64,000 nucleotides of DNA, from positions 620,001-684,000 of the forward strand of contig NZ_JAGQDG010000001.1 of NCBI RefSeq assembly GCF_018069865.1, written 5' to 3'. The notes under the pieces are model-generated. The model searched no databases. It saw only the letters and a program-made list of their open reading frames with translations, and was not told where the DNA came from. Both the position numbers and the translations under genes were made by a program. This DNA is from Ideonella paludis (GTDB lineage: Bacteria; Pseudomonadota; Gammaproteobacteria; Burkholderiales; Burkholderiaceae_C). Positions 1 through 64,000 of the stretch are shown piece by piece. Each line of letters opens with the position of its first letter. Positions within the stretch are counted from its first letter, which is position 1.

Positions 1-463
1 GGTTGCGGAAGCCGTTTTCCCAGTAGGTCAGGCCCACCAAGCCTTTCTCCGGCAGCTTGGCCATCACCTTTTGGCCGACCGGGCCGTCCAGCAAGGCATC
101 GGCCTCTTTCACGTTGTTGAAAAGGAAGGGCGTGTCCCACAGCGCCATCTCTTTGGTGATGCCCACCAAGGTGGCGGTGGAGCCCACCATCATCTCTTGC
201 GCACCACCAATCAAGGCCTGCTGCATTTGGGTGTCCGGCCCCAAAGCCGCAGCGCCAATGGCGCGCACCTTCATCTTGCCGCCCGAGGCTTTTTCCACCT
301 GTTCGGCAAAGAACTTGACCGCCCGGCCTTGGTTGCTTTGCTCGTTCAGGCCGTAGCCAAAGCGGATCAAGCGCGGCTTGATGTCCTGGGCGCTGGCCAG
401 CAGCGGGGCCGCGAAGGCGGCGGTGGCCGCCACGGCGACCAAGGAGCGACGGAGGATGTTCAT
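1..463 (-). CDS. dctP: TRAP transporter substrate-binding protein DctP (C-terminus outside window)
   Basis: Periplasmic solute receptor of a TRAP transporter; it binds the substrate and hands it to the DctQM membrane pair. The product opens with MNILRRSL and a hydrophobic Ala-rich stretch ending near ASAQ, a typical Sec signal peptide. It is followed by the DctP pattern IRFGYGLNEQS, with KFFAEQVEKASGGKMKV after it. An AAGGA ribosome-binding site precedes the ATG at 463. Only about 154 residues are visible because the gene runs off the left edge. It is the last visible gene of the leftward gntK-dctQ-dctM-dctP operon, 48 nt after dctM, so a gluconate-like sugar acid is the likely ligand (inference from gntK and the LacI regulator). 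Confidence 0.9.
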   Translation of the reverse strand, partial: MNILRRSLVAVAATAAFAAPLLASAQDIKPRLIRFGYGLNEQSNQGRAVKFFAEQVEKASGGKMKVRAIGAAALGPDTQMQQALIGGAQEMMVGSTATLVGITKEMALWDTPFLFNNVKEADALLDGPVGQKVMAKLPEKGLVGLTYWENGFRN

Positions 464-511
464 GGCGGAGTCCTTGTGGAGTGAGGGGTCAGGGAAGAAA
501 CCAAGCATGCT

Positions 512-1828
512 TCAGCGCAACCAAGCCACGGGCGCGGTCACGATCTGCGGGAAGACCACAAACGTGGCCAAGATAACGACGTAAGTCAGCAAAAATGGAT
601 TCACGCCGCGGATGACTTGAGCCAGCGGCAGACGGCCCACGCCGGCCACCACATTCAGCACCGTGCCCACTGGCGGGGTGATCAGGCCGATGGCGCCGTT
701 GAGCACAAACATCAGGCCAAAGTAGACCGGATCGATCCCCGCCTTGACGGCAATGGGCAGCATCACCGGCGCAAAGATCAAGATGGTGGGAGTCAGGTCC
801 AGCGCAGTGCCGATCAGCACCAGCACCAGCATCATCACGGCCATCAGCAGCTTGGGGTGCTCGATCAGGGGGCCGAGCCAGCCCGTCAGCACACCGGGCA
901 GGTCAGCCAAGGTGATCATGTAGCTGGCCACTTGGGCGCCGGCGCACAAGAACATCACCACCGCTGTGGTCTTGGCGGCCCGCACCAGCACCGGGCCCAG
1001 CGCAGTGAGCGTCATCTCGCGGTGGATCAACACCGCCACCATCAGCGCATAAAAGGCCGCCACCACAGCGGCTTCGGTGGGCGTGAACACGCCGCTCTTC
1101 ATGCCGCCGATGATGATGACGGGCATCAGCAAGGCCCACACCGCATGCGCGGTCGCGCGCAGCCGCTGGGCCATGGGCTGGGGCTGGCCTTCGGGCAAGT
1201 CGATGCGGCGCAGCACCCACTTCCAGGCGATGATCAAGCCTACGCCCATGATCAGACCGGGCACGATGCCCGACACAAACAACGCCGAGATTGAGGTGTT
1301 GGTCGTCACGCCGTAGATCACAAAAGGCATGGACGGCGGAATGATGGGCGCGATGATGCCGCCCGAGGCGATCAGCCCGGCCGAGGTGCGCAGGGGGTAG
1401 CCCTGGTCGCGCATCATGGGCAGCAAGATGGTGGCCAAAGCGGCCGTGTCGGCCAGGGCCGAGCCACTCATGCTGGCCATCAGCACCGCCGCGCCAATCG
1501 CCACATAGCCCAAGCCGCCACGGATATGCCCAACCCAGGCTTGAGCCATGTCGATGATGCGGCGGCTGATGCCGCCGGAATTCATCAGCTCACCGGCCAA
1601 GATGAAGAAAGGCACGGCCAGCAGTGGGAAGCTGTCGACGCCCGCCACCAGGTTTTGCGCCAGCAGTTGCGTGTCCCAAAACCCCAGCACATAGGCCATG
1701 CCGGCTCCGGTGAGCACCAAGGCCAAGGCCATGTTCATGCCCATGCCCATCAGCAGCAGCATGCCGGCACAAAAGACGATGAAGGCTTGGCCTTCCAAGC
1801 TCAGGCCCAAGGCGGTGAGCGCGTCCAT
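512..1828 (-). CDS. dctM: TRAP transporter large permease subunit DctM
   Basis: The large membrane subunit forms the sodium-driven translocation channel of the TRAP system. The 438-residue protein starts MDALTALGLSLEGQAF and is almost continuously hydrophobic (about a dozen membrane segments). It carries family hallmarks such as VDSFPLLAVPFFILAGELM and the GIIAPIIPPSMPFVIYG loop. A longer frame exists upstream, but the ATG at 1828 overlaps the dctQ stop as ATGA and gives the normal family length, so I chose it. It is translationally coupled to dctQ. Confidence 0.93.
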   Translation of the reverse strand: MDALTALGLSLEGQAFIVFCAGMLLLMGMGMNMALALVLTGAGMAYVLGFWDTQLLAQNLVAGVDSFPLLAVPFFILAGELMNSGGISRRIIDMAQAWVGHIRGGLGYVAIGAAVLMASMSGSALADTAALATILLPMMRDQGYPLRTSAGLIASGGIIAPIIPPSMPFVIYGVTTNTSISALFVSGIVPGLIMGVGLIIAWKWVLRRIDLPEGQPQPMAQRLRATAHAVWALLMPVIIIGGMKSGVFTPTEAAVVAAFYALMVAVLIHREMTLTALGPVLVRAAKTTAVVMFLCAGAQVASYMITLADLPGVLTGWLGPLIEHPKLLMAVMMLVLVLIGTALDLTPTILIFAPVMLPIAVKAGIDPVYFGLMFVLNGAIGLITPPVGTVLNVVAGVGRLPLAQVIRGVNPFLLTYVVILATFVVFPQIVTAPVAWLR

Positions 1829-2331
1829 CACTCCACCTCCGCGGCGTGGCCCAGGTCCAGCGGCCGGCGCGCCAGCAGCTCCCAGGTGGCGCAGCCGCCG
1901 ATCACCACGGCACACAGCAAGGCAGGCAGCGGCAACAGGGCCGTGGGATAGCCCAGCACCACCGAGTGGCTGTCCAGACCCACCACCACCTGCTGCCAAG
2001 CGCCCCAGCCCAAGAGCACGCAGGCCAGCACCACCATCAGGCGGATCACGACCGTCATCACGCGCAGGCCACCCGCGCCCAAGCGCGCCACCAGGCTGGT
2101 GAAGGCCATGTGCTCGCCCGCCGGGTAAGCGGCGGCTGCGCCAATGAACACCATCCACACAAAGAGCAGGCGAGACAGCTCCTCACTGGCCGCAATGCCG
2201 CTGCCAAAGCCGTAGCGCAGCACCACGTTCACAAACACGGCCAGGGCCATCACGCCCAAGCAGGCCGCCATCGCGCCATAGGCCAGGCGATAGGGCCAGG
2301 CGGGGCGGCCCGGCGTGGACAGATCAGACAT
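1828..2331 (-). CDS. dctQ: TRAP transporter small permease subunit DctQ
   Basis: The small four-helix membrane subunit couples the receptor to DctM. The 167-residue protein has four hydrophobic segments and the DctQ signature SEELSRLLFVWMVFIGAA around residues 46-65. Its start overlaps the 3' end of gntK by 8 nt and its stop overlaps the dctM start, consistent with one polycistronic message. The operon partner gntK suggests that the imported substrate is phosphorylated as gluconate. Confidence 0.92.
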   Translation of the reverse strand: MSDLSTPGRPAWPYRLAYGAMAACLGVMALAVFVNVVLRYGFGSGIAASEELSRLLFVWMVFIGAAAAYPAGEHMAFTSLVARLGAGGLRVMTVVIRLMVVLACVLLGWGAWQQVVVGLDSHSVVLGYPTALLPLPALLCAVVIGGCATWELLARRPLDLGHAAEVE

Positions 2332-2842
2332 CGGAGGTCTCCTTCAACCACCAGGCATGCACCAGGTCGGTCAGGGCCATGAGAGGCCAGGTGGCGTCCA
2401 AAGTCAGCACACCGGGCTCGCCCTCGGGGCGCTCGAGGGTGTCGAACTGGCTGTGGACCAAGCTGCTCGAGAAAAAGTGTTGGGCGCGCGCCGCCACGCG
2501 GCGCTGCGCCTCGTCGCGGCTCAGGTCGAGAAACACAAAGCGCAAGCCAGGGCTGGCCGCGCGCAGGCGCTGGCGATAGGCCCGCTTCAGGGCGCTGCAG
2601 GTCAGGACTTGGCCCTGCGGCTGGGCTGCGAGCAAAGCACCCAAGGTGTCGAGCCATCCGGCGCGGTCGGCATCGGTCAGGGCCATGCCTTGCTGCATCT
2701 TCAGGCGGTTGCTGTGGGGGTGATGGTCGTCGCCCTCAATCAGGGTGGCGCCTGCGGCCACGGCCACTGCCGCCCCCAGGCTGGACTTGCCGCAACCGGC
2801 CACACCCATGATCACAAGGTTGCTTTGCACCTGCTTCAACAC
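2324..2842 (-). CDS. gntK: gluconokinase
   Basis: ATP-dependent kinase turning gluconate into 6-phosphogluconate for the Entner-Doudoroff or pentose phosphate route. The 172-residue length is normal. The Walker A loop GVAGCGKSS is at residues 13-21, followed by the family markers EGDDHHP, NRLKMQQGMALTD, CSALKRAYR and the lid-region phrase FVFLDLSRDE. It is the first gene of the leftward operon. One perfect palindromic operator ends 20 nt upstream of the start, so repression by the divergent LacI-family protein is likely. The kinase is the strongest clue to the TRAP substrate. Confidence 0.95.
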   Translation of the reverse strand: MLKQVQSNLVIMGVAGCGKSSLGAAVAVAAGATLIEGDDHHPHSNRLKMQQGMALTDADRAGWLDTLGALLAAQPQGQVLTCSALKRAYRQRLRAASPGLRFVFLDLSRDEAQRRVAARAQHFFSSSLVHSQFDTLERPEGEPGVLTLDATWPLMALTDLVHAWWLKETSDV

Positions 2843-2861
2843 CGCTGAAAATCTGAATTTT

Positions 2862-2875
2862 GGATAGCGCTATCC
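2862..2875. promoter_or_regulatory. LacI-family operator, copy 1 (gntK side)
   Basis: A perfect 14-bp palindrome, GGATAGCGCTATCC, with the CG-centred symmetry typical of LacI/GntR-type operators. It lies 20 nt upstream of the gntK start and is repeated exactly at 2948-2961. Its placement suggests it overlaps the gntK promoter or transcription start. Confidence 0.85.
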
Positions 2876-2947
2876 AGCGCATCCAAACAAATCGGCGTGA
2901 TCGGCAAGAGTAAATTCTTTGAGAATGAGCGCTTGCCGTCCGACGCC

Positions 2948-2961
2948 GGATAGCGCTATCC
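2948..2961. promoter_or_regulatory. LacI-family operator, copy 2 (regulator side)
   Basis: A second identical copy of GGATAGCGCTATCC, centred 86 bp from copy 1 and ending 40 nt upstream of the lacI-type gene. About eight helical turns separate the centres, which is compatible with DNA looping and autoregulation by the protein encoded at 3002-4081. Confidence 0.85.
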
Positions 2962-3001
2962 TAGCCCACCTGACTTTCCGCCAGACTCCGAGAAAACCCG
3001 C

Positions 3002-4081
3002 ATGCCCCGCGCCAAGCCGTCTGCCACTGCTCCCACCTCGGTGCCCACCCCCGCCCTGGCCAGCCGGCGCCGCGCCACGGGGCGCGTCACGCTCAGCGAT
3101 GTGGCGCAGGCGGCCGGCGTCAGCCCCATCACGGTGTCGCGCGCGCTGCGCGGCGAGCGGGCGGTGGACCCAGGCTTGGTCGAGCGGGTGCAAGCCGCCG
3201 TTGCCAAGCTCGGCTATGTGCCGGACCCCGCCGCCCGCGCACTGGCCTCGCAGCGCAGCAGCCATGTGGCGGTGCTGATCCCCATGCTCTCCAATGCCCT
3301 GTTTGTCGACGTGCTGGAGGCAGTGCAGCGCACGCTGCGGCCGGCGGGCTTCCAAACCTTGATCGGGGTGACCCACTATGACGAGGGCGAAGAAGAGCAA
3401 CTGCTGCGCGAGCAACTGATGCACCGCCCGGCCGGGCTGATCGTCACCGGCCTGGACCACAGCCCCGGCACGCGCCAACTCATGGCTCAAAGCCGCGTGC
3501 CCTGTGTGCACCTGATGGACCTGCCCACCGCCCCTTTGGCCGCCCCCTTGCACTGCGTGGGCTTCTCACAGCGCGAGGCCGGTGCGGCCCTGACCCGCCA
3601 CCTGCTGGCCCAAGGCCGCCGCCGCATCGCCTTTGCCGGCGCGCAGCTGGACCCGCGCACCCTACAGCGCTTGGAGGGCTGGCGGGCCGAGCTGCAACAG
3701 GCGGGCCTGCACAGCCCGACGCTGGAGTGGCTCAACCCCGCGCCCTCGTCCCTGGCCTTGGGTGGCCAGATGTTGGAGCAGATCATGGGCCAGATGCCGC
3801 CCGTCGATGCCATCTTCTTTTGCAACGACGACTTGGCCCAAGGCGCGCTGCTGGCCGCCCTGCGCTTGGGGCTGGCCGTGCCCGAGCGCGTGGCCATTGC
3901 CGGCTTCAACGACCTGACCGGCTCTGACCAAATGAGCCCGCCCCTGACCACCGTGCGCACACCCCGCAGCCAGATTGGCGAGGCCGCCGCGCGCATGCTG
4001 CTGCAGCTGATGCGCGGTGAAACGCCCGCGTCCGCCCGCGTGGACTTGGGCTTCGAGGTGGTGCACCGAGCCAGCAGCTAG
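3002..4081 (+). CDS. gntR: LacI-family transcriptional regulator, gluconate operon repressor (GntR type)
   Basis: DNA-binding repressor with a sugar-binding-protein-like sensor. After about 27 Ala/Pro/Arg-rich residues comes the helix-turn-helix and hinge: VTLSDVAQAAGVSPITVSRALRG, then LGYVPDPAARALASQRSS around residue 85. The periplasmic-binding fold follows, with IFFCNDDLAQGALLAALRLG and VAIAGFNDLTGSD near the end. It is divergent from gntK, with two identical palindromes between them. 6-phosphogluconate or gluconate is the probable inducer, by analogy with characterised GntR proteins of the LacI family. Confidence 0.92.
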   Translation: MPRAKPSATAPTSVPTPALASRRRATGRVTLSDVAQAAGVSPITVSRALRGERAVDPGLVERVQAAVAKLGYVPDPAARALASQRSSHVAVLIPMLSNALFVDVLEAVQRTLRPAGFQTLIGVTHYDEGEEEQLLREQLMHRPAGLIVTGLDHSPGTRQLMAQSRVPCVHLMDLPTAPLAAPLHCVGFSQREAGAALTRHLLAQGRRRIAFAGAQLDPRTLQRLEGWRAELQQAGLHSPTLEWLNPAPSSLALGGQMLEQIMGQMPPVDAIFFCNDDLAQGALLAALRLGLAVPERVAIAGFNDLTGSDQMSPPLTTVRTPRSQIGEAAARMLLQLMRGETPASARVDLGFEVVHRASS

Positions 4082-4230
4082 GCGCTCGGGCGGCGGGGCC
4101 GCTGCCAGCCCCCCATCCGCGCCGGCCAAAGCGGCGAACACCGGGCTCAAGTGCCCGCTTGTTATCGAGACTGCCCCTGGCCCCTGCGTCGTAAGCTGCG
4201 ATGAGACGCACTTTTGCGCCTCCGATCGCC

Positions 4231-5781
4231 ATGCGCCTCAACCAGCCCGTCACCCAACAGCCTGTCGATTTCCCCGCGTCAGCGACCCTGATGTCGGTGA
4301 CCGATGCGCACAGCCACATCACCTATGCCAACGAGGCCTTTGTGGAGGTCAGTGGCTACACGGTGGACGAATTGCTGGGGCAGCCGCACAACCTGGTGCG
4401 CCACCCCGACATGCCGCCCGAGGCCTTTGCCGACATGTGGCGCACCCTCAAAAGCGGCTCGCCTTGGACAGGCCTGGTCAAGAACCGCTGCAAGAACGGC
4501 GACCATTACTGGGTGCGGGCCAATGTGGCGCCCATCATCCAAGACAGCAGCATCGTCGGCTACATCTCGGTGCGCACCAAGCCCACCGCGGATGAAGTGC
4601 GGGCCGCCGAAGACCTCTACCGGCGCTTTCGTGAAGGCCGCGCGCAAGGGTTGATGCTCTTCAAAGGGCTGCTGGTGCGCACCGGCGCCAGCGGCGTGGC
4701 CTCGGTGTTCCAGCGCATGTCCTTGCGGGCACGCCTGCGCACCGCCATGGGCCTGGGCGTGGCGCTGATCACCTTGTTCAGCGAGTTGTTTGTCAGCACC
4801 CCGATGGAGATGGTTTGGCTGGCCCTGAGCGGCCTGGTGGTGGCGGGCGTCTTGACCTGGTTCTTGGAGTGGCAGGTAGCGCGCCCGCTGGACAAGATCT
4901 TGGCGCACGCCCAGCGCATTGCCAGCGGCCAGGCTGAAGCCGCCCCGGCCATGGACCGGGTAGACGAGATCGGCATGCTCATGCGGGCCGTCAACCAAGG
5001 CGGGCTGAACCTCAAGTCCTTGGTGGCCGATGTGGCGCGCCGCGCCGCCGTGGTCGAACAGCAAAGCCGCGAGATCGCCGATGGCAACCACCACTTGGCT
5101 GAGCGCACCGCCAGCCAGAGCGGTGCACTGGAGAAGTCCGCCACGTCGATGCTGGAGTTCAAGTTCACCGTTGAGATGAACTCTGAGAGCGCCCAAGCCG
5201 GCGATCAGCAAGCCCAAGCCGCCAGCAGCGTGGCCCACCAAGGCCGGCAAGTGGTCCATCAGATGATAGCCACCATGGACCGCGTCAGCGAGGCCAGCAC
5301 CAAGATCTCAGAGATCACTGCGCTGATCGACGGCATCGCGTTTCAGACCAATATCCTGGCCCTCAATGCCGCCGTTGAAGCCGCACGCGCAGGAGAATCC
5401 GGACGCGGCTTTGCGGTGGTCGCGGCGGAAGTGCGCAGCCTGGCAGGGCGCTGTGCCGCTGCCGCCAAAGACATCAAGCACGTCATCGCCAGCAATGGCG
5501 ACCATGTGGAGCAAGGCCGCGACGTGGCCCGCCAAGCCGGTGCAGCCATGAACGACATCGCCCACAGCATTGGCGAGTTGGCCGACATCATCAAACGCAT
5601 TGCTCAAGGCAGCCAAGAGCAAAGCGAAGGCGTGCGAAATGTGAACGACGCCATCCACTTGCTGGAGCAAACCACCCAGCAAAACGCGACATTGGTGGAG
5701 CAAGGCGTCAGCGCCACTGACGAGCTAAAGCGGCAAGCCAACTACCTGGTGGAAGCCATCAACATCTTTGGGCGGCGCTAA
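4231..5781 (+). CDS. PAS-domain methyl-accepting chemotaxis protein (Aer-like)
   Basis: Cytoplasmically sensing chemoreceptor that signals to CheA/CheW. I start at MRLNQPVTQQPVDFP because PAS-MCPs of this group begin that way; an in-frame ATG at 4201 would add ten residues. A PAS domain covers about residues 15-120 (LMSVTDAHSHITYANEAF, HNLVRHPDMPPEAF). Two adjacent hydrophobic segments lie near 160-215, then a HAMP segment with VARPLDKILAHAQRIASGQ. The signalling tip contains IDGIAFQTNILALNAAVEAA, then ARAGESGRGFAVVAAEVRSLA. The methylation helix is unusual: the common SMEELTSTV phrase is replaced by SMLEFKFTVEMN. It stands alone, with no che genes in the window. Confidence 0.92.
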   Translation: MRLNQPVTQQPVDFPASATLMSVTDAHSHITYANEAFVEVSGYTVDELLGQPHNLVRHPDMPPEAFADMWRTLKSGSPWTGLVKNRCKNGDHYWVRANVAPIIQDSSIVGYISVRTKPTADEVRAAEDLYRRFREGRAQGLMLFKGLLVRTGASGVASVFQRMSLRARLRTAMGLGVALITLFSELFVSTPMEMVWLALSGLVVAGVLTWFLEWQVARPLDKILAHAQRIASGQAEAAPAMDRVDEIGMLMRAVNQGGLNLKSLVADVARRAAVVEQQSREIADGNHHLAERTASQSGALEKSATSMLEFKFTVEMNSESAQAGDQQAQAASSVAHQGRQVVHQMIATMDRVSEASTKISEITALIDGIAFQTNILALNAAVEAARAGESGRGFAVVAAEVRSLAGRCAAAAKDIKHVIASNGDHVEQGRDVARQAGAAMNDIAHSIGELADIIKRIAQGSQEQSEGVRNVNDAIHLLEQTTQQNATLVEQGVSATDELKRQANYLVEAINIFGRR

Positions 5782-5789
5782 GGCCGCCC
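5770..5789. terminator. Hairpin between convergent MCP and ribH genes
   Basis: A perfect 7-bp stem GGGCGGC / GCCGCCC with a 6-nt loop overlaps the stop codon of the chemoreceptor and lies just beyond the ribH stop. There is no U-tract, so it is at best a pause or barrier hairpin. Confidence 0.4.
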
Positions 5790-5801
5790 AAGGGCCGGGC
5801 C

Positions 5802-6305
5802 TCAGGGGCCGAAGTGCGCAGACGCGGACAAGGTCTGCAAGCAGGCCCGTGCCACCTCCTGCCCCTTCTTCACAAAGTGCTCAGCAAAGAACTGCTGGTG
5901 CTCGGGGATCTCGTGAAAGCGCAGTGGCGTGAGCACAGCCGAGAACACCGGCACCCCGGTATCGAGCTGCACCCGCATCAAGCCGTCGATGACTGCGCTG
6001 GCGACAAAGTCGTGGCGATAGATGCCACCATCAACCACCAAGCCGCAGGCGATGACGGCATCACACAGGCCGGCCTTGGCCAAGCGCTGGGCATAGAGCG
6101 GGATCTCAAAAGCACCGGGCACATCGTGCACCGCTAGCTCGGGCGGAGAAGTGCTCTGGCGGAACTCCGCCAAAGCCGCATCAATGGCTTGCTGAACGAT
6201 GTCGCGGTGCCAGGAGGCGGCGACGATGGCCACACGCCAAGGGCGCACTGCGGGTGCTGCAGCGGCCGACGATGTGGAGCGGGGAGACGACAGGGTCTGA
6301 TTCAT
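5802..6305 (-). CDS. ribH: 6,7-dimethyl-8-ribityllumazine synthase, type II (RibH2-like)
   Basis: Penultimate enzyme of riboflavin synthesis; it condenses 5-amino-6-ribitylaminouracil with dihydroxybutanone phosphate. The protein has the substrate loop AIVAASWHRDIV, DVPGAFEIPL and the stretch CGLVVDGGIYRHDFVASAVI. That stretch matches the decameric type II (RibH2) enzymes of rhizobia and Brucella better than the icosahedral type I enzymes. The start MNQTLSSPRS at 6305 has AGGTG upstream; a longer frame to 6332 exists but lacks this support. It is the only gene behind an FMN riboswitch and has no other rib gene beside it. Confidence 0.9.
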   Translation of the reverse strand: MNQTLSSPRSTSSAAAAPAVRPWRVAIVAASWHRDIVQQAIDAALAEFRQSTSPPELAVHDVPGAFEIPLYAQRLAKAGLCDAVIACGLVVDGGIYRHDFVASAVIDGLMRVQLDTGVPVFSAVLTPLRFHEIPEHQQFFAEHFVKKGQEVARACLQTLSASAHFGP

Positions 6306-6345
6306 GGAACACCTCACGGTGAAATAGGCCAAGAATCAGGGCGAA

Positions 6346-6391
6346 CGCAGGCGCGGCGCCTGAGCCTCTCGACTCAAGCGCCATGCCTGCG
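6346..6391 (-). terminator. Long hairpin after the FMN aptamer (expression platform)
   Basis: Read leftward, CGCAGGC pairs with GCCTGCG, and inside it GGCGCTTGAG pairs with CTCAGGCGCC (one G-U), leaving an 8-nt loop. The hairpin begins at the last base of the aptamer closing stem P1. No clear U-run follows, so it may act through Rho, pausing or translation control rather than as a classic terminator. Confidence 0.6.
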
Positions 6392-6545
6392 CGTTTCTCT
6401 TTCATCCGGACTGTGACCGTCGGCTCTGGCATCGCACCAGATCTGCTGACCCCACCGCAACAAGGGCTGCCATGGGCGCTCGCGGGCTCCTGCACTTGCG
6501 CACAGATACCGCCGGTGGGGACTTTCACCCCGCCCTGAGAACGCG
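6390..6545 (-). ncRNA. FMN riboswitch (RFN element)
   Basis: Read leftward, the segment carries the conserved RFN landmarks in order: CTCAGGGCGGGGTGAAAGTC, CCCACCGGCGGTA, GAGCCCGCGAGCG, GGTCAGCAGATCTGGTG, and CCGACGGTCACAGTCCGGAT, then AGAGAAACGC closing P1 with the opening GCGTTCTC. It binds flavin mononucleotide and normally shuts riboflavin genes off when FMN is plentiful. It lies about 85 nt upstream of ribH. Confidence 0.96.
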
Positions 6546-6656
6546 TGCCAACGCAAGGGCTTGTTAACACCACGTCAAGGGGTGCGAACAGGCCCAGGGT
6601 TGGCCTCACAATTCTAGGGCGATCACCACCCCCGGCTATCCCGCCGGCGACACCCC

Positions 6657-7055
6657 ATGAGCACCCCCGCTACTGCCGCCCACTTTGGCTTGGTGATCTT
6701 TGCCAAGAGCCCAAGCACCGTCTCCGCCTTCTATCAACAGACGCTGGGCCTCGCCCTGATCGAAGCAGAATCGAGCCATCACCTCTTGGCCGGCGCCGGG
6801 CTGGAACTGGTGATCCATGCCATCCCCCCGGCTTATGCCGCCGAGATCGAGATCGCTCAGCCGCCGCAATTGCGGGAAGACACGCCCATCAAGCCTGCCT
6901 TCTGGGTGGCTGATTTGGCCGCAGTGCGTGTGGCCGCAGAGGCCACTGGCGGTGGACTGAACCCCGACAGCAAGACCTGGCAGATCCGCGGTGCTGCGGT
7001 GCTGGACGGCTGGGACCCGGAGGGCAATGTGGTGCAGTTCAAGCAGCGGCTCTGA
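6657..7055 (+). CDS. VOC-family (glyoxalase/dioxygenase fold) protein
   Basis: A 132-residue single-domain protein of the vicinal-oxygen-chelate fold. It shows HFGLVIFAKSPSTVSAFYQQTLGL at the N-terminus (first beta-alpha-beta unit) and a C-terminal WDPEGNVVQFKQRL that matches the usual DPdGN.hel ending. The substrate cannot be read from sequence. It is monocistronic between the riboswitch region and a convergent dehalogenase gene. Confidence 0.8.
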   Translation: MSTPATAAHFGLVIFAKSPSTVSAFYQQTLGLALIEAESSHHLLAGAGLELVIHAIPPAYAAEIEIAQPPQLREDTPIKPAFWVADLAAVRVAAEATGGGLNPDSKTWQIRGAAVLDGWDPEGNVVQFKQRL

Positions 7056-7086
7056 GCCACAGACGGGCCGGGTTGCCGACAGGCAC

Positions 7087-7803
7087 TCAGGCCTGGGCTA
7101 GCAAGCGCTGGGCCAGTTGGCGCAAGTCGGCGGCTTGCGCCTGCACAGGGCAGGCGGGTGCCGTCTCACCCACCCCGGGCCCGCCTTCTTCAGGCCGGGC
7201 GATGAAGCCGCATTGCAGGCCCGCCGCGGCCGCCGCGGCCAAGTCGCTGGAGTGGCAGGCGACCATCATCACTTGCGCGGGGGCCAGTCCCAAGGCGCGG
7301 CAGGCGGTGGTGTAGACGATGGGCTGAGGCTTGTAGTCACGGGCCAGCTCCGCGCCCAAGACGGCGTCCCAATGCCAGGCGTTATGCCGCGCCAGCGCCA
7401 CCATCAAGGCGATGTGCCCGTTGGAGCAGGGCGCTAAGAGAAAGCGCTGGCGCAGCAGCGCCAGCGCTTCGCCCACCTCGGGCCAGGCCTGCAGGCGGTG
7501 CCAGGCGCGCACCAGATGTTGTCGGGCCGCTTCGTCCACCGCAGTGCCCACCCCCGCATCGTTCAACACCACGTCCAGATTGCGTCGATGCAGCACGTCC
7601 AAATCACAGAACGCACGCTGGCCGCTGCGGACCTCTTGCATGGCAGGTTGGTACTGGGCTCGCCAGGCGGTGGCCAGGCTTGCCGCATCCAGCGGCAGGC
7701 CCAAGCCCTCGACCAAGGTGGCCTGCAGCTCCCGGCGGATGCTGCCGTGCCAATCGACCAAGGTGCCGAATACATCAAAGATGAGGGCGTGAGCTTGTGT
7801 CAT
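7087..7803 (-). CDS. haloacid dehalogenase, type II (HAD superfamily)
   Basis: Predicted L-2-haloacid dehalogenase or related HAD hydrolase, 238 residues. Motif I is IFDVFGTLVDWHGS with the nucleophilic Asp at residue 10. Motif II is LAPCSNGHIALM, the motif III Lys lies in LARDYKPQPIVY, and AQVMMVACHSSDLAAAAAAGL supplies the metal-binding acidic loop. The start MTQAHALIFD at 7803 fits the family; an in-frame extension to 7878 has no family similarity. It could also act on phosphates, though the motif spacing favours dehalogenase type II. Confidence 0.85.
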   Translation of the reverse strand: MTQAHALIFDVFGTLVDWHGSIRRELQATLVEGLGLPLDAASLATAWRAQYQPAMQEVRSGQRAFCDLDVLHRRNLDVVLNDAGVGTAVDEAARQHLVRAWHRLQAWPEVGEALALLRQRFLLAPCSNGHIALMVALARHNAWHWDAVLGAELARDYKPQPIVYTTACRALGLAPAQVMMVACHSSDLAAAAAAGLQCGFIARPEEGGPGVGETAPACPVQAQAADLRQLAQRLLAQA

Positions 7804-7968
7804 TCGTAAGTGCTTGTGTCGATAGCGTGGGGGGTTGCCGACAGCCGCCGAAAAACGGCCGCTCCAGCTGCACAGCATGTCACGAAATCAGCGGTCTTGC
7901 TCAATGCCTGGCCGAATGCCAGGCCTAGCATGCCTCCCAAAGATAACGTTGGGAATTGAGCAGTACCC

Positions 7969-8424
7969 ATGACTGATAAAAAACTGGCACTGGCCACGCT
8001 GGCCTTGCTGATGCCCTTGGCTGGCGGTGCGGCACAGACCCCGCTGGCCTCACCCGAGCAGATCCACGCTTGCCTCAACCGCCAAGATGAGTTGCGCGAG
8101 CAGCGGGCTGACGTGATGCGCCGCATCGACGCCCACGAACAACGCCAGGACGAGGTGCGCAAGCAGATGGCCGAGCAAGACCAGGCGCGGCAAGGGCTGG
8201 AGGCCGGCAATGCCCAAGCGCTGCGGGACTACAACGCACGGGTGCAGCAGTTGAGCACCGAGGTTCAGTCGCTGAACCAGCGTGGCGCGCAGTTGCGGCA
8301 AGAGCAAGCGAGCTACAACCAGGTTGCTACCGCCACCAACCAGCGCTGTGGCACGCTGCGCTACAAGATGCAGGACTACTACCGCGTGATGAACGAGCGG
8401 GCGGCGCAGGGCAAGGCGGAGTAG
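7969..8424 (+). CDS. small secreted coiled-coil protein of unknown function
   Basis: A 151-residue protein with a signal peptide (MTDKKLALATLALLMPLAGGAAQ) followed by a long charged, Gln/Glu/Arg-rich helix. That helix (roughly residues 35-120) has heptad character and should form a coiled coil. Two cysteines (in HACLNRQ and NQRCGTL) flank the helix and could form a disulfide in the periplasm. No family recognised. The stop codon sits inside a strong hairpin. Confidence 0.75.
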   Translation: MTDKKLALATLALLMPLAGGAAQTPLASPEQIHACLNRQDELREQRADVMRRIDAHEQRQDEVRKQMAEQDQARQGLEAGNAQALRDYNARVQQLSTEVQSLNQRGAQLRQEQASYNQVATATNQRCGTLRYKMQDYYRVMNERAAQGKAE

Positions 8425-8443
8425 GGCAACGCCCCACTCCGCC
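8415..8443. terminator. Bidirectional hairpin between convergent genes
   Basis: GGCGGAGT pairs with ACTCCGCC, and inside it GGGC pairs with GCCC around an AAC loop. This gives a near-continuous 13-position stem with one A-C mismatch. It spans the stop of the upstream gene and lies 13 nt from the pullulanase stop. No T-tract on either side, so termination efficiency is uncertain. Confidence 0.55.
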
Positions 8444-8455
8444 GCCGGCTGCGCC

Positions 8456-11400
8456 TCATCCCCTCACAAACACCACTGCGGTGCGCGCAGGCACATTGAT
8501 GGTGCCGCTGGCCGCGTCAAAGCTGGCCTGGGCGGCGCGCTTGTCCGCCGCATTCGGGCCTTGGTGCACCGGGTGGAGCTGCAGCGCTTTGCCCGCCAGC
8601 GCCGGCACGCTCAAGGCCTTGGCTTGCTTGTCCACATTGATCACGTAGACCAGTTCGCCAAAGTTAGCGCCCGTATAGCCCGCACCATCGACTTGGCCGA
8701 TCAAGACCGCCGGGTCTTGGCCCGAGCCGGTGTTGTGGAAGCGCAAGCGGGCCTTGATGTCGTCTGCCGTGCGCAGGCGCAGCAAGGTAGAACTGGCGCG
8801 GATGCGCAGCAGGTCGCGGAAGGCGTCGCGCATCCAGGTGATGTCACCCGGCTGCGGCGCGATGCCGCTATTGGCCAGGAAGGGCCGCATCACGGTCCAG
8901 TTGTTGCCGTTGTCGCGCTCGGGCGGCAGGCCCACGCCAAAGTTGTTGCCTTGATAGCTCCAGTCGATGCGATTGAACCAGTCGCCCGAGTCGTAGGAGT
9001 TGCGGTCCATCGACTTGCTGCGCAGCGTGTCCACCCCGGCATGGAAGTAGGGCACGCCCTGGGCGAAGGTGTTGATGGCCGCACCCAGCAGTTGCACGCG
9101 GGCTCGGTCTTCACGGCTGGTGCCCAGGGGCAGCTTGTAGACGTTGTTGTCGAAGAAGGTCTGGTTGTCGTGGTTCTCGAAGTAGTTGATGACCTCTGAG
9201 GGCTGCAGCACATAGCCGCCGGGCAAGCCGCCCACATTCAGGTCTTGCAGGCTCAGGGTCTGGTCCCAGTGCGTGGTCATGCTGTAGCTGCGGATAGAGC
9301 CCGCGAGGCCCGCCTTGATCACATCACCCAGCCACATCAGGTCGCTCTTGGGCCGGTTGCCGGTCAGCGCGTTCGGGTCGGTCCACAAGCCGTTGACATA
9401 GCCTTGGTTGCTGATGAGGAAGTCGCCGTTGTCAAAGCTGCTGCCGCCGCGCACGGCATCGCGCAGCATGGGGTTGAAGGTGCCGATGCCGGTGCCGTTC
9501 ATGCTCAGCATCTCAGCCTGCACAAAGCGGGTGCCGTTGACCACTTCCCCAAAGTTCCAGCCTTCACCCAAGAGGTTGATGTGGCGGCCGGTGGCGGCAT
9601 TGACCGCGGCCTGCAGCTTCTCCATCACGGCGCGGGGCTGGTGGCCCATCAGGTCGAAGCGGAAGGAGCTGATCTTGTAGTCGCGCGCCCAGGTGATGAC
9701 CGAGTCGATCATCAGCTTGCCCATCATCAGGTTCTCGGTGGCGGTGTTTTCGCAGCAGGTGCTGCGCTCGATGTCACCCGCAGCGTTGTAGCGGTGGTAG
9801 TAGCCGGGCACGATGCGGTCCAGCACCGAGCGTTCGTTTTGGCCCGAGGCCGCGGTGTGGTTGTAGACCACATCCATGCCCACGCGCAGCCCGGCTTTGT
9901 GCAAGGCCTGCACCATGGTGCGGAACTCCACCACGCGGCGGGCCGGGTCACTCACAGCGCTGGCATAGCTGCCTTCCGGCACGGTGTAGTGCCAAGGGTC
10001 GTAACCCCAGTTGAAGCAGTCGCTGCCGGCCGTGGCCATCACCGCCGCTTGCTGGGCCGTGCTGTCGGGCGCAGCCGCCGGCACACTTGGGCTGGTGCAG
10101 CCGCGCTCGGGCACGCTGGTGATGTCATAGCTGGGCAGCAGGTGCACGTCCGTCAGGCCGGCTTGGGCCAGCGCCTTGAGGTGCTGCATACCGGCCGAGT
10201 TGGCGCGCGCAAAGGCCAGGTAGGTGCCGCGTTGCTTCTCGGGCACGGTGGTGTCACTGGCCGAGAAGTCACGCACATGCAGCTCGTAAATGCTCATGTC
10301 GGGTGCCGCCGCCACCGTGGGCGGAATGACGGTGGCATCCCAGCCACTGGGCTTGAGTGCCGCAGCGGCCAAGTTGCCGATATAGGCCCGCTTGGAGTCC
10401 GCCGTCAGTGAGATGGCGTAAGGGTCGGTCACCATATTGCGCACCACGCCCACGCCGCGCACAAACACACGCACGGCGAAGCGGTAAGTCTGGCCGCTCA
10501 AGTCCCCGGCAGCTTCATGCGTCCAGACGCCGGTGCTCGCATCCCATTGCATGTCGACGGCCGCCGTCGCCGAGCCGCCGCCCGGCTCATACAGATACAG
10601 CGCCACGCTGCGCGCGGTGGGCGCCCAGAGCTTGAAGCGAGTGCGGCCATCGGCCACGCTCACGCCCAGGTCGGTGACCTGCTCGGCCGAGGCATACAGC
10701 GCATCGAGTGCACCCGCGGCCTGAGCCGTGGTGGCGTTTTGCACCAAGCCTTGCGCGTTCTCTTGCACCAGCACCACCTGCGCCTTGTGCAGCAGCTTGA
10801 GCTGGGGCAGGTCCGCCTCGCGCACGCTGAACAGCCCACCTGAGGCCACCCACTTGAAGCGCTCGGCAGCGGCAGGCGGCACGCTGCCGGTGTAGGCGTC
10901 CAGGGTCAGTGCGCCATCAGCCCCGCTGACCACCTGGTCTTTGCTGACCACGATCTGGCCGTTGCGAGACCAGTAGAGTTTGACGGTTTGGCCCGCAGCC
11001 ACGCGGGGCCATTTGATGAGCTGCGCGTTCAGCCAGAAGGCGCGGGCGTCGGTGCTGCTGACCGAGCGCAGGTCGGGTGCAGCCGTGTAGACCGTGGCGT
11101 CGCGCTCCACCAGCCAGATCTCGCCGACCTGGTTCTTGATGCTCAGCGCGGCGTAGTCCACGCGGATGTTGTTGTCGCGGCCGTCCTTGTCGTTTTCATT
11201 AGGCGGCATGCCGTGGATGATGAACTCCAAGGCCTTGCGGTTGGCATCCGCCTGCGGGTTGAGCACGGGGATGTCGAACACCACCTCGCTGGGTGCGGCG
11301 GTGTAGCCCGGCATGGCCGAGAAGGCCACGGGCGCGTTCCAGCGGTCAATCGTCACGCCGGCAGGCATGCGGCTGGTGTCTAAGCCGCTGCCATTCCAGA

Positions 11401-12016
11401 GGTGCAGGCCCCAGTTGGCATAGTCGCCCCCAAAGCGCTGGTAATGCACCCGCACGGTGTGGATGTCCGGCGTGGGCGCCTGCAAGGGGTTGCTGGCGTA
11501 GGTGGTCGGGTCGTCCTGAAGGCGCCAGATTTCGTTGGCACCCGGCTTCAAGGCATAGGCCTGATCCGCCCCGTTGTGGTCCTTCCAATCCCCTTTGTGA
11601 AAGAGGTAGCCCACCGTGCCGCTGTCCGCATTGAGCGGAATGTCGTAATAGGCGCCAAAGCTGTCGCTGCCGCTGGCATTCCAGCCTTGGTTCCAGCCCG
11701 GGTCTTTGGCAGCACCCCAGGTGTGCATTTGCCAGCCCTCATAGTCGCCCGCCGTGCGGCGGTAGTGCACCCGCAAGGTGGTGCTGACGGCCGCAGCAGG
11801 CTTGGCACGCGGCACCGCGTTCAACACGGTTTGGTGCGACTCTGACGCCGCCAGCGCCAGCGTGGCATCGGTGTTGGCCGCCTGCACCGGCGGCTCGGTG
11901 GCGGCGGGCTCGCTGCCACCGCCGCAAGCCCAGAGGTTCAGGCACATCAGGGCCATCAGCGCCCAACGCCACCACCCGCGCGCGCCACGGCGCGCCGCCA
12001 CATCCGATGCGTGCAT
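8456..12016 (-). CDS. pulA: pullulanase-type alpha-1,6-glucosidase, surface lipoprotein
   Basis: Debranching enzyme cleaving alpha-1,6 links of pullulan, amylopectin or glycogen. The 1186 residues begin with a lipoprotein signal ending at Cys31 (NLWAC-GGG). Two tandem starch-binding CBM41-like units follow ([21 protein letters not shown], then [20 protein letters not shown]), then a CBM48-like beta domain. The GH13 barrel shows [22 protein letters not shown] (~residue 715), FRFDLMGHQ with the nucleophile Asp (~787), GEGWNFGEV with the acid/base Glu (~819) and [11 protein letters not shown] (~949). AGGAG precedes the start. It is a single gene with an inverted repeat 38-52 nt upstream. Confidence 0.95.
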
Positions 12017-12053
12017 CGCTCACTCCTTTTGCTTGGAATGGGCGCGATGCTAT

Positions 12054-12068
12054 TGAAGTAAAACTACA
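12054..12068. promoter_or_regulatory. Candidate operator upstream of pulA
   Basis: TGAAGT-AAA-ACTACA is a 15-bp inverted repeat with one mismatch between the 6-bp arms, 38-52 nt upstream of the pulA start. It lies in an AT-richer intergenic stretch that otherwise shows no gene. Size and symmetry suit a LacI-type maltodextrin regulator, but no such regulator is adjacent. Confidence 0.4.
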
Positions 12069-12154
12069 TGCAATATCCAGGGCATCCCTTAGATATCGAT
12101 TGCAACTCTTCTTGGGGCGTAGTGATCTCGCGTAATTTATCTACATCATCCGCC

Positions 12155-12182
12155 AGCGAGGCCCCCTCATGGTGGCCTCGCT
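12155..12182 (-). terminator. Hairpin after the metalloprotease gene
   Basis: Perfect 9-bp arms AGCGAGGCC and GGCCTCGCT with a 10-nt loop, 17 nt beyond the stop of the leftward protease gene. There is no run of T on the exit side, so it is a plausible but not classic terminator. It would separate the protease from pulA. Confidence 0.5.
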
Positions 12183-12198
12183 TGAAGTTTGCGCGCGC

Positions 12199-14160
12199 TC
12201 ACTCCACCTTGAAGCTGGTGTCCGAGACGTCAAAGAAGATGTTGTTGCTGCACTTCACCTTCAGACGCGCCGCGGCTGCTGCCTGGGCAGGCAGCTTGAC
12301 AGTGGTGCTGCCGTTGTTGGGCGCCGATTTTTTGAGCCGCTTGCTGAAGGTCTGGCCACCATCGGCCGAGAACCACACGTCCACCGCCGCGCAAGACACC
12401 GGCGCCGCCGCCGTGTTGGCCACATCCCAGGTCACCCGCAGGCTGCTGCCCGGGCGGTAGCTGCCCCCCGTGTTGGGGCTGGTGAGCTTGAAGGGGCCGG
12501 CCGCCGCGCTGACCTTGAAGCTCAGGTCGGCACTGGCGACGCCGCCTGCAGACGGCGCGGCTTGGTCGTCCCGCACGGTCAGGCGGAAGTTCAAATCGCG
12601 GCTCACACGGGGCAGGATCTCGCCCAAGGTCTGGGTGTTGCCCAGCAGGTCGCTGAGTTGCGGAAAGCTGCGCGTGGCACTGGCCGTGGGCGGGAAGCTG
12701 CGGAACAGCGGCGCGCTGGCGTCAGGCTGGTTGGGGCTGCCCGCAGCGCCGAGGTCGCGCTGCTCCCACTGGTAGCTCAGCGTGTCGCCGTCAGGGTCAC
12801 TGGCTTGGCCCGTCAGCTCGAAGGGCGTCTGGGCCGGAATGGTGAAGCCGCCTGCGGGCACGCTGACGCTGGGCGCGCGGTTGCCGGTGGGTGTGACCAC
12901 CGCACAAGCGGCCCCACCGCCCGTGCGCGTGTAACGCACAATTTCATCAAAACTGGCGCTGTGGAATTGCGGGTCGCTGTGCGGCTGCAAGTCATCGGCA
13001 TCGCAGATGCCGGCATAGGCCATGATGGTCGAGCCGCTGCCCGGCTCATAGGCCACGCTGGGCTCGCGGTTGCCCGCGCAGGCACCGCTTTGGCTGTTGA
13101 AGGTGTGGTTGGCGCCAAACTGGTGGCCCATCTCGTGCGCGACATAGTCAATGTAGAAGGCATCGTTGACCGGAGCGCCCAGGCCCGTCACGCCGCCCGC
13201 CTTGAAGCGCTTGTCGCACACCACGCCCAAGTAGGCCACGCCGCCGCCACCGGTGCTGACCACATGGCCGATGTCAAAGCTGCCATTGCCTAACACCGAC
13301 TTGAGTGTCCAAATGTTCTGGCTCAGCATCTTGCCGCCATCGTCATTGGTGTAGGGGTCGGTCGCGGGGTCGGTGTAAATCACCTCATCGGTGCCTTCCA
13401 CCAGTTGCAATTGAATCCCCACCTCTCGCTCGTACACCCCGGTGACGCGGTTGGTCAGGGTCACCAGCTCCGCCAACACATTGACCTTGTTGCTCGGCGA
13501 GGCCGCGGGGTCATGGAAGCGCGCGTACTCCCCCGTGGTGGCAATGGCCACGCGGTAAGTCAGCAGCTTGTCGCCAATGGCCGGCGCAGCCGCCCGCAGG
13601 GCCGCCGGCGCAGCGCCGGGCACCTTCAGCACCCGGTCGGCCGTGCGGCTGCGGGGGCTTTGGTCTTGGCCGTAGCTGACTTGGTGCAAGCGGGTGTTGT
13701 CGCCCAGGGCGGGGTCGATGAACACCCGGCCCTGCGGCGTGAAGATCTGCGCCCGCAGACCGCGCGGGCTCAGGTCCAGGCGCGCACTGATCTCCGGGCG
13801 CCCCGGCACCGTGCCGGCAAAGGTGCGGATCTGCGGATAACGGGCGGCCAAAGCCGGTGCCATCACAGCCGTTTCGTGCAAATGCAGCGTCAAGCTGCTG
13901 CCATCGGGCAGGGGCAGAGCCAAGGTGGGCCGCTGGGCCAGGCGTGACGAGGCGGCAGGCAACTGGCGCACCAAGGCCCCCAGTGCGGCCACATCCACCT
14001 CCACCCAGCGCGCTTGCCGCGCCTGCACCTGGCGGGCGTCTTCCAAGCGTGCGGGTGCAGCGTCTTGCCACAGGGGCGCTGCTGCCAGGGCCGAGCCGCC
14101 CCACAGCGAAGCACAGGCCGCCAGGGCCAAGACATGACGAGTGAAGGGGCGAGTGGGCAT
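12199..14160 (-). CDS. secreted reprolysin-like zinc metalloprotease
   Basis: Extracellular zinc endopeptidase, 653 residues. A Sec signal peptide (MPTRPFTRHVLALAACASLWGGSALA) is followed by a propeptide-like region of about 190 residues. The catalytic domain carries the long zinc motif HEMGHQFGANH (about 341-351), with the third His ligand spaced as in metzincins. Downstream lie beta-rich, Ig/PKD-like modules (SYQWEQRD, and a C-terminal domain with SVRP-like SYRPGSSLRVTWDV and VDVWFSADGGQTF). Those modules are typical of secreted bacterial proteases carrying accessory repeats. It is alone in its transcript. No GlyGly-CTERM or T9SS tail is seen at the C-terminus (SFKVE). Confidence 0.9.
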   Translation of the reverse strand: MPTRPFTRHVLALAACASLWGGSALAAAPLWQDAAPARLEDARQVQARQARWVEVDVAALGALVRQLPAASSRLAQRPTLALPLPDGSSLTLHLHETAVMAPALAARYPQIRTFAGTVPGRPEISARLDLSPRGLRAQIFTPQGRVFIDPALGDNTRLHQVSYGQDQSPRSRTADRVLKVPGAAPAALRAAAPAIGDKLLTYRVAIATTGEYARFHDPAASPSNKVNVLAELVTLTNRVTGVYEREVGIQLQLVEGTDEVIYTDPATDPYTNDDGGKMLSQNIWTLKSVLGNGSFDIGHVVSTGGGGVAYLGVVCDKRFKAGGVTGLGAPVNDAFYIDYVAHEMGHQFGANHTFNSQSGACAGNREPSVAYEPGSGSTIMAYAGICDADDLQPHSDPQFHSASFDEIVRYTRTGGGAACAVVTPTGNRAPSVSVPAGGFTIPAQTPFELTGQASDPDGDTLSYQWEQRDLGAAGSPNQPDASAPLFRSFPPTASATRSFPQLSDLLGNTQTLGEILPRVSRDLNFRLTVRDDQAAPSAGGVASADLSFKVSAAAGPFKLTSPNTGGSYRPGSSLRVTWDVANTAAAPVSCAAVDVWFSADGGQTFSKRLKKSAPNNGSTTVKLPAQAAAAARLKVKCSNNIFFDVSDTSFKVE

Positions 14161-14253
14161 GAAGGTGTCTCCGGGATGTAGCTTGAATCAGCCGCGCAGT
14201 GTGCCCAGGCCGATGCAGCCCTTGAAGCCCCTAGCTCATCAACTCCCCCTAAG

Positions 14254-15312
14254 TCAGGAGATGGCGGTGAGCCGCTGCGCCATGCGTTGCTGCGCAGCCT
14301 CGACCTCGCCGCAATGCGCTTGAGCCCACTCCGCGCAGAAATAGGTGCCGCGATACCGCTCGCCGCTGTCGCACAGCAATGACAACACCGAGCCGCTCTC
14401 GCCGCGCTGGCGCATCTCGTCGGCCAAGGCCAGCATGGCCACCAGGTTGGTGCCGGTCGACGGCCCCACGGGGCGACCCAGCAAGTCGGAGAGCGCCAGC
14501 ATCGCGCCCACCGAGTCGGCATTGGCCACCACGCTCATGCGATCCACCAAGCTGGGGATGAAGCTGGGCTCCACACGGGGGCGGCCAATGCCCTCGATGC
14601 GCGAGCCCGGCGCGGTGAGGCTGGCGTCGCCGCTGGCGTGATAGGCCGCAAACACAGAGCCCTCCGGGTCGGCCACGCAGAGCTGCGTGGGGTGGCGCTT
14701 GTAGCGCAGAAAGCGGCCGATGGTGGCGCTGGTGCCGCCCGTGCCTGCGCCCACCACGATCCAGCGTGGCACGGGGTGGCGCTCGCAGCCCATCTGCTCG
14801 AACATGCTTTGCGCGATATTGTTGTTACCCCGCCAGTCAGTGGCCCGCTCGGCATAGGTGAACTGGTCCATATAGTGCCCACCGCGCTCGCGCGCCAGGG
14901 TTTGGGCCGCCGCATAGACCTCGCTGGCATGGTCTACAAAGTGGCAGTCGCCGCCTTGAAAGCGGATCAGGGCGACCTTCTCGAGCGAGGTGCTGCGCGG
15001 CATCACCGCCACAAAGGGCAGGCCCAGCAAACGGGCGAAATAAGCTTCGCTGACGGCCGTGGAGCCGCTGGAGGACTCCACCACCGTCATGCCCTCGCGC
15101 AGCCAGCCATTGCACAGCGCATACAAAAACAGCGAGCGCGCCAGCCGGTGCTTCAAGCTGCCGGTGGGGTGGGTGGACTCGTCCTTGAGGTAGAAGTCAA
15201 TGCCCTGAGCCGCCCAGGTGGGTAAGGGCAGGGCGATGAGGTGGGTGTCTGCGCTGCGGCAGTAGTCCGCCTCGATGAGGGAGATGGCGTGGTGGGTCCA
15301 GGATGAGGACAT
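14254..15312 (-). CDS. PLP-dependent cysteine synthase-family protein (Cds1-like cysteine desulfhydrase)
   Basis: Fold-type II PLP enzyme, 352 residues. The Schiff-base lysine lies in [14 protein letters not shown] (about residue 54). [13 protein letters not shown] is the substrate Asn/Ser loop and [15 protein letters not shown] is the phosphate-binding glycine loop. It differs from CysK/CysM by the [10 protein letters not shown] start and the long C-terminal part ([12 protein letters not shown]). This resembles the Cds1-type group that releases H2S from L-cysteine. It stands alone, with a palindromic hairpin upstream; no cys genes are nearby. Cystathionine or cysteine synthase activity remains possible. 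Confidence 0.82.
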
Positions 15313-15334
15313 GATGAAGGCATGGCCGACGGTG

Positions 15335-15362
15335 ATCGGCCCTCAATAAAGGATGGGCCGAT
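15335..15362. repeat. Inverted repeat between DUF2322 and cds1-like genes
   Basis: Perfect 8-bp arms ATCGGCCC and GGGCCGAT with a 12-nt AT-rich loop. It sits between the stop of the DUF2322 gene and the start of the PLP enzyme gene, both leftward. It could be a terminator for the former or a control site for the latter. Confidence 0.45.
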
Positions 15363-15392
15363 TGTGGCGTCAGCGGCAGCCCGCCATGTGCC

Positions 15393-15710
15393 TCAAGCTG
15401 CGACCAGCTTCACGGCATAGGCCTCGCTGCCCTGTGCCCAAGCCATCAGCCGGTCGATGTTGGGGTGCTTGCCCGGGAACTGCTGCGCGTCGGCCGTGTG
15501 CTCGGCGTACCACTCCAGCCCCAACGTGGCGGCGGCGGGGGTGATCTGGCCGCCATAGAGGGCCGCCAGCGCGGCATACAGCGCCAGCGAGCCGGCTTGG
15601 CCGGGCTTGTTTTCCAGGGTGGCCAGCACCTGGCCCTGGGCATCCAAAAGCTGCAGCGCGGCGAGGTGGCTCGCTTTTGGGAGTTGTTGGAGTCGATCCG
15701 CAAATTTCAT
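15393..15710 (-). CDS. DUF2322 family protein
   Basis: A 105-residue soluble protein beginning MKFADRLQQLPKASHLAALQ. It contains the family phrases ATLENKPGQAGSLALYAALAAL, AEHTADAQQFPGKHPNIDRLM and a short acidic/aliphatic tail. DUF2322 proteins are widespread in beta- and gammaproteobacteria and have no established role. I use the ATG at 15710 because the upstream in-frame extension (MIPSRP) is not family-like. It is divergent from a GST gene across 51 nt. Confidence 0.85.
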   Translation of the reverse strand: MKFADRLQQLPKASHLAALQLLDAQGQVLATLENKPGQAGSLALYAALAALYGGQITPAAATLGLEWYAEHTADAQQFPGKHPNIDRLMAWAQGSEAYAVKLVAA

Positions 15711-15761
15711 GGGGCGCGATGGTATCAACCCCGCCCTCGAGTTCGAGTACGCTTGCGCACC

Positions 15762-16427
15762 GTGACCGACCTGCCCCTGCTCTACACCTACCGCCGCTGC
15801 CCCTATGCCATGCGCGCCCGCATGGCCTTGCTCTGGGCGCAGCGGCCGTTTGCGGGCTTTGAAATTGAGCTGCGCGACAAACCCGCCGCGCTGCTGGCCA
15901 TCTCACCCAAAGCCACGGTGCCGGTGCTGCAATTGGCAGACGGAGGCGTGCTGGAACAAAGCTGGGACATCATGGCCTGGGCCCTGCAAGACAGCCCCGT
16001 GCAAAGCGCCTGGCAGCGCGCCCAAGCGCCGGACATGCTGGCCCTGCTTGAGCGCAATGATGGCGAGTTCAAGCGCGGGCTCGACGCCTACAAATACCCC
16101 GAGCGCCAGGCCCAGCCCGCACCACGCGAGCACGCGCGGGACGCGGCCGTGGCGGTTTGCCTGCTGCCGCTGGAAGCCCGCTTGCAACATCAGCCCTACT
16201 TGGCCGGTGACACCCCCTGCGCCACCGACCTGGCGCTGTGGCCCTTTGTGCGGCAGTTCGCGGCGGTGGACCCGGCTTGGTTTGCGGCACAAGCCCTGCC
16301 CGCGCTGCAAGCCTGGCTACAGCGCGGCGTAAGCAGCCCGCTGTTTGCGGCTTGCATGACCAAACTACCCAGCAATCAGCGGGTGGCTTTCCCACCCCTG
16401 CTCAGCCCCGCCTTTGCCGCCCCATGA
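15762..16427 (+). CDS. glutathione S-transferase family protein
   Basis: A 221-residue GST-fold protein. The thioredoxin-like N-domain has YTYRRCPYAMRARMAL, with CPY at the catalytic position used by omega-type GSTs. ISPKATVPVLQLADGGVLEQS supplies the cis-Pro and glutathione gamma-Glu site. A helical C-domain follows. No ATG fits: the GTG at 15762 (VTDLPLLYTY) gives the right N-terminus. The stop overlaps the beta-lactamase start as ATGA, so the two genes are translationally coupled. Confidence 0.85.
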   Translation: MTDLPLLYTYRRCPYAMRARMALLWAQRPFAGFEIELRDKPAALLAISPKATVPVLQLADGGVLEQSWDIMAWALQDSPVQSAWQRAQAPDMLALLERNDGEFKRGLDAYKYPERQAQPAPREHARDAAVAVCLLPLEARLQHQPYLAGDTPCATDLALWPFVRQFAAVDPAWFAAQALPALQAWLQRGVSSPLFAACMTKLPSNQRVAFPPLLSPAFAAP

Positions 16428-17374
16428 CGCACCCGCCCCGCCTGACCCGGCGCCACGCCCTGTTGACCCTGACCCTGACCCTGGCCAGCGCCGCCCCCAC
16501 CTGGCTGAACGCCGCTGCAGCGGCCACCGGCGGCCCGCAGGCTGCCGATCTGGCCCAGGCCCTGGCAGCCCTGGAGCAGCGCGCAGGCGGCCGCTTGGGT
16601 GTGGCCATGCTGGACACCGGCACCGGCGCGCTGAGTGGCCACCGCGTGGACGAACGCTTTGGCCTGTGCTCCACCTTCAAGCTGCTGCTGGCTGCGGTGG
16701 TGCTGCGCCTGATCGACCAAGGCCGATTGCGGGCCGAGCAGTGGGTGCCCATCACCCCAGCCGACCTGCAAAGCTACGCCCCCGTGGCCAAGCAACACCA
16801 GGCCCACGGCGGCATGACGGTGCTGGCCTTGGCCGAGGCCACCCAAACCACCAGCGACAACACTGCCGCCAACCTGCTGCTGGGCCTGATGGGCGGCCCG
16901 GCGGGGTTCACTCAGCACCTGCGTGGCCTGGGCGACCCCATCACCCGGCTAGACCGGCTGGAGCCCGCGATGAACCTGGTGCCATCGAGCGAGCAGCGCG
17001 ACACCACCACGCCCGCCGCCATGGCTCGCATTACCGCCTTGCTGCTCACCGGCACCGCCCTCAGCCCCGCCTCGCGCCAGCGCTTGGCCGACTGGATGGT
17101 GGCGACCCAAACGGGCCTCAAGCGCTTGCGCGCCCACGCGCCCGCTGGCTGGCGTGCGGGCGACAAAACCGGCACGGCCATGGCGCCGGGCATGGTCGAT
17201 AAGTACAACGACGTGGCCATCTTCTGGCCCCCCGCCCACACCGGCCGCGCACCCCTCATCGTCACCGCCTATTACGACACCGCCCAGGCCCATGAGCAGG
17301 GTATTCGTGAGCAAGACGAAGCGGTCCTGTCGGAGGTAGGCCGGCTCTTGATCCAACGCGCCGGAACGCTCTGA
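16424..17374 (+). CDS. bla: class A beta-lactamase
   Basis: Serine beta-lactamase hydrolysing penicillin-type antibiotics in the periplasm. The 316-residue product has a probable Tat signal (LTRRHALLTLTLTLASAAP). All catalytic elements are present: S-T-F-K with Ser83 (Ambler 70), SDN at 144-146 (Ambler 130), E180-P-A-M-N184 (the 166-170 omega loop, RLEPAMN) and KTG at 248-250 (Ambler 234). A Cys precedes the active serine, but no Cys occurs at the Ambler 238 equivalent, so the disulfide of KPC/NMC carbapenemases is absent. No ampR-type regulator adjoins. Its start overlaps the GST stop. Confidence 0.93.
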   Translation: MTHPPRLTRRHALLTLTLTLASAAPTWLNAAAAATGGPQAADLAQALAALEQRAGGRLGVAMLDTGTGALSGHRVDERFGLCSTFKLLLAAVVLRLIDQGRLRAEQWVPITPADLQSYAPVAKQHQAHGGMTVLALAEATQTTSDNTAANLLLGLMGGPAGFTQHLRGLGDPITRLDRLEPAMNLVPSSEQRDTTTPAAMARITALLLTGTALSPASRQRLADWMVATQTGLKRLRAHAPAGWRAGDKTGTAMAPGMVDKYNDVAIFWPPAHTGRAPLIVTAYYDTAQAHEQGIREQDEAVLSEVGRLLIQRAGTL

Positions 17375-17438
17375 CGCAGAACTTCAGCCTCCCGCTGCGA
17401 GCGGCTATTGGAGAAAGCCCATATGGCGCCACCCGAGG

Positions 17439-17452
17439 ACTGTGGCCACAGT
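17439..17452. promoter_or_regulatory. 14-bp palindrome upstream of secreted hydrolase gene
   Basis: ACTGTGGCCACAGT is a perfect palindrome located 28 nt upstream of the start at 17481, just before the AGG-rich ribosome-binding site. It may be an operator; no adjacent regulator is an obvious match. Confidence 0.35.
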
Positions 17453-17480
17453 GGGGCTCTCTTTTGGAGGAGTTGTCCAC

Positions 17481-18941
17481 ATGTGTTCTTTTCGATCCGC
17501 TCAAGTTTTTGCCGTCCTGGCCACGCTGGCGCTCATGGGTGGATCGGCCTCGGCCCAGACCGTGCCTGGCAAATCCATGATCTACGACGAGGAGTGTCGT
17601 CTCGGCACCGAGTCTGGCGACAGCCAGCCCTATCACGCACTGGTGTACTACCCCAACGAGTACGCCATGCGAGTGCCGGGCCTGGTGATCGGGGCTGAGA
17701 AATCCGGCACCGACCCAGTCCGCAGGGGTGCGCAAGCCGTGAGCCTGAAGCCGGCCCCCGATGGCATCGCCGTGAACGACCGCACCACACGTTGGCTGAA
17801 GGATGTGATGCAAGGCGGCAGCAAGGCCGTGTTCATCTCCCATGTGGCCGCCTTCGACGGCCACGACGGCACGCTGGTGTTTGACGCCTATCGCAGCCCT
17901 GCCCAGGCCAACGAGAGCCGGCTCGACCCGTCGCTGAGAACAGTGCCTTGGCTGGACTGCAAGCGCCAGCCCGTGGCGCGCGCCAACGCCTATGCCGACA
18001 GCTGGCGCGGCATCAAGGCCGCCCGCGCGCAGATCACCACCGATTTGGCGCGGGGGCAATACACCCATGTGTTCATGATCGCGATGGGCTGGAACACCGT
18101 CCAGATCGAGGCGATGCAAAACTTCGCGTCGATCATCCGGACCTTGCAGGCCACCGCGCCGGATAAAGCCAACTTCAGGCCCTATGTGATCGGCTTCACC
18201 TGGCCCAGCCAATGGGACAACACCTTTTTGGGATCCGTCCTGGTGCGGCCCAGCAGCCTGTTGAACAAGGCCAATGACGCCGATGAGTTTGCGGCAGGCT
18301 GGCTGGGCGCCAGCCTGCGCTATGCCGTGCTGCCTGCCCTGGCCGAGCACGCAAAGCAGGGGCAGCGCCCCAAGCTGGTAGCCATTGGCCACAGTTTTGG
18401 GGCCCGCGCCATGTCGCATGCGGTGTGCCGGGGCACCGTGCTCCCGCCTGAAGAGGGCGGCCCCACGGGCCCACCACTGGCCCAGGGCGCAGTGGATGCC
18501 CTCATCAACCTGCAAGGGGCGTACTCCTTGAACCGCCTGCGCGCCAGCGGTGCGGGCCCTTCCGAGCTGGCCTACGCGCCAGGCTGCCCTGCAGCGACTC
18601 GCTTGGTCTTCACCGCCTCGCGGCATGACTCCGCCGCTGAAGCCGCCGCCAAGCTCCCCGGCCCGCTGTGGGCAGGCTCCATGAAGTCTTGGGAAAAGCT
18701 ACAGCGCGAGGGCATGCGCTTGGACGACGGCAGCCGCATGACGCTATGCACGGCCCAAGCGGATGGCCAGTTGGTGAAGGGCTGCGACCTGTCCTCCCAA
18801 ACCCGCATGCTGTATGTGAACGCCAGCGAGCTGATCAAATACCAATCCTTTGGCACCGGTGGCGGTGCCCACAGTGACATCTATCGGCCAGAAACGGCGC
18901 AGCTTCTGTGGCAAGTTCTGCCCCTCAACCATCAGCCGTGA
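17481..18941 (+). CDS. secreted alpha/beta-hydrolase-like protein of unknown function
   Basis: A 486-residue exported protein with signal peptide MCSFRSAQVFAVLATLALMG ending near ASAQ. The only clear functional mark is VAIGHSFGARAMSHAVCRG (about residues 302-320). There GHSFG is the nucleophile elbow of alpha/beta hydrolases, preceded by a beta strand (RPKLVAIG). A family-level name cannot be given; esterase or lipase activity is inference. GGAGGAG stands 8-15 nt before the chosen ATG. It is followed 47 nt later by a LysR gene. Confidence 0.8.
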   Translation: MCSFRSAQVFAVLATLALMGGSASAQTVPGKSMIYDEECRLGTESGDSQPYHALVYYPNEYAMRVPGLVIGAEKSGTDPVRRGAQAVSLKPAPDGIAVNDRTTRWLKDVMQGGSKAVFISHVAAFDGHDGTLVFDAYRSPAQANESRLDPSLRTVPWLDCKRQPVARANAYADSWRGIKAARAQITTDLARGQYTHVFMIAMGWNTVQIEAMQNFASIIRTLQATAPDKANFRPYVIGFTWPSQWDNTFLGSVLVRPSSLLNKANDADEFAAGWLGASLRYAVLPALAEHAKQGQRPKLVAIGHSFGARAMSHAVCRGTVLPPEEGGPTGPPLAQGAVDALINLQGAYSLNRLRASGAGPSELAYAPGCPAATRLVFTASRHDSAAEAAAKLPGPLWAGSMKSWEKLQREGMRLDDGSRMTLCTAQADGQLVKGCDLSSQTRMLYVNASELIKYQSFGTGGGAHSDIYRPETAQLLWQVLPLNHQP

Positions 18942-18988
18942 CGAGGATGCACATACCCGTGGCACGCCTGCGTTAAGGGCTCAATGAC

Positions 18989-19927
18989 ATGAGCCCAATA
19001 CCCTACAACCTGGCCCGTTTTGACTTTGTCTCCATCCGGCTGGCGGTGGCTTGCGCTCGCACAGGCAACCTCACCCAAGCTGCCCGCGAATGCCACTTGG
19101 TACTACCCGCTGCCAGCCGACGCCTCAGGGACTTGGAGCGCAGCTTGGGGGGGCCGCTTTTCGAGCGTCATTCGCGAGGGCTCACCCCCACCGACTTGGG
19201 CCGGGCCTTTATGAAGCGGGGGCTCGCTATCTTGCAAGAGCTCGACAACCTGATGGCCGAGCTGCATGACGCCCGCCAGGGCGTAGCGCGTCATTTGCAT
19301 GTTTGCTCGGGCACGGCCGCCATCATCCAATTCCTGCCACCGCTGTTGGCCGACTACGCCGCGCTGCGACCCGAGATTCAGGTCGAATTGGAAGAGCAAG
19401 TCTCCGAGCAAGTCGTGGCCTCGGTGCGCGAAGGGCGGGCCGATGTGGGCGTCTTCGTCGGTGGGCCCGAGGTCCATGGCCTGGAGGTGTGCAAGTTCCG
19501 CGAGGACGAATTGGTGCTGCTGTTGCCGCCGGGACACCGGCTCGCGGGCAAAGGTGCTTTGGAGTTCGTGCAAGCCCTGGATGAACCCTGGGTCACCCTG
19601 CATGCCGGCGCGGCCGTGCTGCAAGCCCAGCAACAAGCTGCCATGGCGGCAGGGCGGATGCTGAAGCTGCGCATGCAAGTGCGCAGCTTTGATGCGGTGG
19701 GGCATATGGTGGCTGCTGGGCTGGGCATTGCCCTGGTGCCCAAGGGCGTAGCACTGCCCCTGGTGCGCGCCAAAGCCTTGCAATGGCGGGCCCTCAGTGA
19801 TGCCTGGGCGCAGCGGCAGGTGCAGCTGTGCGTGCGCTCGGATGCCGACGCCGCCGTGAAGGAGTTACGGGATTTCCTGCAGTCGTCTTCGCAAAATGCG
19901 AAGTCTCGCCCAACGAGATTGAAATAG
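18989..19927 (+). CDS. LysR-family transcriptional regulator
   Basis: A 312-residue LysR protein. The winged HTH occupies about residues 10-70 (VSIRLAVACARTGNLTQAA, ASRRLRDLERSLGGPLFERH, GLTPTDLG). The effector domain follows, with IQVELEEQVSEQVVASVREG and a C-terminal GLGIALVPKGVALP. It is co-oriented with the CoA-transferase gene 33 nt downstream rather than divergent. It could therefore belong to the same transcript and control the catabolic cluster it leads. Confidence 0.9.
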   Translation: MSPIPYNLARFDFVSIRLAVACARTGNLTQAARECHLVLPAASRRLRDLERSLGGPLFERHSRGLTPTDLGRAFMKRGLAILQELDNLMAELHDARQGVARHLHVCSGTAAIIQFLPPLLADYAALRPEIQVELEEQVSEQVVASVREGRADVGVFVGGPEVHGLEVCKFREDELVLLLPPGHRLAGKGALEFVQALDEPWVTLHAGAAVLQAQQQAAMAAGRMLKLRMQVRSFDAVGHMVAAGLGIALVPKGVALPLVRAKALQWRALSDAWAQRQVQLCVRSDADAAVKELRDFLQSSSQNAKSRPTRLK

Positions 19928-19960
19928 ACGGCACACGCAGCGGCCTCGGACACTGGCCGC

Positions 19961-21202
19961 ATGTCACAAGCCGCCACCACTTCTCCACCGCCTGAGGCCA
20001 GCACCCCCTCTTCCATGGCCGCCTTGGCAGGCCTCAAGGTGCTGGAGTTGGGCCAACTGATCGCCGGCCCTTTTGCCGCTAAGACTTTGGCCGACTTTGG
20101 AGCCGAGGTCATCAAGGTCGAAGCCCCAGGCGCTGGCGACCCGCTGCGCAAGTGGCGCATGCTCAAAGACGGCACCTCGATCTGGTGGCAAGTGCAGTCG
20201 CGCAACAAGCGCTCGGTGGCACTCGACCTTCGCCACCCTGACGGGCAAGCGCTGGTTCGCCAACTGGCGTTGGAAGCCGATGTGCTGATCGAGAACTTCC
20301 GGCCCGGCGCGCTGGAAGGCTGGGGGCTGGACCCCACAGACTTGCTGGCTGCCAACCCCCGCTTGATCGTCTTGCGCATCAGTGGCTATGGCCAGACCGG
20401 CCCCTATCGCAACAAGCCGGGCTTCGGGGTGATTGCAGAGGCCATGGGTGGGCTCAGGCACCTGACCGCGGAGCCCGGCCGCGTGCCCGTGCGGGTCGGT
20501 GTGAGCCTGGGGGACACCCTGGCCGCTTTGCATGGCGTGATCGGCATTTTGCTGGCCCTGCAGCACCGCCATGCCAGCGGCCAGGGGCAGATCATTGACA
20601 TTGCCTTGTATGAGGCGGTCTTCAACTGCATGGAAAGCCTGCTGCCCGAGTACAGCGCCTTCGGTGCGGTGCGGCAGGCTGCGGGCAGCGCCCTGCCAGG
20701 CATTGCACCCACCAATGCCTACCTGTGCAAAGACGGTGGCTACGCGCTGGTGGCGGGCAATGGCGACAGCATATTCCGGCGCCTGATGCAGCTCATCGGG
20801 CGCGAGGACCTTGCTCAAGACCCCGCATTGGCCGACAACGCAGGGCGCGTCAGCCGAGTCCAGGAGCTAGACGCCGCCATTGGTGCCTGGACAGCCCAAC
20901 ACAGTGTGGCGGACGTCTTGGCTCAGCTCGACAAGGCTTCCGTGCCCGCTGGTCGCATCTACACCGTGGCCGACATTGCGGCCGACCCGCATTACCAAGC
21001 ACGGGGCATGCTGGACACCTTGACGCTGACTGACGGCAGCGCCGTGCAGGTGCCTGGCATCGTGCCCAAGCTGTCGCGCACACCGGGCCAACATCGCCAA
21101 CTGGCCCCCAGCTTGGGCCAGGACACTGACCTCATCCTGCACGAGATGGGCCTGAGCCCGGCGCAGATTCAAGACCTTCGCACCCGTGGTGTGATCCAGT
21201 GA
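19961..21202 (+). CDS. CaiB/BaiF-family (class III) CoA transferase
   Basis: Moves CoA between carboxylic acids through an aspartyl-CoA intermediate. The 413-residue protein has the family opening LAGLKVLELGQLIAGPFAAK, then LADFGAEVIKVEAPG, NKRSVALDLRHPDG, and ENFRPGALEGWGLDP. ISGYGQTGPYRNKPGF and VGVSLGDTLAALHG follow; the Asp in GVSLGD is the expected nucleophile. It is followed 10 nt later by an HMG-CoA-lyase-like gene. That pairing suggests activation of a 3-hydroxy-(3-methyl) dicarboxylic acid for retro-aldol cleavage, as in the human SUGCT/HMGCL pair. The exact acid is unknown. Confidence 0.9.
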   Translation: MSQAATTSPPPEASTPSSMAALAGLKVLELGQLIAGPFAAKTLADFGAEVIKVEAPGAGDPLRKWRMLKDGTSIWWQVQSRNKRSVALDLRHPDGQALVRQLALEADVLIENFRPGALEGWGLDPTDLLAANPRLIVLRISGYGQTGPYRNKPGFGVIAEAMGGLRHLTAEPGRVPVRVGVSLGDTLAALHGVIGILLALQHRHASGQGQIIDIALYEAVFNCMESLLPEYSAFGAVRQAAGSALPGIAPTNAYLCKDGGYALVAGNGDSIFRRLMQLIGREDLAQDPALADNAGRVSRVQELDAAIGAWTAQHSVADVLAQLDKASVPAGRIYTVADIAADPHYQARGMLDTLTLTDGSAVQVPGIVPKLSRTPGQHRQLAPSLGQDTDLILHEMGLSPAQIQDLRTRGVIQ

Positions 21203-21212
21203 GACCCCAACC

Positions 21213-22151
21213 ATGACCCGCCTTTACTTCAATGAAGTGGTGACCCGCGATGGGTTTCAAAACGAGGCCCACTTCGTCCCTACCGCAGACAAAGTGGCCC
21301 TGATCGACGGCCTAAGCCAGTGTGGCTTTGCCAAGATCGAGGTGACCTCGTTCACCTCGGCCAAGGCCATTCCCATGCTCAAGGATGCCGAGGCCGTGAT
21401 GGGCCAGATTCAGCGCGCCCCCGGTGTGGAGTACACGGTGCTGGTGCCCAATGTGCGCGGCGCTGAGCGTGCACGAGAGTGCCGTGCTGACGAATGGAAC
21501 TTGGTCATGTCCACGTCCGAAACGCACAACCTGGCCAATCTGCGCATGGGGCGCGAGCAAAGCTTTGCAGGCCTGCGGGATGTGGTGGCTCAAGCCCGCG
21601 GGCATGCGGCGGTGAATGTATCGCTCTCGACTTGCTTTGGCTGCCCCATGGAGGGCGAGGTTCCCGCCGCAGAGGTGCTGCGCTGGGCCGACCGCTTTGC
21701 CACGCTGGGCGTGCGCGGACTAACGATATGCGACACCACCGGCATGGCCCACCCTCGCCAAGCAGCGGCCATGGCACAGGCCCTGAGAAGCCGCTTTGCG
21801 GACTTGCAAATCACCTTTCACTTTCACAACACCCGAGGCATGGGGCTGGCCAATGTGCTGGCCTCGGTGGATGAAGGCATTGTGCGATTCGACGGCTCCT
21901 TGGGTGGCTTGGGCGGTTGTCCTTACGCCCCTGGTGCCAGCGGCAACATTTGCAGCGAAGACGCCATCCACATGCTCCAAGCCATGGGCCTGGATACAGG
22001 CATTGATCTGCCTCGGCTGTTGACCTTGGCTCGGCAATTGCCAGATCTGGTGGGGCATGAAGTGCCCAGCCAAGTGGCCAAGGCCGGACGCACACAAGAC
22101 CTCCACCCCACCCCCGCCTACGTTGAAGAACTCAGATCGGAGCGCTCATGA
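21213..22151 (+). CDS. hydroxymethylglutaryl-CoA lyase-family protein
   Basis: TIM-barrel retro-aldolase of the DRE-TIM group, 312 residues. Key segments are EVVTRDGFQNE (catalytic Arg and metal Asp), IEVTSFTSAKAIPML, ICDTTGMAHP, FHFHNTRGMGLAN (metal His pair) and the flexible loop GGLGGCPYAPGASGNICSED with the essential Cys. The motifs are intact, so it is likely active on HMG-CoA or a close 3-hydroxyacyl-CoA. The stop overlaps the next start (ATGA). Confidence 0.9.
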   Translation: MTRLYFNEVVTRDGFQNEAHFVPTADKVALIDGLSQCGFAKIEVTSFTSAKAIPMLKDAEAVMGQIQRAPGVEYTVLVPNVRGAERARECRADEWNLVMSTSETHNLANLRMGREQSFAGLRDVVAQARGHAAVNVSLSTCFGCPMEGEVPAAEVLRWADRFATLGVRGLTICDTTGMAHPRQAAAMAQALRSRFADLQITFHFHNTRGMGLANVLASVDEGIVRFDGSLGGLGGCPYAPGASGNICSEDAIHMLQAMGLDTGIDLPRLLTLARQLPDLVGHEVPSQVAKAGRTQDLHPTPAYVEELRSERS

Positions 22152-22540
22152 TTGACCACCTTGACCACCTGGTTCTCACCACCTCCCGACCCCAGGCCTG
22201 CATTGACTTCTACACACGTGTTTTGGGCATGCAGCTGGAGTCATTCATCGGCGGCACACCGCCGGTGGAACGTCAGGCCCTGAAGTTTGGCCACCAAAAG
22301 ATCAACATCCATGTCCAGGGTTCGGAGTTCGAACCCAAGGCCCACCTGCCGGTGCCCGGCGCATTGGACCTGTGCTTCATCGCGTCCATGCCTCTGCAGG
22401 CCGTGATCGAGCGCTTACAGCAGGCCGAGTGGCCGATTGTGGAAGGCCCGGTGTTACGCACCGGTGCCACACAGAAGATCCGGTCCGTCTATGTGCGCGA
22501 CCCGGACTTCAACTTGATTGAGATTTCCGAACTTGTTTGA
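22148..22540 (+). CDS. VOC-family protein (glyoxalase domain-containing type)
   Basis: A 130-residue vicinal-oxygen-chelate protein: IDHLDHLVLTTSRPQACIDFY, then RVLGMQLES, KFGHQKINIHVQG, and the terminal VRDPDFNLIEISE. It resembles the small GLOD5-like group. It is coupled to the lyase gene by a 4-nt overlap, so it probably serves the same pathway, perhaps as an epimerase- or isomerase-like step. The substrate is not determinable. Confidence 0.85.
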   Translation: MIDHLDHLVLTTSRPQACIDFYTRVLGMQLESFIGGTPPVERQALKFGHQKINIHVQGSEFEPKAHLPVPGALDLCFIASMPLQAVIERLQQAEWPIVEGPVLRTGATQKIRSVYVRDPDFNLIEISELV

Positions 22541-22583
22541 CACCATGCGCCGGCTCAAGCCCGCGCGCCTGCAGGAGAACCCC

Positions 22584-23558
22584 ATGAATCGTCGTCATCT
22601 GGTCACCACCCTTGGCCTCATCGCTACTGCCTTCAGCACCCAGGCGCTGGCACAGGCTCGCTATCCGGACAAGCCCATCACCTTGGTGGTACCCAGCGCA
22701 CCGGGCGGCACTACGGACTTCACCGCCAGGCTGATCAGTGACGCGCTGAGCAAGGCCCTGGGGCAGCCCGTCATTGTGGACAACAAGGCCGGCGGTGCCG
22801 GCAATATTGGCAACCAAGCCGTGGCCCGCGCCAAGGCCGATGGCTACACCCTGCTCGTGGCCTACAGCGGCTATCAAGTGGGCAATCCGCACCTCTTTGC
22901 CAAAGCAGGTTGGGACCCGATCAAAGACTTTGCGCCGGTGGCCATGCTCAGCCGGGCTCCTCAGGTGGTGACGACCCGCGCCAACCTGCCTGCCAATACC
23001 CTGGCCGAGTTGGTGGCCTATGCCAAAGCCAACCCCGGCAAGCTCAACTATGCGTCTTCGGGCAATGGCTCTATTCAACACATCGCGGGCGAGTTGTTCA
23101 AACAATTGACGGGCACCTTCATCACGCACATTCCCTACCGTGGCGCCGGCCCCGCCGTGCAGGATCTGATGGGCGGCCAGATGGACCTGTTCATCACCAC
23201 CCCAGCGTCGGTGGTCAGCCAGATCAAGGGGGGCAAGCTGAAGGCCTTGGCCGTCACCAGCGACCATCGCCTCAGTGCGCTGCCACAGGTGCCCACCGCC
23301 GTTGAAGCAGGGCTCAAGGGTTTCAATCTCGACTCCTGGTTTGCGCTCTATGCACCCGCCGGCACACCGCCCGAAGTCATTCAAACTTTGAACACCGAGA
23401 TCGGAAAGATCCTGGCTCAGCCCGACATTCGCCGCCGCGCTGAGGATGCGGGCGTCACGGTCGACACCATGACACCGGCTCAACTGGGCGAGTTCACGCA
23501 AAAGGAACTGGCCTATTGGGGCAAGGTCATCAAGACAGCCAAGATCACTACCGAGTAA
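22584..23558 (+). CDS. Bug/TctC-family tripartite tricarboxylate transporter substrate-binding protein
   Basis: Periplasmic carboxylate-binding receptor, 324 residues. The signal peptide MNRRHLVTTLGLIATAFSTQALAQA is followed by the Bug opening YPDKPITLVVPSAPGGTTD, then DNKAGGAGNIGNQAVA, YASSGNGSIQHIAGELF and HIPYRGAGPAVQDLMGG. The start at 22584 is preceded by CAGGAG. No TctA/TctB membrane partners are nearby, as is usual for the expanded Bug family of Burkholderiales. Its position makes the pathway substrate its probable ligand. Confidence 0.92.
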   Translation: MNRRHLVTTLGLIATAFSTQALAQARYPDKPITLVVPSAPGGTTDFTARLISDALSKALGQPVIVDNKAGGAGNIGNQAVARAKADGYTLLVAYSGYQVGNPHLFAKAGWDPIKDFAPVAMLSRAPQVVTTRANLPANTLAELVAYAKANPGKLNYASSGNGSIQHIAGELFKQLTGTFITHIPYRGAGPAVQDLMGGQMDLFITTPASVVSQIKGGKLKALAVTSDHRLSALPQVPTAVEAGLKGFNLDSWFALYAPAGTPPEVIQTLNTEIGKILAQPDIRRRAEDAGVTVDTMTPAQLGEFTQKELAYWGKVIKTAKITTE

Positions 23559-23568
23559 GCCCGCGCCG

Positions 23569-24519
23569 ATGAACATCGTTTTTCTCGACGGCGACACCCT
23601 GCCCGCGCACACCCGGCTGCGCCCACCAGCGTTTGCCCACCAATGGGTTCAGCACGGGAAGACACTGCCCGAAGAGGTGACCAAACGCGTTGTCGATGCA
23701 GACGTGCTGGTGGTCAACAAGGTTCGACTGGATGCCCAATCACTGAGTGCAGCACCACACCTGCGCCTGATTGCCGTAGCAGCCACCGGCACCAACCACA
23801 TTGACCTTGAGGCCTGCCGCCGCAGAGGCATTGTGGTGAGCAATATCCGCAACTACGCCGCCCACACGGTGCCCGAGCACACGCTGGCCCTGCTGTTTGC
23901 GTTGCGCCGCAGCGTGTGCGCCTATCGCGACGCCGTGCGCGCCGGGCGCTGGCAAGCCGCCGGGCAGTTCTGCTTTTTCGATCACCCCATCCGCGACTTG
24001 GCGGGCTCTACGCTGGGGGTGATTGGAGATGGTGTGCTGGGCCAGGCCGTGGCGCGCCTGGGTGAGGCGCTGGGCATGCGGGTGCTGATGTCCGGCCACA
24101 AAGGTCGCCAGGGCCAGGGCACGCTCTACACCCCATTCGAAGAGGTGCTGGCGCGGTCTGATGTGCTGACCCTGCACTGCCCTCTGACCCCGCAAACCCG
24201 CCACATGATTGGCGCACCCGAGTTTGCACAGATGGCCCGCTCACCCCTGCTGATCAACACGGCGCGAGGCGGTTTGGTGGATGAATCAGCCGTCGGACCA
24301 GCTTTGGACGCCGGGCAGATCGCCGGGGCTGCCTTCGATGTGACTGAGCAAGAGCCGCCACCCGCCGACCACCCCTTCATGGCCTTGCTAGATCGACCTA
24401 ACTTCATCCTCACCCCTCATGTGGCATGGGCCAGCCAGGAGGCCACCCAAGCGCTGGCCGATCAGTTGATCGACAACATCGAGGCCTTTCAACGCGGTGC
24501 GCCGGTGAATGTGGTGTGA
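23569..24519 (+). CDS. D-2-hydroxyacid dehydrogenase (hydroxypyruvate/glyoxylate reductase type)
   Basis: NAD(P)H-dependent reductase of 2-oxoacids, 316 residues. The nucleotide loop is GVIGDGVLGQAVARLG (about 145-160). The catalytic triad is visible as Arg in INTARGGLVDE, Glu in DVTEQEPPPADHPF and His in LTPHVAWASQ. The N-terminal substrate domain has VAATGTNHIDLEACRRRGI. It lies 10 nt behind the Bug gene. With the glycerate kinase that follows it could turn hydroxypyruvate into glycerate and then 2-phosphoglycerate (inference). Confidence 0.9.
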   Translation: MNIVFLDGDTLPAHTRLRPPAFAHQWVQHGKTLPEEVTKRVVDADVLVVNKVRLDAQSLSAAPHLRLIAVAATGTNHIDLEACRRRGIVVSNIRNYAAHTVPEHTLALLFALRRSVCAYRDAVRAGRWQAAGQFCFFDHPIRDLAGSTLGVIGDGVLGQAVARLGEALGMRVLMSGHKGRQGQGTLYTPFEEVLARSDVLTLHCPLTPQTRHMIGAPEFAQMARSPLLINTARGGLVDESAVGPALDAGQIAGAAFDVTEQEPPPADHPFMALLDRPNFILTPHVAWASQEATQALADQLIDNIEAFQRGAPVNVV

Positions 24520-24603
24520 ACCAGGCTGTGGCTGGGGCTTGAGCGGTAGAGTTCGGGACACCAAGTGCGATTAACCCCCCCACACGCTGGTCTGCCCAAC
24601 ACC

Positions 24604-25962
<1,359 letters not shown>

Positions 25963-25972
25963 CGGAGCCCCC

Positions 25973-26320
25973 TTGTCTAAGCCCCTTGCAAAGCGCAATG
26001 TGCTGTTCGTCTGCAGCCGCAACCAATGGCGCAGCCCCACGGCAGAGCAGATCTTCCGCAGGCACCCAGATCTCAACGCACGCTCGGGCGGCACCAGCCC
26101 CAAAGCCAAGCATGCGGTGAACGAGAACGACATGGCCTGGGCGGATGTGGTGATGGTCATGGAGCCCAAGCACAAGCAAAGGCTGATGGCTGACTTCTCT
26201 GAAGCGCTGCGCGACAAGCCTCTTCATGTGCTCGACATCCCCGATGAGTACCAGTACATGGACCCGGAACTCGTGGAGATGCTGGAGCAGTCCGTGCCCG
26301 CCCTTCTCGGGCTAGAGTGA
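25973..26320 (+). CDS. low-molecular-weight protein-tyrosine-phosphatase-like protein
   Basis: Small P-loop phosphatase-like protein. The loop VLFVCSRNQWRSPTAE matches the CX5R(S) active site of LMW-PTPs, but with Q-W in the centre, typical of a short (about 110-residue) bacterial subgroup. VMVMEPKHKQRL follows, and near the end LDIPDEYQYMDPELV, where DIPDEY replaces the canonical DPY general-acid motif. A TTG start at 25973 with GGAG six nt upstream gives 115 residues. An ATG at 25934 would overlap the glycerate kinase by 29 nt. Its substrate is unknown. Confidence 0.8.
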   Translation: MSKPLAKRNVLFVCSRNQWRSPTAEQIFRRHPDLNARSGGTSPKAKHAVNENDMAWADVVMVMEPKHKQRLMADFSEALRDKPLHVLDIPDEYQYMDPELVEMLEQSVPALLGLE

Positions 26321-26375
26321 AGGATCCCAGCACCCGCTGGAGCCCGCAACCTTTTCTCAGAAGCGACGACTCACC

Positions 26376-26732
26376 ATGACGTTTCAAATCACCCCTCACC
26401 TGGCTTGGCTGCTCCTGTTGGTGGCCGGGCTGCTGGAAGTCGTTTGGTCGGTCAGCATGAAGGCCTCTGAGGGCTTCTCCAAGCCGATCATGACCGCCGT
26501 CACCCTGGTGGCCGCTTGGCTCAGCTTTTGGCTGCTGGGTTTGGCCATGCGCCAGTTGCCCCTGGGCACCGCCTATGCCGTGTGGGTGGGCATTGGCACC
26601 GTGGGTGCGGCTGTGCTGGGCATGGTTTTCTTTGGCGAGCAGTTCACCCTCGCACGCGTCGCCTGCATCGGGCTGATCGTGGTGGGGGTGTTGGGCTTGA
26701 AGTTGCTGGGGGCGGAGACCTCAAGCTCATGA
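26376..26732 (+). CDS. sugE: SMR-family transporter, SugE/Gdx guanidinium exporter type
   Basis: A 118-residue, four-helix membrane protein. LLLLVAGLLEVVWSVSMKASEGF carries the essential Glu of SMR transporters in the GLLEVVWxxxxK context that marks the Gdx/SugE branch rather than EmrE. LPLGTAYAVWVGIGTVGAAVLG is the conserved second half. Gdx proteins exchange guanidinium for two protons. No guanidine riboswitch was found in the 55-nt leader. The stop overlaps the GFA gene start. Confidence 0.9.
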   Translation: MTFQITPHLAWLLLLVAGLLEVVWSVSMKASEGFSKPIMTAVTLVAAWLSFWLLGLAMRQLPLGTAYAVWVGIGTVGAAVLGMVFFGEQFTLARVACIGLIVVGVLGLKLLGAETSSS

Positions 26733-27184
26733 CAACCCCTTCAGGGAACCCACCCCAGGTGACGACTTCCACCACACTGCACGGCGCCTGCCACTGCGGG
26801 CGTTTGCAGCTGCGGTTTGACACCACGTTAGAGCCTGGCGGCATCCGCCCCAGGGCTTGCGATTGCTCGTTCTGCACCAAGCATGGTGCGGCCTACATCT
26901 CTGACCCGCAAGGCCGCTTGCGCCTTGAGGTGGCTGAGGCCGCAGCGCTGCACCACTACACCCAAGGCTCTGGGCTGGCCAATTTCGTGCTGTGCCAGCA
27001 CTGTGGTGTGTTGATGGGCGTGGTGTTCGAACACGGCGAGCAGGTCTTGGGGGCCGTCAATGCCCGCTGCTTGGCAGAACATGCTGCTTTGGGGCCTGCA
27101 CAGACAGCCTCGCCCCAAACCCTGAGCGCAGCAGAGAAACAGCAGCGCTGGGCCGCGCTGTGGACGCCCACGGTCCAGGGCTGA
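26729..27184 (+). CDS. GFA family protein (glutathione-dependent formaldehyde-activating enzyme fold)
   Basis: A 151-residue zinc-binding GFA-fold protein. The cysteine ligands are arranged as usual: HGACHCGRLQLRF, CDCSFCTKHGA and VLCQHCGVLMGVVFEHG. GFA members include S-(hydroxymethyl)glutathione synthase and many uncharacterised proteins; the specific reaction is open. The start shares ATGA with the SMR transporter stop, an unusual coupling. The in-frame extension upstream lies wholly inside that gene and is rejected. Confidence 0.87.
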   Translation: MTTPSGNPPQVTTSTTLHGACHCGRLQLRFDTTLEPGGIRPRACDCSFCTKHGAAYISDPQGRLRLEVAEAAALHHYTQGSGLANFVLCQHCGVLMGVVFEHGEQVLGAVNARCLAEHAALGPAQTASPQTLSAAEKQQRWAALWTPTVQG

Positions 27185-27309
27185 ACCGGCCACCGCTCGC
27201 GCCCACCCACCACCACTCGCGCCACCACACCCCCGCTCGTCGCACGGCGGCTGCGCCCGCAGGCGCATCGGTTCACAGTCTCCTCACTCACCTATGTACG
27301 GAGACTGAC

Positions 27310-27753
27310 ATGACCCCATCCAAACCCCTGATTCGACACCTCCTGGCCAGCCTGGCCCTCGCCGCGCTGGGCACAGGCGCCGCCCTGGCCCAAGGCAGCC
27401 TGCCCGAAGGCTGCGGCCTGCAGTTGGAGATCAAGCGAGTGACCGCTGGCTCCGGCCCGGTGATGGTGGCGGTGTATGAAAGCGAAGCCCAGTTCATGAA
27501 GGAGATGGCGCTGGCCGTGGCCGTGCAGGCCAAGGGCGAGCGCGTGAGCCTGCCGCTGTGCACCCTGAGCAGCGAAGAAGTGGCGGTGATGATCTACCAA
27601 GACCTGGACCGCAACGGCAAGCTGGGCACCAACTTCATGGGCATTCCCAATGAGCCCTATGGCGCCTCGGGCGAGCCCAGCTTTGGCCCTCCGAGCTGGG
27701 CCAAGGCCAAGGTGCGGGCCGACGGCCGCAGCATCAGCGTCACCCTCAACTGA
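27310..27753 (+). CDS. DUF2141 domain-containing secreted protein
   Basis: A 147-residue periplasmic protein. It has a signal peptide (LLASLALAALGTGAALAQG) and then a beta-sandwich DUF2141 domain: LEIKRVTAGSGPVMVAVYES, MIYQDLDRNGKLGTNFMGIP, and NEPYGASGEPSFGPPSW. The DxNxNGxLDxN-like turn and the NEPYG(F/A)S phrase are diagnostic. It lies 15 nt upstream of a carotenoid oxygenase gene, with which it is probably co-transcribed. Confidence 0.88.
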   Translation: MTPSKPLIRHLLASLALAALGTGAALAQGSLPEGCGLQLEIKRVTAGSGPVMVAVYESEAQFMKEMALAVAVQAKGERVSLPLCTLSSEEVAVMIYQDLDRNGKLGTNFMGIPNEPYGASGEPSFGPPSWAKAKVRADGRSISVTLN

Positions 27754-27768
27754 GCGGAGGCCGCAACC

Positions 27769-29310
27769 ATGACGCACGCACACCTCCAACGCCGTGATTG
27801 GCTGCGCCTGCTGGGCGCCACGGCGGCCACGGGCCTGGCCTCTCCTTGGGCCCGCTCTGCCCAAGACACCGCTGCAGCACGCTTTGCCCAGCAGATTGAG
27901 CAGCACCCCACCCTGACGCCGCTGCGAGGCATGTCCGAACACGGCCCCGACACCCTGCGCTGCGACGCACTGAGCATCGAGGGCCGCTGGCCCGAGGCCT
28001 TGCGCGGGCGCTTTCACCGCAATGGCCCGGCGCTGTTCGAACGCAATGGGCAGCGCTATCACCATTGGTTTGACGGCGACGGCATGGTGCAGCAGTTCAG
28101 CCTGAACGGCCGCCAGATCAGCCACCAGGGGCGCTTTGTCAACACCCGCAAGCTGCAGGCCGAGCGCGCGGCGGGCCGCTTTGTGACGGCTGCCTTTGGC
28201 ACGCCCATCAAGCTGGAAGTGCCGGTCACCGGGCCCGACAGCGTGAACGCGGCCAACACCAGCGTCATCGAGCACGGCGGCAAGCTGCTGGCCCTGTGGG
28301 AGGGCGGATCGGCCTACGAGATGAACGTGGCCGACCTCAGCACCCGCGGCCCTCTGGCCTGGCAGCCCGACTGGGCTGGCGTGCCCTTCTCGGCCCACCC
28401 CAAGCTCGACGCGCAAGGTACCCTGTGGAACATCGGCACCTGGGCCGACAAGATCGCCACCTATCAGATCGCCCCCAACGGCCAATTGCAGCGCGGCCAA
28501 GTGGCCACCCTGCCGTGGGCCATGGGCATGGTGCATGACATGGCCATCACGCCACGCTTCTTTGTGGTGCCGCTGCCGCCGCTGCGCATGGACATTGCCG
28601 CGGTCAGCCAAGGCGTGCCGCTGGAGCAGGCCTTCAGCTGGCGCGGCCAAGAGCCGCTGCGCATTTGGGTTGCCCCCAAAGACGACATCCAGCAGGCCCG
28701 CGTGTTTGAGCTGCCCGCTGAATTCATCTTCCATGTCGGCAATGCCTATGAAGTGGGCGAAGAGATTGTGCTGAGCTATGTGGCCAATGCGAATGCCGAC
28801 GTGCTGACACGCAACATCCCCGCGATGATGCGCGGCGAAGCCCGGCCCACCGCCGCCGTCGGTGCCGCCTCTGTGGTGGTGCGCCTGAACCTGCGCACGG
28901 GCCGTGCCAGCCGCGTGGCGGGTAACGATTCATCTGAGTTTCCCCGCATCCACCCGCGCCTGAATGGCCAGCGCCACCGCTGGCAGCTCACCGCCAGCAG
29001 CTGGCGCCCCCGCAGCGGCGTAGACCACAGCTTCTTCCACGGCCTGGCCCTGACCGACCAAGACAGCGGCCGCACCGAGCGCTATGACTTTGGCGAACAC
29101 GCCATCGTCGAAGAACACCTGTGGATCGCCAAACCCGGCAGCACCGACGAGCGCGACGCCTGGCTGCTGGGCACGCACTTCGACAGCCGCGCCAAAGTCA
29201 CCAAGCTGAGCGTGTTTGACGCCCGCAGCCTGGCCGACGGGCCGCTGGCGGTGGCCTCACTGCCGTATTGGCTGCCGCTGGGGTTTCATGGGAGTTTTCA
29301 GGCGGGGTGA
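27769..29310 (+). CDS. carotenoid oxygenase family protein (RPE65-like), Tat-exported
   Basis: Non-heme Fe(II) dioxygenase cleaving carotenoid or stilbene-like double bonds; 513 residues. The N-terminus (QRRDWLRLLGATAATGLASPWA) is a Tat signal, so the enzyme acts outside the cytoplasm. Family marks are FHRNGPALFERNGQRYHHWFDG, then DGMVQQF, SAHPKLDAQGTLWN, MGMVHDMAITPRFFVV, VFELPAEFIFHVGNAYE and the C-terminal WLPLGFHGSFQ. The histidines in AHPKL, MVHD, FHVGNA and GFHG fit the four iron ligands. It is paired with DUF2141. Confidence 0.9.
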   Translation: MTHAHLQRRDWLRLLGATAATGLASPWARSAQDTAAARFAQQIEQHPTLTPLRGMSEHGPDTLRCDALSIEGRWPEALRGRFHRNGPALFERNGQRYHHWFDGDGMVQQFSLNGRQISHQGRFVNTRKLQAERAAGRFVTAAFGTPIKLEVPVTGPDSVNAANTSVIEHGGKLLALWEGGSAYEMNVADLSTRGPLAWQPDWAGVPFSAHPKLDAQGTLWNIGTWADKIATYQIAPNGQLQRGQVATLPWAMGMVHDMAITPRFFVVPLPPLRMDIAAVSQGVPLEQAFSWRGQEPLRIWVAPKDDIQQARVFELPAEFIFHVGNAYEVGEEIVLSYVANANADVLTRNIPAMMRGEARPTAAVGAASVVVRLNLRTGRASRVAGNDSSEFPRIHPRLNGQRHRWQLTASSWRPRSGVDHSFFHGLALTDQDSGRTERYDFGEHAIVEEHLWIAKPGSTDERDAWLLGTHFDSRAKVTKLSVFDARSLADGPLAVASLPYWLPLGFHGSFQAG

Positions 29311-29455
29311 CGAGCGCGGCGCAGCTGGGCTGGGCTTGGGGCGTCAGCGGGGAGTGAGCGTGGCTTGAAGGCAGCTCAGCTTCGTCTCACTGCTTGAATG
29401 ATCCGACTGGTGCAAAGACCCTGCATTGACAATCAGAAGTGTCATGTCAGAAAGT

Positions 29456-29761
29456 TCATGCCTCATCCTCATAGATCCAGGCATTCTTCGAGTGCTTGCT
29501 TGCTTCGCCCCGGAAAGATGCACTTCCTCGCAGAGGCGAAGGCTTTGTGCTCATCCTCTGCTTTGGGAAATCAGGGTCTTTGGCGAGTCCTCGCCAATAG
29601 ACCGGATTGAGTCTCTCTGCGAGGTTCGCTGATGCGAACCAAGTCTCTCCATTCCAGTAGCACCGAGTTGTATCTCTGCCGTCTTTGGGATCAGAGCAAG
29701 TTTCGTATGTGCCGACTCGCACAGGGTCGGCCTTGAGCGTGAGGAACCAGGGCGTGTACAT
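29456..29761 (-). CDS. uncharacterised short protein with P-x-R-x-G-x-Y / WNG / WRGLA pattern
   Basis: A 101-residue protein from MYTPWFLTLKADPVRVGTYE. The pattern DPVRVGTYE, then CYWNGETWFASA, then VYWRGLAKDP looks like a conserved short fold recurring in uncharacterised small proteins of accessory regions (from memory, unverified). The C-terminal 30 residues are Ser/Lys-rich and look unstructured. It begins 5 nt after the 99-residue gene upstream, so the two form a micro-operon. The longer in-frame extension to 29962 overlaps that gene and is rejected. Base composition is clearly AT-richer than flanking genes. Confidence 0.6.
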   Translation of the reverse strand: MYTPWFLTLKADPVRVGTYETCSDPKDGRDTTRCYWNGETWFASANLAERLNPVYWRGLAKDPDFPKQRMSTKPSPLRGSASFRGEASKHSKNAWIYEDEA

Positions 29762-29766
29762 GGCTG

Positions 29767-30066
29767 CTACTCCGGCGCTCGAAGCCTTCGGCCTTGCAGC
29801 TGCGCAACGACTGCGTCCGCCTGGGCGGTGGATAGGCGCTCCCAGCGATCTTTCAAACCGACTCGAAGATAAGGATCTCGCCCGTCTTGTGTGACCCACG
29901 TAACTTGAACGAGAAACAATGAGCCGATTGGTGCTGCCGCACGCTGGCTTGTTGAGCACCAAACCCGGTGGTCCCTTGCGAACTGACCGGGATATGGTCG
30001 TACACGTACCGGCTCCGAGGATGGTTCACCCGGGTTTCGAAATGTCTCGATCACGATCGATAGCAT
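29767..30066 (-). CDS. uncharacterised 99-residue protein
   Basis: The protein MLSIVIETFRNPGEPSSEP, followed by VRVRPYPGQF, DHRVWCSTSQRAAAPIGSLF and LVQVTWVTQDGRDPYLRVG, reads as a compact beta-rich domain with no signal peptide or membrane segment. It seems a true gene: alternating hydrophobic pattern and a close partner 5 nt downstream. It does not match a family I can name. It lies in the AT-richer patch with the PIN-like gene; co-function is speculative. Confidence 0.6.
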   Translation of the reverse strand: MLSIVIETFRNPGEPSSEPVRVRPYPGQFARDHRVWCSTSQRAAAPIGSLFLVQVTWVTQDGRDPYLRVGLKDRWERLSTAQADAVVAQLQGRRLRAPE

Positions 30067-30517
30067 GGCGATATGGGGGCTGATTGGGGCCTAACAACGA
30101 GTGGATATCATCTCCCGTGCAACCCAGGCTGGAGCTTGCACAGTCGCGATCACGGCAGACAAACGCAAACTGGACGGAACCATGTGGTGCACAAGCAGCT
30201 CACGCCTCGGTTGGTACTAGGAGATTGTCTCCTTGGCTATCCGTTGATGCTGTCCGTTATGACCAGCGTCGAGGTCTGTTGATCCCAAGCTGGGCTCGGG
30301 TGGAGGACTTGGCATCCTCAGACTCTGGGAAGTCCTTGAAGTGTTGCTGGGTCTGCTATGGGAACAACGAATCTGCCCCCTGCAGCAACTGCAAAAAAGA
30401 CCCGTTATCGACGATTCGTGAAGTCCTGTCCGATGGAGTGGTTGGTAGTCGACCTCCCCTGAGTACAACGCAGGGGTAGGCAGAAGCTCCGTAACCCTTA
30501 CCTGAGCGGACTTGTAC
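30067..30517. other. 451-nt stretch without a confident gene
   Basis: Between the small gene pair and the PIN-like gene. A rightward frame from a TTG at 30084 to 30479 has no ATG but encodes CCWVCYGNNESAPCSNCKKD near its C-terminal end, a CxxC...CxxC zinc-ribbon-like pattern. A leftward frame (30217-30612) overlaps the PIN gene and looks random. I regard the stretch as a possible remnant or poorly started gene, not an established CDS. Confidence 0.3.
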
Positions 30518-31405
30518 TCATGAGCGTTCAGCGGTACTTCGTCTCTTTGGCTTTTGACGCTTTGAATCGGGCCAGTGCAGGTCTGGGCGAACTGGCGAGT
30601 TCGCATTTTCAAAGCTTAGAAAGACCGGATCCATAGGAGCAAGCCATAGGTATCTGCCTAGCTCTTCGGGTGTGATGATCCTTGTTCGCAGAGACTTAAC
30701 AGGTTCAGTGTTGCTGCGCGCGCGCAGTGTCTTCAACAGCTTGAAGTCCATAGTCAGGAAGCAAAACATTTCGTTCACTTCGGCAGTTCGGATGTGCCAC
30801 GCATCTTGCGAATTGCTCGGTCCAAGCTGAGATACCAACGAACGGAAGAGTGGGTCGGTTGAGCTCGCGAGTCGTTGGTCACGCGCACTTTCTACACTTG
30901 GTAGGCCTAGCCAAGATGGGCCTATCCGCATGTCCGGGATGCTGTCAACCAACGGCATCTCGACGTCCTTGAACAGATCCAGATCGAAGTAGCCGTATCC
31001 ATTGAACCGGCCACTAGGCTGATAGAAGCGCTCAGTCCACAGCTCGCCCGAGCTCATGAGGGTTAGTTTCCCGATCCTGGCCAGATATGCGATGCCTGGC
31101 AGGTACCTTACGTTGCGGTATTCGCGTGATTCGTCCTCAGTTCCACGAACAGGAATTCTCGCGGCATATCCAGTGTCGACATCATGTGGACCCCACTTGG
31201 CCATGCCTGTCGGAACCCAAGCTGTCTCGTGGGTGATGGAGTGAAAGAGAATCGTGTTGTCCACAAGCACTCGCAATGGCGGCCTTTTGAATAGGCGTGC
31301 TTGTGCTGCCAAGGTTGACACGCTAACAAGCGCTTGAGCGAGGCGAGGTGCATACCTTATGAAAGCACTACGCAATCGCGCTGAGATGTGGTCGGGATTG
31401 CGCAT
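30518..31405 (-). CDS. PIN-like domain protein (putative RNase, orphan toxin-like)
   Basis: A 295-residue protein whose core reads as a PIN fold. The first strand RVLVDNTILFH holds Asp49. SSGELWTERF holds Glu121. The closing block DAWHIRTAEVNEMFCFLTMD, then FKLLKTL, matches the DAxHxAtAe...flTxDkkLl ending of PIN nucleases with Asp201 and Asp220. About 40 N-terminal residues and a basic C-terminal tail (DSKRQKPKRRSTAERS) lie outside the core. It is longer than VapC toxins (about 130) and has no antitoxin-sized gene directly coupled. Metal-dependent RNase activity is inferred. Confidence 0.65.
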   Translation of the reverse strand: MRNPDHISARLRSAFIRYAPRLAQALVSVSTLAAQARLFKRPPLRVLVDNTILFHSITHETAWVPTGMAKWGPHDVDTGYAARIPVRGTEDESREYRNVRYLPGIAYLARIGKLTLMSSGELWTERFYQPSGRFNGYGYFDLDLFKDVEMPLVDSIPDMRIGPSWLGLPSVESARDQRLASSTDPLFRSLVSQLGPSNSQDAWHIRTAEVNEMFCFLTMDFKLLKTLRARSNTEPVKSLRTRIITPEELGRYLWLAPMDPVFLSFENANSPVRPDLHWPDSKRQKPKRRSTAERS

Positions 31406-31511
31406 TGACGTGGGACGCAGGTGTTGCTCTGCCAGTTAGGGCAGATGGCTTCGTAGAAGTAGGCTGCATATCTCTACCGCAACCGTAAGCTGCGGGCCAG
31501 GGGCCAGCGGA

Positions 31512-31560
31512 ACACAACCAAATTCGGCATTAGGGGTTGTGTCGTGACGTTGCCAACGTC
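31512..31560. repeat. Two adjacent inverted repeats at island edge
   Basis: ACACAACC (31512-31519) pairs with GGTTGTGT (31535-31542), and GACGTT-GCC-AACGTC follows at 31546-31560. They lie between the PIN-like gene start and the nitrilase stop. They could terminate the leftward yhdP-nitrilase transcript; no T-run was seen. The rest of 31406-31641 shows no gene. Confidence 0.45.
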
Positions 31561-31641
31561 TCATCCGAGTGGGGCATGCTTGAATCTAGTACGCTGCTTG
31601 TTTGACCGAACTTGGGCAACCTTCCAGCCCACCTGATTGGC

Positions 31642-32442
31642 TCAACACCGCCTGTGTTTCAGCGCCGGCAGTTGCGTCCGCACCTCCGCAATGCGCTCAT
31701 GGCTGATCTCCGCCATGACCACGCCCGCGCCTTCGGCCTGCTGGGCCAGGATCTGGCCCCAGGGGTCGATGACCATGCTTTGGCCCCAGGTGCGGCGGCC
31801 GTTCTCGTGTTGGCCGCCTTGGCCGATGGCCAGCACATAGCATTGGTTTTCCACGGCGCGGGCGCGCAGCAGCAGCTCCCAATGGGCTTGGCCCGTCGTG
31901 TAGGTGAAGGCGGCGGGCACCACCAGCACGTCGCAGGGCGGGCTCATCAGGCTGCGGAAGTGCTCGGGGAAGCGCAGGTCGTAGCAAATCGACAGGCCCA
32001 GGCGGAAGCCCTCGGCCTCAAAGGCCACGGCTTGGGTGCCCGCCTCCAACACCCGGCCTTCGTCATAGCTCTCGCGCCCGTTGTCAAAGGCGAAGAGGTG
32101 GATCTTGTCGTAGCGGGCTACGGGCTGGCCCTGTGGGTTCCACACCAGGGTGGTGTTGCGCACTTTGTTGGGGGCCTCCGCCCGCAGCGGCAAGGTGCCG
32201 CCGATCAGCCACACGCCGTGCTCGCGCGCGGCTTGGGCTAAGGCGTCTTGCAGCGGGCCTTGGACTTCAGCTTCAGCATGGGTCAGCTTGTCCTCATCGC
32301 GCCGCCCCATGAGGCAAAAGTATTCAGGCAGCGCCACCAGTTGGGCCCCGGCTGCAGCGGCCTGGGCGATGAGTTGAACGGCGTCGGCGAGGTTGCGGTC
32401 CACATCGGGGGTGGAGACCATTTGCAGGGCAGCGATTTTCAT
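31642..32442 (-). CDS. carbon-nitrogen hydrolase family protein (Nit1/Nit2-like amidase)
   Basis: Nitrilase-superfamily amidase, 266 residues. The Glu-Lys-Cys triad is clear: LVALPEYFCLMG (Glu40), YDKIHLFAFDN (Lys near 114) and LSICYDLRFPEHFR (Cys near 153). Nit-branch members repair deaminated glutathione or hydrolyse omega-amides. Start MKIAALQM at 32442; the upstream in-frame ATG adds four unlikely residues. It is 18 nt downstream of yhdP, an arrangement often seen in betaproteobacteria, where tldD commonly follows. Here an AT-richer patch follows instead. Confidence 0.92.
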   Translation of the reverse strand: MKIAALQMVSTPDVDRNLADAVQLIAQAAAAGAQLVALPEYFCLMGRRDEDKLTHAEAEVQGPLQDALAQAAREHGVWLIGGTLPLRAEAPNKVRNTTLVWNPQGQPVARYDKIHLFAFDNGRESYDEGRVLEAGTQAVAFEAEGFRLGLSICYDLRFPEHFRSLMSPPCDVLVVPAAFTYTTGQAHWELLLRARAVENQCYVLAIGQGGQHENGRRTWGQSMVIDPWGQILAQQAEGAGVVMAEISHERIAEVRTQLPALKHRRC

Positions 32443-32460
32443 GGCTGCCAGCATACCAAG

Positions 32461-35400
32461 TCAGCGTGCGCCGGAAGCCGCCCCCTGCGGCGCCGACGCC
32501 GGGCCGTCCAGCCAAGCCGGCAGGCCTTCGCCGGGCTTGCGCTCGACGGCGTCTACGGTGGGGTCGCTCCAGGTGCCGCCGATGGCGAACTCGCGGGTGC
32601 CGGCTTCGCGCAGCGGCTTGCGGAAGAGGTATTGCGCCACAAAGGTGCCCAGGCCGATGACGGGGTTGACGGTGGCATAGGCCAAGGAAGCGCCACCCGC
32701 GTTGATGTCGGGCACCACGAACATGCGGGCTTTCAGCGTCTCTTGCTTGAGATGGCTGGTGCCCTCCACCAAGACCTGGGCTTGCACGCCTTGGATGCGC
32801 AGGTTGCCCGTGCGGGCAATGCCATTAGCGACCTTGACTTCGGCGTTCACGGTGTCAAAGCTGAAGCCTTGGTCGAAGACGTCGCGGAAGTCCAGCGTTA
32901 AGCGCCGGGGCAGGGACTGCAGGCTCAAGATGCCCAGCAGGCGCGCGGCGCCGGGCTCGGCCTGCAAGAACTGGCCGGCGCCTACTTCGAGCTGGAACTG
33001 GCCGCTCAGGTGCTCCCAAGGCATGTCGAGTGGCGAGCCAGGCCAGCGCAGGCTGCCTTGGACTTGGCCTTTGCCGCCCCGCACCACTTTGCCGGCCCCC
33101 AGGCGCTCCAGCAGGGCGCCGGCATCCAGCAGCTCGGCCTTGAGGTCCAGCGCCATATGAGCTTGGGGGCCGCCGGTCCACACGCCGCTGCCCATCAAGG
33201 TGGCTTCGGGCTGGGTCAACGCCAGGCGCTGCAGGCGCCATTCCCCGCCGCTGCTGCGCTCGCGGGCTTCAATCTCCAAGCGGCCCAGCTTCTTGCCGCG
33301 CATCTCAAACTGCTCCACGCGCAGGTCCAGGGCCGGCACATGGGCAGGCAGGGCGTCGGCCCCGGCGGTGGGTGCGGCTTGGGGGTCGGCCGCAGGGAGG
33401 TTGAGGTGGGCGAGTTTGGCGGCCACTTTGGTGACTTCACCACTGCGGGCCAAATGCCATTCAAGCTGGCCGCGTGACTGATCGCTGCGCACCTGGCCCC
33501 GCCACACTTGGCCGTCGGCCCGCAACTGGCGCTGCAGTTGCATGTCCACACCCGTCCAGTGCCGCTGGGCGGCCAGCAGGTCCTGGATGCGCAACTGCAC
33601 GCTGCTGGGCAGGTAGGCGGTGGCTTCGTCTTCGGCAGGCTGGCCGGTGGCCGGGTTGGCAGGCTCGGTGGCCGCCAGCAGGGGCACCAAAGCCTGCTGC
33701 CAGGCTTCAAGATGGGCTTGGGGCACTTGGACATCGGCGCTCACGCCGCTGTCGGGCAGCTTGAGCGGGGCCGATGCCGCAGCGCCCACGGCCCAGGCGC
33801 CGCGCAAGACTTTGGCCGGGCCGTTGGCCCATTCCCGCTGCACCTGGCCACGCAGCTTTTCACTCAAATCAACCGTTAATACTTCTCGCGCTGGTGTGCT
33901 GCCGCTGACGGGCACGGTGCGGCTGTTGACCTTGAGCGGCCAGCTCTGGGCGGCTGTCTTTCGCAGCGGCTCGGGCAAACCCAGCGCCAGCCCGGTCAGC
34001 GGGCTGTTCAGCTCAAAGCTAGTGGCCTCGGGGCCCAGCTCCAGCACCAGGCTGTAAGGTGCATCGCCGCGCATCACGGCGGCCAGCTTGGCGGGCAGGC
34101 TGAGCTGCGGGGTTTGGGCCAAGCCTTCAGCGCTGAACCTGCCCTGCACATTGAAGCGCAACGGGCCTTGCGGCGTGGTGCCGCCCTCCACCGTGGCGGG
34201 GCCACCCGCCACCTGCACCGTGGCCTGGCTGACGGTGAGCTGCTGCTCAGTGAAGGCAACATGGCCTTTGGCCTGCGAAAGGAGCGGCAGGTCGGGCCTG
34301 AGGCTGAGCTCATGCCCCGTGAGGGCCAAGCCGCCCTTGACGGTGGTGTTCTCGGGCACATCCAGCGGCACGCGCAGCGCGAGCTGCAGGGTGGCGTCCC
34401 CGGTGGCAGTGGTGTCGTTCAGGGCTTTTTGCGTCCAGCCATTGACAGGGGATTCGCGCACAAAGCGCAGCGCTTCGTTCAAGGGGCCGCTGATCTGGCC
34501 GCCAATCTCCAGCACCGGGGTGTGGACCAGGTCGGCAATGCGGCCATCCACCCCGCCCAGGCTCAGGCCCCAGAGCCGGCCCCGTGCGCCCTTGATGGCC
34601 ATGGAGGTGCGGTCGAACACCAGCTCGCCGCTGACTTGGCTCAAGGCGGGCCAGGCCGACTGCGCTTGGCCGGGCTCGGGCGGCACATAGACAAAATCCA
34701 CGCCTCTGACTTGGCCAGCAATGCGGAAATCGCCTTCGCCCGAGCGGGGATAGGGGAACTCCCAGAGGTCGCCCTTGACCTTGAAGTCCACCCCATGCAC
34801 CGTGCCCGAGCGCACGGCTTGCGCCACATACTCGCGGGTGTGCTGCGGAATGCCCAGCGGCAAGTAGCGCGCCACACGGGTGGCCTGGCCTTGGTGGATG
34901 CGGCCTTGCAGCTCGATCACCCCCGGCAGGCGCTGGCCGGTGCCAAAACCCACCCCAGGGCCGGTGTGCCAGCGGGCGTGCAGCTCGCCTTGGGCGTCGG
35001 CGTTGGCGAATTGGGCGTCTTGCACGCGCAGCTCTACCGCTGCGGGTGCAGGCGGCTGCCCCGCCACAGGGGCGGCTGGTTTGATGGCCCAGACCAAGCG
35101 GGTGGAGAAGCGCTGCAGCGGCACCACCGGCTCTTCAAACACACCGGGGAAGATCAACTGCCCATTGCGCATGGTCAGCTTGGCTTCGCCGCCCGACTCA
35201 TTGGCGTCCAGCTCCACATCGGCCAAGCGCCAGCCGGGGCGGCCCACGCTGCCGCCGCCAGGTGCCGGCTGAGCGGCAATGGACAAGCCCGCCCCCTTGG
35301 CCTGCAGGCGGTAATGGGCCGGCGCTTCTGCCGCGCCTTGCCAGCTCAGGCGCAGGCCCTCGATGCGGCCCTCGGGCTGGGTTTCTTCCAGGCCTTGGCG

Positions 35401-36582
35401 CACGTCTGCGGGCAGGGGCAGGCGTGCGGCCAAGCGGGCCAGCAGGGCCACATCCAGCCGGTCAGCTTCCAGGCGGCCGCCGGTCACGGGCTGGTCGGAC
35501 AGCCAATCATCCGCCTCGGGTTGGGCTTGGTCTAAGAAGAGCGCCACTCGTCCATCGGGCCAATGCTCGCCCTCGGCGGTGGTGAAGCGCAGGCGCTCGG
35601 CGGCGGCCTCCACGCCCCTGTCGGCGCGAGCGGCGGTCAGACGGCCCATCACCTCGCTCAGGCCCAAGGGGGCCAGGGCGGGGGAGAGGCGCATCTCGAC
35701 CTCGTCCAAGGCCACGTCCAGGGCCAGTTGGCGCCAGCGGCCCCGGCTCATGTCCAGCCACAGGCGCAGCGCACCATTGCCCTCGCGCAGGTCGAAGGGC
35801 AGGTTGACATAACGGCGCAGGCTGGCCACATCGGCCAAGGGCAGGTCGGCATAGGCCGTGCCGGACCAGCGGCGCCAATCCCCCGCGCGGCTGAACAGCG
35901 GCTGGGTGAAGCGGCCGCGCAGGCTGAAGCGCTGGCCCCACTCGGCCGGCGGCGTGCCATCAAGGCGAATTTCATGCTCGCGCAGGCCGTTGCGCACCAC
36001 CAAGTCGGCCTGGGTCAGCTCCAGCGGGGGCGCCATGCGCTTTTCATCGACCCAGCGCACCGTGGCATCGCGGATCACAAACTCGCGCTGCTGAAAAAAC
36101 CAGTCGGCCGCGGTGTGCTCGGGCACGGCGGCTTGGGACGCCGTGTCCATCTGCAGGCCGCCCACGTGAAGACGGCCCAAGGCGTCACGGCGGACCTCCA
36201 ACTGCGCCCCCGACAGGTGCAGCTGCGCAAAGATCAGCTTGAAGGCCAACAGGCTCTTGGGCGAGAGCGCAGCGTCCACCCGCGGCAGGCGCAGGGTTTC
36301 ACGGCCTTGGGCATCGCTGAGCACCACGTCGGTCAGCCGCAAAGCTGGCACCCAGCTGCTGGACGCCGCCTCCAGGTGGCCAATGCGAACTTGGACGCCC
36401 AAAGCCTGGCTGGCACGGGCCTCGATCTCAGGCCGCCATTGGTCGGCCTGCGGCAGAATCCCCCAGTGCAATGTCAGCCACCCGAGCAGCAGCACACCCC
36501 AGGCGCCCAGCACAAGCACAATCAAGGTGCGCAAGGCGGTACGCACAAAGCGCAAAGTGGCAAGACGGCGGATCAGCGGCAC
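32461..36582 (-). CDS. yhdP: YhdP family protein (AsmA-like intermembrane phospholipid transport)
   Basis: A 1373-residue AsmA-like protein. It is anchored by one N-terminal membrane helix (LIVLVLGAWGVLLLGWLTLHWGI, about 20-42), with a huge beta-rich periplasmic body. N-terminal features are ASQALGVQVRIGHLEAASSS and PRVDAALSPKSLLAFKLIFA. The C-terminal AsmA-type region includes FRDVFDQGFSFDTVNAEVKVANG and NPVIGLGTFVAQYLFRKPL. In E. coli YhdP, TamB and YdbH bridge the inner and outer membranes and move phospholipids. Length and ends are complete. It is divergent from glnE and co-transcribed with the nitrilase. Confidence 0.92.
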   Translation of the reverse strand: MPLIRRLATLRFVRTALRTLIVLVLGAWGVLLLGWLTLHWGILPQADQWRPEIEARASQALGVQVRIGHLEAASSSWVPALRLTDVVLSDAQGRETLRLPRVDAALSPKSLLAFKLIFAQLHLSGAQLEVRRDALGRLHVGGLQMDTASQAAVPEHTAADWFFQQREFVIRDATVRWVDEKRMAPPLELTQADLVVRNGLREHEIRLDGTPPAEWGQRFSLRGRFTQPLFSRAGDWRRWSGTAYADLPLADVASLRRYVNLPFDLREGNGALRLWLDMSRGRWRQLALDVALDEVEMRLSPALAPLGLSEVMGRLTAARADRGVEAAAERLRFTTAEGEHWPDGRVALFLDQAQPEADDWLSDQPVTGGRLEADRLDVALLARLAARLPLPADVRQGLEETQPEGRIEGLRLSWQGAAEAPAHYRLQAKGAGLSIAAQPAPGGGSVGRPGWRLADVELDANESGGEAKLTMRNGQLIFPGVFEEPVVPLQRFSTRLVWAIKPAAPVAGQPPAPAAVELRVQDAQFANADAQGELHARWHTGPGVGFGTGQRLPGVIELQGRIHQGQATRVARYLPLGIPQHTREYVAQAVRSGTVHGVDFKVKGDLWEFPYPRSGEGDFRIAGQVRGVDFVYVPPEPGQAQSAWPALSQVSGELVFDRTSMAIKGARGRLWGLSLGGVDGRIADLVHTPVLEIGGQISGPLNEALRFVRESPVNGWTQKALNDTTATGDATLQLALRVPLDVPENTTVKGGLALTGHELSLRPDLPLLSQAKGHVAFTEQQLTVSQATVQVAGGPATVEGGTTPQGPLRFNVQGRFSAEGLAQTPQLSLPAKLAAVMRGDAPYSLVLELGPEATSFELNSPLTGLALGLPEPLRKTAAQSWPLKVNSRTVPVSGSTPAREVLTVDLSEKLRGQVQREWANGPAKVLRGAWAVGAAASAPLKLPDSGVSADVQVPQAHLEAWQQALVPLLAATEPANPATGQPAEDEATAYLPSSVQLRIQDLLAAQRHWTGVDMQLQRQLRADGQVWRGQVRSDQSRGQLEWHLARSGEVTKVAAKLAHLNLPAADPQAAPTAGADALPAHVPALDLRVEQFEMRGKKLGRLEIEARERSSGGEWRLQRLALTQPEATLMGSGVWTGGPQAHMALDLKAELLDAGALLERLGAGKVVRGGKGQVQGSLRWPGSPLDMPWEHLSGQFQLEVGAGQFLQAEPGAARLLGILSLQSLPRRLTLDFRDVFDQGFSFDTVNAEVKVANGIARTGNLRIQGVQAQVLVEGTSHLKQETLKARMFVVPDINAGGASLAYATVNPVIGLGTFVAQYLFRKPLREAGTREFAIGGTWSDPTVDAVERKPGEGLPAWLDGPASAPQGAASGAR

Positions 36583-36743
36583 AGGCGGCAGGGAACAAGA
36601 CTATGAGTTTGGCAATACGGCTCACCAGCCCTTGTGGGGGGGCAGGCCACCAGTGCGTCGCCCGTGCGGGGCAGTGCGCCCCGGCCAAGCCCGGTCAATC
36701 TAGCACAGCCTCTCGTGCTTTCTTGTGTGCGTTTGAGTAAGCC

Positions 36744-39476
36744 ATGTCCAGCCTGCCGCATCCAGCACACGCCCTGGCCGAGCACAGCCGCTTTGTGCAG
36801 CGCGTTCGCCGCCGCTATGGCCCCGAGCTGAGCCTGTTGCCCCCGGACGTGCCCGACGCGGCCGCCATCACCGCCCTGGTGCAGCGCCTGCAAGCCGATG
36901 GCCGCGCCCTGCCCGCCGCGCTGCGGGTGGCGCGCCAATTGGTGATGGAGCGCCTGGTGGTGCTGGATGTGGAGCAGCAGGCCCCGCTGACCGACATCAC
37001 CCACACCATGACGTTTTTGGCCGAGGCCACGCTGGAGTTGGCCCTGGCCCAAGCCCGGGCCGAGGCCGACGAGCGCCATGGCGCGCCGCAGACTGACGAC
37101 GGCCAGCCCATTGATTTTTGGATCGTGGGCATGGGCAAGCTGGGTGCCCGGGAGCTGAATGTCTCGTCCGACATCGACCTGATCTATGTGTATGAAGAGC
37201 AGGGCCAGACCCACGGCCCCCAGCCCGTCAGCGCCCATGAGTACTTCAGCCTGGTGGCCAAAAAGCTGTATGCGCTGATAGGCGATGTCACCGAAGACGG
37301 CTTTGTCTTCCGGGTCGATTTGGCGCTGCGCCCCAATGGCAACTCCGGCCCGCCGGTGGTCAGCCTGGCCATGCTCGAAGAATACTTTTTGGTGCAGGGC
37401 CGTGAGTGGGAGCGCTTTGCCTGGCTCAAGAGCCGGGTGGTGGCACCGCGCGCGGGCGTCACCAGCGGCCGGGCACTGCAGCTGCGCTCGCTGGTCACCC
37501 CGTTTGTCTACCGCAAATACCTCGATTACGGGGTGTTTGAGGGCCTGCGCCAGCTGCACCAGAAGATCCGCGACGAAGCCCAGCGCCGTGCCGCTGGCCG
37601 GCCTGAGCGGGCCAATGATGTGAAGCTCTCGCGCGGCGGCATCCGCGAGATCGAGTTCATCGTGCAGTTGCTGCAGGTGGCGCGCGGCGGCCAGTTCCCC
37701 GAGATCCGCACCCGCTCCACCCAAAAAGCCCTGGCCAAGCTGGCCGCCGGGGGCCTGATGCGGGCCGACACCGCGCTGCGCCTGAGCGAGGCCTATGCCT
37801 TCTTGCGCCAGGTGGAGCACCGCATTCAGTACCTGGACGACCAGCAAACCCACCTGCTGCCCACGGCCGACGCCGACTTGGCCTGGATGGCGGCCAGCCT
37901 CGCCATGGTGTGCAATGCCGAGACCTGCCAGCTGATGGACAAGCTCTGCGAGGTGCGCGAGCTGGTGGCCACCGAGTTTGACGCCCTGCTGCACGACGGC
38001 CGCGCCCCGGCCGCCACGCCCGCCGGCGGCTGCAAGAGCTGCGGTGCCCCGCCCTTGGCCCTGGACAACGAAGCCCTGCTGGACAGGCTGCCCGAGGCGC
38101 TGGCCGAGCGCGTGCGCCCCTTTGCCCAGCACCCGCGTGTCCAACACCTGCGGGACGAGGCCCGGCTGCGCCTGGGCAAGCTGGTGCTGCGGGCGGCCCA
38201 ATGCGCCGAAGAGGGCCACTGCACCGTCACCGCAACCCAGCGTTTCATCGACTGGCTGGAGCCCCTGCTGCGCCGCGAAAGCTATATCGCCCTGCTGGTG
38301 GAGCGCCCCGAAGTGCTGCGCCGCCTGCTGCGCCTGCTGGGCCTGGCCCGCTGGCCCATGCGCTACCTGATGCTGCACCCCGGCGTGATCGATGAGCTGG
38401 CCGACGAGCGCCAAATGGCCGACCGCTTTGACCGCGCCGCCTTTGTGGCCGACCTGCAAGACCGCCACGCCGCCTGGGTGCGCTCGGGCGAGGCCGATGA
38501 AGGCGCGCTGCTGGACACCCTGCGCCGCGCCCACCATGCCGAGGTCTTCCGCACCCTGGTGCGGGATGTGGAGCAACGCATCACCGTCGAGCAAGTGGCC
38601 GACGACCTCTCGGCCTTGGCCGACGCGGTGCTGCAAACCGGCTTGCAATGGGCCTGGGGCCACCTCAAGCAGCGCCACCGCGAGGAGCCTCAGTTCGCCG
38701 TCATTGCCTACGGCAAGCTGGGCGGGCTGGAGCTGGGCTATGGCTCAGACCTTGACGTCGTGTTCTTGTACGACGACGCCGACGAGCCCGACCCCGACCG
38801 CGCCCAAGAGGTCTATGCGGCTTTTGTGCGCAAGCTGGTCAACTGGCTGACCCTGCGCACCTCGGCCGGCGAGCTGTTCGACATCGACACCGCCCTGCGC
38901 CCCAACGGCAACTCTGGCCTGCTGGTGACCTCCATCACCTCGTTTGAGAACTACCAGCGCGGACGCGGCAGCAACACCGCCTGGACCTGGGAGCACCAAG
39001 CCATCACCCGGGCCCGCTGCTGCGCCGGGCCTGCCGCCCTGGCCGAGCGCTTTGAGGCCACCCGCCGCGCCGTGATGGCCGCCCCGCGCGACGCCGACGC
39101 GCTGCGCCAAGAGATCAGCGCCATGCGCGACAAAGTGCGCCAAGCCCACCCCACCCGCGAAGGCCGCTTTGATGTGAAGCACAGCGACGGCGGCATGATG
39201 GACGCCGAATTTGCCGTGCAATATCTGGTGCTGACCCACAGCGCTAGCCACCCCACGCTGCAAGACAACGCCGGCAACATCGCCCTGCTGCAGCGCGCTG
39301 ATGCCGCCGGCCTGCTGCCCGAAGGCACGGGCCACGCCGCCGCCAACGCCTACCGCGAAATGCGCCGCGCCCAACACCGCGCCCGCCTGGACGAGCAAGC
39401 CACCGTGTTTGACCCCGACTTCATGGCCACCGAGCGCGAGGCCATTCGGGCGGTGTGGCGGGCGGTGTTTGGGTGA
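36744..39476 (+). CDS. glnE: bifunctional glutamine synthetase adenylyltransferase / deadenylase
   Basis: Controls glutamine synthetase by adding or removing AMP in response to PII. The 910-residue length is complete. Two nucleotidyltransferase domains are present. The N-terminal deadenylase has IVGMGKLGARELNVSSDIDL around residue 140 and VDLALRPNGNSGPPV. The C-terminal adenylyltransferase has IAYGKLGGLELGYGSDLDVV around 660 and DTALRPNGNSGLLV. KHSDGGMMDAEFAVQYL follows. Between the domains is a short CxxC-containing loop (GCKSCGAPP). No PII or glnA gene is in the window. Confidence 0.96.
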   Translation: MSSLPHPAHALAEHSRFVQRVRRRYGPELSLLPPDVPDAAAITALVQRLQADGRALPAALRVARQLVMERLVVLDVEQQAPLTDITHTMTFLAEATLELALAQARAEADERHGAPQTDDGQPIDFWIVGMGKLGARELNVSSDIDLIYVYEEQGQTHGPQPVSAHEYFSLVAKKLYALIGDVTEDGFVFRVDLALRPNGNSGPPVVSLAMLEEYFLVQGREWERFAWLKSRVVAPRAGVTSGRALQLRSLVTPFVYRKYLDYGVFEGLRQLHQKIRDEAQRRAAGRPERANDVKLSRGGIREIEFIVQLLQVARGGQFPEIRTRSTQKALAKLAAGGLMRADTALRLSEAYAFLRQVEHRIQYLDDQQTHLLPTADADLAWMAASLAMVCNAETCQLMDKLCEVRELVATEFDALLHDGRAPAATPAGGCKSCGAPPLALDNEALLDRLPEALAERVRPFAQHPRVQHLRDEARLRLGKLVLRAAQCAEEGHCTVTATQRFIDWLEPLLRRESYIALLVERPEVLRRLLRLLGLARWPMRYLMLHPGVIDELADERQMADRFDRAAFVADLQDRHAAWVRSGEADEGALLDTLRRAHHAEVFRTLVRDVEQRITVEQVADDLSALADAVLQTGLQWAWGHLKQRHREEPQFAVIAYGKLGGLELGYGSDLDVVFLYDDADEPDPDRAQEVYAAFVRKLVNWLTLRTSAGELFDIDTALRPNGNSGLLVTSITSFENYQRGRGSNTAWTWEHQAITRARCCAGPAALAERFEATRRAVMAAPRDADALRQEISAMRDKVRQAHPTREGRFDVKHSDGGMMDAEFAVQYLVLTHSASHPTLQDNAGNIALLQRADAAGLLPEGTGHAAANAYREMRRAQHRARLDEQATVFDPDFMATEREAIRAVWRAVFG

Positions 39477-39525
39477 GTGGCGCAGGGGGCAACCCAGTAC
39501 GCCGCTGAGAGAACTTCAGCTGGAT

Positions 39526-40062
39526 TCAATCCACCGGGTACAGCCGTACTGCACCGGGCAGACTCTTGCCGTCCACACCGATCAAGTTACTTTCTTTGCC
39601 CATATTAGAAACCTGTGATAGATAAAAATCAGAGGCTGCGGCGGGCGAGGCCAAGGGCACCACCAATCGATGTTTCAAAATTTCCTGGCCCTTTTTTCGA
39701 CTGACATCATACGGTATCGTCTTGATTAAGGTTTTCAAGCCATTCAGCTCTAATTTGTAGAGACGGAAATGAGAAATACTTGGAGATCCATCTTTCCAGG
39801 TAACGGTCAGTTGACTATCCCTGACGACAATATTGACCTCATAGGGAGGAGAGAATGGATGTTTGAGATACTCTTCAATGCTAATGCCTGACGGATCCCC
39901 AGTGTGTTGAGTTTTCTGTTGCGAGGCAGATTTAACATCTTCCGCCGGGGCCTGCTGAACATCGCCGCCCTGTGCGCCCGCATTAAAACCAACTTCCGAC
40001 GCCATCAATTGATGGCCGCACGCGCAGAAAGCCAATAAGAGGAGCCATGAAATTAGTTTCAT
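39526..40062 (-). CDS. AT-rich secreted protein with fibronectin-III-like domain
   Basis: A 178-residue exported protein. The signal peptide MKLISWLLLLAFCACGHQLMA could end at LMA-SE; Cys residues are present but the lipobox is poor. A Gln/Ser/Asp-rich linker follows. The C-terminal 100 residues alternate in beta-strand fashion (NIVVRDSQLTVTWKDGSPSI, FRLYKLELNG, DFYLSQVSNMGKESNLIGV), like a fibronectin type III unit. Base composition is far more AT-rich than both neighbours. It is divergent from the rhombosortase gene across 72 nt. Unknown function, possibly horizontally acquired. Confidence 0.7.
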   Translation of the reverse strand: MKLISWLLLLAFCACGHQLMASEVGFNAGAQGGDVQQAPAEDVKSASQQKTQHTGDPSGISIEEYLKHPFSPPYEVNIVVRDSQLTVTWKDGSPSISHFRLYKLELNGLKTLIKTIPYDVSRKKGQEILKHRLVVPLASPAAASDFYLSQVSNMGKESNLIGVDGKSLPGAVRLYPVD

Positions 40063-40134
40063 TCTTGTCTCCAGAAACTATGGGCCGGCGAGTGATATTG
40101 CAAATTAAATGTCGCATCCATCATAATAGATCGG

Positions 40135-40797
40135 ATGGAAGATTTCCAATCCTTTCGGCGGGGTAGGGTGCTTTGGTTAGTGTCTGTTCTGACGCTTTGC
40201 GCTGCTTCTTTTTTCACCTCCACCCAGGCCCCCAGCACCTGGGACTGGCAACCCGCCCTGGCCCTGCAACAGCCCTGGCGCAGTGTCACCGGCGCGTTGG
40301 TGCATTGGAGCCCGCAACATTTGGGGCTGAACCTGATGGGCGCGGCGCTGGTGGGCCTGTTGGGCTGGCGCAGCGGGGTGACGCTGCGCGACAGCCTAGC
40401 CTGGCTGCTGAGCTGGCCGCTGACGCACTGGGGCCTGATGTTGCAGCCCGAGCTGCTGCACTATGGCGGGCTCTCCGGCGTGCTGCATGGCGGCGCGGCG
40501 ATTGCCGCTTGGCGGCTCAGCCGGCAGGCCGATGCACGCCAGCGCTGGGTGGGGCGGCTGCTGGGCGCCGGTTTGGTGCTCAAATGCCTGAGTGAAACGC
40601 CCTGGCAGGGTGCCTTGCAGCGCGTCGAAGGCTTTGACTTTGCGCTGGCCCCGTTGGCCCACAGCAGCGGTGTGCTGAGTGCTGGTCTGATGCTCTTGCT
40701 GCTGAATCTGCCTGCGGCCGTCGCTTCTCTTTCTTCTTCATCCTCTTCTTCTGACCCGTCTGCCCCCGCTCATGACCGACCGACGCGCCCATCTTGA
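40135..40797 (+). CDS. rrtA: rhombosortase (rhomboid-like intramembrane serine protease)
   Basis: A 220-residue, six-helix membrane protease. Diagnostic segments are VHWSPQHLGLNLMGAALVG (HxxxN box), YGGLSGVLHGGAAIAAW with the catalytic Ser in GLSGVLHG, and LAPLAHSSGVLSAG with the catalytic His. The compact size and the GxSGVLHG signature fit the rhombosortase family, which trims GlyGly-CTERM sorting tails. The C-terminal tail is Ser/Asp/Pro-rich. No GlyGly-CTERM protein was seen in this window. The 3' end overlaps the DMT transporter gene by 26 nt. Confidence 0.85.
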   Translation: MEDFQSFRRGRVLWLVSVLTLCAASFFTSTQAPSTWDWQPALALQQPWRSVTGALVHWSPQHLGLNLMGAALVGLLGWRSGVTLRDSLAWLLSWPLTHWGLMLQPELLHYGGLSGVLHGGAAIAAWRLSRQADARQRWVGRLLGAGLVLKCLSETPWQGALQRVEGFDFALAPLAHSSGVLSAGLMLLLLNLPAAVASLSSSSSSSDPSAPAHDRPTRPS

Positions 40798-41689
40798 TCT
40801 CTTTGCCATGGTCTGCTTGGTGGGCTGCGCCGCACTCTGGGGCTTGAACCAAACCGCCACCAAGGTGGCGCTGGCCGAGATCCCGCCACTGCTGCAAGCG
40901 GGCGTGCGCTCACTGTGCGCGGCGGTGCTGCTGGCCGGCTGGATCATCTACAAGAAGCTGGATCTGGCCCCCGGCGAAGGCCACTGGGCCTACACCTGGC
41001 GCGGCGGGCTGTTGACCGGCAGTTTGTTTGCGGCTGAGTTCGCCTGCATCTTCATTGGCCTGCAGTACACCACCGCGTCACGCATGGTGGTGTTTGTCTA
41101 TTTCTCGCCCTTGGTGGTGGCTGCGGCCATGCCCTTGGTGGCGCCCCAAGAAAAGCTGCATGCCCGCCAGGTGCTGGGCCTATTGGGTGCCTTCGCGGGC
41201 TTGGTATGGGCCTTTTCTGAAGGCTTCCACACCCCCACGGTGGGCGACAAGCAATGGCTGGGCGACGCCCTGGGTGCCTTGGCCGCCGTGCTGTGGGCCG
41301 GCACCACGCTGAGCATCCGCGGCAGCCGCCTGGCCACCGCCCTGCCCGAGCAGACCCTGATGTATCAGTTAGTCGTCTCCGGCGTGGCACTGGCCGGGGC
41401 CGGCTGGCTCAGCGGCGAGCTGTGGCCCGCACAGATCAGCGCCCTGGCCTGGGGCTCCCTCGCCTTTCAAATTGTGGTCGTCACCTTTGCCAGCTACCTG
41501 CTGTGGTTCTGGCTGGTGCGCCACTATGCCGCCGCCACCATCTCCGCCTTCACCCTGCTGACCCCGGTCTTCGGCCTGCTGTTTGGCGTCTGGCTGCTGA
41601 ACGACCCCCTGACCGACCGCCTGCTGCTGGCCCTGGTGGCGGTGGCGGGCGGGATTGGTTTGGTGAGTTGGCCCAGAAGAGCTTCCTAG
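40772..41689 (+). CDS. EamA/DMT-family transporter
   Basis: A 305-residue drug/metabolite transporter with ten predicted membrane helices in two EamA repeats. The N-repeat shows LVGCAALWGLNQTATKVALAEIPP, then RSLCAAVLLAG. The C-repeat shows SYLLWFWLVRHYAAATISAFTLL, then TPVFGLLFGVWLLNDPLT. Substrate is unknown; amino acid or metabolite efflux is common in the family. Start overlaps rrtA, which suggests coupled expression. Confidence 0.9.
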   Translation: MTDRRAHLDLFAMVCLVGCAALWGLNQTATKVALAEIPPLLQAGVRSLCAAVLLAGWIIYKKLDLAPGEGHWAYTWRGGLLTGSLFAAEFACIFIGLQYTTASRMVVFVYFSPLVVAAAMPLVAPQEKLHARQVLGLLGAFAGLVWAFSEGFHTPTVGDKQWLGDALGALAAVLWAGTTLSIRGSRLATALPEQTLMYQLVVSGVALAGAGWLSGELWPAQISALAWGSLAFQIVVVTFASYLLWFWLVRHYAAATISAFTLLTPVFGLLFGVWLLNDPLTDRLLLALVAVAGGIGLVSWPRRAS

Positions 41690-41696
41690 CACCGCC

Positions 41697-42071
41697 ATGG
41701 AGAGATTTTTCCGCGCACTCGGCTCTGCCGCTACGTCGTTTTTCCATTTGATGCTGCCCATCAGTTGGATGCGTCTGACGGTAGACGACCCAAGACGCTT
41801 GGAGATCGCCAGCAGCCGGGGCGATTTGGTGGTGGACAGTCACCGCCGGGTGATCTCTCGGCGCGGCGAGGTGATCGCCAAGTTCGAGGAGATCAAGTTC
41901 ATTGTGCTGTGCAAAATCCGGCGTGGAGAGTACGGCATCTTCTGGTCCGTTCGGCTGCACAGGGGGCCGTTGGTGAACATCGACCTCGGCGCCTGCGAAG
42001 ACGACTTGGACGCTAGCTTGATCGCAGCGCGCATCTCCAAGGCGCTGGACGTGCCGGTGAAGTACTGGTGA
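41697..42071 (+). CDS. uncharacterised 124-residue protein
   Basis: A short protein with an N-terminal hydrophobic stretch (FFHLMLPISWMRLTV), then a beta-rich pattern: LEIASSRGDLVVDSHRRVIS, FEEIKFIVLCKIRRGEYGIF, WSVRLHRGPLVNIDLG. It ends in a helix (LIAARISKALDVPVKYW). The alternation resembles a small membrane-associated PH-like domain, but I cannot assign a family. It is 7 nt after the DMT gene and probably in the same transcript. Confidence 0.7.
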   Translation: MERFFRALGSAATSFFHLMLPISWMRLTVDDPRRLEIASSRGDLVVDSHRRVISRRGEVIAKFEEIKFIVLCKIRRGEYGIFWSVRLHRGPLVNIDLGACEDDLDASLIAARISKALDVPVKYW

Positions 42072-42102
42072 GACCGCCAGTGAACGACGGAGCAGCGTTG
42101 AG

Positions 42103-42483
42103 ATGGTCGGCATCCCCTCTTCAGCATTCTTCATAGCGCTGGAACGCCGCCGCACCCAAGCGCTGGTGGCGGGTGACTTGGCGGTGGTGGAGAGCTTGCA
42201 CGCGCCCAGCTACGAGTTGATCACTCCGGCTGGTGCGGTGTTCAGCCGCGAGCGCTATCTGGCGGCGATTGCAGAAGGGCCGTTCTATACCGCCTGGGAG
42301 ATGGGCGAAGACATGCGCGTGCAGGCCACGGCAGAGATGGCCTTGCTGCGCTATCAGGCGCGCCTACACTTTCCGTCGGGCAAGGTGGTGCACTGCTGGC
42401 ACACCGACAGCTATGCGCTGCAGGGCGGCCAATGGCAGGCCGTGTGGTCACAGGCCACGGCCATTTCGGCGCCCAGGTCATGA
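42103..42483 (+). CDS. NTF2-like / DUF4440-type protein
   Basis: A 126-residue cone-shaped NTF2-fold protein. The opening helix ALERRRTQALVAGDLAVVESL is followed by HAPSYELITPAGAVFSRERYL, a LLRYQARLHFPSGKVVHCWH strand pair and a terminal GGQWQAVWSQAT. This matches the DUF4440/SnoaL-like pattern. Such proteins bind small hydrophobic ligands or act as isomerases; no catalytic residue can be assigned. Confidence 0.8.
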   Translation: MVGIPSSAFFIALERRRTQALVAGDLAVVESLHAPSYELITPAGAVFSRERYLAAIAEGPFYTAWEMGEDMRVQATAEMALLRYQARLHFPSGKVVHCWHTDSYALQGGQWQAVWSQATAISAPRS

Positions 42484-42575
42484 TTTCATTTCCACATCAT
42501 TCGTGTCTAGGAAGACCGTGCTGCGGCACGGCGGGGCGAAGCAACAACGACATTTAGAGATGGAATGAGGAGTTG

Positions 42576-43154
42576 ATGGACATGGCCACTGTGCGTTTGG
42601 GGCATCGCCCCGTGTTGTTGATCGTGGATGTGCAGGTCGGCGTGATGGCCGAGGCTTGGCAGGCCGAGCGGGTCATCGCCCAGGTGAAGACAGCCGTGGC
42701 GCGCGCCCGCGCCGCCCAGGTGCCCGTGCTGTGGGTGCAGCACGGCGACGCCGAGATGCCGCAAGGCTCAGTGCCCTGGCAATGGGTGGAAGGCTTGGGG
42801 CCCGCAGCAGGCGAGGTCTTGATCCACAAGGCTTTCAACTCGGCATTTGAGCAGACGGATCTGGAGCAGGCCTTGGCGCAATGTGGGGCCACGCACCTGT
42901 TCTTGGCTGGTGCGTCCAGCAACTGGTGCATCCGCGCCACCGCCTATGCTGCGCTGGAGCGAGGCTACGACCTGACCCTGGTGCAAGACGCCCACACCAC
43001 GCAGAGCATGCCCTTGGGCGAGGGCCAAGAGATCGCCGCTGAGAGCATCGTGCGCGAATTGAACATCGTCATGCAGTGGCTAAGCTACCCGGGGCGGCGC
43101 AACCGCGTGATGAAGGCGGAGGCCTTGGACTTTGACGCAGCGCTGAACCAGTGA
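42576..43154 (+). CDS. isochorismatase-like cysteine hydrolase
   Basis: Cysteine hydrolase of the isochorismatase superfamily, 192 residues. Triad positions are visible: LLIVDVQVGVMAEAW (Asp), EVLIHKAFNSAFEQTDLEQAL (Lys) and LFLAGASSNWCIRATAYAALERGYD (Cys in the SxWCIRAT loop). A possible nicotinamidase, N-carbamoyl amidase or similar amidohydrolase. TGAGGAG lies just before the ATG at 42576; a TTG three nt upstream is an alternative start. Confidence 0.88.
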   Translation: MDMATVRLGHRPVLLIVDVQVGVMAEAWQAERVIAQVKTAVARARAAQVPVLWVQHGDAEMPQGSVPWQWVEGLGPAAGEVLIHKAFNSAFEQTDLEQALAQCGATHLFLAGASSNWCIRATAYAALERGYDLTLVQDAHTTQSMPLGEGQEIAAESIVRELNIVMQWLSYPGRRNRVMKAEALDFDAALNQ

Positions 43155-43190
43155 TCTGCTCAGATGCGTCAGACAGCGCGTTAGGCCCGC

Positions 43191-43610
43191 TTAAAGGCCG
43201 CTGATCACCCAGGCCGCCCACAGGATCACCAGCAACACAAAGCTGGCCAGAAAGGCCGCCAAGCGGTGCATCACGCGGTTGTAGGTGCAATGGATGAGGG
43301 TGTGGACGACGCGCAGGCTCACATAGGCCCAAGCCCCGGCCACCAGCCAGTCAGGCATGCGTTGCTGGGCCATCGCCATGGCGCAGAGGGCGTAAAACAG
43401 GACGGGCGTTTCAAACAAGTTTTGGAAGTTGTCAGCCGCCTGGGTGTCTTGCAAGCGCTCACTCATTTGTGCCCGCGTGGCAGCCGCCTGGGGGTGGACG
43501 CGCTTGCTGCGCATTTCCCTTACCCTGCAGAACAACATGCGGCTGCCTACGGCGAAAGCCAAGCCGACAAGGACGAGGCAGCTCAGCATCAGGTGTTGGG
43601 CGTTGGTCAT
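43191..43610 (-). CDS. MAPEG family membrane protein
   Basis: A 139-residue, four-helix membrane protein of the membrane-associated eicosanoid/glutathione family. Features: SCLVLVGLAFAVGSRMLF, then DNFQNLFETPVLFYALC (the FQNxFE(T/L)P motif of MAPEG), then AWAYVSLRVVHTLIHCTYNRV. These proteins conjugate or reduce lipophilic substrates with glutathione. I start at MTNAQHLM (43610); the longer frame to 43655 has an unlikely charged leader. It is divergent from a GST gene, consistent with a glutathione theme. Confidence 0.88.
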   Translation of the reverse strand: MTNAQHLMLSCLVLVGLAFAVGSRMLFCRVREMRSKRVHPQAAATRAQMSERLQDTQAADNFQNLFETPVLFYALCAMAMAQQRMPDWLVAGAWAYVSLRVVHTLIHCTYNRVMHRLAAFLASFVLLVILWAAWVISGL

Positions 43611-43774
43611 GGGGAGGTCGACGTCAAGGCGTGCCGAACGGTGGCGCCGGAGCATAGCCGCAGTCCCCTCCGAGTGCCATTCGGTGCGGCCCTGAGGGCT
43701 TCACCTTGGCGACAGCCCAAGTGTGAGCCCTGTGGGACACTGACCGCTCTTTGTGTCGCGTCAGGAGTGTTGCC

Positions 43775-44452
43775 ATGATCACGCTGTGTGGATTTGCGGT
43801 GTCCAACTACTACAACAAGATCAAGCTGGTCTTGCTGGAAAAGGGCATTCCCTTCACCGAAGAAGTGGTGATGACCAACAGCAAAGATGAGGCGGTGCTG
43901 GCGGCTTCGCCGCTGGGCAAAATTCCTTTCATTCGGACCCCTGAAGGCACGCTGTGCGAGAGCAGCGTGATTGCTGAGTACCTGGAGGAGCTGCAGCCGC
44001 AGCCCAGCTTGCTGCCCGGCTCCGCGCTGCAGCGCGGCAAGGTGCGCGAGCTGTGCACCTTTGTGGACCTGCACCTGGAGCTGGTGGTGCGCGAGCTGTA
44101 TGCCCAGGCCTTTTTTGGCGGCACGGTCAGCGAAGGCACGCAGGCCCGCGTCAAGCGCCAGTTGGAGAAGAACATTCCGGCCTTCCAGCGCCTGGCGAAG
44201 TTCGGCCCTTATGTGGCGGGCGACACCTTCACCCTGGCCGATTGCGCGGCTTATGTGAGCCTGCCGCTGGTGGCCATGGCCACCAAGACGGTCTTGGGCA
44301 GCGACATGCTGGCGGACGCCGGCGTGGACTGGAAGGGCTACGTCAAGCTCCTGGGCGAGCGGCCCAGCGTGCAGCGTGTAGCGGCCGACCGCAAGGCCGC
44401 GCAAGATGCGCAGATCGCAGCCATCAAGGCGAAGGCGGCAGCGGGCGGCTGA
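43775..44452 (+). CDS. glutathione S-transferase
   Basis: A 225-residue GST. N-domain: MITLCGFAVSNYYNKIKLVL, then PLGKIPFIRTPEGTLCESSVIAEYLEE with the cis-Pro and the ES glutathione site. C-domain: GPYVAGDTFTLADCAAYVSL carrying the N-capping Asp. An Ala/Lys-rich tail ends the protein. TCAGGAG precedes the ATG at 43775. The last 29 nt overlap the convergent DUF418 gene. Confidence 0.92.
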   Translation: MITLCGFAVSNYYNKIKLVLLEKGIPFTEEVVMTNSKDEAVLAASPLGKIPFIRTPEGTLCESSVIAEYLEELQPQPSLLPGSALQRGKVRELCTFVDLHLELVVRELYAQAFFGGTVSEGTQARVKRQLEKNIPAFQRLAKFGPYVAGDTFTLADCAAYVSLPLVAMATKTVLGSDMLADAGVDWKGYVKLLGERPSVQRVAADRKAAQDAQIAAIKAKAAAGG

Positions 44453-45623
44453 GCCAGCGCTGCATCAAGGCCTCCAGCGGGCCGGTGGGGTGGCGTGCCA
44501 GCCACCACCGTGCGCCCGCCAACTGCAGCCCATAGACCAGCCCGGCAGCACCCAGGGTCTGGGCCAGCGTGAGCTGGCCAACCCAGCCTAAACCGTAGCC
44601 GGTGAAGAGCAGGGCGCAGATCAGGGACTGGCTCAAGTACAGCGTCAGACTCATGCGGCCAGCCTGAGCCAGGGGTCGCAAAAAGGCCGGGGCTTGGGGC
44701 TGCTGCTCGGCGCGGGCCATCAGCCAGATGTAGGCGCCGCTGAGCGCCGGGCCCAAGGCCACCAAGGCCCAAACCCCGATGAGTTGGGTGAGGCCATCCG
44801 TCGCCACCATGCCGCGCGCATAGAGCCAGGCGCCCAGGACACCGAGACTGCCCAAGAGCAGGCCTCGCCGCAAGGGCCACGCGCCAAGGCTGGCGCGCAA
44901 CCCACCCGACAGGGCCACGGCACTGCCCAGCAGCATCCACATCAAGGTGCTGGGGAACTGCAGCAGCAGCAAGTTAGGCAGCGCATCGACCCAGTCCACC
45001 ACCCTCTGTTGATGCATGCGCCAACCCCCTTCACTCAGGGCCAGTTGGGCCGTGTGGGCTTGGGCCAGTGCTTGCTCAAACTCCTTTGCGCTCGGCGCTG
45101 CAGCCAGCTCGCCCATGGCGCTGACGGCGACCGCGATGGCGCCATAGACCACGGCCAGCATCAGCCACAGGCCAATGGCCACCTTGATGCGCCGCGTCAC
45201 CGGCCAATCACGCCATCGCAGCAGCACGGCGCCCAGCACCCCATAGGTCAGCAGCACATCACCTGGAAACAGCAGCGTGCCATGCAACAGCCCCAGCGCC
45301 AGCAAGGCCCACTGGCGCCGCCGAGCCTTGGATACCGCCACAGGTGTTGCATTCACCCCCAACTGCAGCACCAAGCTGTAACCAAACAAGAAAGAGAACA
45401 AGGGGTAGAACTTGCCCTCAAAGAACAGGCTGATGAGCCAGCGGCAGGCCACATCCCAGTCCCCCACAAAGCTGGGCTCGGGCAGACCCCGCCATTGGTA
45501 GGCGGATGAGAACCACTGGATGTTGACGACCAAGATGCCACCCAGGGCCAAGCCTCGCAAGGCATCCAGCCCCCACTGGCGCGAGGGGGTGGTGGGTGAG
45601 GCAGAAGGGGAGGAGTCCTTCAT
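44424..45623 (-). CDS. DUF418 family membrane protein
   Basis: A 399-residue membrane protein with about ten helices. The N-terminus GLDALRGLALGGILVVNIQW is the DUF418/YeiB opening (LDxLRGxALxGIxxVN). FFEGKFYPLFSFLFGYSLVLQ follows, and the C-terminal part GRMSLTLYLSQSLICALLF is the acyltransferase-3-like conserved GRxaLTnYlxqS segment. Function is unknown; a transporter or acyl transfer role is proposed for relatives. The start at 45623 is preferred over 45653. It overlaps the GST gene tail to tail. Confidence 0.88.
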   Translation of the reverse strand: MKDSSPSASPTTPSRQWGLDALRGLALGGILVVNIQWFSSAYQWRGLPEPSFVGDWDVACRWLISLFFEGKFYPLFSFLFGYSLVLQLGVNATPVAVSKARRRQWALLALGLLHGTLLFPGDVLLTYGVLGAVLLRWRDWPVTRRIKVAIGLWLMLAVVYGAIAVAVSAMGELAAAPSAKEFEQALAQAHTAQLALSEGGWRMHQQRVVDWVDALPNLLLLQFPSTLMWMLLGSAVALSGGLRASLGAWPLRRGLLLGSLGVLGAWLYARGMVATDGLTQLIGVWALVALGPALSGAYIWLMARAEQQPQAPAFLRPLAQAGRMSLTLYLSQSLICALLFTGYGLGWVGQLTLAQTLGAAGLVYGLQLAGARWWLARHPTGPLEALMQRWLSRPLPPSP

Positions 45624-45877
45624 GACAAGCTCAAGGCTATGCACATCGTGCACATGCTCGCATGACTGGGAAAGGAAATATTTGTACGGACACTAGACAA
45701 AATGAACCGTTTGGTTCTACATTTGAACTTATCAGTTCACTTGCAGACGACGGGATCAAATTTTCTCGATGAGCAGCGTGCAACTTGTCACATTTTGGAG
45801 AAGCTGGTGATGGAACTTCAGGGTAGAAACGCGGTCAATCCCTTGTGGGTTGGGTTTCAGCGTTCCGGCGCTGGCCC

Positions 45878-45906
45878 CAGTTTCGGTAGTGCGACTGCCG
45901 AAACTG
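45878..45906 (+). terminator. Strong hairpin followed by TCTTCCTT, attenuator-like
   Basis: CAGTTTCGG pairs perfectly with CCGAAACTG; inside it a T-G wobble and AGT/ACT extend the stem to 13 positions around a GCG loop. A pyrimidine-rich TCTTCCTT follows directly, as in intrinsic terminators read rightward. It lies about 150 nt upstream of the FAD-oxidoreductase gene. Confidence 0.55.
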
Positions 45907-45914
45907 TCTTCCTT

Positions 45915-46004
45915 GAACTGCGTGGCGAGCCAGGTGATCTGGCACTCCGGGAGCGACTCTCCTCCTCCCTCCCTCCTCTTTGCGCCCCGGGGGCCACGCA
46001 GTTC
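45915..46004. repeat. 12-bp long-range inverted repeat in operon leader
   Basis: GAACTGCGTGGC (45915-45926) and its exact complement GCCACGCAGTTC (45993-46004) enclose 66 nt containing a C/T-rich tract. In RNA the arms would close a large loop ending about 50 nt before the start codon at 46054. It begins 9 nt after the hairpin above. Confidence 0.65.
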
Positions 46005-46053
46005 CTTTCTATTCCGCGCCAAGCTTGCGCAGCCTTCATGACCGGAGGCTGCC

Positions 46054-47391
46054 ATGCTTGACGCTCGCCGCCGTGTCGCCATCGTGGGCTCGGGCATCTC
46101 GGGCCTGGGTGTGGCCTGGGCCCTGCGTCAGCGAGCCCCCAACACCGAGGTCGTGCTGTTTGAAGCAGGCACTCACTTTGGCGGTCACGCCCACACGGTA
46201 GACGTGACCCTGCCTGGCCCCCAAGGGCCGGTGACGCATGGGGTCGATGTCGGCTTCTTGGTGTTCAACGAGCGCACCTACCCCCGCCTGATCCAACTCT
46301 TCGCCGACCTGGGCGTGCCGACGGCTGCGTCGGACATGTCCTTCTCGGTGCAGGCGCCGGCCGGTGGCCTGGAGTGGAGTGGCTCAAACTTGAACAGCGT
46401 GTTTGCGCAACGCAGCAATTTGTTCAAGCCGCGTTTTTGGCACATGCTGCGCGACATCCTGCGCTTCAACAAGCTCACCACGGCCCTGGCCGAGGCGGGC
46501 CAGGATGAAGCCATGGCCGAGCCCATCGAGGCCTTTTTGCAGCGCCACCGCTTTGGCCAAGCCTTTCAGCAGGGCTATCTGCTGCCCATGATTGCCTGCA
46601 TCTGGTCCTGCCCAACGGAGCAAATGCTGCGCTTCCCGGTGGGGACCTTGATCCGCTTCTGCCACAACCACGGCCTGCTGCAGGTGCAGAACCGGCCGCA
46701 GTGGTTCACCGTGGCCGGGGGCTCGCGGGAGTATGTGCGCCGCATCATTGCGGCCGTGCCCGATGCCCGCTTGAACTGCCCCGTGCATGCCGTGCGCCGC
46801 TTGCCGCCAGGCCAAGGCCAAGCCGGCGTGGCGGTGAGCAGTGCACGCGGCACCGAGGTGTTTGACGACGTGGTGCTGGCCTGCCATGCGCCCCAAGCCC
46901 TGGCCTTGTTGACCGACGCCACCGCCCGCGAGCGCGAGGTGCTCGGAGCCTTGCGGACCCAGCCCAACCGCGCCGTGCTGCACACCGACACCCGACTGCT
47001 GCCACAGCGCCAGCTCGCCTGGGCCGCCTGGAACTACGAGCGCGGCCAGACGCCGGACCAAGAAGGCCGCCAAGTCTGCCTGCACTACCTGATCAACAAG
47101 CTACAGCCCCTGCCCTGGCAGCAGCCCGTGGTGGTCAGCTTGAACCCGGTGCGCGAGCCCGCCCGCGAGACCGTGCTGGCCGAGTTCGACGTGGCCCATC
47201 CCGTGTTCGACCTGGCTGCCATTGCCGCCCAGGCCCAAGTGCCCCGCCTGCAAGGCCAGTCCCATGTCTGGTTCAGCGGCGCTTGGACGCGCTACGGCTT
47301 CCATGAAGACGGTTTGCGTGCAGCCCAGTTGGTGGCCGAGGGCTTGCTCAAGCAATGGTCTGAGCAAGCCGCCCCCAGGGCCAGCGCATGA
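46054..47391 (+). CDS. NAD(P)/FAD-dependent oxidoreductase (amine-oxidase-like) of lipid cluster
   Basis: A 445-residue flavoprotein. The dinucleotide-binding start is RVAIVGSGISGLGVAWALRQ, then VVLFEAGTHFGGHAHTVDV (the Glu binding the ribose and the GGH segment), and GVDVGFLVFNERTYPRL. The C-terminal FAD contact is VWFSGAWTRYGFHEDGLRAA. This is the subgroup found with DUF1365 and Cfa-type methyltransferases, where it is thought to desaturate or otherwise oxidise an acyl chain. GGAGG precedes the start. First gene of the operon; the stop overlaps DUF1365 by 4 nt. Confidence 0.92.
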   Translation: MLDARRRVAIVGSGISGLGVAWALRQRAPNTEVVLFEAGTHFGGHAHTVDVTLPGPQGPVTHGVDVGFLVFNERTYPRLIQLFADLGVPTAASDMSFSVQAPAGGLEWSGSNLNSVFAQRSNLFKPRFWHMLRDILRFNKLTTALAEAGQDEAMAEPIEAFLQRHRFGQAFQQGYLLPMIACIWSCPTEQMLRFPVGTLIRFCHNHGLLQVQNRPQWFTVAGGSREYVRRIIAAVPDARLNCPVHAVRRLPPGQGQAGVAVSSARGTEVFDDVVLACHAPQALALLTDATAREREVLGALRTQPNRAVLHTDTRLLPQRQLAWAAWNYERGQTPDQEGRQVCLHYLINKLQPLPWQQPVVVSLNPVREPARETVLAEFDVAHPVFDLAAIAAQAQVPRLQGQSHVWFSGAWTRYGFHEDGLRAAQLVAEGLLKQWSEQAAPRASA

Positions 47392-48236
47392 GCACGATGA
47401 GCGCCAAGCCGGTGAAAGCCCTGTTGGGCTGGGGCGAGGTGTTGCACACCCGCCTGCGGCCGGTGCGGCATGCCTTTCGTTACCCCACCTTCTTTCTGAT
47501 GCTGCCCATGCGCGCCTGGCGTGCGCAGGGTTCAGCGCTCACCGCACTGGCGCGCAACCGGGCCGCCTGGGTCAGCTTTCATGATGCCGACCATGGCGAC
47601 GGCGGCCCCGACAGCCTGGCGTGGTTGGAGCAATTGTTGGCGCGCGAAGGGGTTCACGATGCTGACGGCGAAGTCTGGCTGCAGTGCTTTCCGCGCGTGC
47701 TGGGCTATGCCTTCAAGCCGGTGAGCTTTTGGTACTGCCACGCTGCCGGCGGTGATCTGCGTGCCATCGTCGCCGAGGTGCATAACACCTTTGGTGAGCG
47801 TCACAGCTATCTGCTGCATGGCGACAACCTGGGCTTTGGCCGAGAGATGACGGCCCGCAAGGTCTTTCATGTCTCGCCGTTTTGCCAGGTCGAGGGCGGC
47901 TATCGCTTTGCCTTCATGCGCACGGATGTGCGCCCAAGCCACCGGCCCGAGGCCCGCTGCGTGGTTCGCATCACCCACGACGACGCCCAAGGCCCGCTGG
48001 TGGTCACCAGCATGAGTGGCCAGCTTCAGCCCCTGACGGCGGCCGCCCTGCGCCAAGCCGTCTGGGCCATGCCCATGCTCAGCCTGGGCATCACCGCCCG
48101 CATCCATTGGCAAGCCTTGCGCCTGTGGCTCAAGCGCGTGCCCTTCTTCACCAAGCCCGCACCGCCCACGGTTGCCGTCACGCACATGCAGCCTGCGGGC
48201 CTCTCCCCCACACACCCTTCAGTGACATCGCCATGA
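47388..48236 (+). CDS. DUF1365 domain-containing protein
   Basis: A 282-residue DUF1365 protein. Conserved phrases are GEVLHTRLRPVRHAFRYPTF, then LQCFPRVLGYAFKPVSFWYC, VAEVHNTFGERHSYLL, ARKVFHVSPFCQVEGGYRF and the C-terminal ITARIHWQALRLWLKRVPFF. Its role is unproven; it almost always lies next to the FAD oxidoreductase and cyclopropane-type methyltransferase, as here, with ATGA overlaps on both sides. Confidence 0.93.
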   Translation: MSTMSAKPVKALLGWGEVLHTRLRPVRHAFRYPTFFLMLPMRAWRAQGSALTALARNRAAWVSFHDADHGDGGPDSLAWLEQLLAREGVHDADGEVWLQCFPRVLGYAFKPVSFWYCHAAGGDLRAIVAEVHNTFGERHSYLLHGDNLGFGREMTARKVFHVSPFCQVEGGYRFAFMRTDVRPSHRPEARCVVRITHDDAQGPLVVTSMSGQLQPLTAAALRQAVWAMPMLSLGITARIHWQALRLWLKRVPFFTKPAPPTVAVTHMQPAGLSPTHPSVTSP

Positions 48237-49474
48237 ACACTGCCACCCACTCCAGCGCCCTTTCCGGTGGCGCCGTGCCCACCCGCATTCCGCCCGCTGC
48301 CAAGCAGGTCTTGCGCCTGCTGCAGCGCCTCTCCATCGGCACGCTGGACCTGCAAGGCCCGGACGGCGAGCAATGGCACTTTGGCAGCGGCGCCGAAGAC
48401 CAGCCCCGCGCCGCCCTGCGCCTGGCCGACTGGAGCGTGTGCAGCGCCGTGATGAAGTCCGGCGATGTGGGCTTTGGCGAGGCCTATATCGAAGGCCAAT
48501 GGAGCACGCCCGACCTGGCCGCCCTGCTGCGCCTGTTCTTGGCCAACCGCGAGGCCCTGGAAGAGGCGCTCTACGGCAGTTGGTGGGGCTCGCTCTTGCA
48601 TCGGGTGCGCCACCTGCTGCGCCGCAACTCCAAGGCCGGCAGCCGCCGCAACATCCACGCCCATTACGACCTGGGCAACCCGTTTTATCGCCTGTGGCTG
48701 GACGAGACCATGAACTACTCGTCAGCCTGGTTCCAGGGCGACCACACCCGGCCACTGGCCGACGCCCAACGCGCCAAGATGCAACGCGCCTTGGACGAAT
48801 GCCGCCTGCAGCCTGGCCAGCAGGTGCTGGAGATCGGCTGCGGCTGGGGTGCCGTGGCCGAGCTGGCCACCCAAAGCGCGGGTGTCAAGTTGACGGGCGT
48901 GACGCTGTCCACCGAACAACTGGCCTTTGCCCAAGCCCGCTTGGCCGCCACCGGCCACGGCGAGCGCGCCGATTTGCGCCTGCAAGACTACCGCGACATC
49001 ACTGAAAAAGACTTCGACGCGGTGGTCTCCATCGAGATGTTTGAAGCCGTGGGTCGCGAGTACTGGCCGCAGTTCTTCGAGACCGTGCGCAGCAAGCTCA
49101 AGGTCGGCGGCAAGGCCTGCATCCAGACCATCACCATCCGCGACGACCTGTTCGAGCGCTATGTGCGCGGCACCGACTTCATCCAGCAATACATCTTCCC
49201 CGGCGGCCTGCTGCCTTGCCCCAAGGCCTTCCGTGAAGCGGCCCAAAAGGCCGGCCTGAAGGTGGTCAACGAGCTGTCCTTCGGCCCCGACTATGCCGAG
49301 ACCCTGCGCCGCTGGCGGCATGACTTTTTGGCCCAAGAAGCACCGCTGCTGCAAATGGGCTACGACGCCCGCTTCCAGCGCCTGTGGGAGTTCTATCTGG
49401 CCTATTGCGAAGCCGCCTTTGATGCCGGCTCCACCAGCGTGATGCAGTTCACCTTGAGCCGCGAGGCCGCCTGA
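48233..49474 (+). CDS. cfa: cyclopropane-fatty-acyl-phospholipid synthase-family methyltransferase
   Basis: SAM-dependent methyltransferase acting on unsaturated acyl chains of phospholipids; 413 residues. An N-terminal lipid-binding domain (MKSGDVGFGEAYIEGQWSTP) precedes the catalytic domain: HYDLGNPFYRLWLDETMNYS, then the SAM loop QVLEIGCGWGAVAELAT near residue 200, GVTLSTEQLAFAQAR, and VSIEMFEAVGREYWPQFF. The C-terminal YLAYCEAAFDAGSTSVMQF is normal. It could make cyclopropane or methyl-branched (furan-precursor) fatty acids; context favours the stress-linked paralogue group. The ATG at 48233 overlaps the preceding stop. Confidence 0.92.
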   Translation: MNTATHSSALSGGAVPTRIPPAAKQVLRLLQRLSIGTLDLQGPDGEQWHFGSGAEDQPRAALRLADWSVCSAVMKSGDVGFGEAYIEGQWSTPDLAALLRLFLANREALEEALYGSWWGSLLHRVRHLLRRNSKAGSRRNIHAHYDLGNPFYRLWLDETMNYSSAWFQGDHTRPLADAQRAKMQRALDECRLQPGQQVLEIGCGWGAVAELATQSAGVKLTGVTLSTEQLAFAQARLAATGHGERADLRLQDYRDITEKDFDAVVSIEMFEAVGREYWPQFFETVRSKLKVGGKACIQTITIRDDLFERYVRGTDFIQQYIFPGGLLPCPKAFREAAQKAGLKVVNELSFGPDYAETLRRWRHDFLAQEAPLLQMGYDARFQRLWEFYLAYCEAAFDAGSTSVMQFTLSREAA

Positions 49475-50070
49475 TGTCCTCCGCCCTGCGCCATCGCCGA
49501 TGGGTCAGCGCCGGCCTGATGCTGGGCCTGATGTTGAGTGTGATGCTGGGGGGCCTGCTGCTGTCGCCCCTCAGCGCGCGGGCACAGGACAAGGCACCTG
49601 CGGCCCCCGCCGAGGTGCGCCAGCTCTGGCCCACACCGCACCTGCAAGGGCAGGCGCGGCTGCGCTTTATTGGCCTGCACATTTATGACATCCGGCTGTG
49701 GTTGCAAGAGCCCTTGCGCGGCGGCGCCTGGGCCCAGCAGCCGCTGGCCTTGGAGATCGCCTACGCCCGCAACCTGGACGGCTTGAAGATCGCCGAGCGC
49801 TCGCTGACGGAGATGCAGCGTGGCGGCCCCATCGACGAGGCCACGTCGGCACGCTGGCTGGCCGAGATGAAGCGCCTCTTCCCCAATGTCAAAGGGGGCG
49901 ACCGCATCACTGGTGTTTTTCAACCGGGCCAAGCGGCTGCGTTTTTGCACAACGGGCGGCCGTTGGGTGAGGTGCGCGATGCCCGTTTCGCCCAGGCTTT
50001 TTTCGGCATCTGGCTGGCTCCGCACAGCTCCGAGCCCCAGATGCGCGAGCAACTGCTGGGTGCGCCATGA
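49474..50070 (+). CDS. chalcone isomerase-like secreted protein
   Basis: A 198-residue protein with a hydrophobic leader (LMLGLMLSVMLGGLLLSPLSARAQ), then a chalcone-isomerase-like beta/alpha fold: RLRFIGLHIYDIRLWLQEPL, LALEIAYARNLDGLKIAERS, MKRLFPNVKGGDRITGVFQP, and ARFAQAFFGIWLAPHSSEPQ. Bacterial members of this family bind fatty acids and are exported. Its start overlaps the cfa stop as TGATG and its stop overlaps the MFS start, so it is a core member of the operon. Confidence 0.87.
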   Translation: MSSALRHRRWVSAGLMLGLMLSVMLGGLLLSPLSARAQDKAPAAPAEVRQLWPTPHLQGQARLRFIGLHIYDIRLWLQEPLRGGAWAQQPLALEIAYARNLDGLKIAERSLTEMQRGGPIDEATSARWLAEMKRLFPNVKGGDRITGVFQPGQAAAFLHNGRPLGEVRDARFAQAFFGIWLAPHSSEPQMREQLLGAP

Positions 50071-51389
50071 GCAACCCCAGTGCGGCCGCGCTGAAAGGCG
50101 GCCTCCAAACCGCTGACGCGGCACGCCCATTGCACGGCGTGCAGGGCTTGGCCTACGGCGCACTGGGCCTGCCCTTGGCCTTTGTGGCCCTGCCTCTGAC
50201 CGTCCACCTGCCCGAGCACTATGCGCGCGAGTTGGGTGTGCCCTTGGCCACCGTGGGCGCGCTGCTGCTGGCCGTGCGCGCCACCGACGCCATCTCCGAC
50301 CCCTGGCTGGGCCGTTGGGCTGACCAGCTGCTGCGCCAAGCGCAGCCGCTGCGCTTGAGCCTGGTGTTGCTGCTGGCTGCGGCCCTGCTGGCCTTCAGTC
50401 TGTGGGGCTTGTTCAGCCCGCCCGCAGCGCTGCTGGCCGCCAGCGCCCAGGGCGATGCGACCGGCCTGCTGGCCTGGGCCGCGGGCTTGCTCTTGGTGGC
50501 TTATCTGGCCTATAGCTTTTTGACCGTGCTGCACCAGGCCTGGGGCACGGGCCTCGGGGCCTCTGAGCCGGCGCAGGCGCGGGTGGTGGCGTGGCGCGAA
50601 GGTGCCGCACTGGTGGGTGTCGTGGTGGCCAGCGTCTTGCCCAGCGTGTGGGGCGTGAGCGCTTTGGGGCCGGTGGTGGCGGTGCTGCTGCTGTTGGCCC
50701 TGGCTGGCCTGTGGTGGGCGCCGCGCCCGCAAACCGTGCCCCTGCTGAAGCAAGCACGCGCGCTGTGGGCGCCCTGGCGTGATGGGCGCTTTCGGCGCCT
50801 GCTGGGCATCTATCTGGTCAATGGCGTGGCCAGCGCGATTCCTGCCACCTTGCTGCTGTTCTATTTGCGGGACAGGCTGCAAGCGCCCGAGGCTCAAGCC
50901 ATGAGCCTGGCGCTGTACTTCTGTGCGGCGGCGCTGTCCTTGCCCGTGTGGGTCAAGCTGGTCAGCCGCATGGGCTTGGCCCAGGGCTGGCTGCTGGGCA
51001 TGGGCTTGGCCATCGTCGCCTTCATCGGCGCCTCGGTCTTGGGCCCCGGCGATGTGGCCTGGTTTGGGGCGATCTGCGTGGCCAGCGGCCTGGCCCTGGG
51101 AGCCGACATCACCGCCGCCCCCGCGCTGCTGGCCCGCCTGAAGGGCGACGCCACCACCGAGGCCGAAGACGCCGGCTTGCGCTTTGGCTGGTGGAACCTG
51201 GTCACCAAGCTCAACCTTGCGCTGGCCGCCGGCCTGGCCTTGCCGCTGCTGCAGTGGTGGGGCTATCAACCCGGTGTGGTCAGCGCCCAGGGCGCCACCG
51301 CGCTGGCCTTGATGTATGGGCTGTTGCCCTGCCTGCTCAAGGCCTGCGCTGCGGGCCTGCTCTACCTGCTTTGGATCCGCAAGGAATGA
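50067..51389 (+). CDS. MFS / glycoside-pentoside-hexuronide-type transporter
   Basis: A 440-residue membrane protein with about twelve helices. Near the N-terminus it shows LAYGALGLPLAFVALPLTVH and AVRATDAISDPWLGRWAD, the latter matching the DPxxGxxxD loop of GPH/MelB transporters. FGWWNLVTKLNLALAAGLAL lies near the end. In related stress clusters such a transporter sits beside cfa-like genes; substrate unknown, perhaps a lipid. Both ends are coupled to neighbours by short overlaps. Confidence 0.88.
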   Translation: MSNPSAAALKGGLQTADAARPLHGVQGLAYGALGLPLAFVALPLTVHLPEHYARELGVPLATVGALLLAVRATDAISDPWLGRWADQLLRQAQPLRLSLVLLLAAALLAFSLWGLFSPPAALLAASAQGDATGLLAWAAGLLLVAYLAYSFLTVLHQAWGTGLGASEPAQARVVAWREGAALVGVVVASVLPSVWGVSALGPVVAVLLLLALAGLWWAPRPQTVPLLKQARALWAPWRDGRFRRLLGIYLVNGVASAIPATLLLFYLRDRLQAPEAQAMSLALYFCAAALSLPVWVKLVSRMGLAQGWLLGMGLAIVAFIGASVLGPGDVAWFGAICVASGLALGADITAAPALLARLKGDATTEAEDAGLRFGWWNLVTKLNLALAAGLALPLLQWWGYQPGVVSAQGATALALMYGLLPCLLKACAAGLLYLLWIRKE

Positions 51390-51394
51390 CGATC

Positions 51395-51955
51395 ATGACG
51401 ACACCATCGCTCTCCTCCTCCACCCGCCGCCGCCGCCTCAGCCTGGGGCTGCTGAGCCTGCCGCTGCTGCTGGCCGGCTGCGCCTCACCCACACCGGCAG
51501 ACTACGCCAGCCAAACCCCCACCCTGGACCTGCGGCGCTACTTCGATGGCCCGCTCACGGCCCACGGCATCTTCACCGACCGCTCGGGCCAAGTCGTCAA
51601 GCGCTTCACCGTGGCGCTCAAAGGCACCTGGAATGGCCCGCAAGGCGTGCTGGAAGAAGACTTCGTCTACAGCGATGGCCAAACCCAACGCCGCGTTTGG
51701 CGCCTGACCGACCTGGGCGGGGGCCGCTGGGAAGGCCGCGCCGACGATGTGGTGGGCGTGGCCCAAGGCCAAGCCGCCGGCAATGCGCTGAACTGGCGCT
51801 ACACCCTGGCCCTGCCGGTGGACGGCAAGGTCTGGGAGGTTCAATTTGATGACTGGATGTTCCTCGTGGACCAGAAAGTCATGCTCAACCGAGCCCGCAT
51901 GAGCAAGTTCGGCATCACGCTGGGGGAAGTCACCCTCAGCTTCACCAAGCCCTGA
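51395..51955 (+). CDS. DUF3833 family lipoprotein
   Basis: A 186-residue outer-membrane-type lipoprotein. The lipobox LLLAGC is followed by ASPTPADYASQTPTLDLRRY, then FDGPLTAHGIFTDRSGQVVK, EDFVYSDGQTQRRVWRL and DDWMFLVDQKVMLNRA. This is the full DUF3833 pattern. AAGGA at 51381-51385 suits the ATG at 51395 (9-nt spacing) better than the ATG at 51386 that overlaps the MFS stop. A conserved partner of the cfa/DUF1365 gene set. Confidence 0.92.
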   Translation: MTTPSLSSSTRRRRLSLGLLSLPLLLAGCASPTPADYASQTPTLDLRRYFDGPLTAHGIFTDRSGQVVKRFTVALKGTWNGPQGVLEEDFVYSDGQTQRRVWRLTDLGGGRWEGRADDVVGVAQGQAAGNALNWRYTLALPVDGKVWEVQFDDWMFLVDQKVMLNRARMSKFGITLGEVTLSFTKP

Positions 51956-51998
51956 TCAGCACCCGCTGCCCATCACCGATCTTCACCTGGCGCGCATC

Positions 51999-52784
51999 AT
52001 GCCCATGAACCCCAAAATGTCCGATTGGCGAGGCCGCGTGGTCTGGCTGGTGGGCGCCTCCACCGGCATTGGCCGGGCGGTGGCCAGCAGCCTGCATGCG
52101 CAAGGGGCCACGGTGATCGTTTCGGCCCGCCAAGCGGCCGCGCTGCAAGCCTTTGAAGCCGCCCACCCGGGCAGCCACGGCTTGGTGTTGGATGTGACCG
52201 ACCGCGCCGCGACCCAAGCCGCGGCTGAGCGCGTGGTGCACGACCATGGCGGGCTGGACCTGGTGCTGTTTTGCGCCGGCACCTACACCCCCATGTCGGC
52301 GCGGCAGTTGAACCTGGACGTGGCCCTGCGCCACGAAGCCGTGAACGTGGGCGGGGCTTGGCATGTCTTGGGCGCCGTGCTCCCCACGCTGCTAGCCCAG
52401 GCCGCCCAAGGCCGCGGCGGCCACCTCAGCCTGGTGGCCAGCGTGGCGGGCTACCGCGCCTTGCCCAATGCCTTGGCCTACGGTCCGACCAAAGCCGCCT
52501 TGATCCACATGGCCGAATCTCTACACCTGGAGTTGAGCCCCTTGGGTTTGGGCATTTCTGTCATCAACCCCGGCTTTGTGGACACGCCGCTGACCGCGCA
52601 AAACGGCTTTCGCATGCCGGCCCTGATCACCCCCGAAGAAGCCGCCAGCGAGATGCTCAAAGGCTGGGCTCGGGGCGACTTTGAGGTGCACTTTCCGCGC
52701 CGCTTCACCCTGCTGCTCAAGGCCCTGCGCATGGTCCCCCAAGCCCTCTATGAAAGCCTGGTCCGCCGCGCGACCGGGCACTGA
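51999..52784 (+). CDS. short-chain dehydrogenase/reductase
   Basis: NAD(P)-dependent SDR, 261 residues. The cofactor loop is VWLVGASTGIGRAVAS (TGxxxGIG type), LVLDVTDR supplies the adenine contact, and the active site is LVASVAGYRALPNALAYGPTKAALI with Ser, Tyr (YGPTK) and Lys intact. INPGFVDTPLT follows. ATG at 52005 or 52017 (MSDWRG) are alternative starts. It lies in the lipid cluster and may process the modified acyl chain or a fatty aldehyde. Confidence 0.92.
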   Translation: MPMNPKMSDWRGRVVWLVGASTGIGRAVASSLHAQGATVIVSARQAAALQAFEAAHPGSHGLVLDVTDRAATQAAAERVVHDHGGLDLVLFCAGTYTPMSARQLNLDVALRHEAVNVGGAWHVLGAVLPTLLAQAAQGRGGHLSLVASVAGYRALPNALAYGPTKAALIHMAESLHLELSPLGLGISVINPGFVDTPLTAQNGFRMPALITPEEAASEMLKGWARGDFEVHFPRRFTLLLKALRMVPQALYESLVRRATGH

Positions 52785-52797
52785 AGCCATCGCACCT

Positions 52798-53265
52798 ATG
52801 CCCACTTCCTCAAGCCCCCGCACGGTGCTGAGCACCCGGCCGCACGCCGACCCTCGGGTCGAGCGCGTGCTGCAGTTCTATGAAAACCTGCAGCCCAGCG
52901 ACCTGGCCACGCTGGACCGCATCTACGAGGAACAAGCCCGCTTCAAAGACCCGTTCAACGAGGTGCAAGGCATCCCCGCCATCCGCCACATCTTTGGTCA
53001 TATGTTCGAGGTGCTGCAAGCACCGCGCTTCGTGATGCTGGACGTGATGGCCGAGGGCGATCAATGCATGCTCACCTGGGACTTCCACTTCGGCCGCGAC
53101 GGCAAGCTGTGGTTGATCCACGGTGCCAGCCACCTGCGCTTTGGCACTGATGGCCGCATCAGCCTACACCGCGACTACTGGGACGCTGCCGAAGAGCTCT
53201 ATGAAAAGCTGCCGGTGGTAGGCCCGCTGATGCGCTGGCTCAAGCGGCAAGCAGGCGCGCATTGA
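52798..53265 (+). CDS. SnoaL-like / nuclear transport factor 2 family protein
   Basis: A 155-residue NTF2-fold protein. RVERVLQFYENLQPSDLATL opens, then DRIYEEQARFKDPFNEVQGI, IRHIFGHMFEVLQAPRFVML, LTWDFHFGRDGKLWLIHGAS, and SLHRDYWDAAEELYEKLPVV. The YxxxarFkDPFnevxG pattern and the HrDYWDaaeElY ending are typical of the partner found in sigma-E/ChrR-linked clusters. Last gene of the operon. The frame upstream to 52681 lies inside the SDR gene and is rejected. Confidence 0.9.
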   Translation: MPTSSSPRTVLSTRPHADPRVERVLQFYENLQPSDLATLDRIYEEQARFKDPFNEVQGIPAIRHIFGHMFEVLQAPRFVMLDVMAEGDQCMLTWDFHFGRDGKLWLIHGASHLRFGTDGRISLHRDYWDAAEELYEKLPVVGPLMRWLKRQAGAH

Positions 53266-53294
53266 GCCCTCCGGACTGCGAGACTTTTGTGAAT

Positions 53295-53349
53295 CCGTTC
53301 GTCCTGAGCTTGGCGAAGGACAGGGCTTCGACAAGCTCTGCCCGAACGG
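53295..53349. repeat. REP-like imperfect palindromic repeat
   Basis: The arms CCGTTCG (53295-53301) and CGAACGG (53343-53349) close an element with the internal phrases CCTGAGCTTGGCGAAGG and GGGCTTCGACAAGCTCTGCC. This is the familiar extragenic palindrome type dispersed in many proteobacterial genomes. It lies between convergent genes and is the only copy seen in this window. Confidence 0.75.
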
Positions 53350-53368
53350 TGTCACGCGTGACGGAAGT

Positions 53369-54043
53369 TCAATCGAATAAGCTCGGCCCGCTGGCCAGCG
53401 GCCGTGCTTCAAACACCTCCACAGGCGCCAAGCCCACCAGGCTGCTGGCCACTGGCACTGTGGCTTGCAGCCAAGGCGCCCAGGTCTCGGGCTCCAGCAC
53501 CACCACCGAGCGCTTGTCTTGCTGGTCCGCAGGCAGCTTGGGGTCGGGCTTGTGCATGCGGCTCATCAAGGGGTGGGCATCGGCATTGAGGGTGAGCAGG
53601 GTGTAGCTGTCGATCAGCTCGCCGCTCTGCGGGTCCGTCCAACGCGACCACAAGCCCGCCAAGCCCCAAGGCTGCCCATCGGCCCGCGCAAAGCGCCACC
53701 AGACATTGCGCCCCGTCTCCCAGCAGGGTTCGTCAAAGCTCCAGGCCGGGATGATGCATCGCTGCCCGCGCGCCCAAGGCTGTTTGTAGCTGGCCTTCTG
53801 AGCCAGCTCCTCAAACCGGGCGTTATTGGTGGAGTAAGCCAGCTTGGCCGTTTTGGCAAACCAAGGGATCAGGCCCCATTGCCCGACCACCAGCTCGGCA
53901 TCTTGGCCGTCGGCGGTCTGCCGCACAAACGGCCCCAGCGAGCGCGGATAGACCTCTCCACCCGCCCAAGGCTGACCGCCGGACTTCAGGTGCCAGGTGC
54001 GTTCAATCTCGGCAGCGGCGGGGGAGACATAGCGGTTGCACAT
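53369..54043 (-). CDS. SOS response-associated peptidase (SRAP, YedK/HMCES-like)
   Basis: Forms a covalent thiazolidine crosslink to abasic sites in single-stranded DNA, shielding them. The 224-residue protein begins MCNRY, with catalytic Cys2 exposed after Met removal. Other active-site elements are WGLIPWFAKTAK, STNNARFEELAQK (Asn and Glu), RCIIPAWSFDEP and the His in MSRMHKPDPKLP. The start at 54043 is required to place Cys at position 2; the longer frame is therefore wrong. It is divergent from a lipoprotein gene. Confidence 0.93.
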   Translation of the reverse strand: MCNRYVSPAAAEIERTWHLKSGGQPWAGGEVYPRSLGPFVRQTADGQDAELVVGQWGLIPWFAKTAKLAYSTNNARFEELAQKASYKQPWARGQRCIIPAWSFDEPCWETGRNVWWRFARADGQPWGLAGLWSRWTDPQSGELIDSYTLLTLNADAHPLMSRMHKPDPKLPADQQDKRSVVVLEPETWAPWLQATVPVASSLVGLAPVEVFEARPLASGPSLFD

Positions 54044-54107
54044 GGACAGATTCCAAAGTTCATGCATTATCCAAGTCCTTCGCCACCTCGACTACAAGGA
54101 CTCCACC

Positions 54108-54905
54108 ATGCTGCTGCTTGGTTCTCTTCGCCGCTGTTTGGCAGGCCTGGTGCTGGGCCTGGCTGCAGGGCTTGCGGCCTGTGGTGGCGGCCAAAGCGCC
54201 ACCAGTGGCTCGACGGGTGATGCCGCCACGGCGGACGTCAGTGTCTTGATGATGGGCAACAGCCACACCAGCCTGGGCGCGCTGCCAGAGCAGCTCTCTG
54301 CGCTGCTGCAGGCCGGCTTACCGGGCAAGAAGGTGGCCATCGTCGTGGCGCCGGGATGGATGTTCCTGGATGAACGCGCCGTCGATGCGCCCAGCTTGAC
54401 GCTGTTGCAAAGCCAACGCTGGACTGCCGTGGTGCTACAGGCGCAAAAGTACAGCAGCTCAGGCTTGGTGGACTACCCCACCGATGGTGCCGAGCGCCTG
54501 GTGCAAGCCAGCCGAGCCCAGTCCGCATTGCCCGTGATGTTTCCGGAGTGGCCCCGTTTAGGCGTGGACGAAGCACAGCGCATTTACGCCCTCCATGTGG
54601 GCATTGCCCAAAGGCAGCCCGCGTGCGTGCCGCCCATCGGCCAGGCCTGGGACCTGGCATTGCAGCGCCACCCGCAACTGCGCTTGCATGACGCTGATGG
54701 CAACCACGCCAACACGGCCGGAGCCTATTTGAGCGCCTTGATGCTGTATGCAGGCATCACGGGTGGATCACCGCGAGCGCTGCCCAACTTGAACTTCGGC
54801 GTCTCCGCCGAGGATCAGGCGCTGTTGCGTTCTGCAGCGGCCGACACGCTGAGCCAGATCTCGGCGCGCCAACATTGCCCGAATGACGCGCGCTTGATCC
54901 CATAA
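54108..54905 (+). CDS. SGNH/GDSL-type lipoprotein
   Basis: A 265-residue lipoprotein (LVLGLAAGLAAC-GGG). VSVLMMGNSHTSLGALPEQL carries the block I serine in GNSHT, VVLQAQKYSSSG may be block II-III, and DADGNHANTAGAYLSALMLY holds the Asp-His pair near the C-terminus (NxHxNxxGxYL). A serine esterase or deacetylase acting on cell-surface material is likely; the precise substrate is unknown. AAGGA precedes the ATG. Confidence 0.8.
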   Translation: MLLLGSLRRCLAGLVLGLAAGLAACGGGQSATSGSTGDAATADVSVLMMGNSHTSLGALPEQLSALLQAGLPGKKVAIVVAPGWMFLDERAVDAPSLTLLQSQRWTAVVLQAQKYSSSGLVDYPTDGAERLVQASRAQSALPVMFPEWPRLGVDEAQRIYALHVGIAQRQPACVPPIGQAWDLALQRHPQLRLHDADGNHANTAGAYLSALMLYAGITGGSPRALPNLNFGVSAEDQALLRSAAADTLSQISARQHCPNDARLIP

Positions 54906-54910
54906 GCCCT

Positions 54911-55771
54911 TCACTGCCCCGCCACCTGCCGCCGATACTCGCGCGGTGAGCGGCCAGTGACGCGGGCAAAGACGCGGCTGAACAGCGAAGGGTCTTGATA
55001 GCCCAGGGTGTAGGCAATGGACGCGACCTGCAGGTGGGTAAAAGCCAGTTGGCGGCGAGCCTCACGCACGATGCGCGCGTCGATCAAGTGGGAGGCTGGC
55101 GCACCCGTGGCGGCGCGCACCACGCGGCTGAGGTGGGTGGGGCTGACGGCCAGGGCGTGGGCATAGTCGTTGACCCGCCAGTGTTCTTTGAAGTGGGCTT
55201 CCAGCAGCGCCTCAAAGCGCTGCAGCAGGTTCGATTCGCTCGGGTTTGTACTGTGGCCAGCTGTTGCGGCCACGGCCCGTGAAGCTTGGCCCAAGAGCGT
55301 GGCGCACTGGCCCCGCAGCACCAGGGCACGCGCCGCGTGGGTGCTGCTGAACTCCGCCGCCAGTTGTTCAAAAGTGAGCCGCAAGGGCGTGTCGGCCACG
55401 CCGGCCCACGGGGTAGCCAGGGCGCGGCGCACCTCGGGCTCGCCCTTGAGCAGCTCGTCCACCGTGGTGTCGGCCAAGGTCACCACCCAGCCGTCCGAGC
55501 CGGGCTCAAAGGTGAAGGCGTGCACCACGCCCACCGGCACGTTGACCACCGTGCCTGGGGCCAGCGCCTGCTCCGCATCGTCCAGCCGGGCCATGCCACC
55601 GCCTTGGCTGAGCAAGAGCACTTGGTGCAAGCGGGCGTGGCGGTGCGGCGCCAGCTCCCAGGCGTGCAGCACCGAGCGCTCGGCAATGGTCTCGCAGTGC
55701 ATCACGTCGGGGGCGGCATCCACCTCGCCATACAGGCCGTAGTGGCGCACCGCATCGGTCAGGCGGCTCAT
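54911..55771 (-). CDS. pobR: AraC-family regulator of pobA
   Basis: AraC/XylS-type activator, 286 residues. The N-terminal cupin-like sensor has PHRHARLHQVLLLSQGGGMA. The C-terminal double HTH has VNDYAHALAVSPTHLSRVVR, ASHLIDARIVREARRQLAFT, and IAYTLGYQDPSLFSRVFARV with the usual GRSPREYRR ending. It is divergent from pobA, the classic arrangement in which PobR binds 4-hydroxybenzoate and activates pobA. Start MSRLTDAVRHYGLYGE at 55771 is preferred over 55822. Confidence 0.92.
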   Translation of the reverse strand: MSRLTDAVRHYGLYGEVDAAPDVMHCETIAERSVLHAWELAPHRHARLHQVLLLSQGGGMARLDDAEQALAPGTVVNVPVGVVHAFTFEPGSDGWVVTLADTTVDELLKGEPEVRRALATPWAGVADTPLRLTFEQLAAEFSSTHAARALVLRGQCATLLGQASRAVAATAGHSTNPSESNLLQRFEALLEAHFKEHWRVNDYAHALAVSPTHLSRVVRAATGAPASHLIDARIVREARRQLAFTHLQVASIAYTLGYQDPSLFSRVFARVTGRSPREYRRQVAGQ

Positions 55772-55792
55772 GTTCGAATCGTACCGGTTTGA

Positions 55793-58257
<2,465 letters not shown>

Positions 58258-58272
58258 CGCAGGGCCTCGCGT

Positions 58273-59256
58273 TCACTGGGCTTGAAGGTTGATCTGCTTG
58301 GCGATGGCGCGATAACGCACGGTCTCGGCCTCAAAAAACTTGGTGGACTCGGCCAGGCTCATGGCCGCCGAGGGCAGTTGTGTTTGGGCTGCCAACTGGC
58401 TGCGCACCGTGGGGTCTTGCAGGGTTTTGCCGATGGCGGCATGCAGGCGTTGCACCACATCTTCTGGGGTGTTCTTGGGCACCATGAAGCCGGTCCAGAT
58501 CTTGTAGGCAAAGTTCTTCAGCGCTTGGCCTTCGCTGGCAGTGGGCACTTGCTTGAGCAGCTCGGAGCGCTGGGCGCCGAGTTGGCCAATCACCTTGAGC
58601 CGCCCCTGCTCGGCCAGCGCGCCCATGGACGCGCTGTAGACCAGCACGGCAAAGTCCACCTGGCCGCCCGCCAGGTCTTGCAACAAGGGGGCATTGCCTT
58701 TGTAGGGCACGTGGGCCAGTTTGACGCCGGTGCTGGCCTGGGCCTGCTCCAGGATCAGGTGGTAGAGCGAGCCAATGCCCACGCTGCCGTAGGTCAGCGG
58801 CTTGTCGGCCGACTTGCGCGCCAGCGCGATCAACTCATCCACACTGTTGGCGGGCAGGTCTTTGCGGGTCACAAACACCATCACCGCGTCGGCCACCGGG
58901 TGCACCAGGCGGAAGTCTTCGGTCTTGAGCTTGACGGCCGCATTGGCCAGCGGCGCCAGGATCACTTCATTGGGCGAGCCTTGGAACACATAGTAGCCAT
59001 CAGCAGGTGCGGCCAGCACCTTTTGGGCCGCCAGCGCTCCGCTGACCCCGCCCAGGTTTTCCACCAGCACTTGCTGGCCCAACTCTTTGCCCAGGGCGTT
59101 GTTGAAGATGCGGGCAATGGCGTCCGACGGCCCGCCCGCAGGGTAGGGCACCATCAGGTTGACGGGCTTGGCCGGATAGGTCTGGGCCTGGGTGGGGGTG
59201 CTGAAGAGCGCACCCACCAGGGCGGCCATCGCGAGGGAGACAGTGAGCTTGGACAT
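58273..59256 (-). CDS. Bug/TctC-family tripartite tricarboxylate transporter substrate-binding protein
   Basis: A 327-residue periplasmic receptor. Signal peptide LAMAALVGALFSTPTQAQ, then YPAKPVNLMVPYPAGGPSDA, ENLGGVSGALAAQKVLAAPA, YGSVGIGSLYHLILEQ, VPYKGNAPLLQDLAGGQVDF. AAGGAG five nt before the ATG at 59256 decides the start over a GTG six nt earlier. It is the first gene of a leftward Bug-M20 operon, divergent from a LysR gene. No permease genes accompany it. Confidence 0.92.
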   Translation of the reverse strand: MSKLTVSLAMAALVGALFSTPTQAQTYPAKPVNLMVPYPAGGPSDAIARIFNNALGKELGQQVLVENLGGVSGALAAQKVLAAPADGYYVFQGSPNEVILAPLANAAVKLKTEDFRLVHPVADAVMVFVTRKDLPANSVDELIALARKSADKPLTYGSVGIGSLYHLILEQAQASTGVKLAHVPYKGNAPLLQDLAGGQVDFAVLVYSASMGALAEQGRLKVIGQLGAQRSELLKQVPTASEGQALKNFAYKIWTGFMVPKNTPEDVVQRLHAAIGKTLQDPTVRSQLAAQTQLPSAAMSLAESTKFFEAETVRYRAIAKQINLQAQ

Positions 59257-59334
59257 GGGCACTCCTTAAGGCGCTGGCGCGCTCGGGCTTGGGGGTTAGC
59301 AGCGCCAATGTAGAAGCGGCTCAGGTTCGCGTCC

Positions 59335-59378
59335 AATGCATATTGATCTCGTTTACTATGAGTTTGACATCATGCATT
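59335..59378. promoter_or_regulatory. Candidate LysR control region between divergent genes
   Basis: AATGCAT (59335-59341) and ATGCATT (59372-59378) are exact inverted copies 30 nt apart. They lie in the AT-rich gap between the Bug gene and the divergent LysR gene. Between them is CTC-N9-GAG symmetry (around 59348-59362). Such paired elements are usual for LysR binding regions. Confidence 0.4.
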
Positions 59379-59394
59379 TTGGAAGGACTGTGCG

Positions 59395-60312
59395 ATGACC
59401 TTGGTGCAGTTGCGTCACCTGATCTCCCTGGCCGAGACCGGGTCCTTCAGCAAGTCGGCCGAGTTGCTGTTCCTCACCCAGCCGGCGCTGAGCCGCAGCA
59501 TCCGCAGCCTGGAGGCGGAGCTGGGGCAGGCCCTGTTCGACCGCCTGGGGCGGGTCAGCGAGCTGACCCCGTTTGGCCACGAGACCCTGGCCCGCGCCCG
59601 CGAGCTGGTGCAAGCGGCCGATGAGTTGCGCCGCGCTGGTCAACGGGCCGCAGGCGGCTTGTCCGGGCGGCTGCGGGTGGGCATGGGCTCAGGGCCGGGC
59701 GCACTGCTGATGAACCCGCTGCTGCAGGCCGTGGCCCAGCATGGGCCGGGCTTGCAGCTGGAGGTGGCGCGCGCCGGCACCGAGCTGTTGGTGCAAGCCC
59801 TGCGCGCGCGGCAACTGGATGCCCTGGTGGTGGACGCCCGCTCGCTGCGCCCCGCGCCTGATCTGCACTTGCAGCATCTGCACGAGCTGCGCGGAGCCTT
59901 CATGGTGCGGCGCGGCCACCCCTTGGCCAAGCGACGCCGCACGCTGAGCTTTGAAGAGGTCTGCGCTTTTGGGCTCGCCTCCACCCCGCTGTCGGATGAG
60001 GTGTGCCGCGTGCTGGTGGAGCGCTATGGCCCGCAAGCCCACCCCAGCCACAGCGTCACGCTGCGCTGCGACGAGCTGCCCAGCTTGGTGGAGCTGGCCC
60101 GCCACAGCGACACCGTCCTGCTGGCCATCCGTGCGGCAGCGCCCGATTTGGTCGAGCTGCGCCTGACACCGGAGCTGGCCGCGAACGCCCGTCTGGGCTT
60201 GGTGACCTTGGCCCGCCGCACCGAAGCACCGGGCTTAAGCCTGGTGCGCGAGCTGATGAGCGGATTGCTCCGGGATAATCTGAGCCCCAGCCCCACCCGG
60301 AGAACTCCTTGA
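59395..60312 (+). CDS. LysR-family transcriptional regulator
   Basis: A 305-residue LysR protein. The HTH is at the very N-terminus (VQLRHLISLAETGSFSKSAE, then LTQPALSRSIRSLEAELGQA). The effector domain is of GbpR/CbbR-like pattern (RLRVGMGSGPGALLMNPLL, ELRGAFMVRRGHPLAKR). It is divergent from the Bug-M20 operon and presumably controls it. A short protein gene starts inside its stop codon (TTGA overlap). Confidence 0.91.
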   Translation: MTLVQLRHLISLAETGSFSKSAELLFLTQPALSRSIRSLEAELGQALFDRLGRVSELTPFGHETLARARELVQAADELRRAGQRAAGGLSGRLRVGMGSGPGALLMNPLLQAVAQHGPGLQLEVARAGTELLVQALRARQLDALVVDARSLRPAPDLHLQHLHELRGAFMVRRGHPLAKRRRTLSFEEVCAFGLASTPLSDEVCRVLVERYGPQAHPSHSVTLRCDELPSLVELARHSDTVLLAIRAAAPDLVELRLTPELAANARLGLVTLARRTEAPGLSLVRELMSGLLRDNLSPSPTRRTP

Positions 60313-60545
60313 AAACCTATGACGTCGAGGTGCAACGCCTCAAGGCCATGCGGCATGACCACGGCATGATTGAAGTCGCCGTCGACGCGCTGGTACAGCC
60401 GCGCCCGTTGCGCGACGAAGGCACCCCCACCAGCGTGGTGCGCATCCCCGTGGAACATGCGCGCTCTTTGCTGCTCTTGCTCAAGCAGCAGATCACGGAG
60501 CTGGACAAGCTCAACCCGCGCAGCCGCCGCTCAGGGCGGTGCTGA
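60309..60545 (+). CDS. small uncharacterised protein (78 aa)
   Basis: A basic cytoplasmic-looking protein: KTYDVEVQRLKAMRHDHGMI, EVAVDALVQPRPLRDEGTPT, VVRIPVEHARSLLLLLKQQI, then a short Arg/Ser tail ending RRSGRC. It appears to begin at a TTG with GGAG upstream, overlapping the LysR stop. The alternative ATG at 60348 would shorten it by 13 residues. No family recognised; the pattern of strand then amphipathic helix suggests a real small domain. Confidence 0.6.
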   Translation: MKTYDVEVQRLKAMRHDHGMIEVAVDALVQPRPLRDEGTPTSVVRIPVEHARSLLLLLKQQITELDKLNPRSRRSGRC

Positions 60546-60546
60546 G

Positions 60547-60849
60547 ATGGGCACGGTCACGCGAGCTTGGGTCCGAGTGGGTGTGCTCGTAGGCTTGGCG
60601 TTCGGGGGCCACGTGGCGGCGTTCGCGGCAGAGCAGTCCTGCAAGGCGGAGATCGGCCACAAGGCCGCGCAGAAATTGGTGCAGCGCTGCATCTTTGTCT
60701 CCCCGGCTACCAACCCGCCCTGCCATGCCAACAACCCTTGCGCCTTGATCCAGGAAGAGATAGCGCGCGGTTGTGCCTATCTGGCCCAAGAGAAGGATGC
60801 GCCGGCTTACTGCCGCGCCAAGCCAGCCAACCCCGCTCAGCATCCCTAG
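60547..60849 (+). CDS. small secreted cysteine-containing protein (100 aa)
   Basis: An exported protein with leader VRVGVLVGLAFGGHVAAFAA, then EQSCKAEIGHKAAQKLVQRC, IFVSPATNPPCHANNPCALI, and GCAYLAQEKDAPAYCRA. Six cysteines in about 60 residues suggest disulfides, and CHANNPC resembles motifs of small periplasmic proteins. No known family. It lies one nt after the 78-residue gene stop. Confidence 0.65.
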   Translation: MGTVTRAWVRVGVLVGLAFGGHVAAFAAEQSCKAEIGHKAAQKLVQRCIFVSPATNPPCHANNPCALIQEEIARGCAYLAQEKDAPAYCRAKPANPAQHP

Positions 60850-60909
60850 TCGCCCAAGTTCGGGTCTGAAGCCCTGGCTTTCGTATGGCTTTTGCGCTAG
60901 GGCTTGCGC

Positions 60910-60927
60910 ATCTATCTGGTGATAGAT
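60910..60927. promoter_or_regulatory. TetR operator, copy 1 (autoregulatory)
   Basis: ATCTATC-TGGT-GATAGAT, a perfect 7-bp inverted repeat with 4-nt spacer, ending 14 nt before the tetR start. The same ATCTATC-N4-GATAGAT pattern recurs at 61555-61572 before the cupin gene. Confidence 0.85.
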
Positions 60928-60941
60928 AGACTGCGAAGCCT

Positions 60942-61508
60942 ATGTCCTCACCCGCTGTTGATCGCCGCGCCGAAGTGCTGGCCCATTCCCGGGCCTTGCT
61001 GCGCACGCGTGGCTTCAATGCCTTCAGCCACCGAGACTTGGCAGCCTTGGTCGGTGTCAAGTCTTCCTCCGTTCATTACCACTTCCCCACCAAAGAGGAT
61101 ATTGGCTTGGCTTTGGTGGCGGAGTACCGCGCGGAAGTGATGGGCTTGCTGTCCTCTCTGGAGGGCCTGCCTGTCGCCCAGCGCCTGGACCGGTTCACGC
61201 GCTTGTTTTCAGAAGCCGCCGCCCACGGCGACCAATGGTGCGTGGCTGGCATGTTGGCCAGCGACTTCGAGACCTTGGGCGACGGCCTGCAGAGCGAGGT
61301 ACGGCGCTTTTTCAACGAAGTTGAAGCTTGGCTGGCGGCGCAAGCCCGCCTGCTTCAACCGCAGCTCAAGCCTGCTGCCGCGCTGCGCTTGGGCAAGACG
61401 GCCATGGCCATGCTGGAGGGCGCTTTGCTGCTGGCCCGCAGCCAGGGCGAGCCCCAGCGCGTGGCCCATGCGGCCGAGTCTTTGAAGCTCTTGTTGGGCG
61501 TCGAGTGA
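60942..61508 (+). CDS. TetR-family transcriptional regulator
   Basis: A 188-residue TetR protein. The HTH covers about residues 8-55: VLAHSRALLRTRGFNAFSHR, DLAALVGVKSSSVHYHFPTK, EDIGLALVAEYRAE. The C-terminal helical domain holds the ligand pocket and a dimer helix (RLGKTAMAMLEGALLLARSQ). Matching operators lie in front of its own gene and in front of the cupin-SDR genes, so it probably represses both. The ligand is unknown. Confidence 0.92.
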   Translation: MSSPAVDRRAEVLAHSRALLRTRGFNAFSHRDLAALVGVKSSSVHYHFPTKEDIGLALVAEYRAEVMGLLSSLEGLPVAQRLDRFTRLFSEAAAHGDQWCVAGMLASDFETLGDGLQSEVRRFFNEVEAWLAAQARLLQPQLKPAAALRLGKTAMAMLEGALLLARSQGEPQRVAHAAESLKLLLGVE

Positions 61509-61554
61509 GGCACGGAAGGTGCTCCACCATACCTCCCCTTTTTTTGCGCCCAAC

Positions 61555-61572
61555 ATCTATCTATCGATAGAT
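61555..61572. promoter_or_regulatory. TetR operator, copy 2 (upstream of cupin gene)
   Basis: ATCTATC-TATC-GATAGAT, including a 14-bp perfect palindrome ATCTATCGATAGAT (61559-61572), 50 nt upstream of the cupin start. It is identical in both 7-bp arms to the site before tetR. Confidence 0.85.
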
Positions 61573-61622
61573 ACCTATTCTGAGATTTATCTTTTTCCTC
61601 ACCTGACTAAAGGAGTCATTCC

Positions 61623-62054
61623 ATGTTGAAACGAATCACCGCTGCACTCGCCTTGACGGCTGTCGCCACCTTGGCACAGGCCCAAGACGGCCATGTCTTC
61701 AAGCTGGATCAAGTGGCCTGGCAACCCGCGGGCCTGAAAGGTGCCGAGATGGCAGTGCTGTGGGGCGATGAAGCCAAGGGCAACGCGGTGTGGGCTTTCC
61801 GTCTGCAGCCCGGCGTCGCCATCCCGCCGCACCTCCACACCAAAGACTATTGGGGCTTCGCCATCCAAGGCCAGTGGGCCCATATCGACGGACACGGCCA
61901 CACGGTGGTGACCGGACAAGATGCTTTTGTGCGCATCCGCGCCAATGAGCTGCATGCCGACCGCTGCGTCGGCCCGCAGGCCTGCATCAACATCATCCAG
62001 TTCGACGGCAGCCGGGACATCGTGTTTCCAGAGGCTCCGAAGAAAGCGCCTTGA
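61623..62054 (+). CDS. cupin domain-containing secreted protein (DUF4437-like)
   Basis: A 143-residue protein with signal peptide MLKRITAALALTAVATLAQA. The cupin core has PPHLHTKDYWGFAIQGQWAH and a second-strand pair NELHADRCVG, with the histidines expected for metal binding (HLH and ELH). Periplasmic cupins of this type are mostly uncharacterised. AAAGGAG precedes it. TetR-controlled with the SDR that follows. Confidence 0.85.
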   Translation: MLKRITAALALTAVATLAQAQDGHVFKLDQVAWQPAGLKGAEMAVLWGDEAKGNAVWAFRLQPGVAIPPHLHTKDYWGFAIQGQWAHIDGHGHTVVTGQDAFVRIRANELHADRCVGPQACINIIQFDGSRDIVFPEAPKKAP

Positions 62055-62107
62055 CGGCGCCGGCCGCCATTGAAAAGTCCCCGTCGTCTGACCCACTGGA
62101 GAAAGCC

Positions 62108-62833
62108 ATGTCGATTGAACAAAACTTTAAGCATCAACACGTCGTGATCACTGGCGGCTCCAGTGGCATTGGGCTGTGCCTGGCCCAGGACTTGGCCCAG
62201 CGGGGTGCCCGCTTGACCCTGGTGGGCCGAGACGCCGACAAGCTGTCGCAGGCCGCAGCGCAAGTCCAAGGGCCGGTGCAGGTGGCCAGTGTCGACGTCA
62301 GCGACGAGCAGGCCGTGGCGGACTTCTTCGGCCAGTTAGGCCCGCTGGATCACCTGGTCACCGCCGCTGCCGGGACGGTGCGCGGCAACGTCGTGGACTT
62401 GCCAGTCTCTCAGGCTCGGGCTTTGTTCGAGAGCAAGTACTGGGGCCAATACCACTGCGCCAAGTACGCCGCCGCGCAGTTAGCGGCGCGGGGGTCCGTG
62501 GTGCTGTTCTCAGGCTGGATCAGTCGCAAGCCCATGGCTGGAGTGTCCACCTTGGCCGCCGTCGATGCCGCCATTGAGGCCCTGGGGCGCACCTTGGCTT
62601 TGGAACTAGCACCGCGCCGCGTCAACGTGGTGACGCCTGGGATGATTAACACCCCGCTCTGGAATGCACGCCTGGGGGCGGCAGCGCAGCAGGCCCACTT
62701 CGACAAGGTGGGGCAGTCACTGCCTGTCGGACGTGCTGGCGCGCCTCAAGACGTGGCCCATGCCGTGCGGTTTCTGTTGGAGAACGGCTTTACGACCGGC
62801 GCGGTCATTGACGTCGATGGCGGACAGCGGTGA
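62108..62833 (+). CDS. SDR-fold protein lacking catalytic Tyr and Lys
   Basis: A 241-residue Rossmann protein. The cofactor loop VVITGGSSGIGLCLAQDLAQ and adenine contact VASVDVSD are intact, as is the late segment VNVVTPGMINTPLW and the C-terminal TGAVIDVDGGQR. At the active site, however, Ser135 (LFSGWIS) is kept while the YxxxK dyad is replaced by L149-x3-D153 (TLAAVDAAIEALG). It may be a non-classical SDR using other residues, or a binding or regulatory protein. GGAGAAA supports the ATG at 62108. Coupled to the cupin gene under TetR control. Confidence 0.85.
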   Translation: MSIEQNFKHQHVVITGGSSGIGLCLAQDLAQRGARLTLVGRDADKLSQAAAQVQGPVQVASVDVSDEQAVADFFGQLGPLDHLVTAAAGTVRGNVVDLPVSQARALFESKYWGQYHCAKYAAAQLAARGSVVLFSGWISRKPMAGVSTLAAVDAAIEALGRTLALELAPRRVNVVTPGMINTPLWNARLGAAAQQAHFDKVGQSLPVGRAGAPQDVAHAVRFLLENGFTTGAVIDVDGGQR

Positions 62834-62867
62834 GGCAGGCAAACTCAGGACCAGGCCAGACGCCGTC

Positions 62868-63797
62868 TCACGCGCCATGCCTGCCCGAACGGTCAGACGC
62901 TGTCAGGACGTCGGCGAGTTGCTCCACAAAGCGTCGGACCCGGGCGGGCAGCAGGCGTGTGGTGGTCAAAGCGTGAACCGGCACCGGACTGGGCTGCCAG
63001 CCCTTCAAGACGGGCTGCAACTGCCCCGTGCCGACATAGACGGCGGCCAAATGCTCATCCAACAAGCCCACCCCGCAGCCCGCCAAGGCCAGTTGGCATG
63101 CCAGATGTGGCCCACCGGCCACCAAACGGCCTTGCACGGTGATCCGCTCTCTGGGGGCCAGCGAATCATCGCTGCGCCGCACGGACCACACCGACCCCGG
63201 CTCACCGGGGCGCAGCCGGATGCACTCAACCGCAGCCAAGTCCTGCGGCGACCGCAAGGGCCGACTCAGCCTCCGCAAGAAGTCGGGGCTGGCATACAAG
63301 CCTTGGGCCAAACTGCCCAGAGGCCGCGCAATGAGGTCAGAGTCCCGCACGGGCCCCATGCGGATGGCCAGGTCCAGGTTGTTGGACAGCAAGTCTTCCA
63401 CTCGCGAGCTGAGCAGCATCTCGACCTTGACCATCGGGTAGTGCTGTGTGAAGCGAGCCAGCAGTGGCGCCAGATAGAGGTTGGCAAAGTCGGGCGTGCA
63501 AGCGACCCGCACCACCCCGGAGACCACATGAACCGCCTCAGAGATCTGCTCATGGGCTAGGCGCGCTTCTTCGACCAAATGGGCACAACGCTGAAAGTAA
63601 GCCAACCCTTCATCAGTCGTAGCCACGCGGCGCGTGGTGCGCGTCAACAGCTTGACGCCCAGATAGGCCTCTAGCGCGGCAATGCGACGTGACAGGGTAG
63701 AGGCAGGCAGCGCCAAACGCTCGGCAGCCTTGGTAAAGCTTTGGGCCTGCACCACTTCCACAAACAAACCAATGTCGCTCAACAGTTGACGTGTCAT
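62868..63797 (-). CDS. LysR-family transcriptional regulator (CrgA/AaeR-like subgroup)
   Basis: A 309-residue LysR protein. The HTH is LFVEVVQAQSFTKAAERLAL, then PASTLSRRIAALEAYLGVKL, with TTRRVATTDEG wing. The effector domain shows GVVRVACTPDFANLYLAPLL and DLAIRMGPVRDSDLIARPLG, typical of the subgroup that often controls a divergent oxidoreductase. Start MTRQLLSDIG at 63797 is preferred over 63827, since the latter overlaps the inverted repeat upstream. Divergent from a Tat-exported protein gene. Confidence 0.9.
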   Translation of the reverse strand: MTRQLLSDIGLFVEVVQAQSFTKAAERLALPASTLSRRIAALEAYLGVKLLTRTTRRVATTDEGLAYFQRCAHLVEEARLAHEQISEAVHVVSGVVRVACTPDFANLYLAPLLARFTQHYPMVKVEMLLSSRVEDLLSNNLDLAIRMGPVRDSDLIARPLGSLAQGLYASPDFLRRLSRPLRSPQDLAAVECIRLRPGEPGSVWSVRRSDDSLAPRERITVQGRLVAGGPHLACQLALAGCGVGLLDEHLAAVYVGTGQLQPVLKGWQPSPVPVHALTTTRLLPARVRRFVEQLADVLTASDRSGRHGA

Positions 63798-63815
63798 GGC
63801 GAGATTATCCCGCCT

Positions 63816-63834
63816 ATGGAATAACACGTTCCAT
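63816..63834. promoter_or_regulatory. Candidate LysR operator between divergent genes
   Basis: ATGGAA-N7-TTCCAT, a perfect 6-bp inverted repeat with 19-bp span, 18 nt upstream of the lysR start and 70 nt upstream of the divergent gene start. Size and position suit autoregulation plus activation of the neighbour. Confidence 0.5.
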
Positions 63835-63904
63835 TCGATCTATTTATCTCAATGGTGAAGCTCTCTAGCATTCCAGCACTCGATGTCAACCTCTTGGAGA
63901 AACC

Positions 63905-64000
63905 ATGTCATCTACACCTCGTCGCCAGTTTTTGAGCGCTAGCGCAGCCACTGTCGCCACCGCTACAGCACTGAGCACGGGTGCAGCCTTAGCTGCACCA
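63905..64000 (+). CDS. Tat-exported protein, truncated by window end
   Basis: Only 32 codons are visible. MSSTPRRQFLSASAATVATA is a clear twin-arginine signal (PRRQFL), continuing TALSTGAALAAP toward the cleavage site. TTGGAGAAACC precedes the ATG. The mature part lies outside the window, so no function can be given; a cofactor-containing periplasmic enzyme controlled by the divergent LysR is likely. Confidence 0.7.
   Translation, partial: MSSTPRRQFLSASAATVATATALSTGAALAAP

Follow-up and report, generated by a model that had tools for sequence, protein, structure and literature searches.

The window, a 64-kb stretch of Ideonella paludis DNA, carries eight consecutive genes on the forward strand.

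46054-47391, + strand: ufaD homolog, FAD-dependent amine-oxidase-family enzyme, predicted methyl-fatty-acyl desaturase (Pfam NAD_binding_8 and Amino_oxidase; RPA2571 position in the ufaD-ufaO-ufaM order)
47388-48236, + strand: ufaO homolog, DUF1365, predicted furan-ring-forming oxygenase (Pfam DUF1365, 3.8e-79; UfaO carries DUF1365)
48233-49474, + strand: ufaM homolog, CMAS-family SAM methyltransferase (Pfam CMAS, 7.3e-83)
49474-50070, + strand: Chalcone_3 (chalcone-isomerase-like) gene (Pfam, 2.4e-12; present in 65/70 complete relatives)
50067-51389, + strand: MFS_2/GPH-type transporter, likely the RSP_1089 counterpart (Pfam MFS_2, 1.3e-38; TIGR00792 gph, 1.5e-15, below cut-off)
51395-51955, + strand: DUF3833 putative lipoprotein, LLLAGCAS near the N terminus (Pfam, 4.3e-71; ATG at 51395 read from the sequence)
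51999-52784, + strand: short-chain dehydrogenase/reductase (SDR), likely the RSP_1087 counterpart (Pfam adh_short, 2.5e-34)
52798-53265, + strand: SnoaL_2-like gene (Pfam, 2.2e-18)

An earlier note on this DNA had described an eight-gene operon whose first five genes are joined by overlaps and which lacks an adjacent rpoE/chrR pair. Both points were borne out: junctions 1-4 overlap by 4, 4, 1, and 4 nt, and the flanks are a divergent DUF418 gene upstream and a convergent SRAP gene downstream. The order of the eight genes is ordinary, as it was found in 60 of 70 complete loci, nearly all from Burkholderiales, and ufaD-ufaO-ufaM stand first and in this order in all 70. The transporter gene had been regarded as an addition but is none: the R. 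sphaeroides operon already contains the symporter RSP_1089, annotated as GPH family (PMC7074977).

The first three genes encode homologs of UfaD, UfaO, and UfaM, in that order, as judged solely by domains and gene order. According to PMC7380195, RPA2571-2570-2569 of R. palustris suffice for the synthesis of 9M5-FuFA, and the role of DUF1365 has been demonstrated there, since UfaO carries this domain. Because genes 1-3 match this known furan-fatty-acid pathway, the statement that DUF1365 is without a proven biochemical role can no longer be maintained. The enzyme families and gene order are like those of the ufa genes of Rhodopseudomonas palustris (RPA2571-2569), and the enzyme families are like those of Rhodobacter sphaeroides (RSP_1091, 1090, 2144), whereas here ufaD, ufaO, ufaM and the GPH transporter, DUF3833, SDR, chalcone-isomerase-like, and SnoaL genes lie in one operon, with a predicted product. 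The cluster probably makes protective furan fatty acids: the UfaD desaturase, the UfaO oxygenase, and the UfaM methyltransferase would act on phospholipid acyl chains, with five accessory proteins besides; a furan operon of this kind would be expected to form 9M5-FuFA out of phospholipid cis-vaccenate.

The attribution of this gene set to sigma-E/ChrR loci proved sound, as it matches the content of the RpoE-ChrR singlet-oxygen regulon in Table 2 of PMC5507510 and Table 1 of PMC7074977. The genome-wide check for rpoE-chrR yielded no ChrR over the cut-off: TIGR02451 gave one match in the genome, with 32.5 bits against a cut-off of 124.5 and covering the cupin part only, whereas the positive control, Caulobacter, exceeded the cut-off. 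Three cupins matched by PF12973 were considered as ChrR candidates and rejected, the best of them (C11:897015) being a stand-alone cupin after an FAD oxidase, in which no further domain was found. The RpoE-ChrR promoter, TGATCC-N15/17-CGTA, has no exact match in the 64-kb window. The missing sigma/anti-sigma pair had been taken for a peculiarity of this locus. However, ChrR exceeded the cut-off in 0 of the 49 ufa-bearing relatives searched, and the missing pair is therefore the rule here; in P. syringae, V. cholerae, and Shewanella, as far as the locus numbers indicate, rpoE/chrR and the lipid genes are likewise found at separate places.

The region upstream of ufaD contains the following features.

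45694-45723, + strand: sigma70-like promoter TAGACA-18-TACATT (9/12 consensus matches; 1 found versus a mean of 0.1 in shuffles)
45724-45739, no strand: perfect palindrome TGAACTTATCAGTTCA immediately behind the -10 box, candidate operator for TetR (one of two genome places)
45812-45839, + strand: sigmaE (RpoE/RseA)-type promoter-like sequence GGAACTT-N15-GTCAAT (motif as given in PMC4336711; one base off the common -10)
45846-46013, + strand: predicted small RNA, composed of a 5' hairpin (45878-45906) and a core (start inferred from the promoter)
45909-46013, + strand: conserved three-way-junction core, P1 arms 45915-45926 and 45993-46004 (model R1, 72.8 bits, E 3.4e-17; covariation)
45956-45981, + strand: C/U-rich loop of helix P3, holding CUCCUCCUCCCUCCCUCC, anti-Shine-Dalgarno type (unpaired in the consensus fold)

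No palindrome like TGAACTTATCAGTTCA is expected by chance in 64 kb, and the 4.8-Mb genome contains it at two places at up to one mismatch, both perfect. The second copy lies on another contig, midway (about 90 nt on each side) between a TetR gene with a TetR_N domain (G000:C15:535972-536580) and a divergent fasciclin gene, and this regulator thus has a palindromic site that is common to its own gene and the ufa operon. Of 31 tetR loci, 8 have the site (up to two mismatches) ahead of the gene, as compared with none of 539 control segments. At seven of these eight loci the divergent gene is fasciclin-like, and at the eighth (the L078 genome) it is ufaD. In two relatives (L078 and L085), a TetR ortholog is itself the divergent neighbour of ufaD, and the site is present there too. 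The suggestion that control had moved to the structured leader or to a distant sigma factor was right about the move, but the best candidate is neither: the ufa operon is apparently run by a TetR repressor encoded on another contig, whose binding is suggested by the shared site.

Several observations count against this assignment. Of 76 relatives, only 7 have the palindrome ahead of ufaD, as the window does, which makes this a minority arrangement; in four of these seven genomes (L011, L013, L024, and L048) tetR is without the site at up to two mismatches; in L087 ufaD is flanked by a related TetR gene but the palindrome is missing; and a reversed control pattern also matches one genome place at up to one mismatch. 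The TetR gene was found in 39 of 49 relatives, so its presence by itself tells little. A second shared motif, ACCGNTTGGT, was discarded as too weak (3/79 versus 4/701 control segments). Among the matches listed from open-licence PMC papers, the TetR protein was not recognised as described.

The RpoE regulon table of R. sphaeroides in PMC7074977 includes both the fasciclin gene RSP_1409 and RSP_1087-1091. Since the fasciclin and ufa genes both belong to the Rhodobacter RpoE-ChrR regulon, part of the singlet-oxygen regulon appears to have passed to the TetR repressor. In contrast to R. sphaeroides, ChrR and the TGATCC/CGTA promoter are missing here, and the ufa and fasciclin loci have a TetR-type palindrome in common.

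Between the palindrome and ufaD, the sequence folds better than chance (z -4.3). In the aligned RNA, 22 of 24 pairs were changed on both sides, with a covariation of 0.596 versus 0.273 in shuffled alignments. The RNA occurs in one copy per genome and, among the genomes searched, in one family only. A class-wide search matched 4 of 229 genomes, namely the genome of the window, two more of the same family, and G099 of another family (E 4e-4), whose match was rejected because it looks like coding sequence. Rfam gave no match at the gathering score for 45500-46300 of the window or for seven relatives, and the RNA was not recognised as described among the listed matches from open-licence PMC papers. 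The 5' hairpin at 45878-45906 with its tail scores as terminator-like, so the RNA could end early.

An RpoE/RseA-type promoter motif has been described in other species (PMC4336711). In 67 non-redundant loci, GGAACTT lies upstream of the RNA in 39 (0.77 in shuffles) and GGAACT in 50 (2.4 in shuffles). The strict pattern GGAACTT-N15/16-TCnnA has no match in the window, where GGAACTT-N15-GTCAAT misses it by one base; the window -10, GTCAAT, is without the A that 37 of 50 relatives have at that position. RseA is encoded over the cut-off, beside ORFs reading as RpoE, RseB, and a DegP-like protease. No such motif was found in roughly 100 nt before the genome's own rpoE, and the choice of sigma factor therefore rests on the motif from other species. 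By its sequence, the RNA's promoter motif belongs to the RpoE/RseA type, not the ChrR type.

It could be argued that the structured RNA is a true cis-regulatory ufa leader, an attenuator or an SD-sequestering switch, and the main control. Of the 81 sources searched, 51 have the RNA immediately before ufaD, in every case on the coding strand; a U-rich tract follows its last helix, and a further terminator-like hairpin precedes ufaD in 8 of 38 loci examined, as compared with 1 in base-shuffled sequence. However, 15 of the 30 copies read in whole genomes (that of the window included) are without ufaD within 1.5 kb, and ufaO gave no match in 10 of 31 genomes that carry the RNA, among them G002, which is only 80% complete. 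Away from ufaD the structure is kept equally well: 15 such copies, which stood outside model building, are 96.1% paired, with 20 of 24 pairs, in an alignment fitted to the model. Pairing of the loop with the ufaD start region gave no clear signal (median -7.2 versus -6.6 kcal/mol for ufaO) in a test of 36 RNA loci, with starts placed for ufaD and ufaO in 35 each, for sdr in 32, and for the rest in 1 to 20. The copies without nearby ufaD and the genomes without ufaO overturn an RNA specific to ufa, so that of the earlier structured leader the fold stands and the operon-specific role does not; a leader as the main control is quite unlikely. A somewhat less improbable, though still unlikely, alternative is that the sigmaE (RpoE/RseA) promoter at 45812 mainly drives the ufa genes as an envelope-stress operon, with the TetR palindrome secondary. 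The strong enrichment of the motif upstream of the RNA and the RseA gene with its neighbours are in its favour. The motif, however, also precedes the RNA in genomes where ufaD is not adjacent, and for this reason belongs to the RNA; the extra terminator-like hairpin of the 8 loci lies between the RNA and ufaD.

Light control through a distant LitR/CarH-type B12 photoreceptor, which seems likely in about half of the relatives, also has to be weighed. Where the upstream sequence was long enough (76 relatives), 39 have a divergent LitR gene beside ufaD; TTGTCNNNGACAA was found in 26 of these 39 loci, compared with 2 of the remaining 37 and 5 of 1262 control segments, and PMC9758184 describes LitR-dependent, light-inducible ufaM in Pseudomonas. 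The enzymes are the same in the Pseudomonas clusters, in the LitR-flanked operons, and here, but a protein search of the genome of the window gave no LitR match at E <= 0.001, and the 1300 nt before ufaD contain no LitR-type site at up to two mismatches, making this explanation highly improbable. A route to LitR through B12-binding domains was dropped: of its five matches, the one that was read (L008) is an aminomutase subunit, and the LitR protein search gave 0 matches. The idea that LitR and the RNA are mutually exclusive was false, as 28 of the 50 loci with the RNA have LitR and so do 11 of the 26 without it. As for the lipids, the membership of the methyltransferase in the CMAS family might point to cyclopropane or methyl-branched instead of furan fatty acids. 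With 266 of 600 and 257 of 400 bits, however, the UfaM homolog falls well short of the NCBIfam cut-offs for cyclopropane synthases, and together with its UfaD and UfaO neighbours it shows the gene order that is sufficient for furan synthesis in R. palustris. Cyclopropane or methyl-branched products are thus very unlikely.

We therefore favour, with a probability of about 0.68, a furan-fatty-acid operon off RpoE-ChrR control, with a putative TetR repressor at TGAACTTATCAGTTCA and an autonomous sigmaE-type small-RNA gene between operator and ufaD. The repressor would most likely bind at two places: at TGAACTTATCAGTTCA, immediately behind the sigma70-like promoter some 330 bp before ufaD, and at the identical copy that lies between tetR and the divergent fasciclin-domain gene. 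Its release, perhaps upon sensing an oxidised lipid, would jointly induce tetR, fasciclin, and ufa, and the long ufa transcript would read through the small-RNA gene. Under envelope stress, transcription by sigmaE would yield the small RNA, perhaps together with some ufa mRNA. The predicted RNA probably stands alone as a small RNA, with a loop of the anti-Shine-Dalgarno type. In cuckoo/CcsR RNAs, a CCUCCUCCC-type loop sits in short hairpins next to a DUF1127 gene. The RNA here has a similar C/U-rich loop, which would mimic the anti-SD, and its promoter-like sequence, one base off the strict pattern, resembles in type those of E. coli sigmaE-dependent small RNAs; in contrast to both, the RNA here is a three-way junction, in one copy per genome and with no Rfam match.

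Furan fatty acids are thought to protect membranes. If the proposed arrangement is true, membrane-lipid protection and an envelope-stress RNA would be combined in one transcription unit; the lipid genes of R. sphaeroides feed back on RpoE activation (PMC7074977). The chances seem even that, in a ChrR-less lineage, TetR took over pieces of the RpoE-ChrR regulon (furan lipids and fasciclin) and that the operon was threaded through an undescribed one-copy sigmaE anti-SD small-RNA gene. The same enzymes behind swapped regulators (ChrR, LitR, and TetR) form a natural series, and the TetR ligand could reveal the signal that calls for furan lipids. The RNA is a well-supported structured family without an Rfam match in the window and the seven relatives, and if it is a sigmaE-type RNA with an anti-SD loop, the E. 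coli sigmaE RNAs would have a counterpart in beta-proteobacteria.

The eight genes of the ufa operon were found by gene calls and domain search at the positions and with the domains that the earlier note had given them. The own genome comprises 4.80 Mb in 22 contigs, with a listed completeness of 100%, and the window corresponds to C11:620001-684000. The first four gene junctions are overlaps of 4, 4, 1, and 4 nt, the later ones are gaps of 5, 43, and 13 nt, and the DUF3833 gene starts at ATG 51395. The operon is flanked by a divergent DUF418 gene upstream and a convergent SRAP gene downstream. The DUF418 gene (44424-45653) sits between a GST gene and the predicted RNA, and looks like a later insertion, because a GST-like gene end lies immediately 5' of the RNA in the relatives L011, L120, and L121. 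The features considered are as follows.

45724-45739, palindrome TGAACTTATCAGTTCA, directly 3' of a sigma70-like -10 box, candidate operator
45812-45839, sigmaE-type promoter-like GGAACTT-N15-GTCAAT, one base off the common -10
45846-46013, predicted small RNA, three-way-junction core at 45909-46013
46054-53265, + strand, ufa operon

Genes 1-3 belong to the same families, in the same order, as ufaD-ufaO-ufaM, as compared by family and order and not directly with the Rhodobacter proteins, and their products are very probably the enzymes of furan fatty acid synthesis. According to PMC7380195, UfaM adds a methyl group to the cis-vaccenate of phospholipids, its product is desaturated by UfaD, UfaO, the DUF1365 protein, is required for the step placing O2-derived oxygen in the furan ring, and R. 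palustris RPA2571-2569 (ufaD-ufaO-ufaM) is sufficient; DUF1365 had thus been misjudged as lacking a proven role. In the same paper, loss of RSP1087, 1088, or 1089 left the fatty acids without detectable change. From the annotation ('lipoprotein' for the P. syringae counterpart) and the equal length of 186 aa, we infer that RSP_1088 is DUF3833. In addition, Table 1 of PMC7074977 places in the R. sphaeroides RpoE regulon both RSP_1409, annotated as a Beta-Ig-H3/fasciclin protein, and RSP_1089, annotated as a GPH-family symporter. The transporter, previously read as an addition, therefore belongs to the old set.

Genome contigs were scanned with the DUF1365 protein, and the best 80 of at least 571 relatives, nearly all Burkholderiales by their titles, were kept. 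Among the 70 of these with enough flanking sequence, all eight genes stand in the window order in 60, and ufaD-ufaO-ufaM in order in all 70. These results indicate that an operon of these eight genes is nothing unusual in this Burkholderiales-dominated group. The missing sigma/anti-sigma pair, which the earlier note had singled out, stood insofar as the own genome has no ChrR (TIGR02451) over the cut-off, its single match being a sub-threshold stand-alone cupin, but it is nothing special: ChrR exceeded the cut-off in none of 49 genomes with ufa operons (from 50 of the best 80 of at least 571 loci; L035 left out), 24 of which gave sub-threshold matches. Non-adjacency of the pair alone is likewise not remarkable, because, by locus number, it also lies apart from the lipid genes in P. 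syringae, V. cholerae, and Shewanella. The ChrR-type promoter form TGATCC-N-CGTA, described for P. syringae and Shewanella, has no exact match within the window.

At about 60942-62833, the window shows, by reading, three genes in a row, namely a second TetR gene, the gene of a stand-alone ChrR-type cupin (Cupin_7 match), and an SDR gene; TCTATC/GATAGA repeats precede the cupin and the second TetR gene and could be the operator of the latter. At L004:6860-8678 (G000:C11:895859-897677), a FAD amine oxidase gene is followed by a stand-alone ChrR-like cupin, with a DJ-1/PfpI gene downstream. In the close relative G004 (L115), only ufaD residues 1-266 and ufaO residues 173-282 gave matches, adjoining each other, which points to a deletion inside the locus or to faulty assembly.

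Upstream regulators were surveyed in 76 loci whose upstream flank reaches 1.5 kb or more, four of the best 80 of at least 571 relatives being dropped for short flanks. A divergent MerR-B12 protein, assigned to the LitR/CarH type from the domains of one representative, adjoins ufaD in 39 of the 76. The palindrome TTGTCNNNGACAA (≤1 mismatch, 1300 nt) was found in 26 of the 39 LitR-flanked loci, compared with 2 of the other 37 loci and 5 of the 1262 control segments. Light induction of ufaM depends on LitR in Pseudomonas, where the site differs (PMC9758184). A protein search for LitR gave no match in the own genome. In L045, L046, L058, and similar loci, a glutathione-peroxidase-like gene, by reading, lies immediately 5' of ufaD where the RNA is absent; a glutathione peroxidase gene is included in the Shewanella RpoE2 regulon.

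At the relatives' loci L078 and L085, a TetR protein is the divergent neighbor of ufaD, with TGAACTCATCAGTTCA in the interval between them; L087, the third TetR-flanked ufaD locus, has no such palindrome. In the own genome, TGAACTTATCAGTTCA (≤1 mismatch) occurs at two places, both perfect, 45724-45739 in the window and C15:536674-536689, compared with one place for the reversed control pattern. The second copy lies midway between the gene of the own TetR ortholog (C15:535972-536580; 61% identical to the TetR flanking ufaD in relatives) and a divergent fasciclin gene. Such orthologs were found in 39 of 49 genomes, one each (E ≤ 1e-20). Among 31 tetR loci (the own and the best 30 relatives), the palindrome (≤2 mismatches, ≤400 nt upstream of tetR) is present in 8, compared with 0 of 539 control segments, and the divergent gene is fasciclin-like in 7 of these 8 and ufaD in the eighth. 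The fasciclin-like genes of six relatives are 25-42% identical to the own one (best nearby stretch); L136, L146, and L156 keep a divergent fasciclin gene beside tetR with a decayed site (3-5 mismatches). In L139, L140, and L143, more than one fasciclin-like stretch adjoins the TetR gene, as if in tandem. The palindrome 5' of ufaD is a minority feature, seen in 7 of 76 relatives (from the best 80 of at least 571) and 0 of 1262 control segments, and tetR's own site (≤2 mismatches) is absent in four of those seven genomes (L011, L013, L024, L048). The paired sites suggest that TetR probably controls the ufa operon through the candidate operator.

The segment 45909-46013 fits a three-way-junction consensus built from 39 sequences. 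The helices P1, P2, and P3 have 10, 4, and 10 pairs, respectively; P3 carries a C/U-rich loop, and P1 is followed by a U-rich tract. Pair-keeping changes on both sides were seen in 22 of 24 pairs, and 94.2% of cells are paired, compared with 76.9% in shuffled and 39.7-47.3% in slid controls. Rfam gave no match in the window region except two weak ones on the other strand (E 0.57 and 0.78), and none at gathering score in seven relatives. The covariance model matched 51 of 81 sources, always with a single copy. With strict filters, it matched 31 of 60 genomes, again once each; all 31 are among the 36 genomes of the same family (own included), and none of the 24 genomes from other families gave a match. 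The RNA had been regarded as a structured leader of the operon. Of the 30 copies read (own included), 15 lack a ufaD gene within 1.5 kb. A ufaO match (E ≤ 0.001) is missing from 10 of the 31 genomes with the RNA, one of the ten being 80% complete, and conversely 5 of the 36 family members have ufaO without an RNA match; these results indicate that the RNA is independent of the operon. A model-fitted alignment of the 15 copies away from ufaD, which lay outside model building, gave 96.1% pairing and two-sided changes in 20 of the 24 pairs.

The 79 loci comprised 67 non-redundant ones, in which, with dinucleotide shuffles as control, GGAACT occurs ≤170 nt upstream of the RNA in 50 (2.4 in shuffles) and GGAACTT in 39 (0.77), with T at offset 23 (29/50), C at 24 (33/50), and A at 27 (37/50) prevailing. 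This motif closely resembles GAACTT-16/17-TCCAAA, a form of RpoE promoter that PMC4336711 reports from other species (Shewanella, P. aeruginosa, E. coli). The own genome encodes RseA over the cut-off, adjoining an ORF that reads as RpoE; since no such motif was seen in roughly 100 nt directly 5' of this rpoE gene, the link of the RNA promoter to this sigma factor is one that we infer. Within the genus, most copies retain a 5' part that has GTGGGTTGGGT and a pair of hairpins (motif in 12 of 15 copies, compared with 0 of 15 in other genera), and the 5' hairpin of the predicted RNA is itself terminator-like. A free-standing sigmaE-type RNA, with a predicted length of about 168 nt here, is the reading to which we give a probability of about 0.7. 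The CCUCC anti-Shine-Dalgarno core in the P3 loop, unpaired in the consensus, suggests a base-pairing repressor of translation, which would be made in envelope stress; loop pairing with the ufaD start region showed no clear advantage over pairing with the ufaO start region. An additional terminator-like hairpin 5' of ufaD was found in 8 of 38 loci (near-duplicates left out) and not in the window. The element could serve both as leader and as separate RNA, because transcripts from the TetR-controlled promoter would have to run through the RNA gene before reaching ufaD.

Because fasciclin and ufa genes are both in the R. sphaeroides RpoE regulon, one operator would now join two pieces of that regulon. 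Overall, the gene set and its missing neighbors are ordinary for the lineage, whereas the replacement wiring and the RNA are not.
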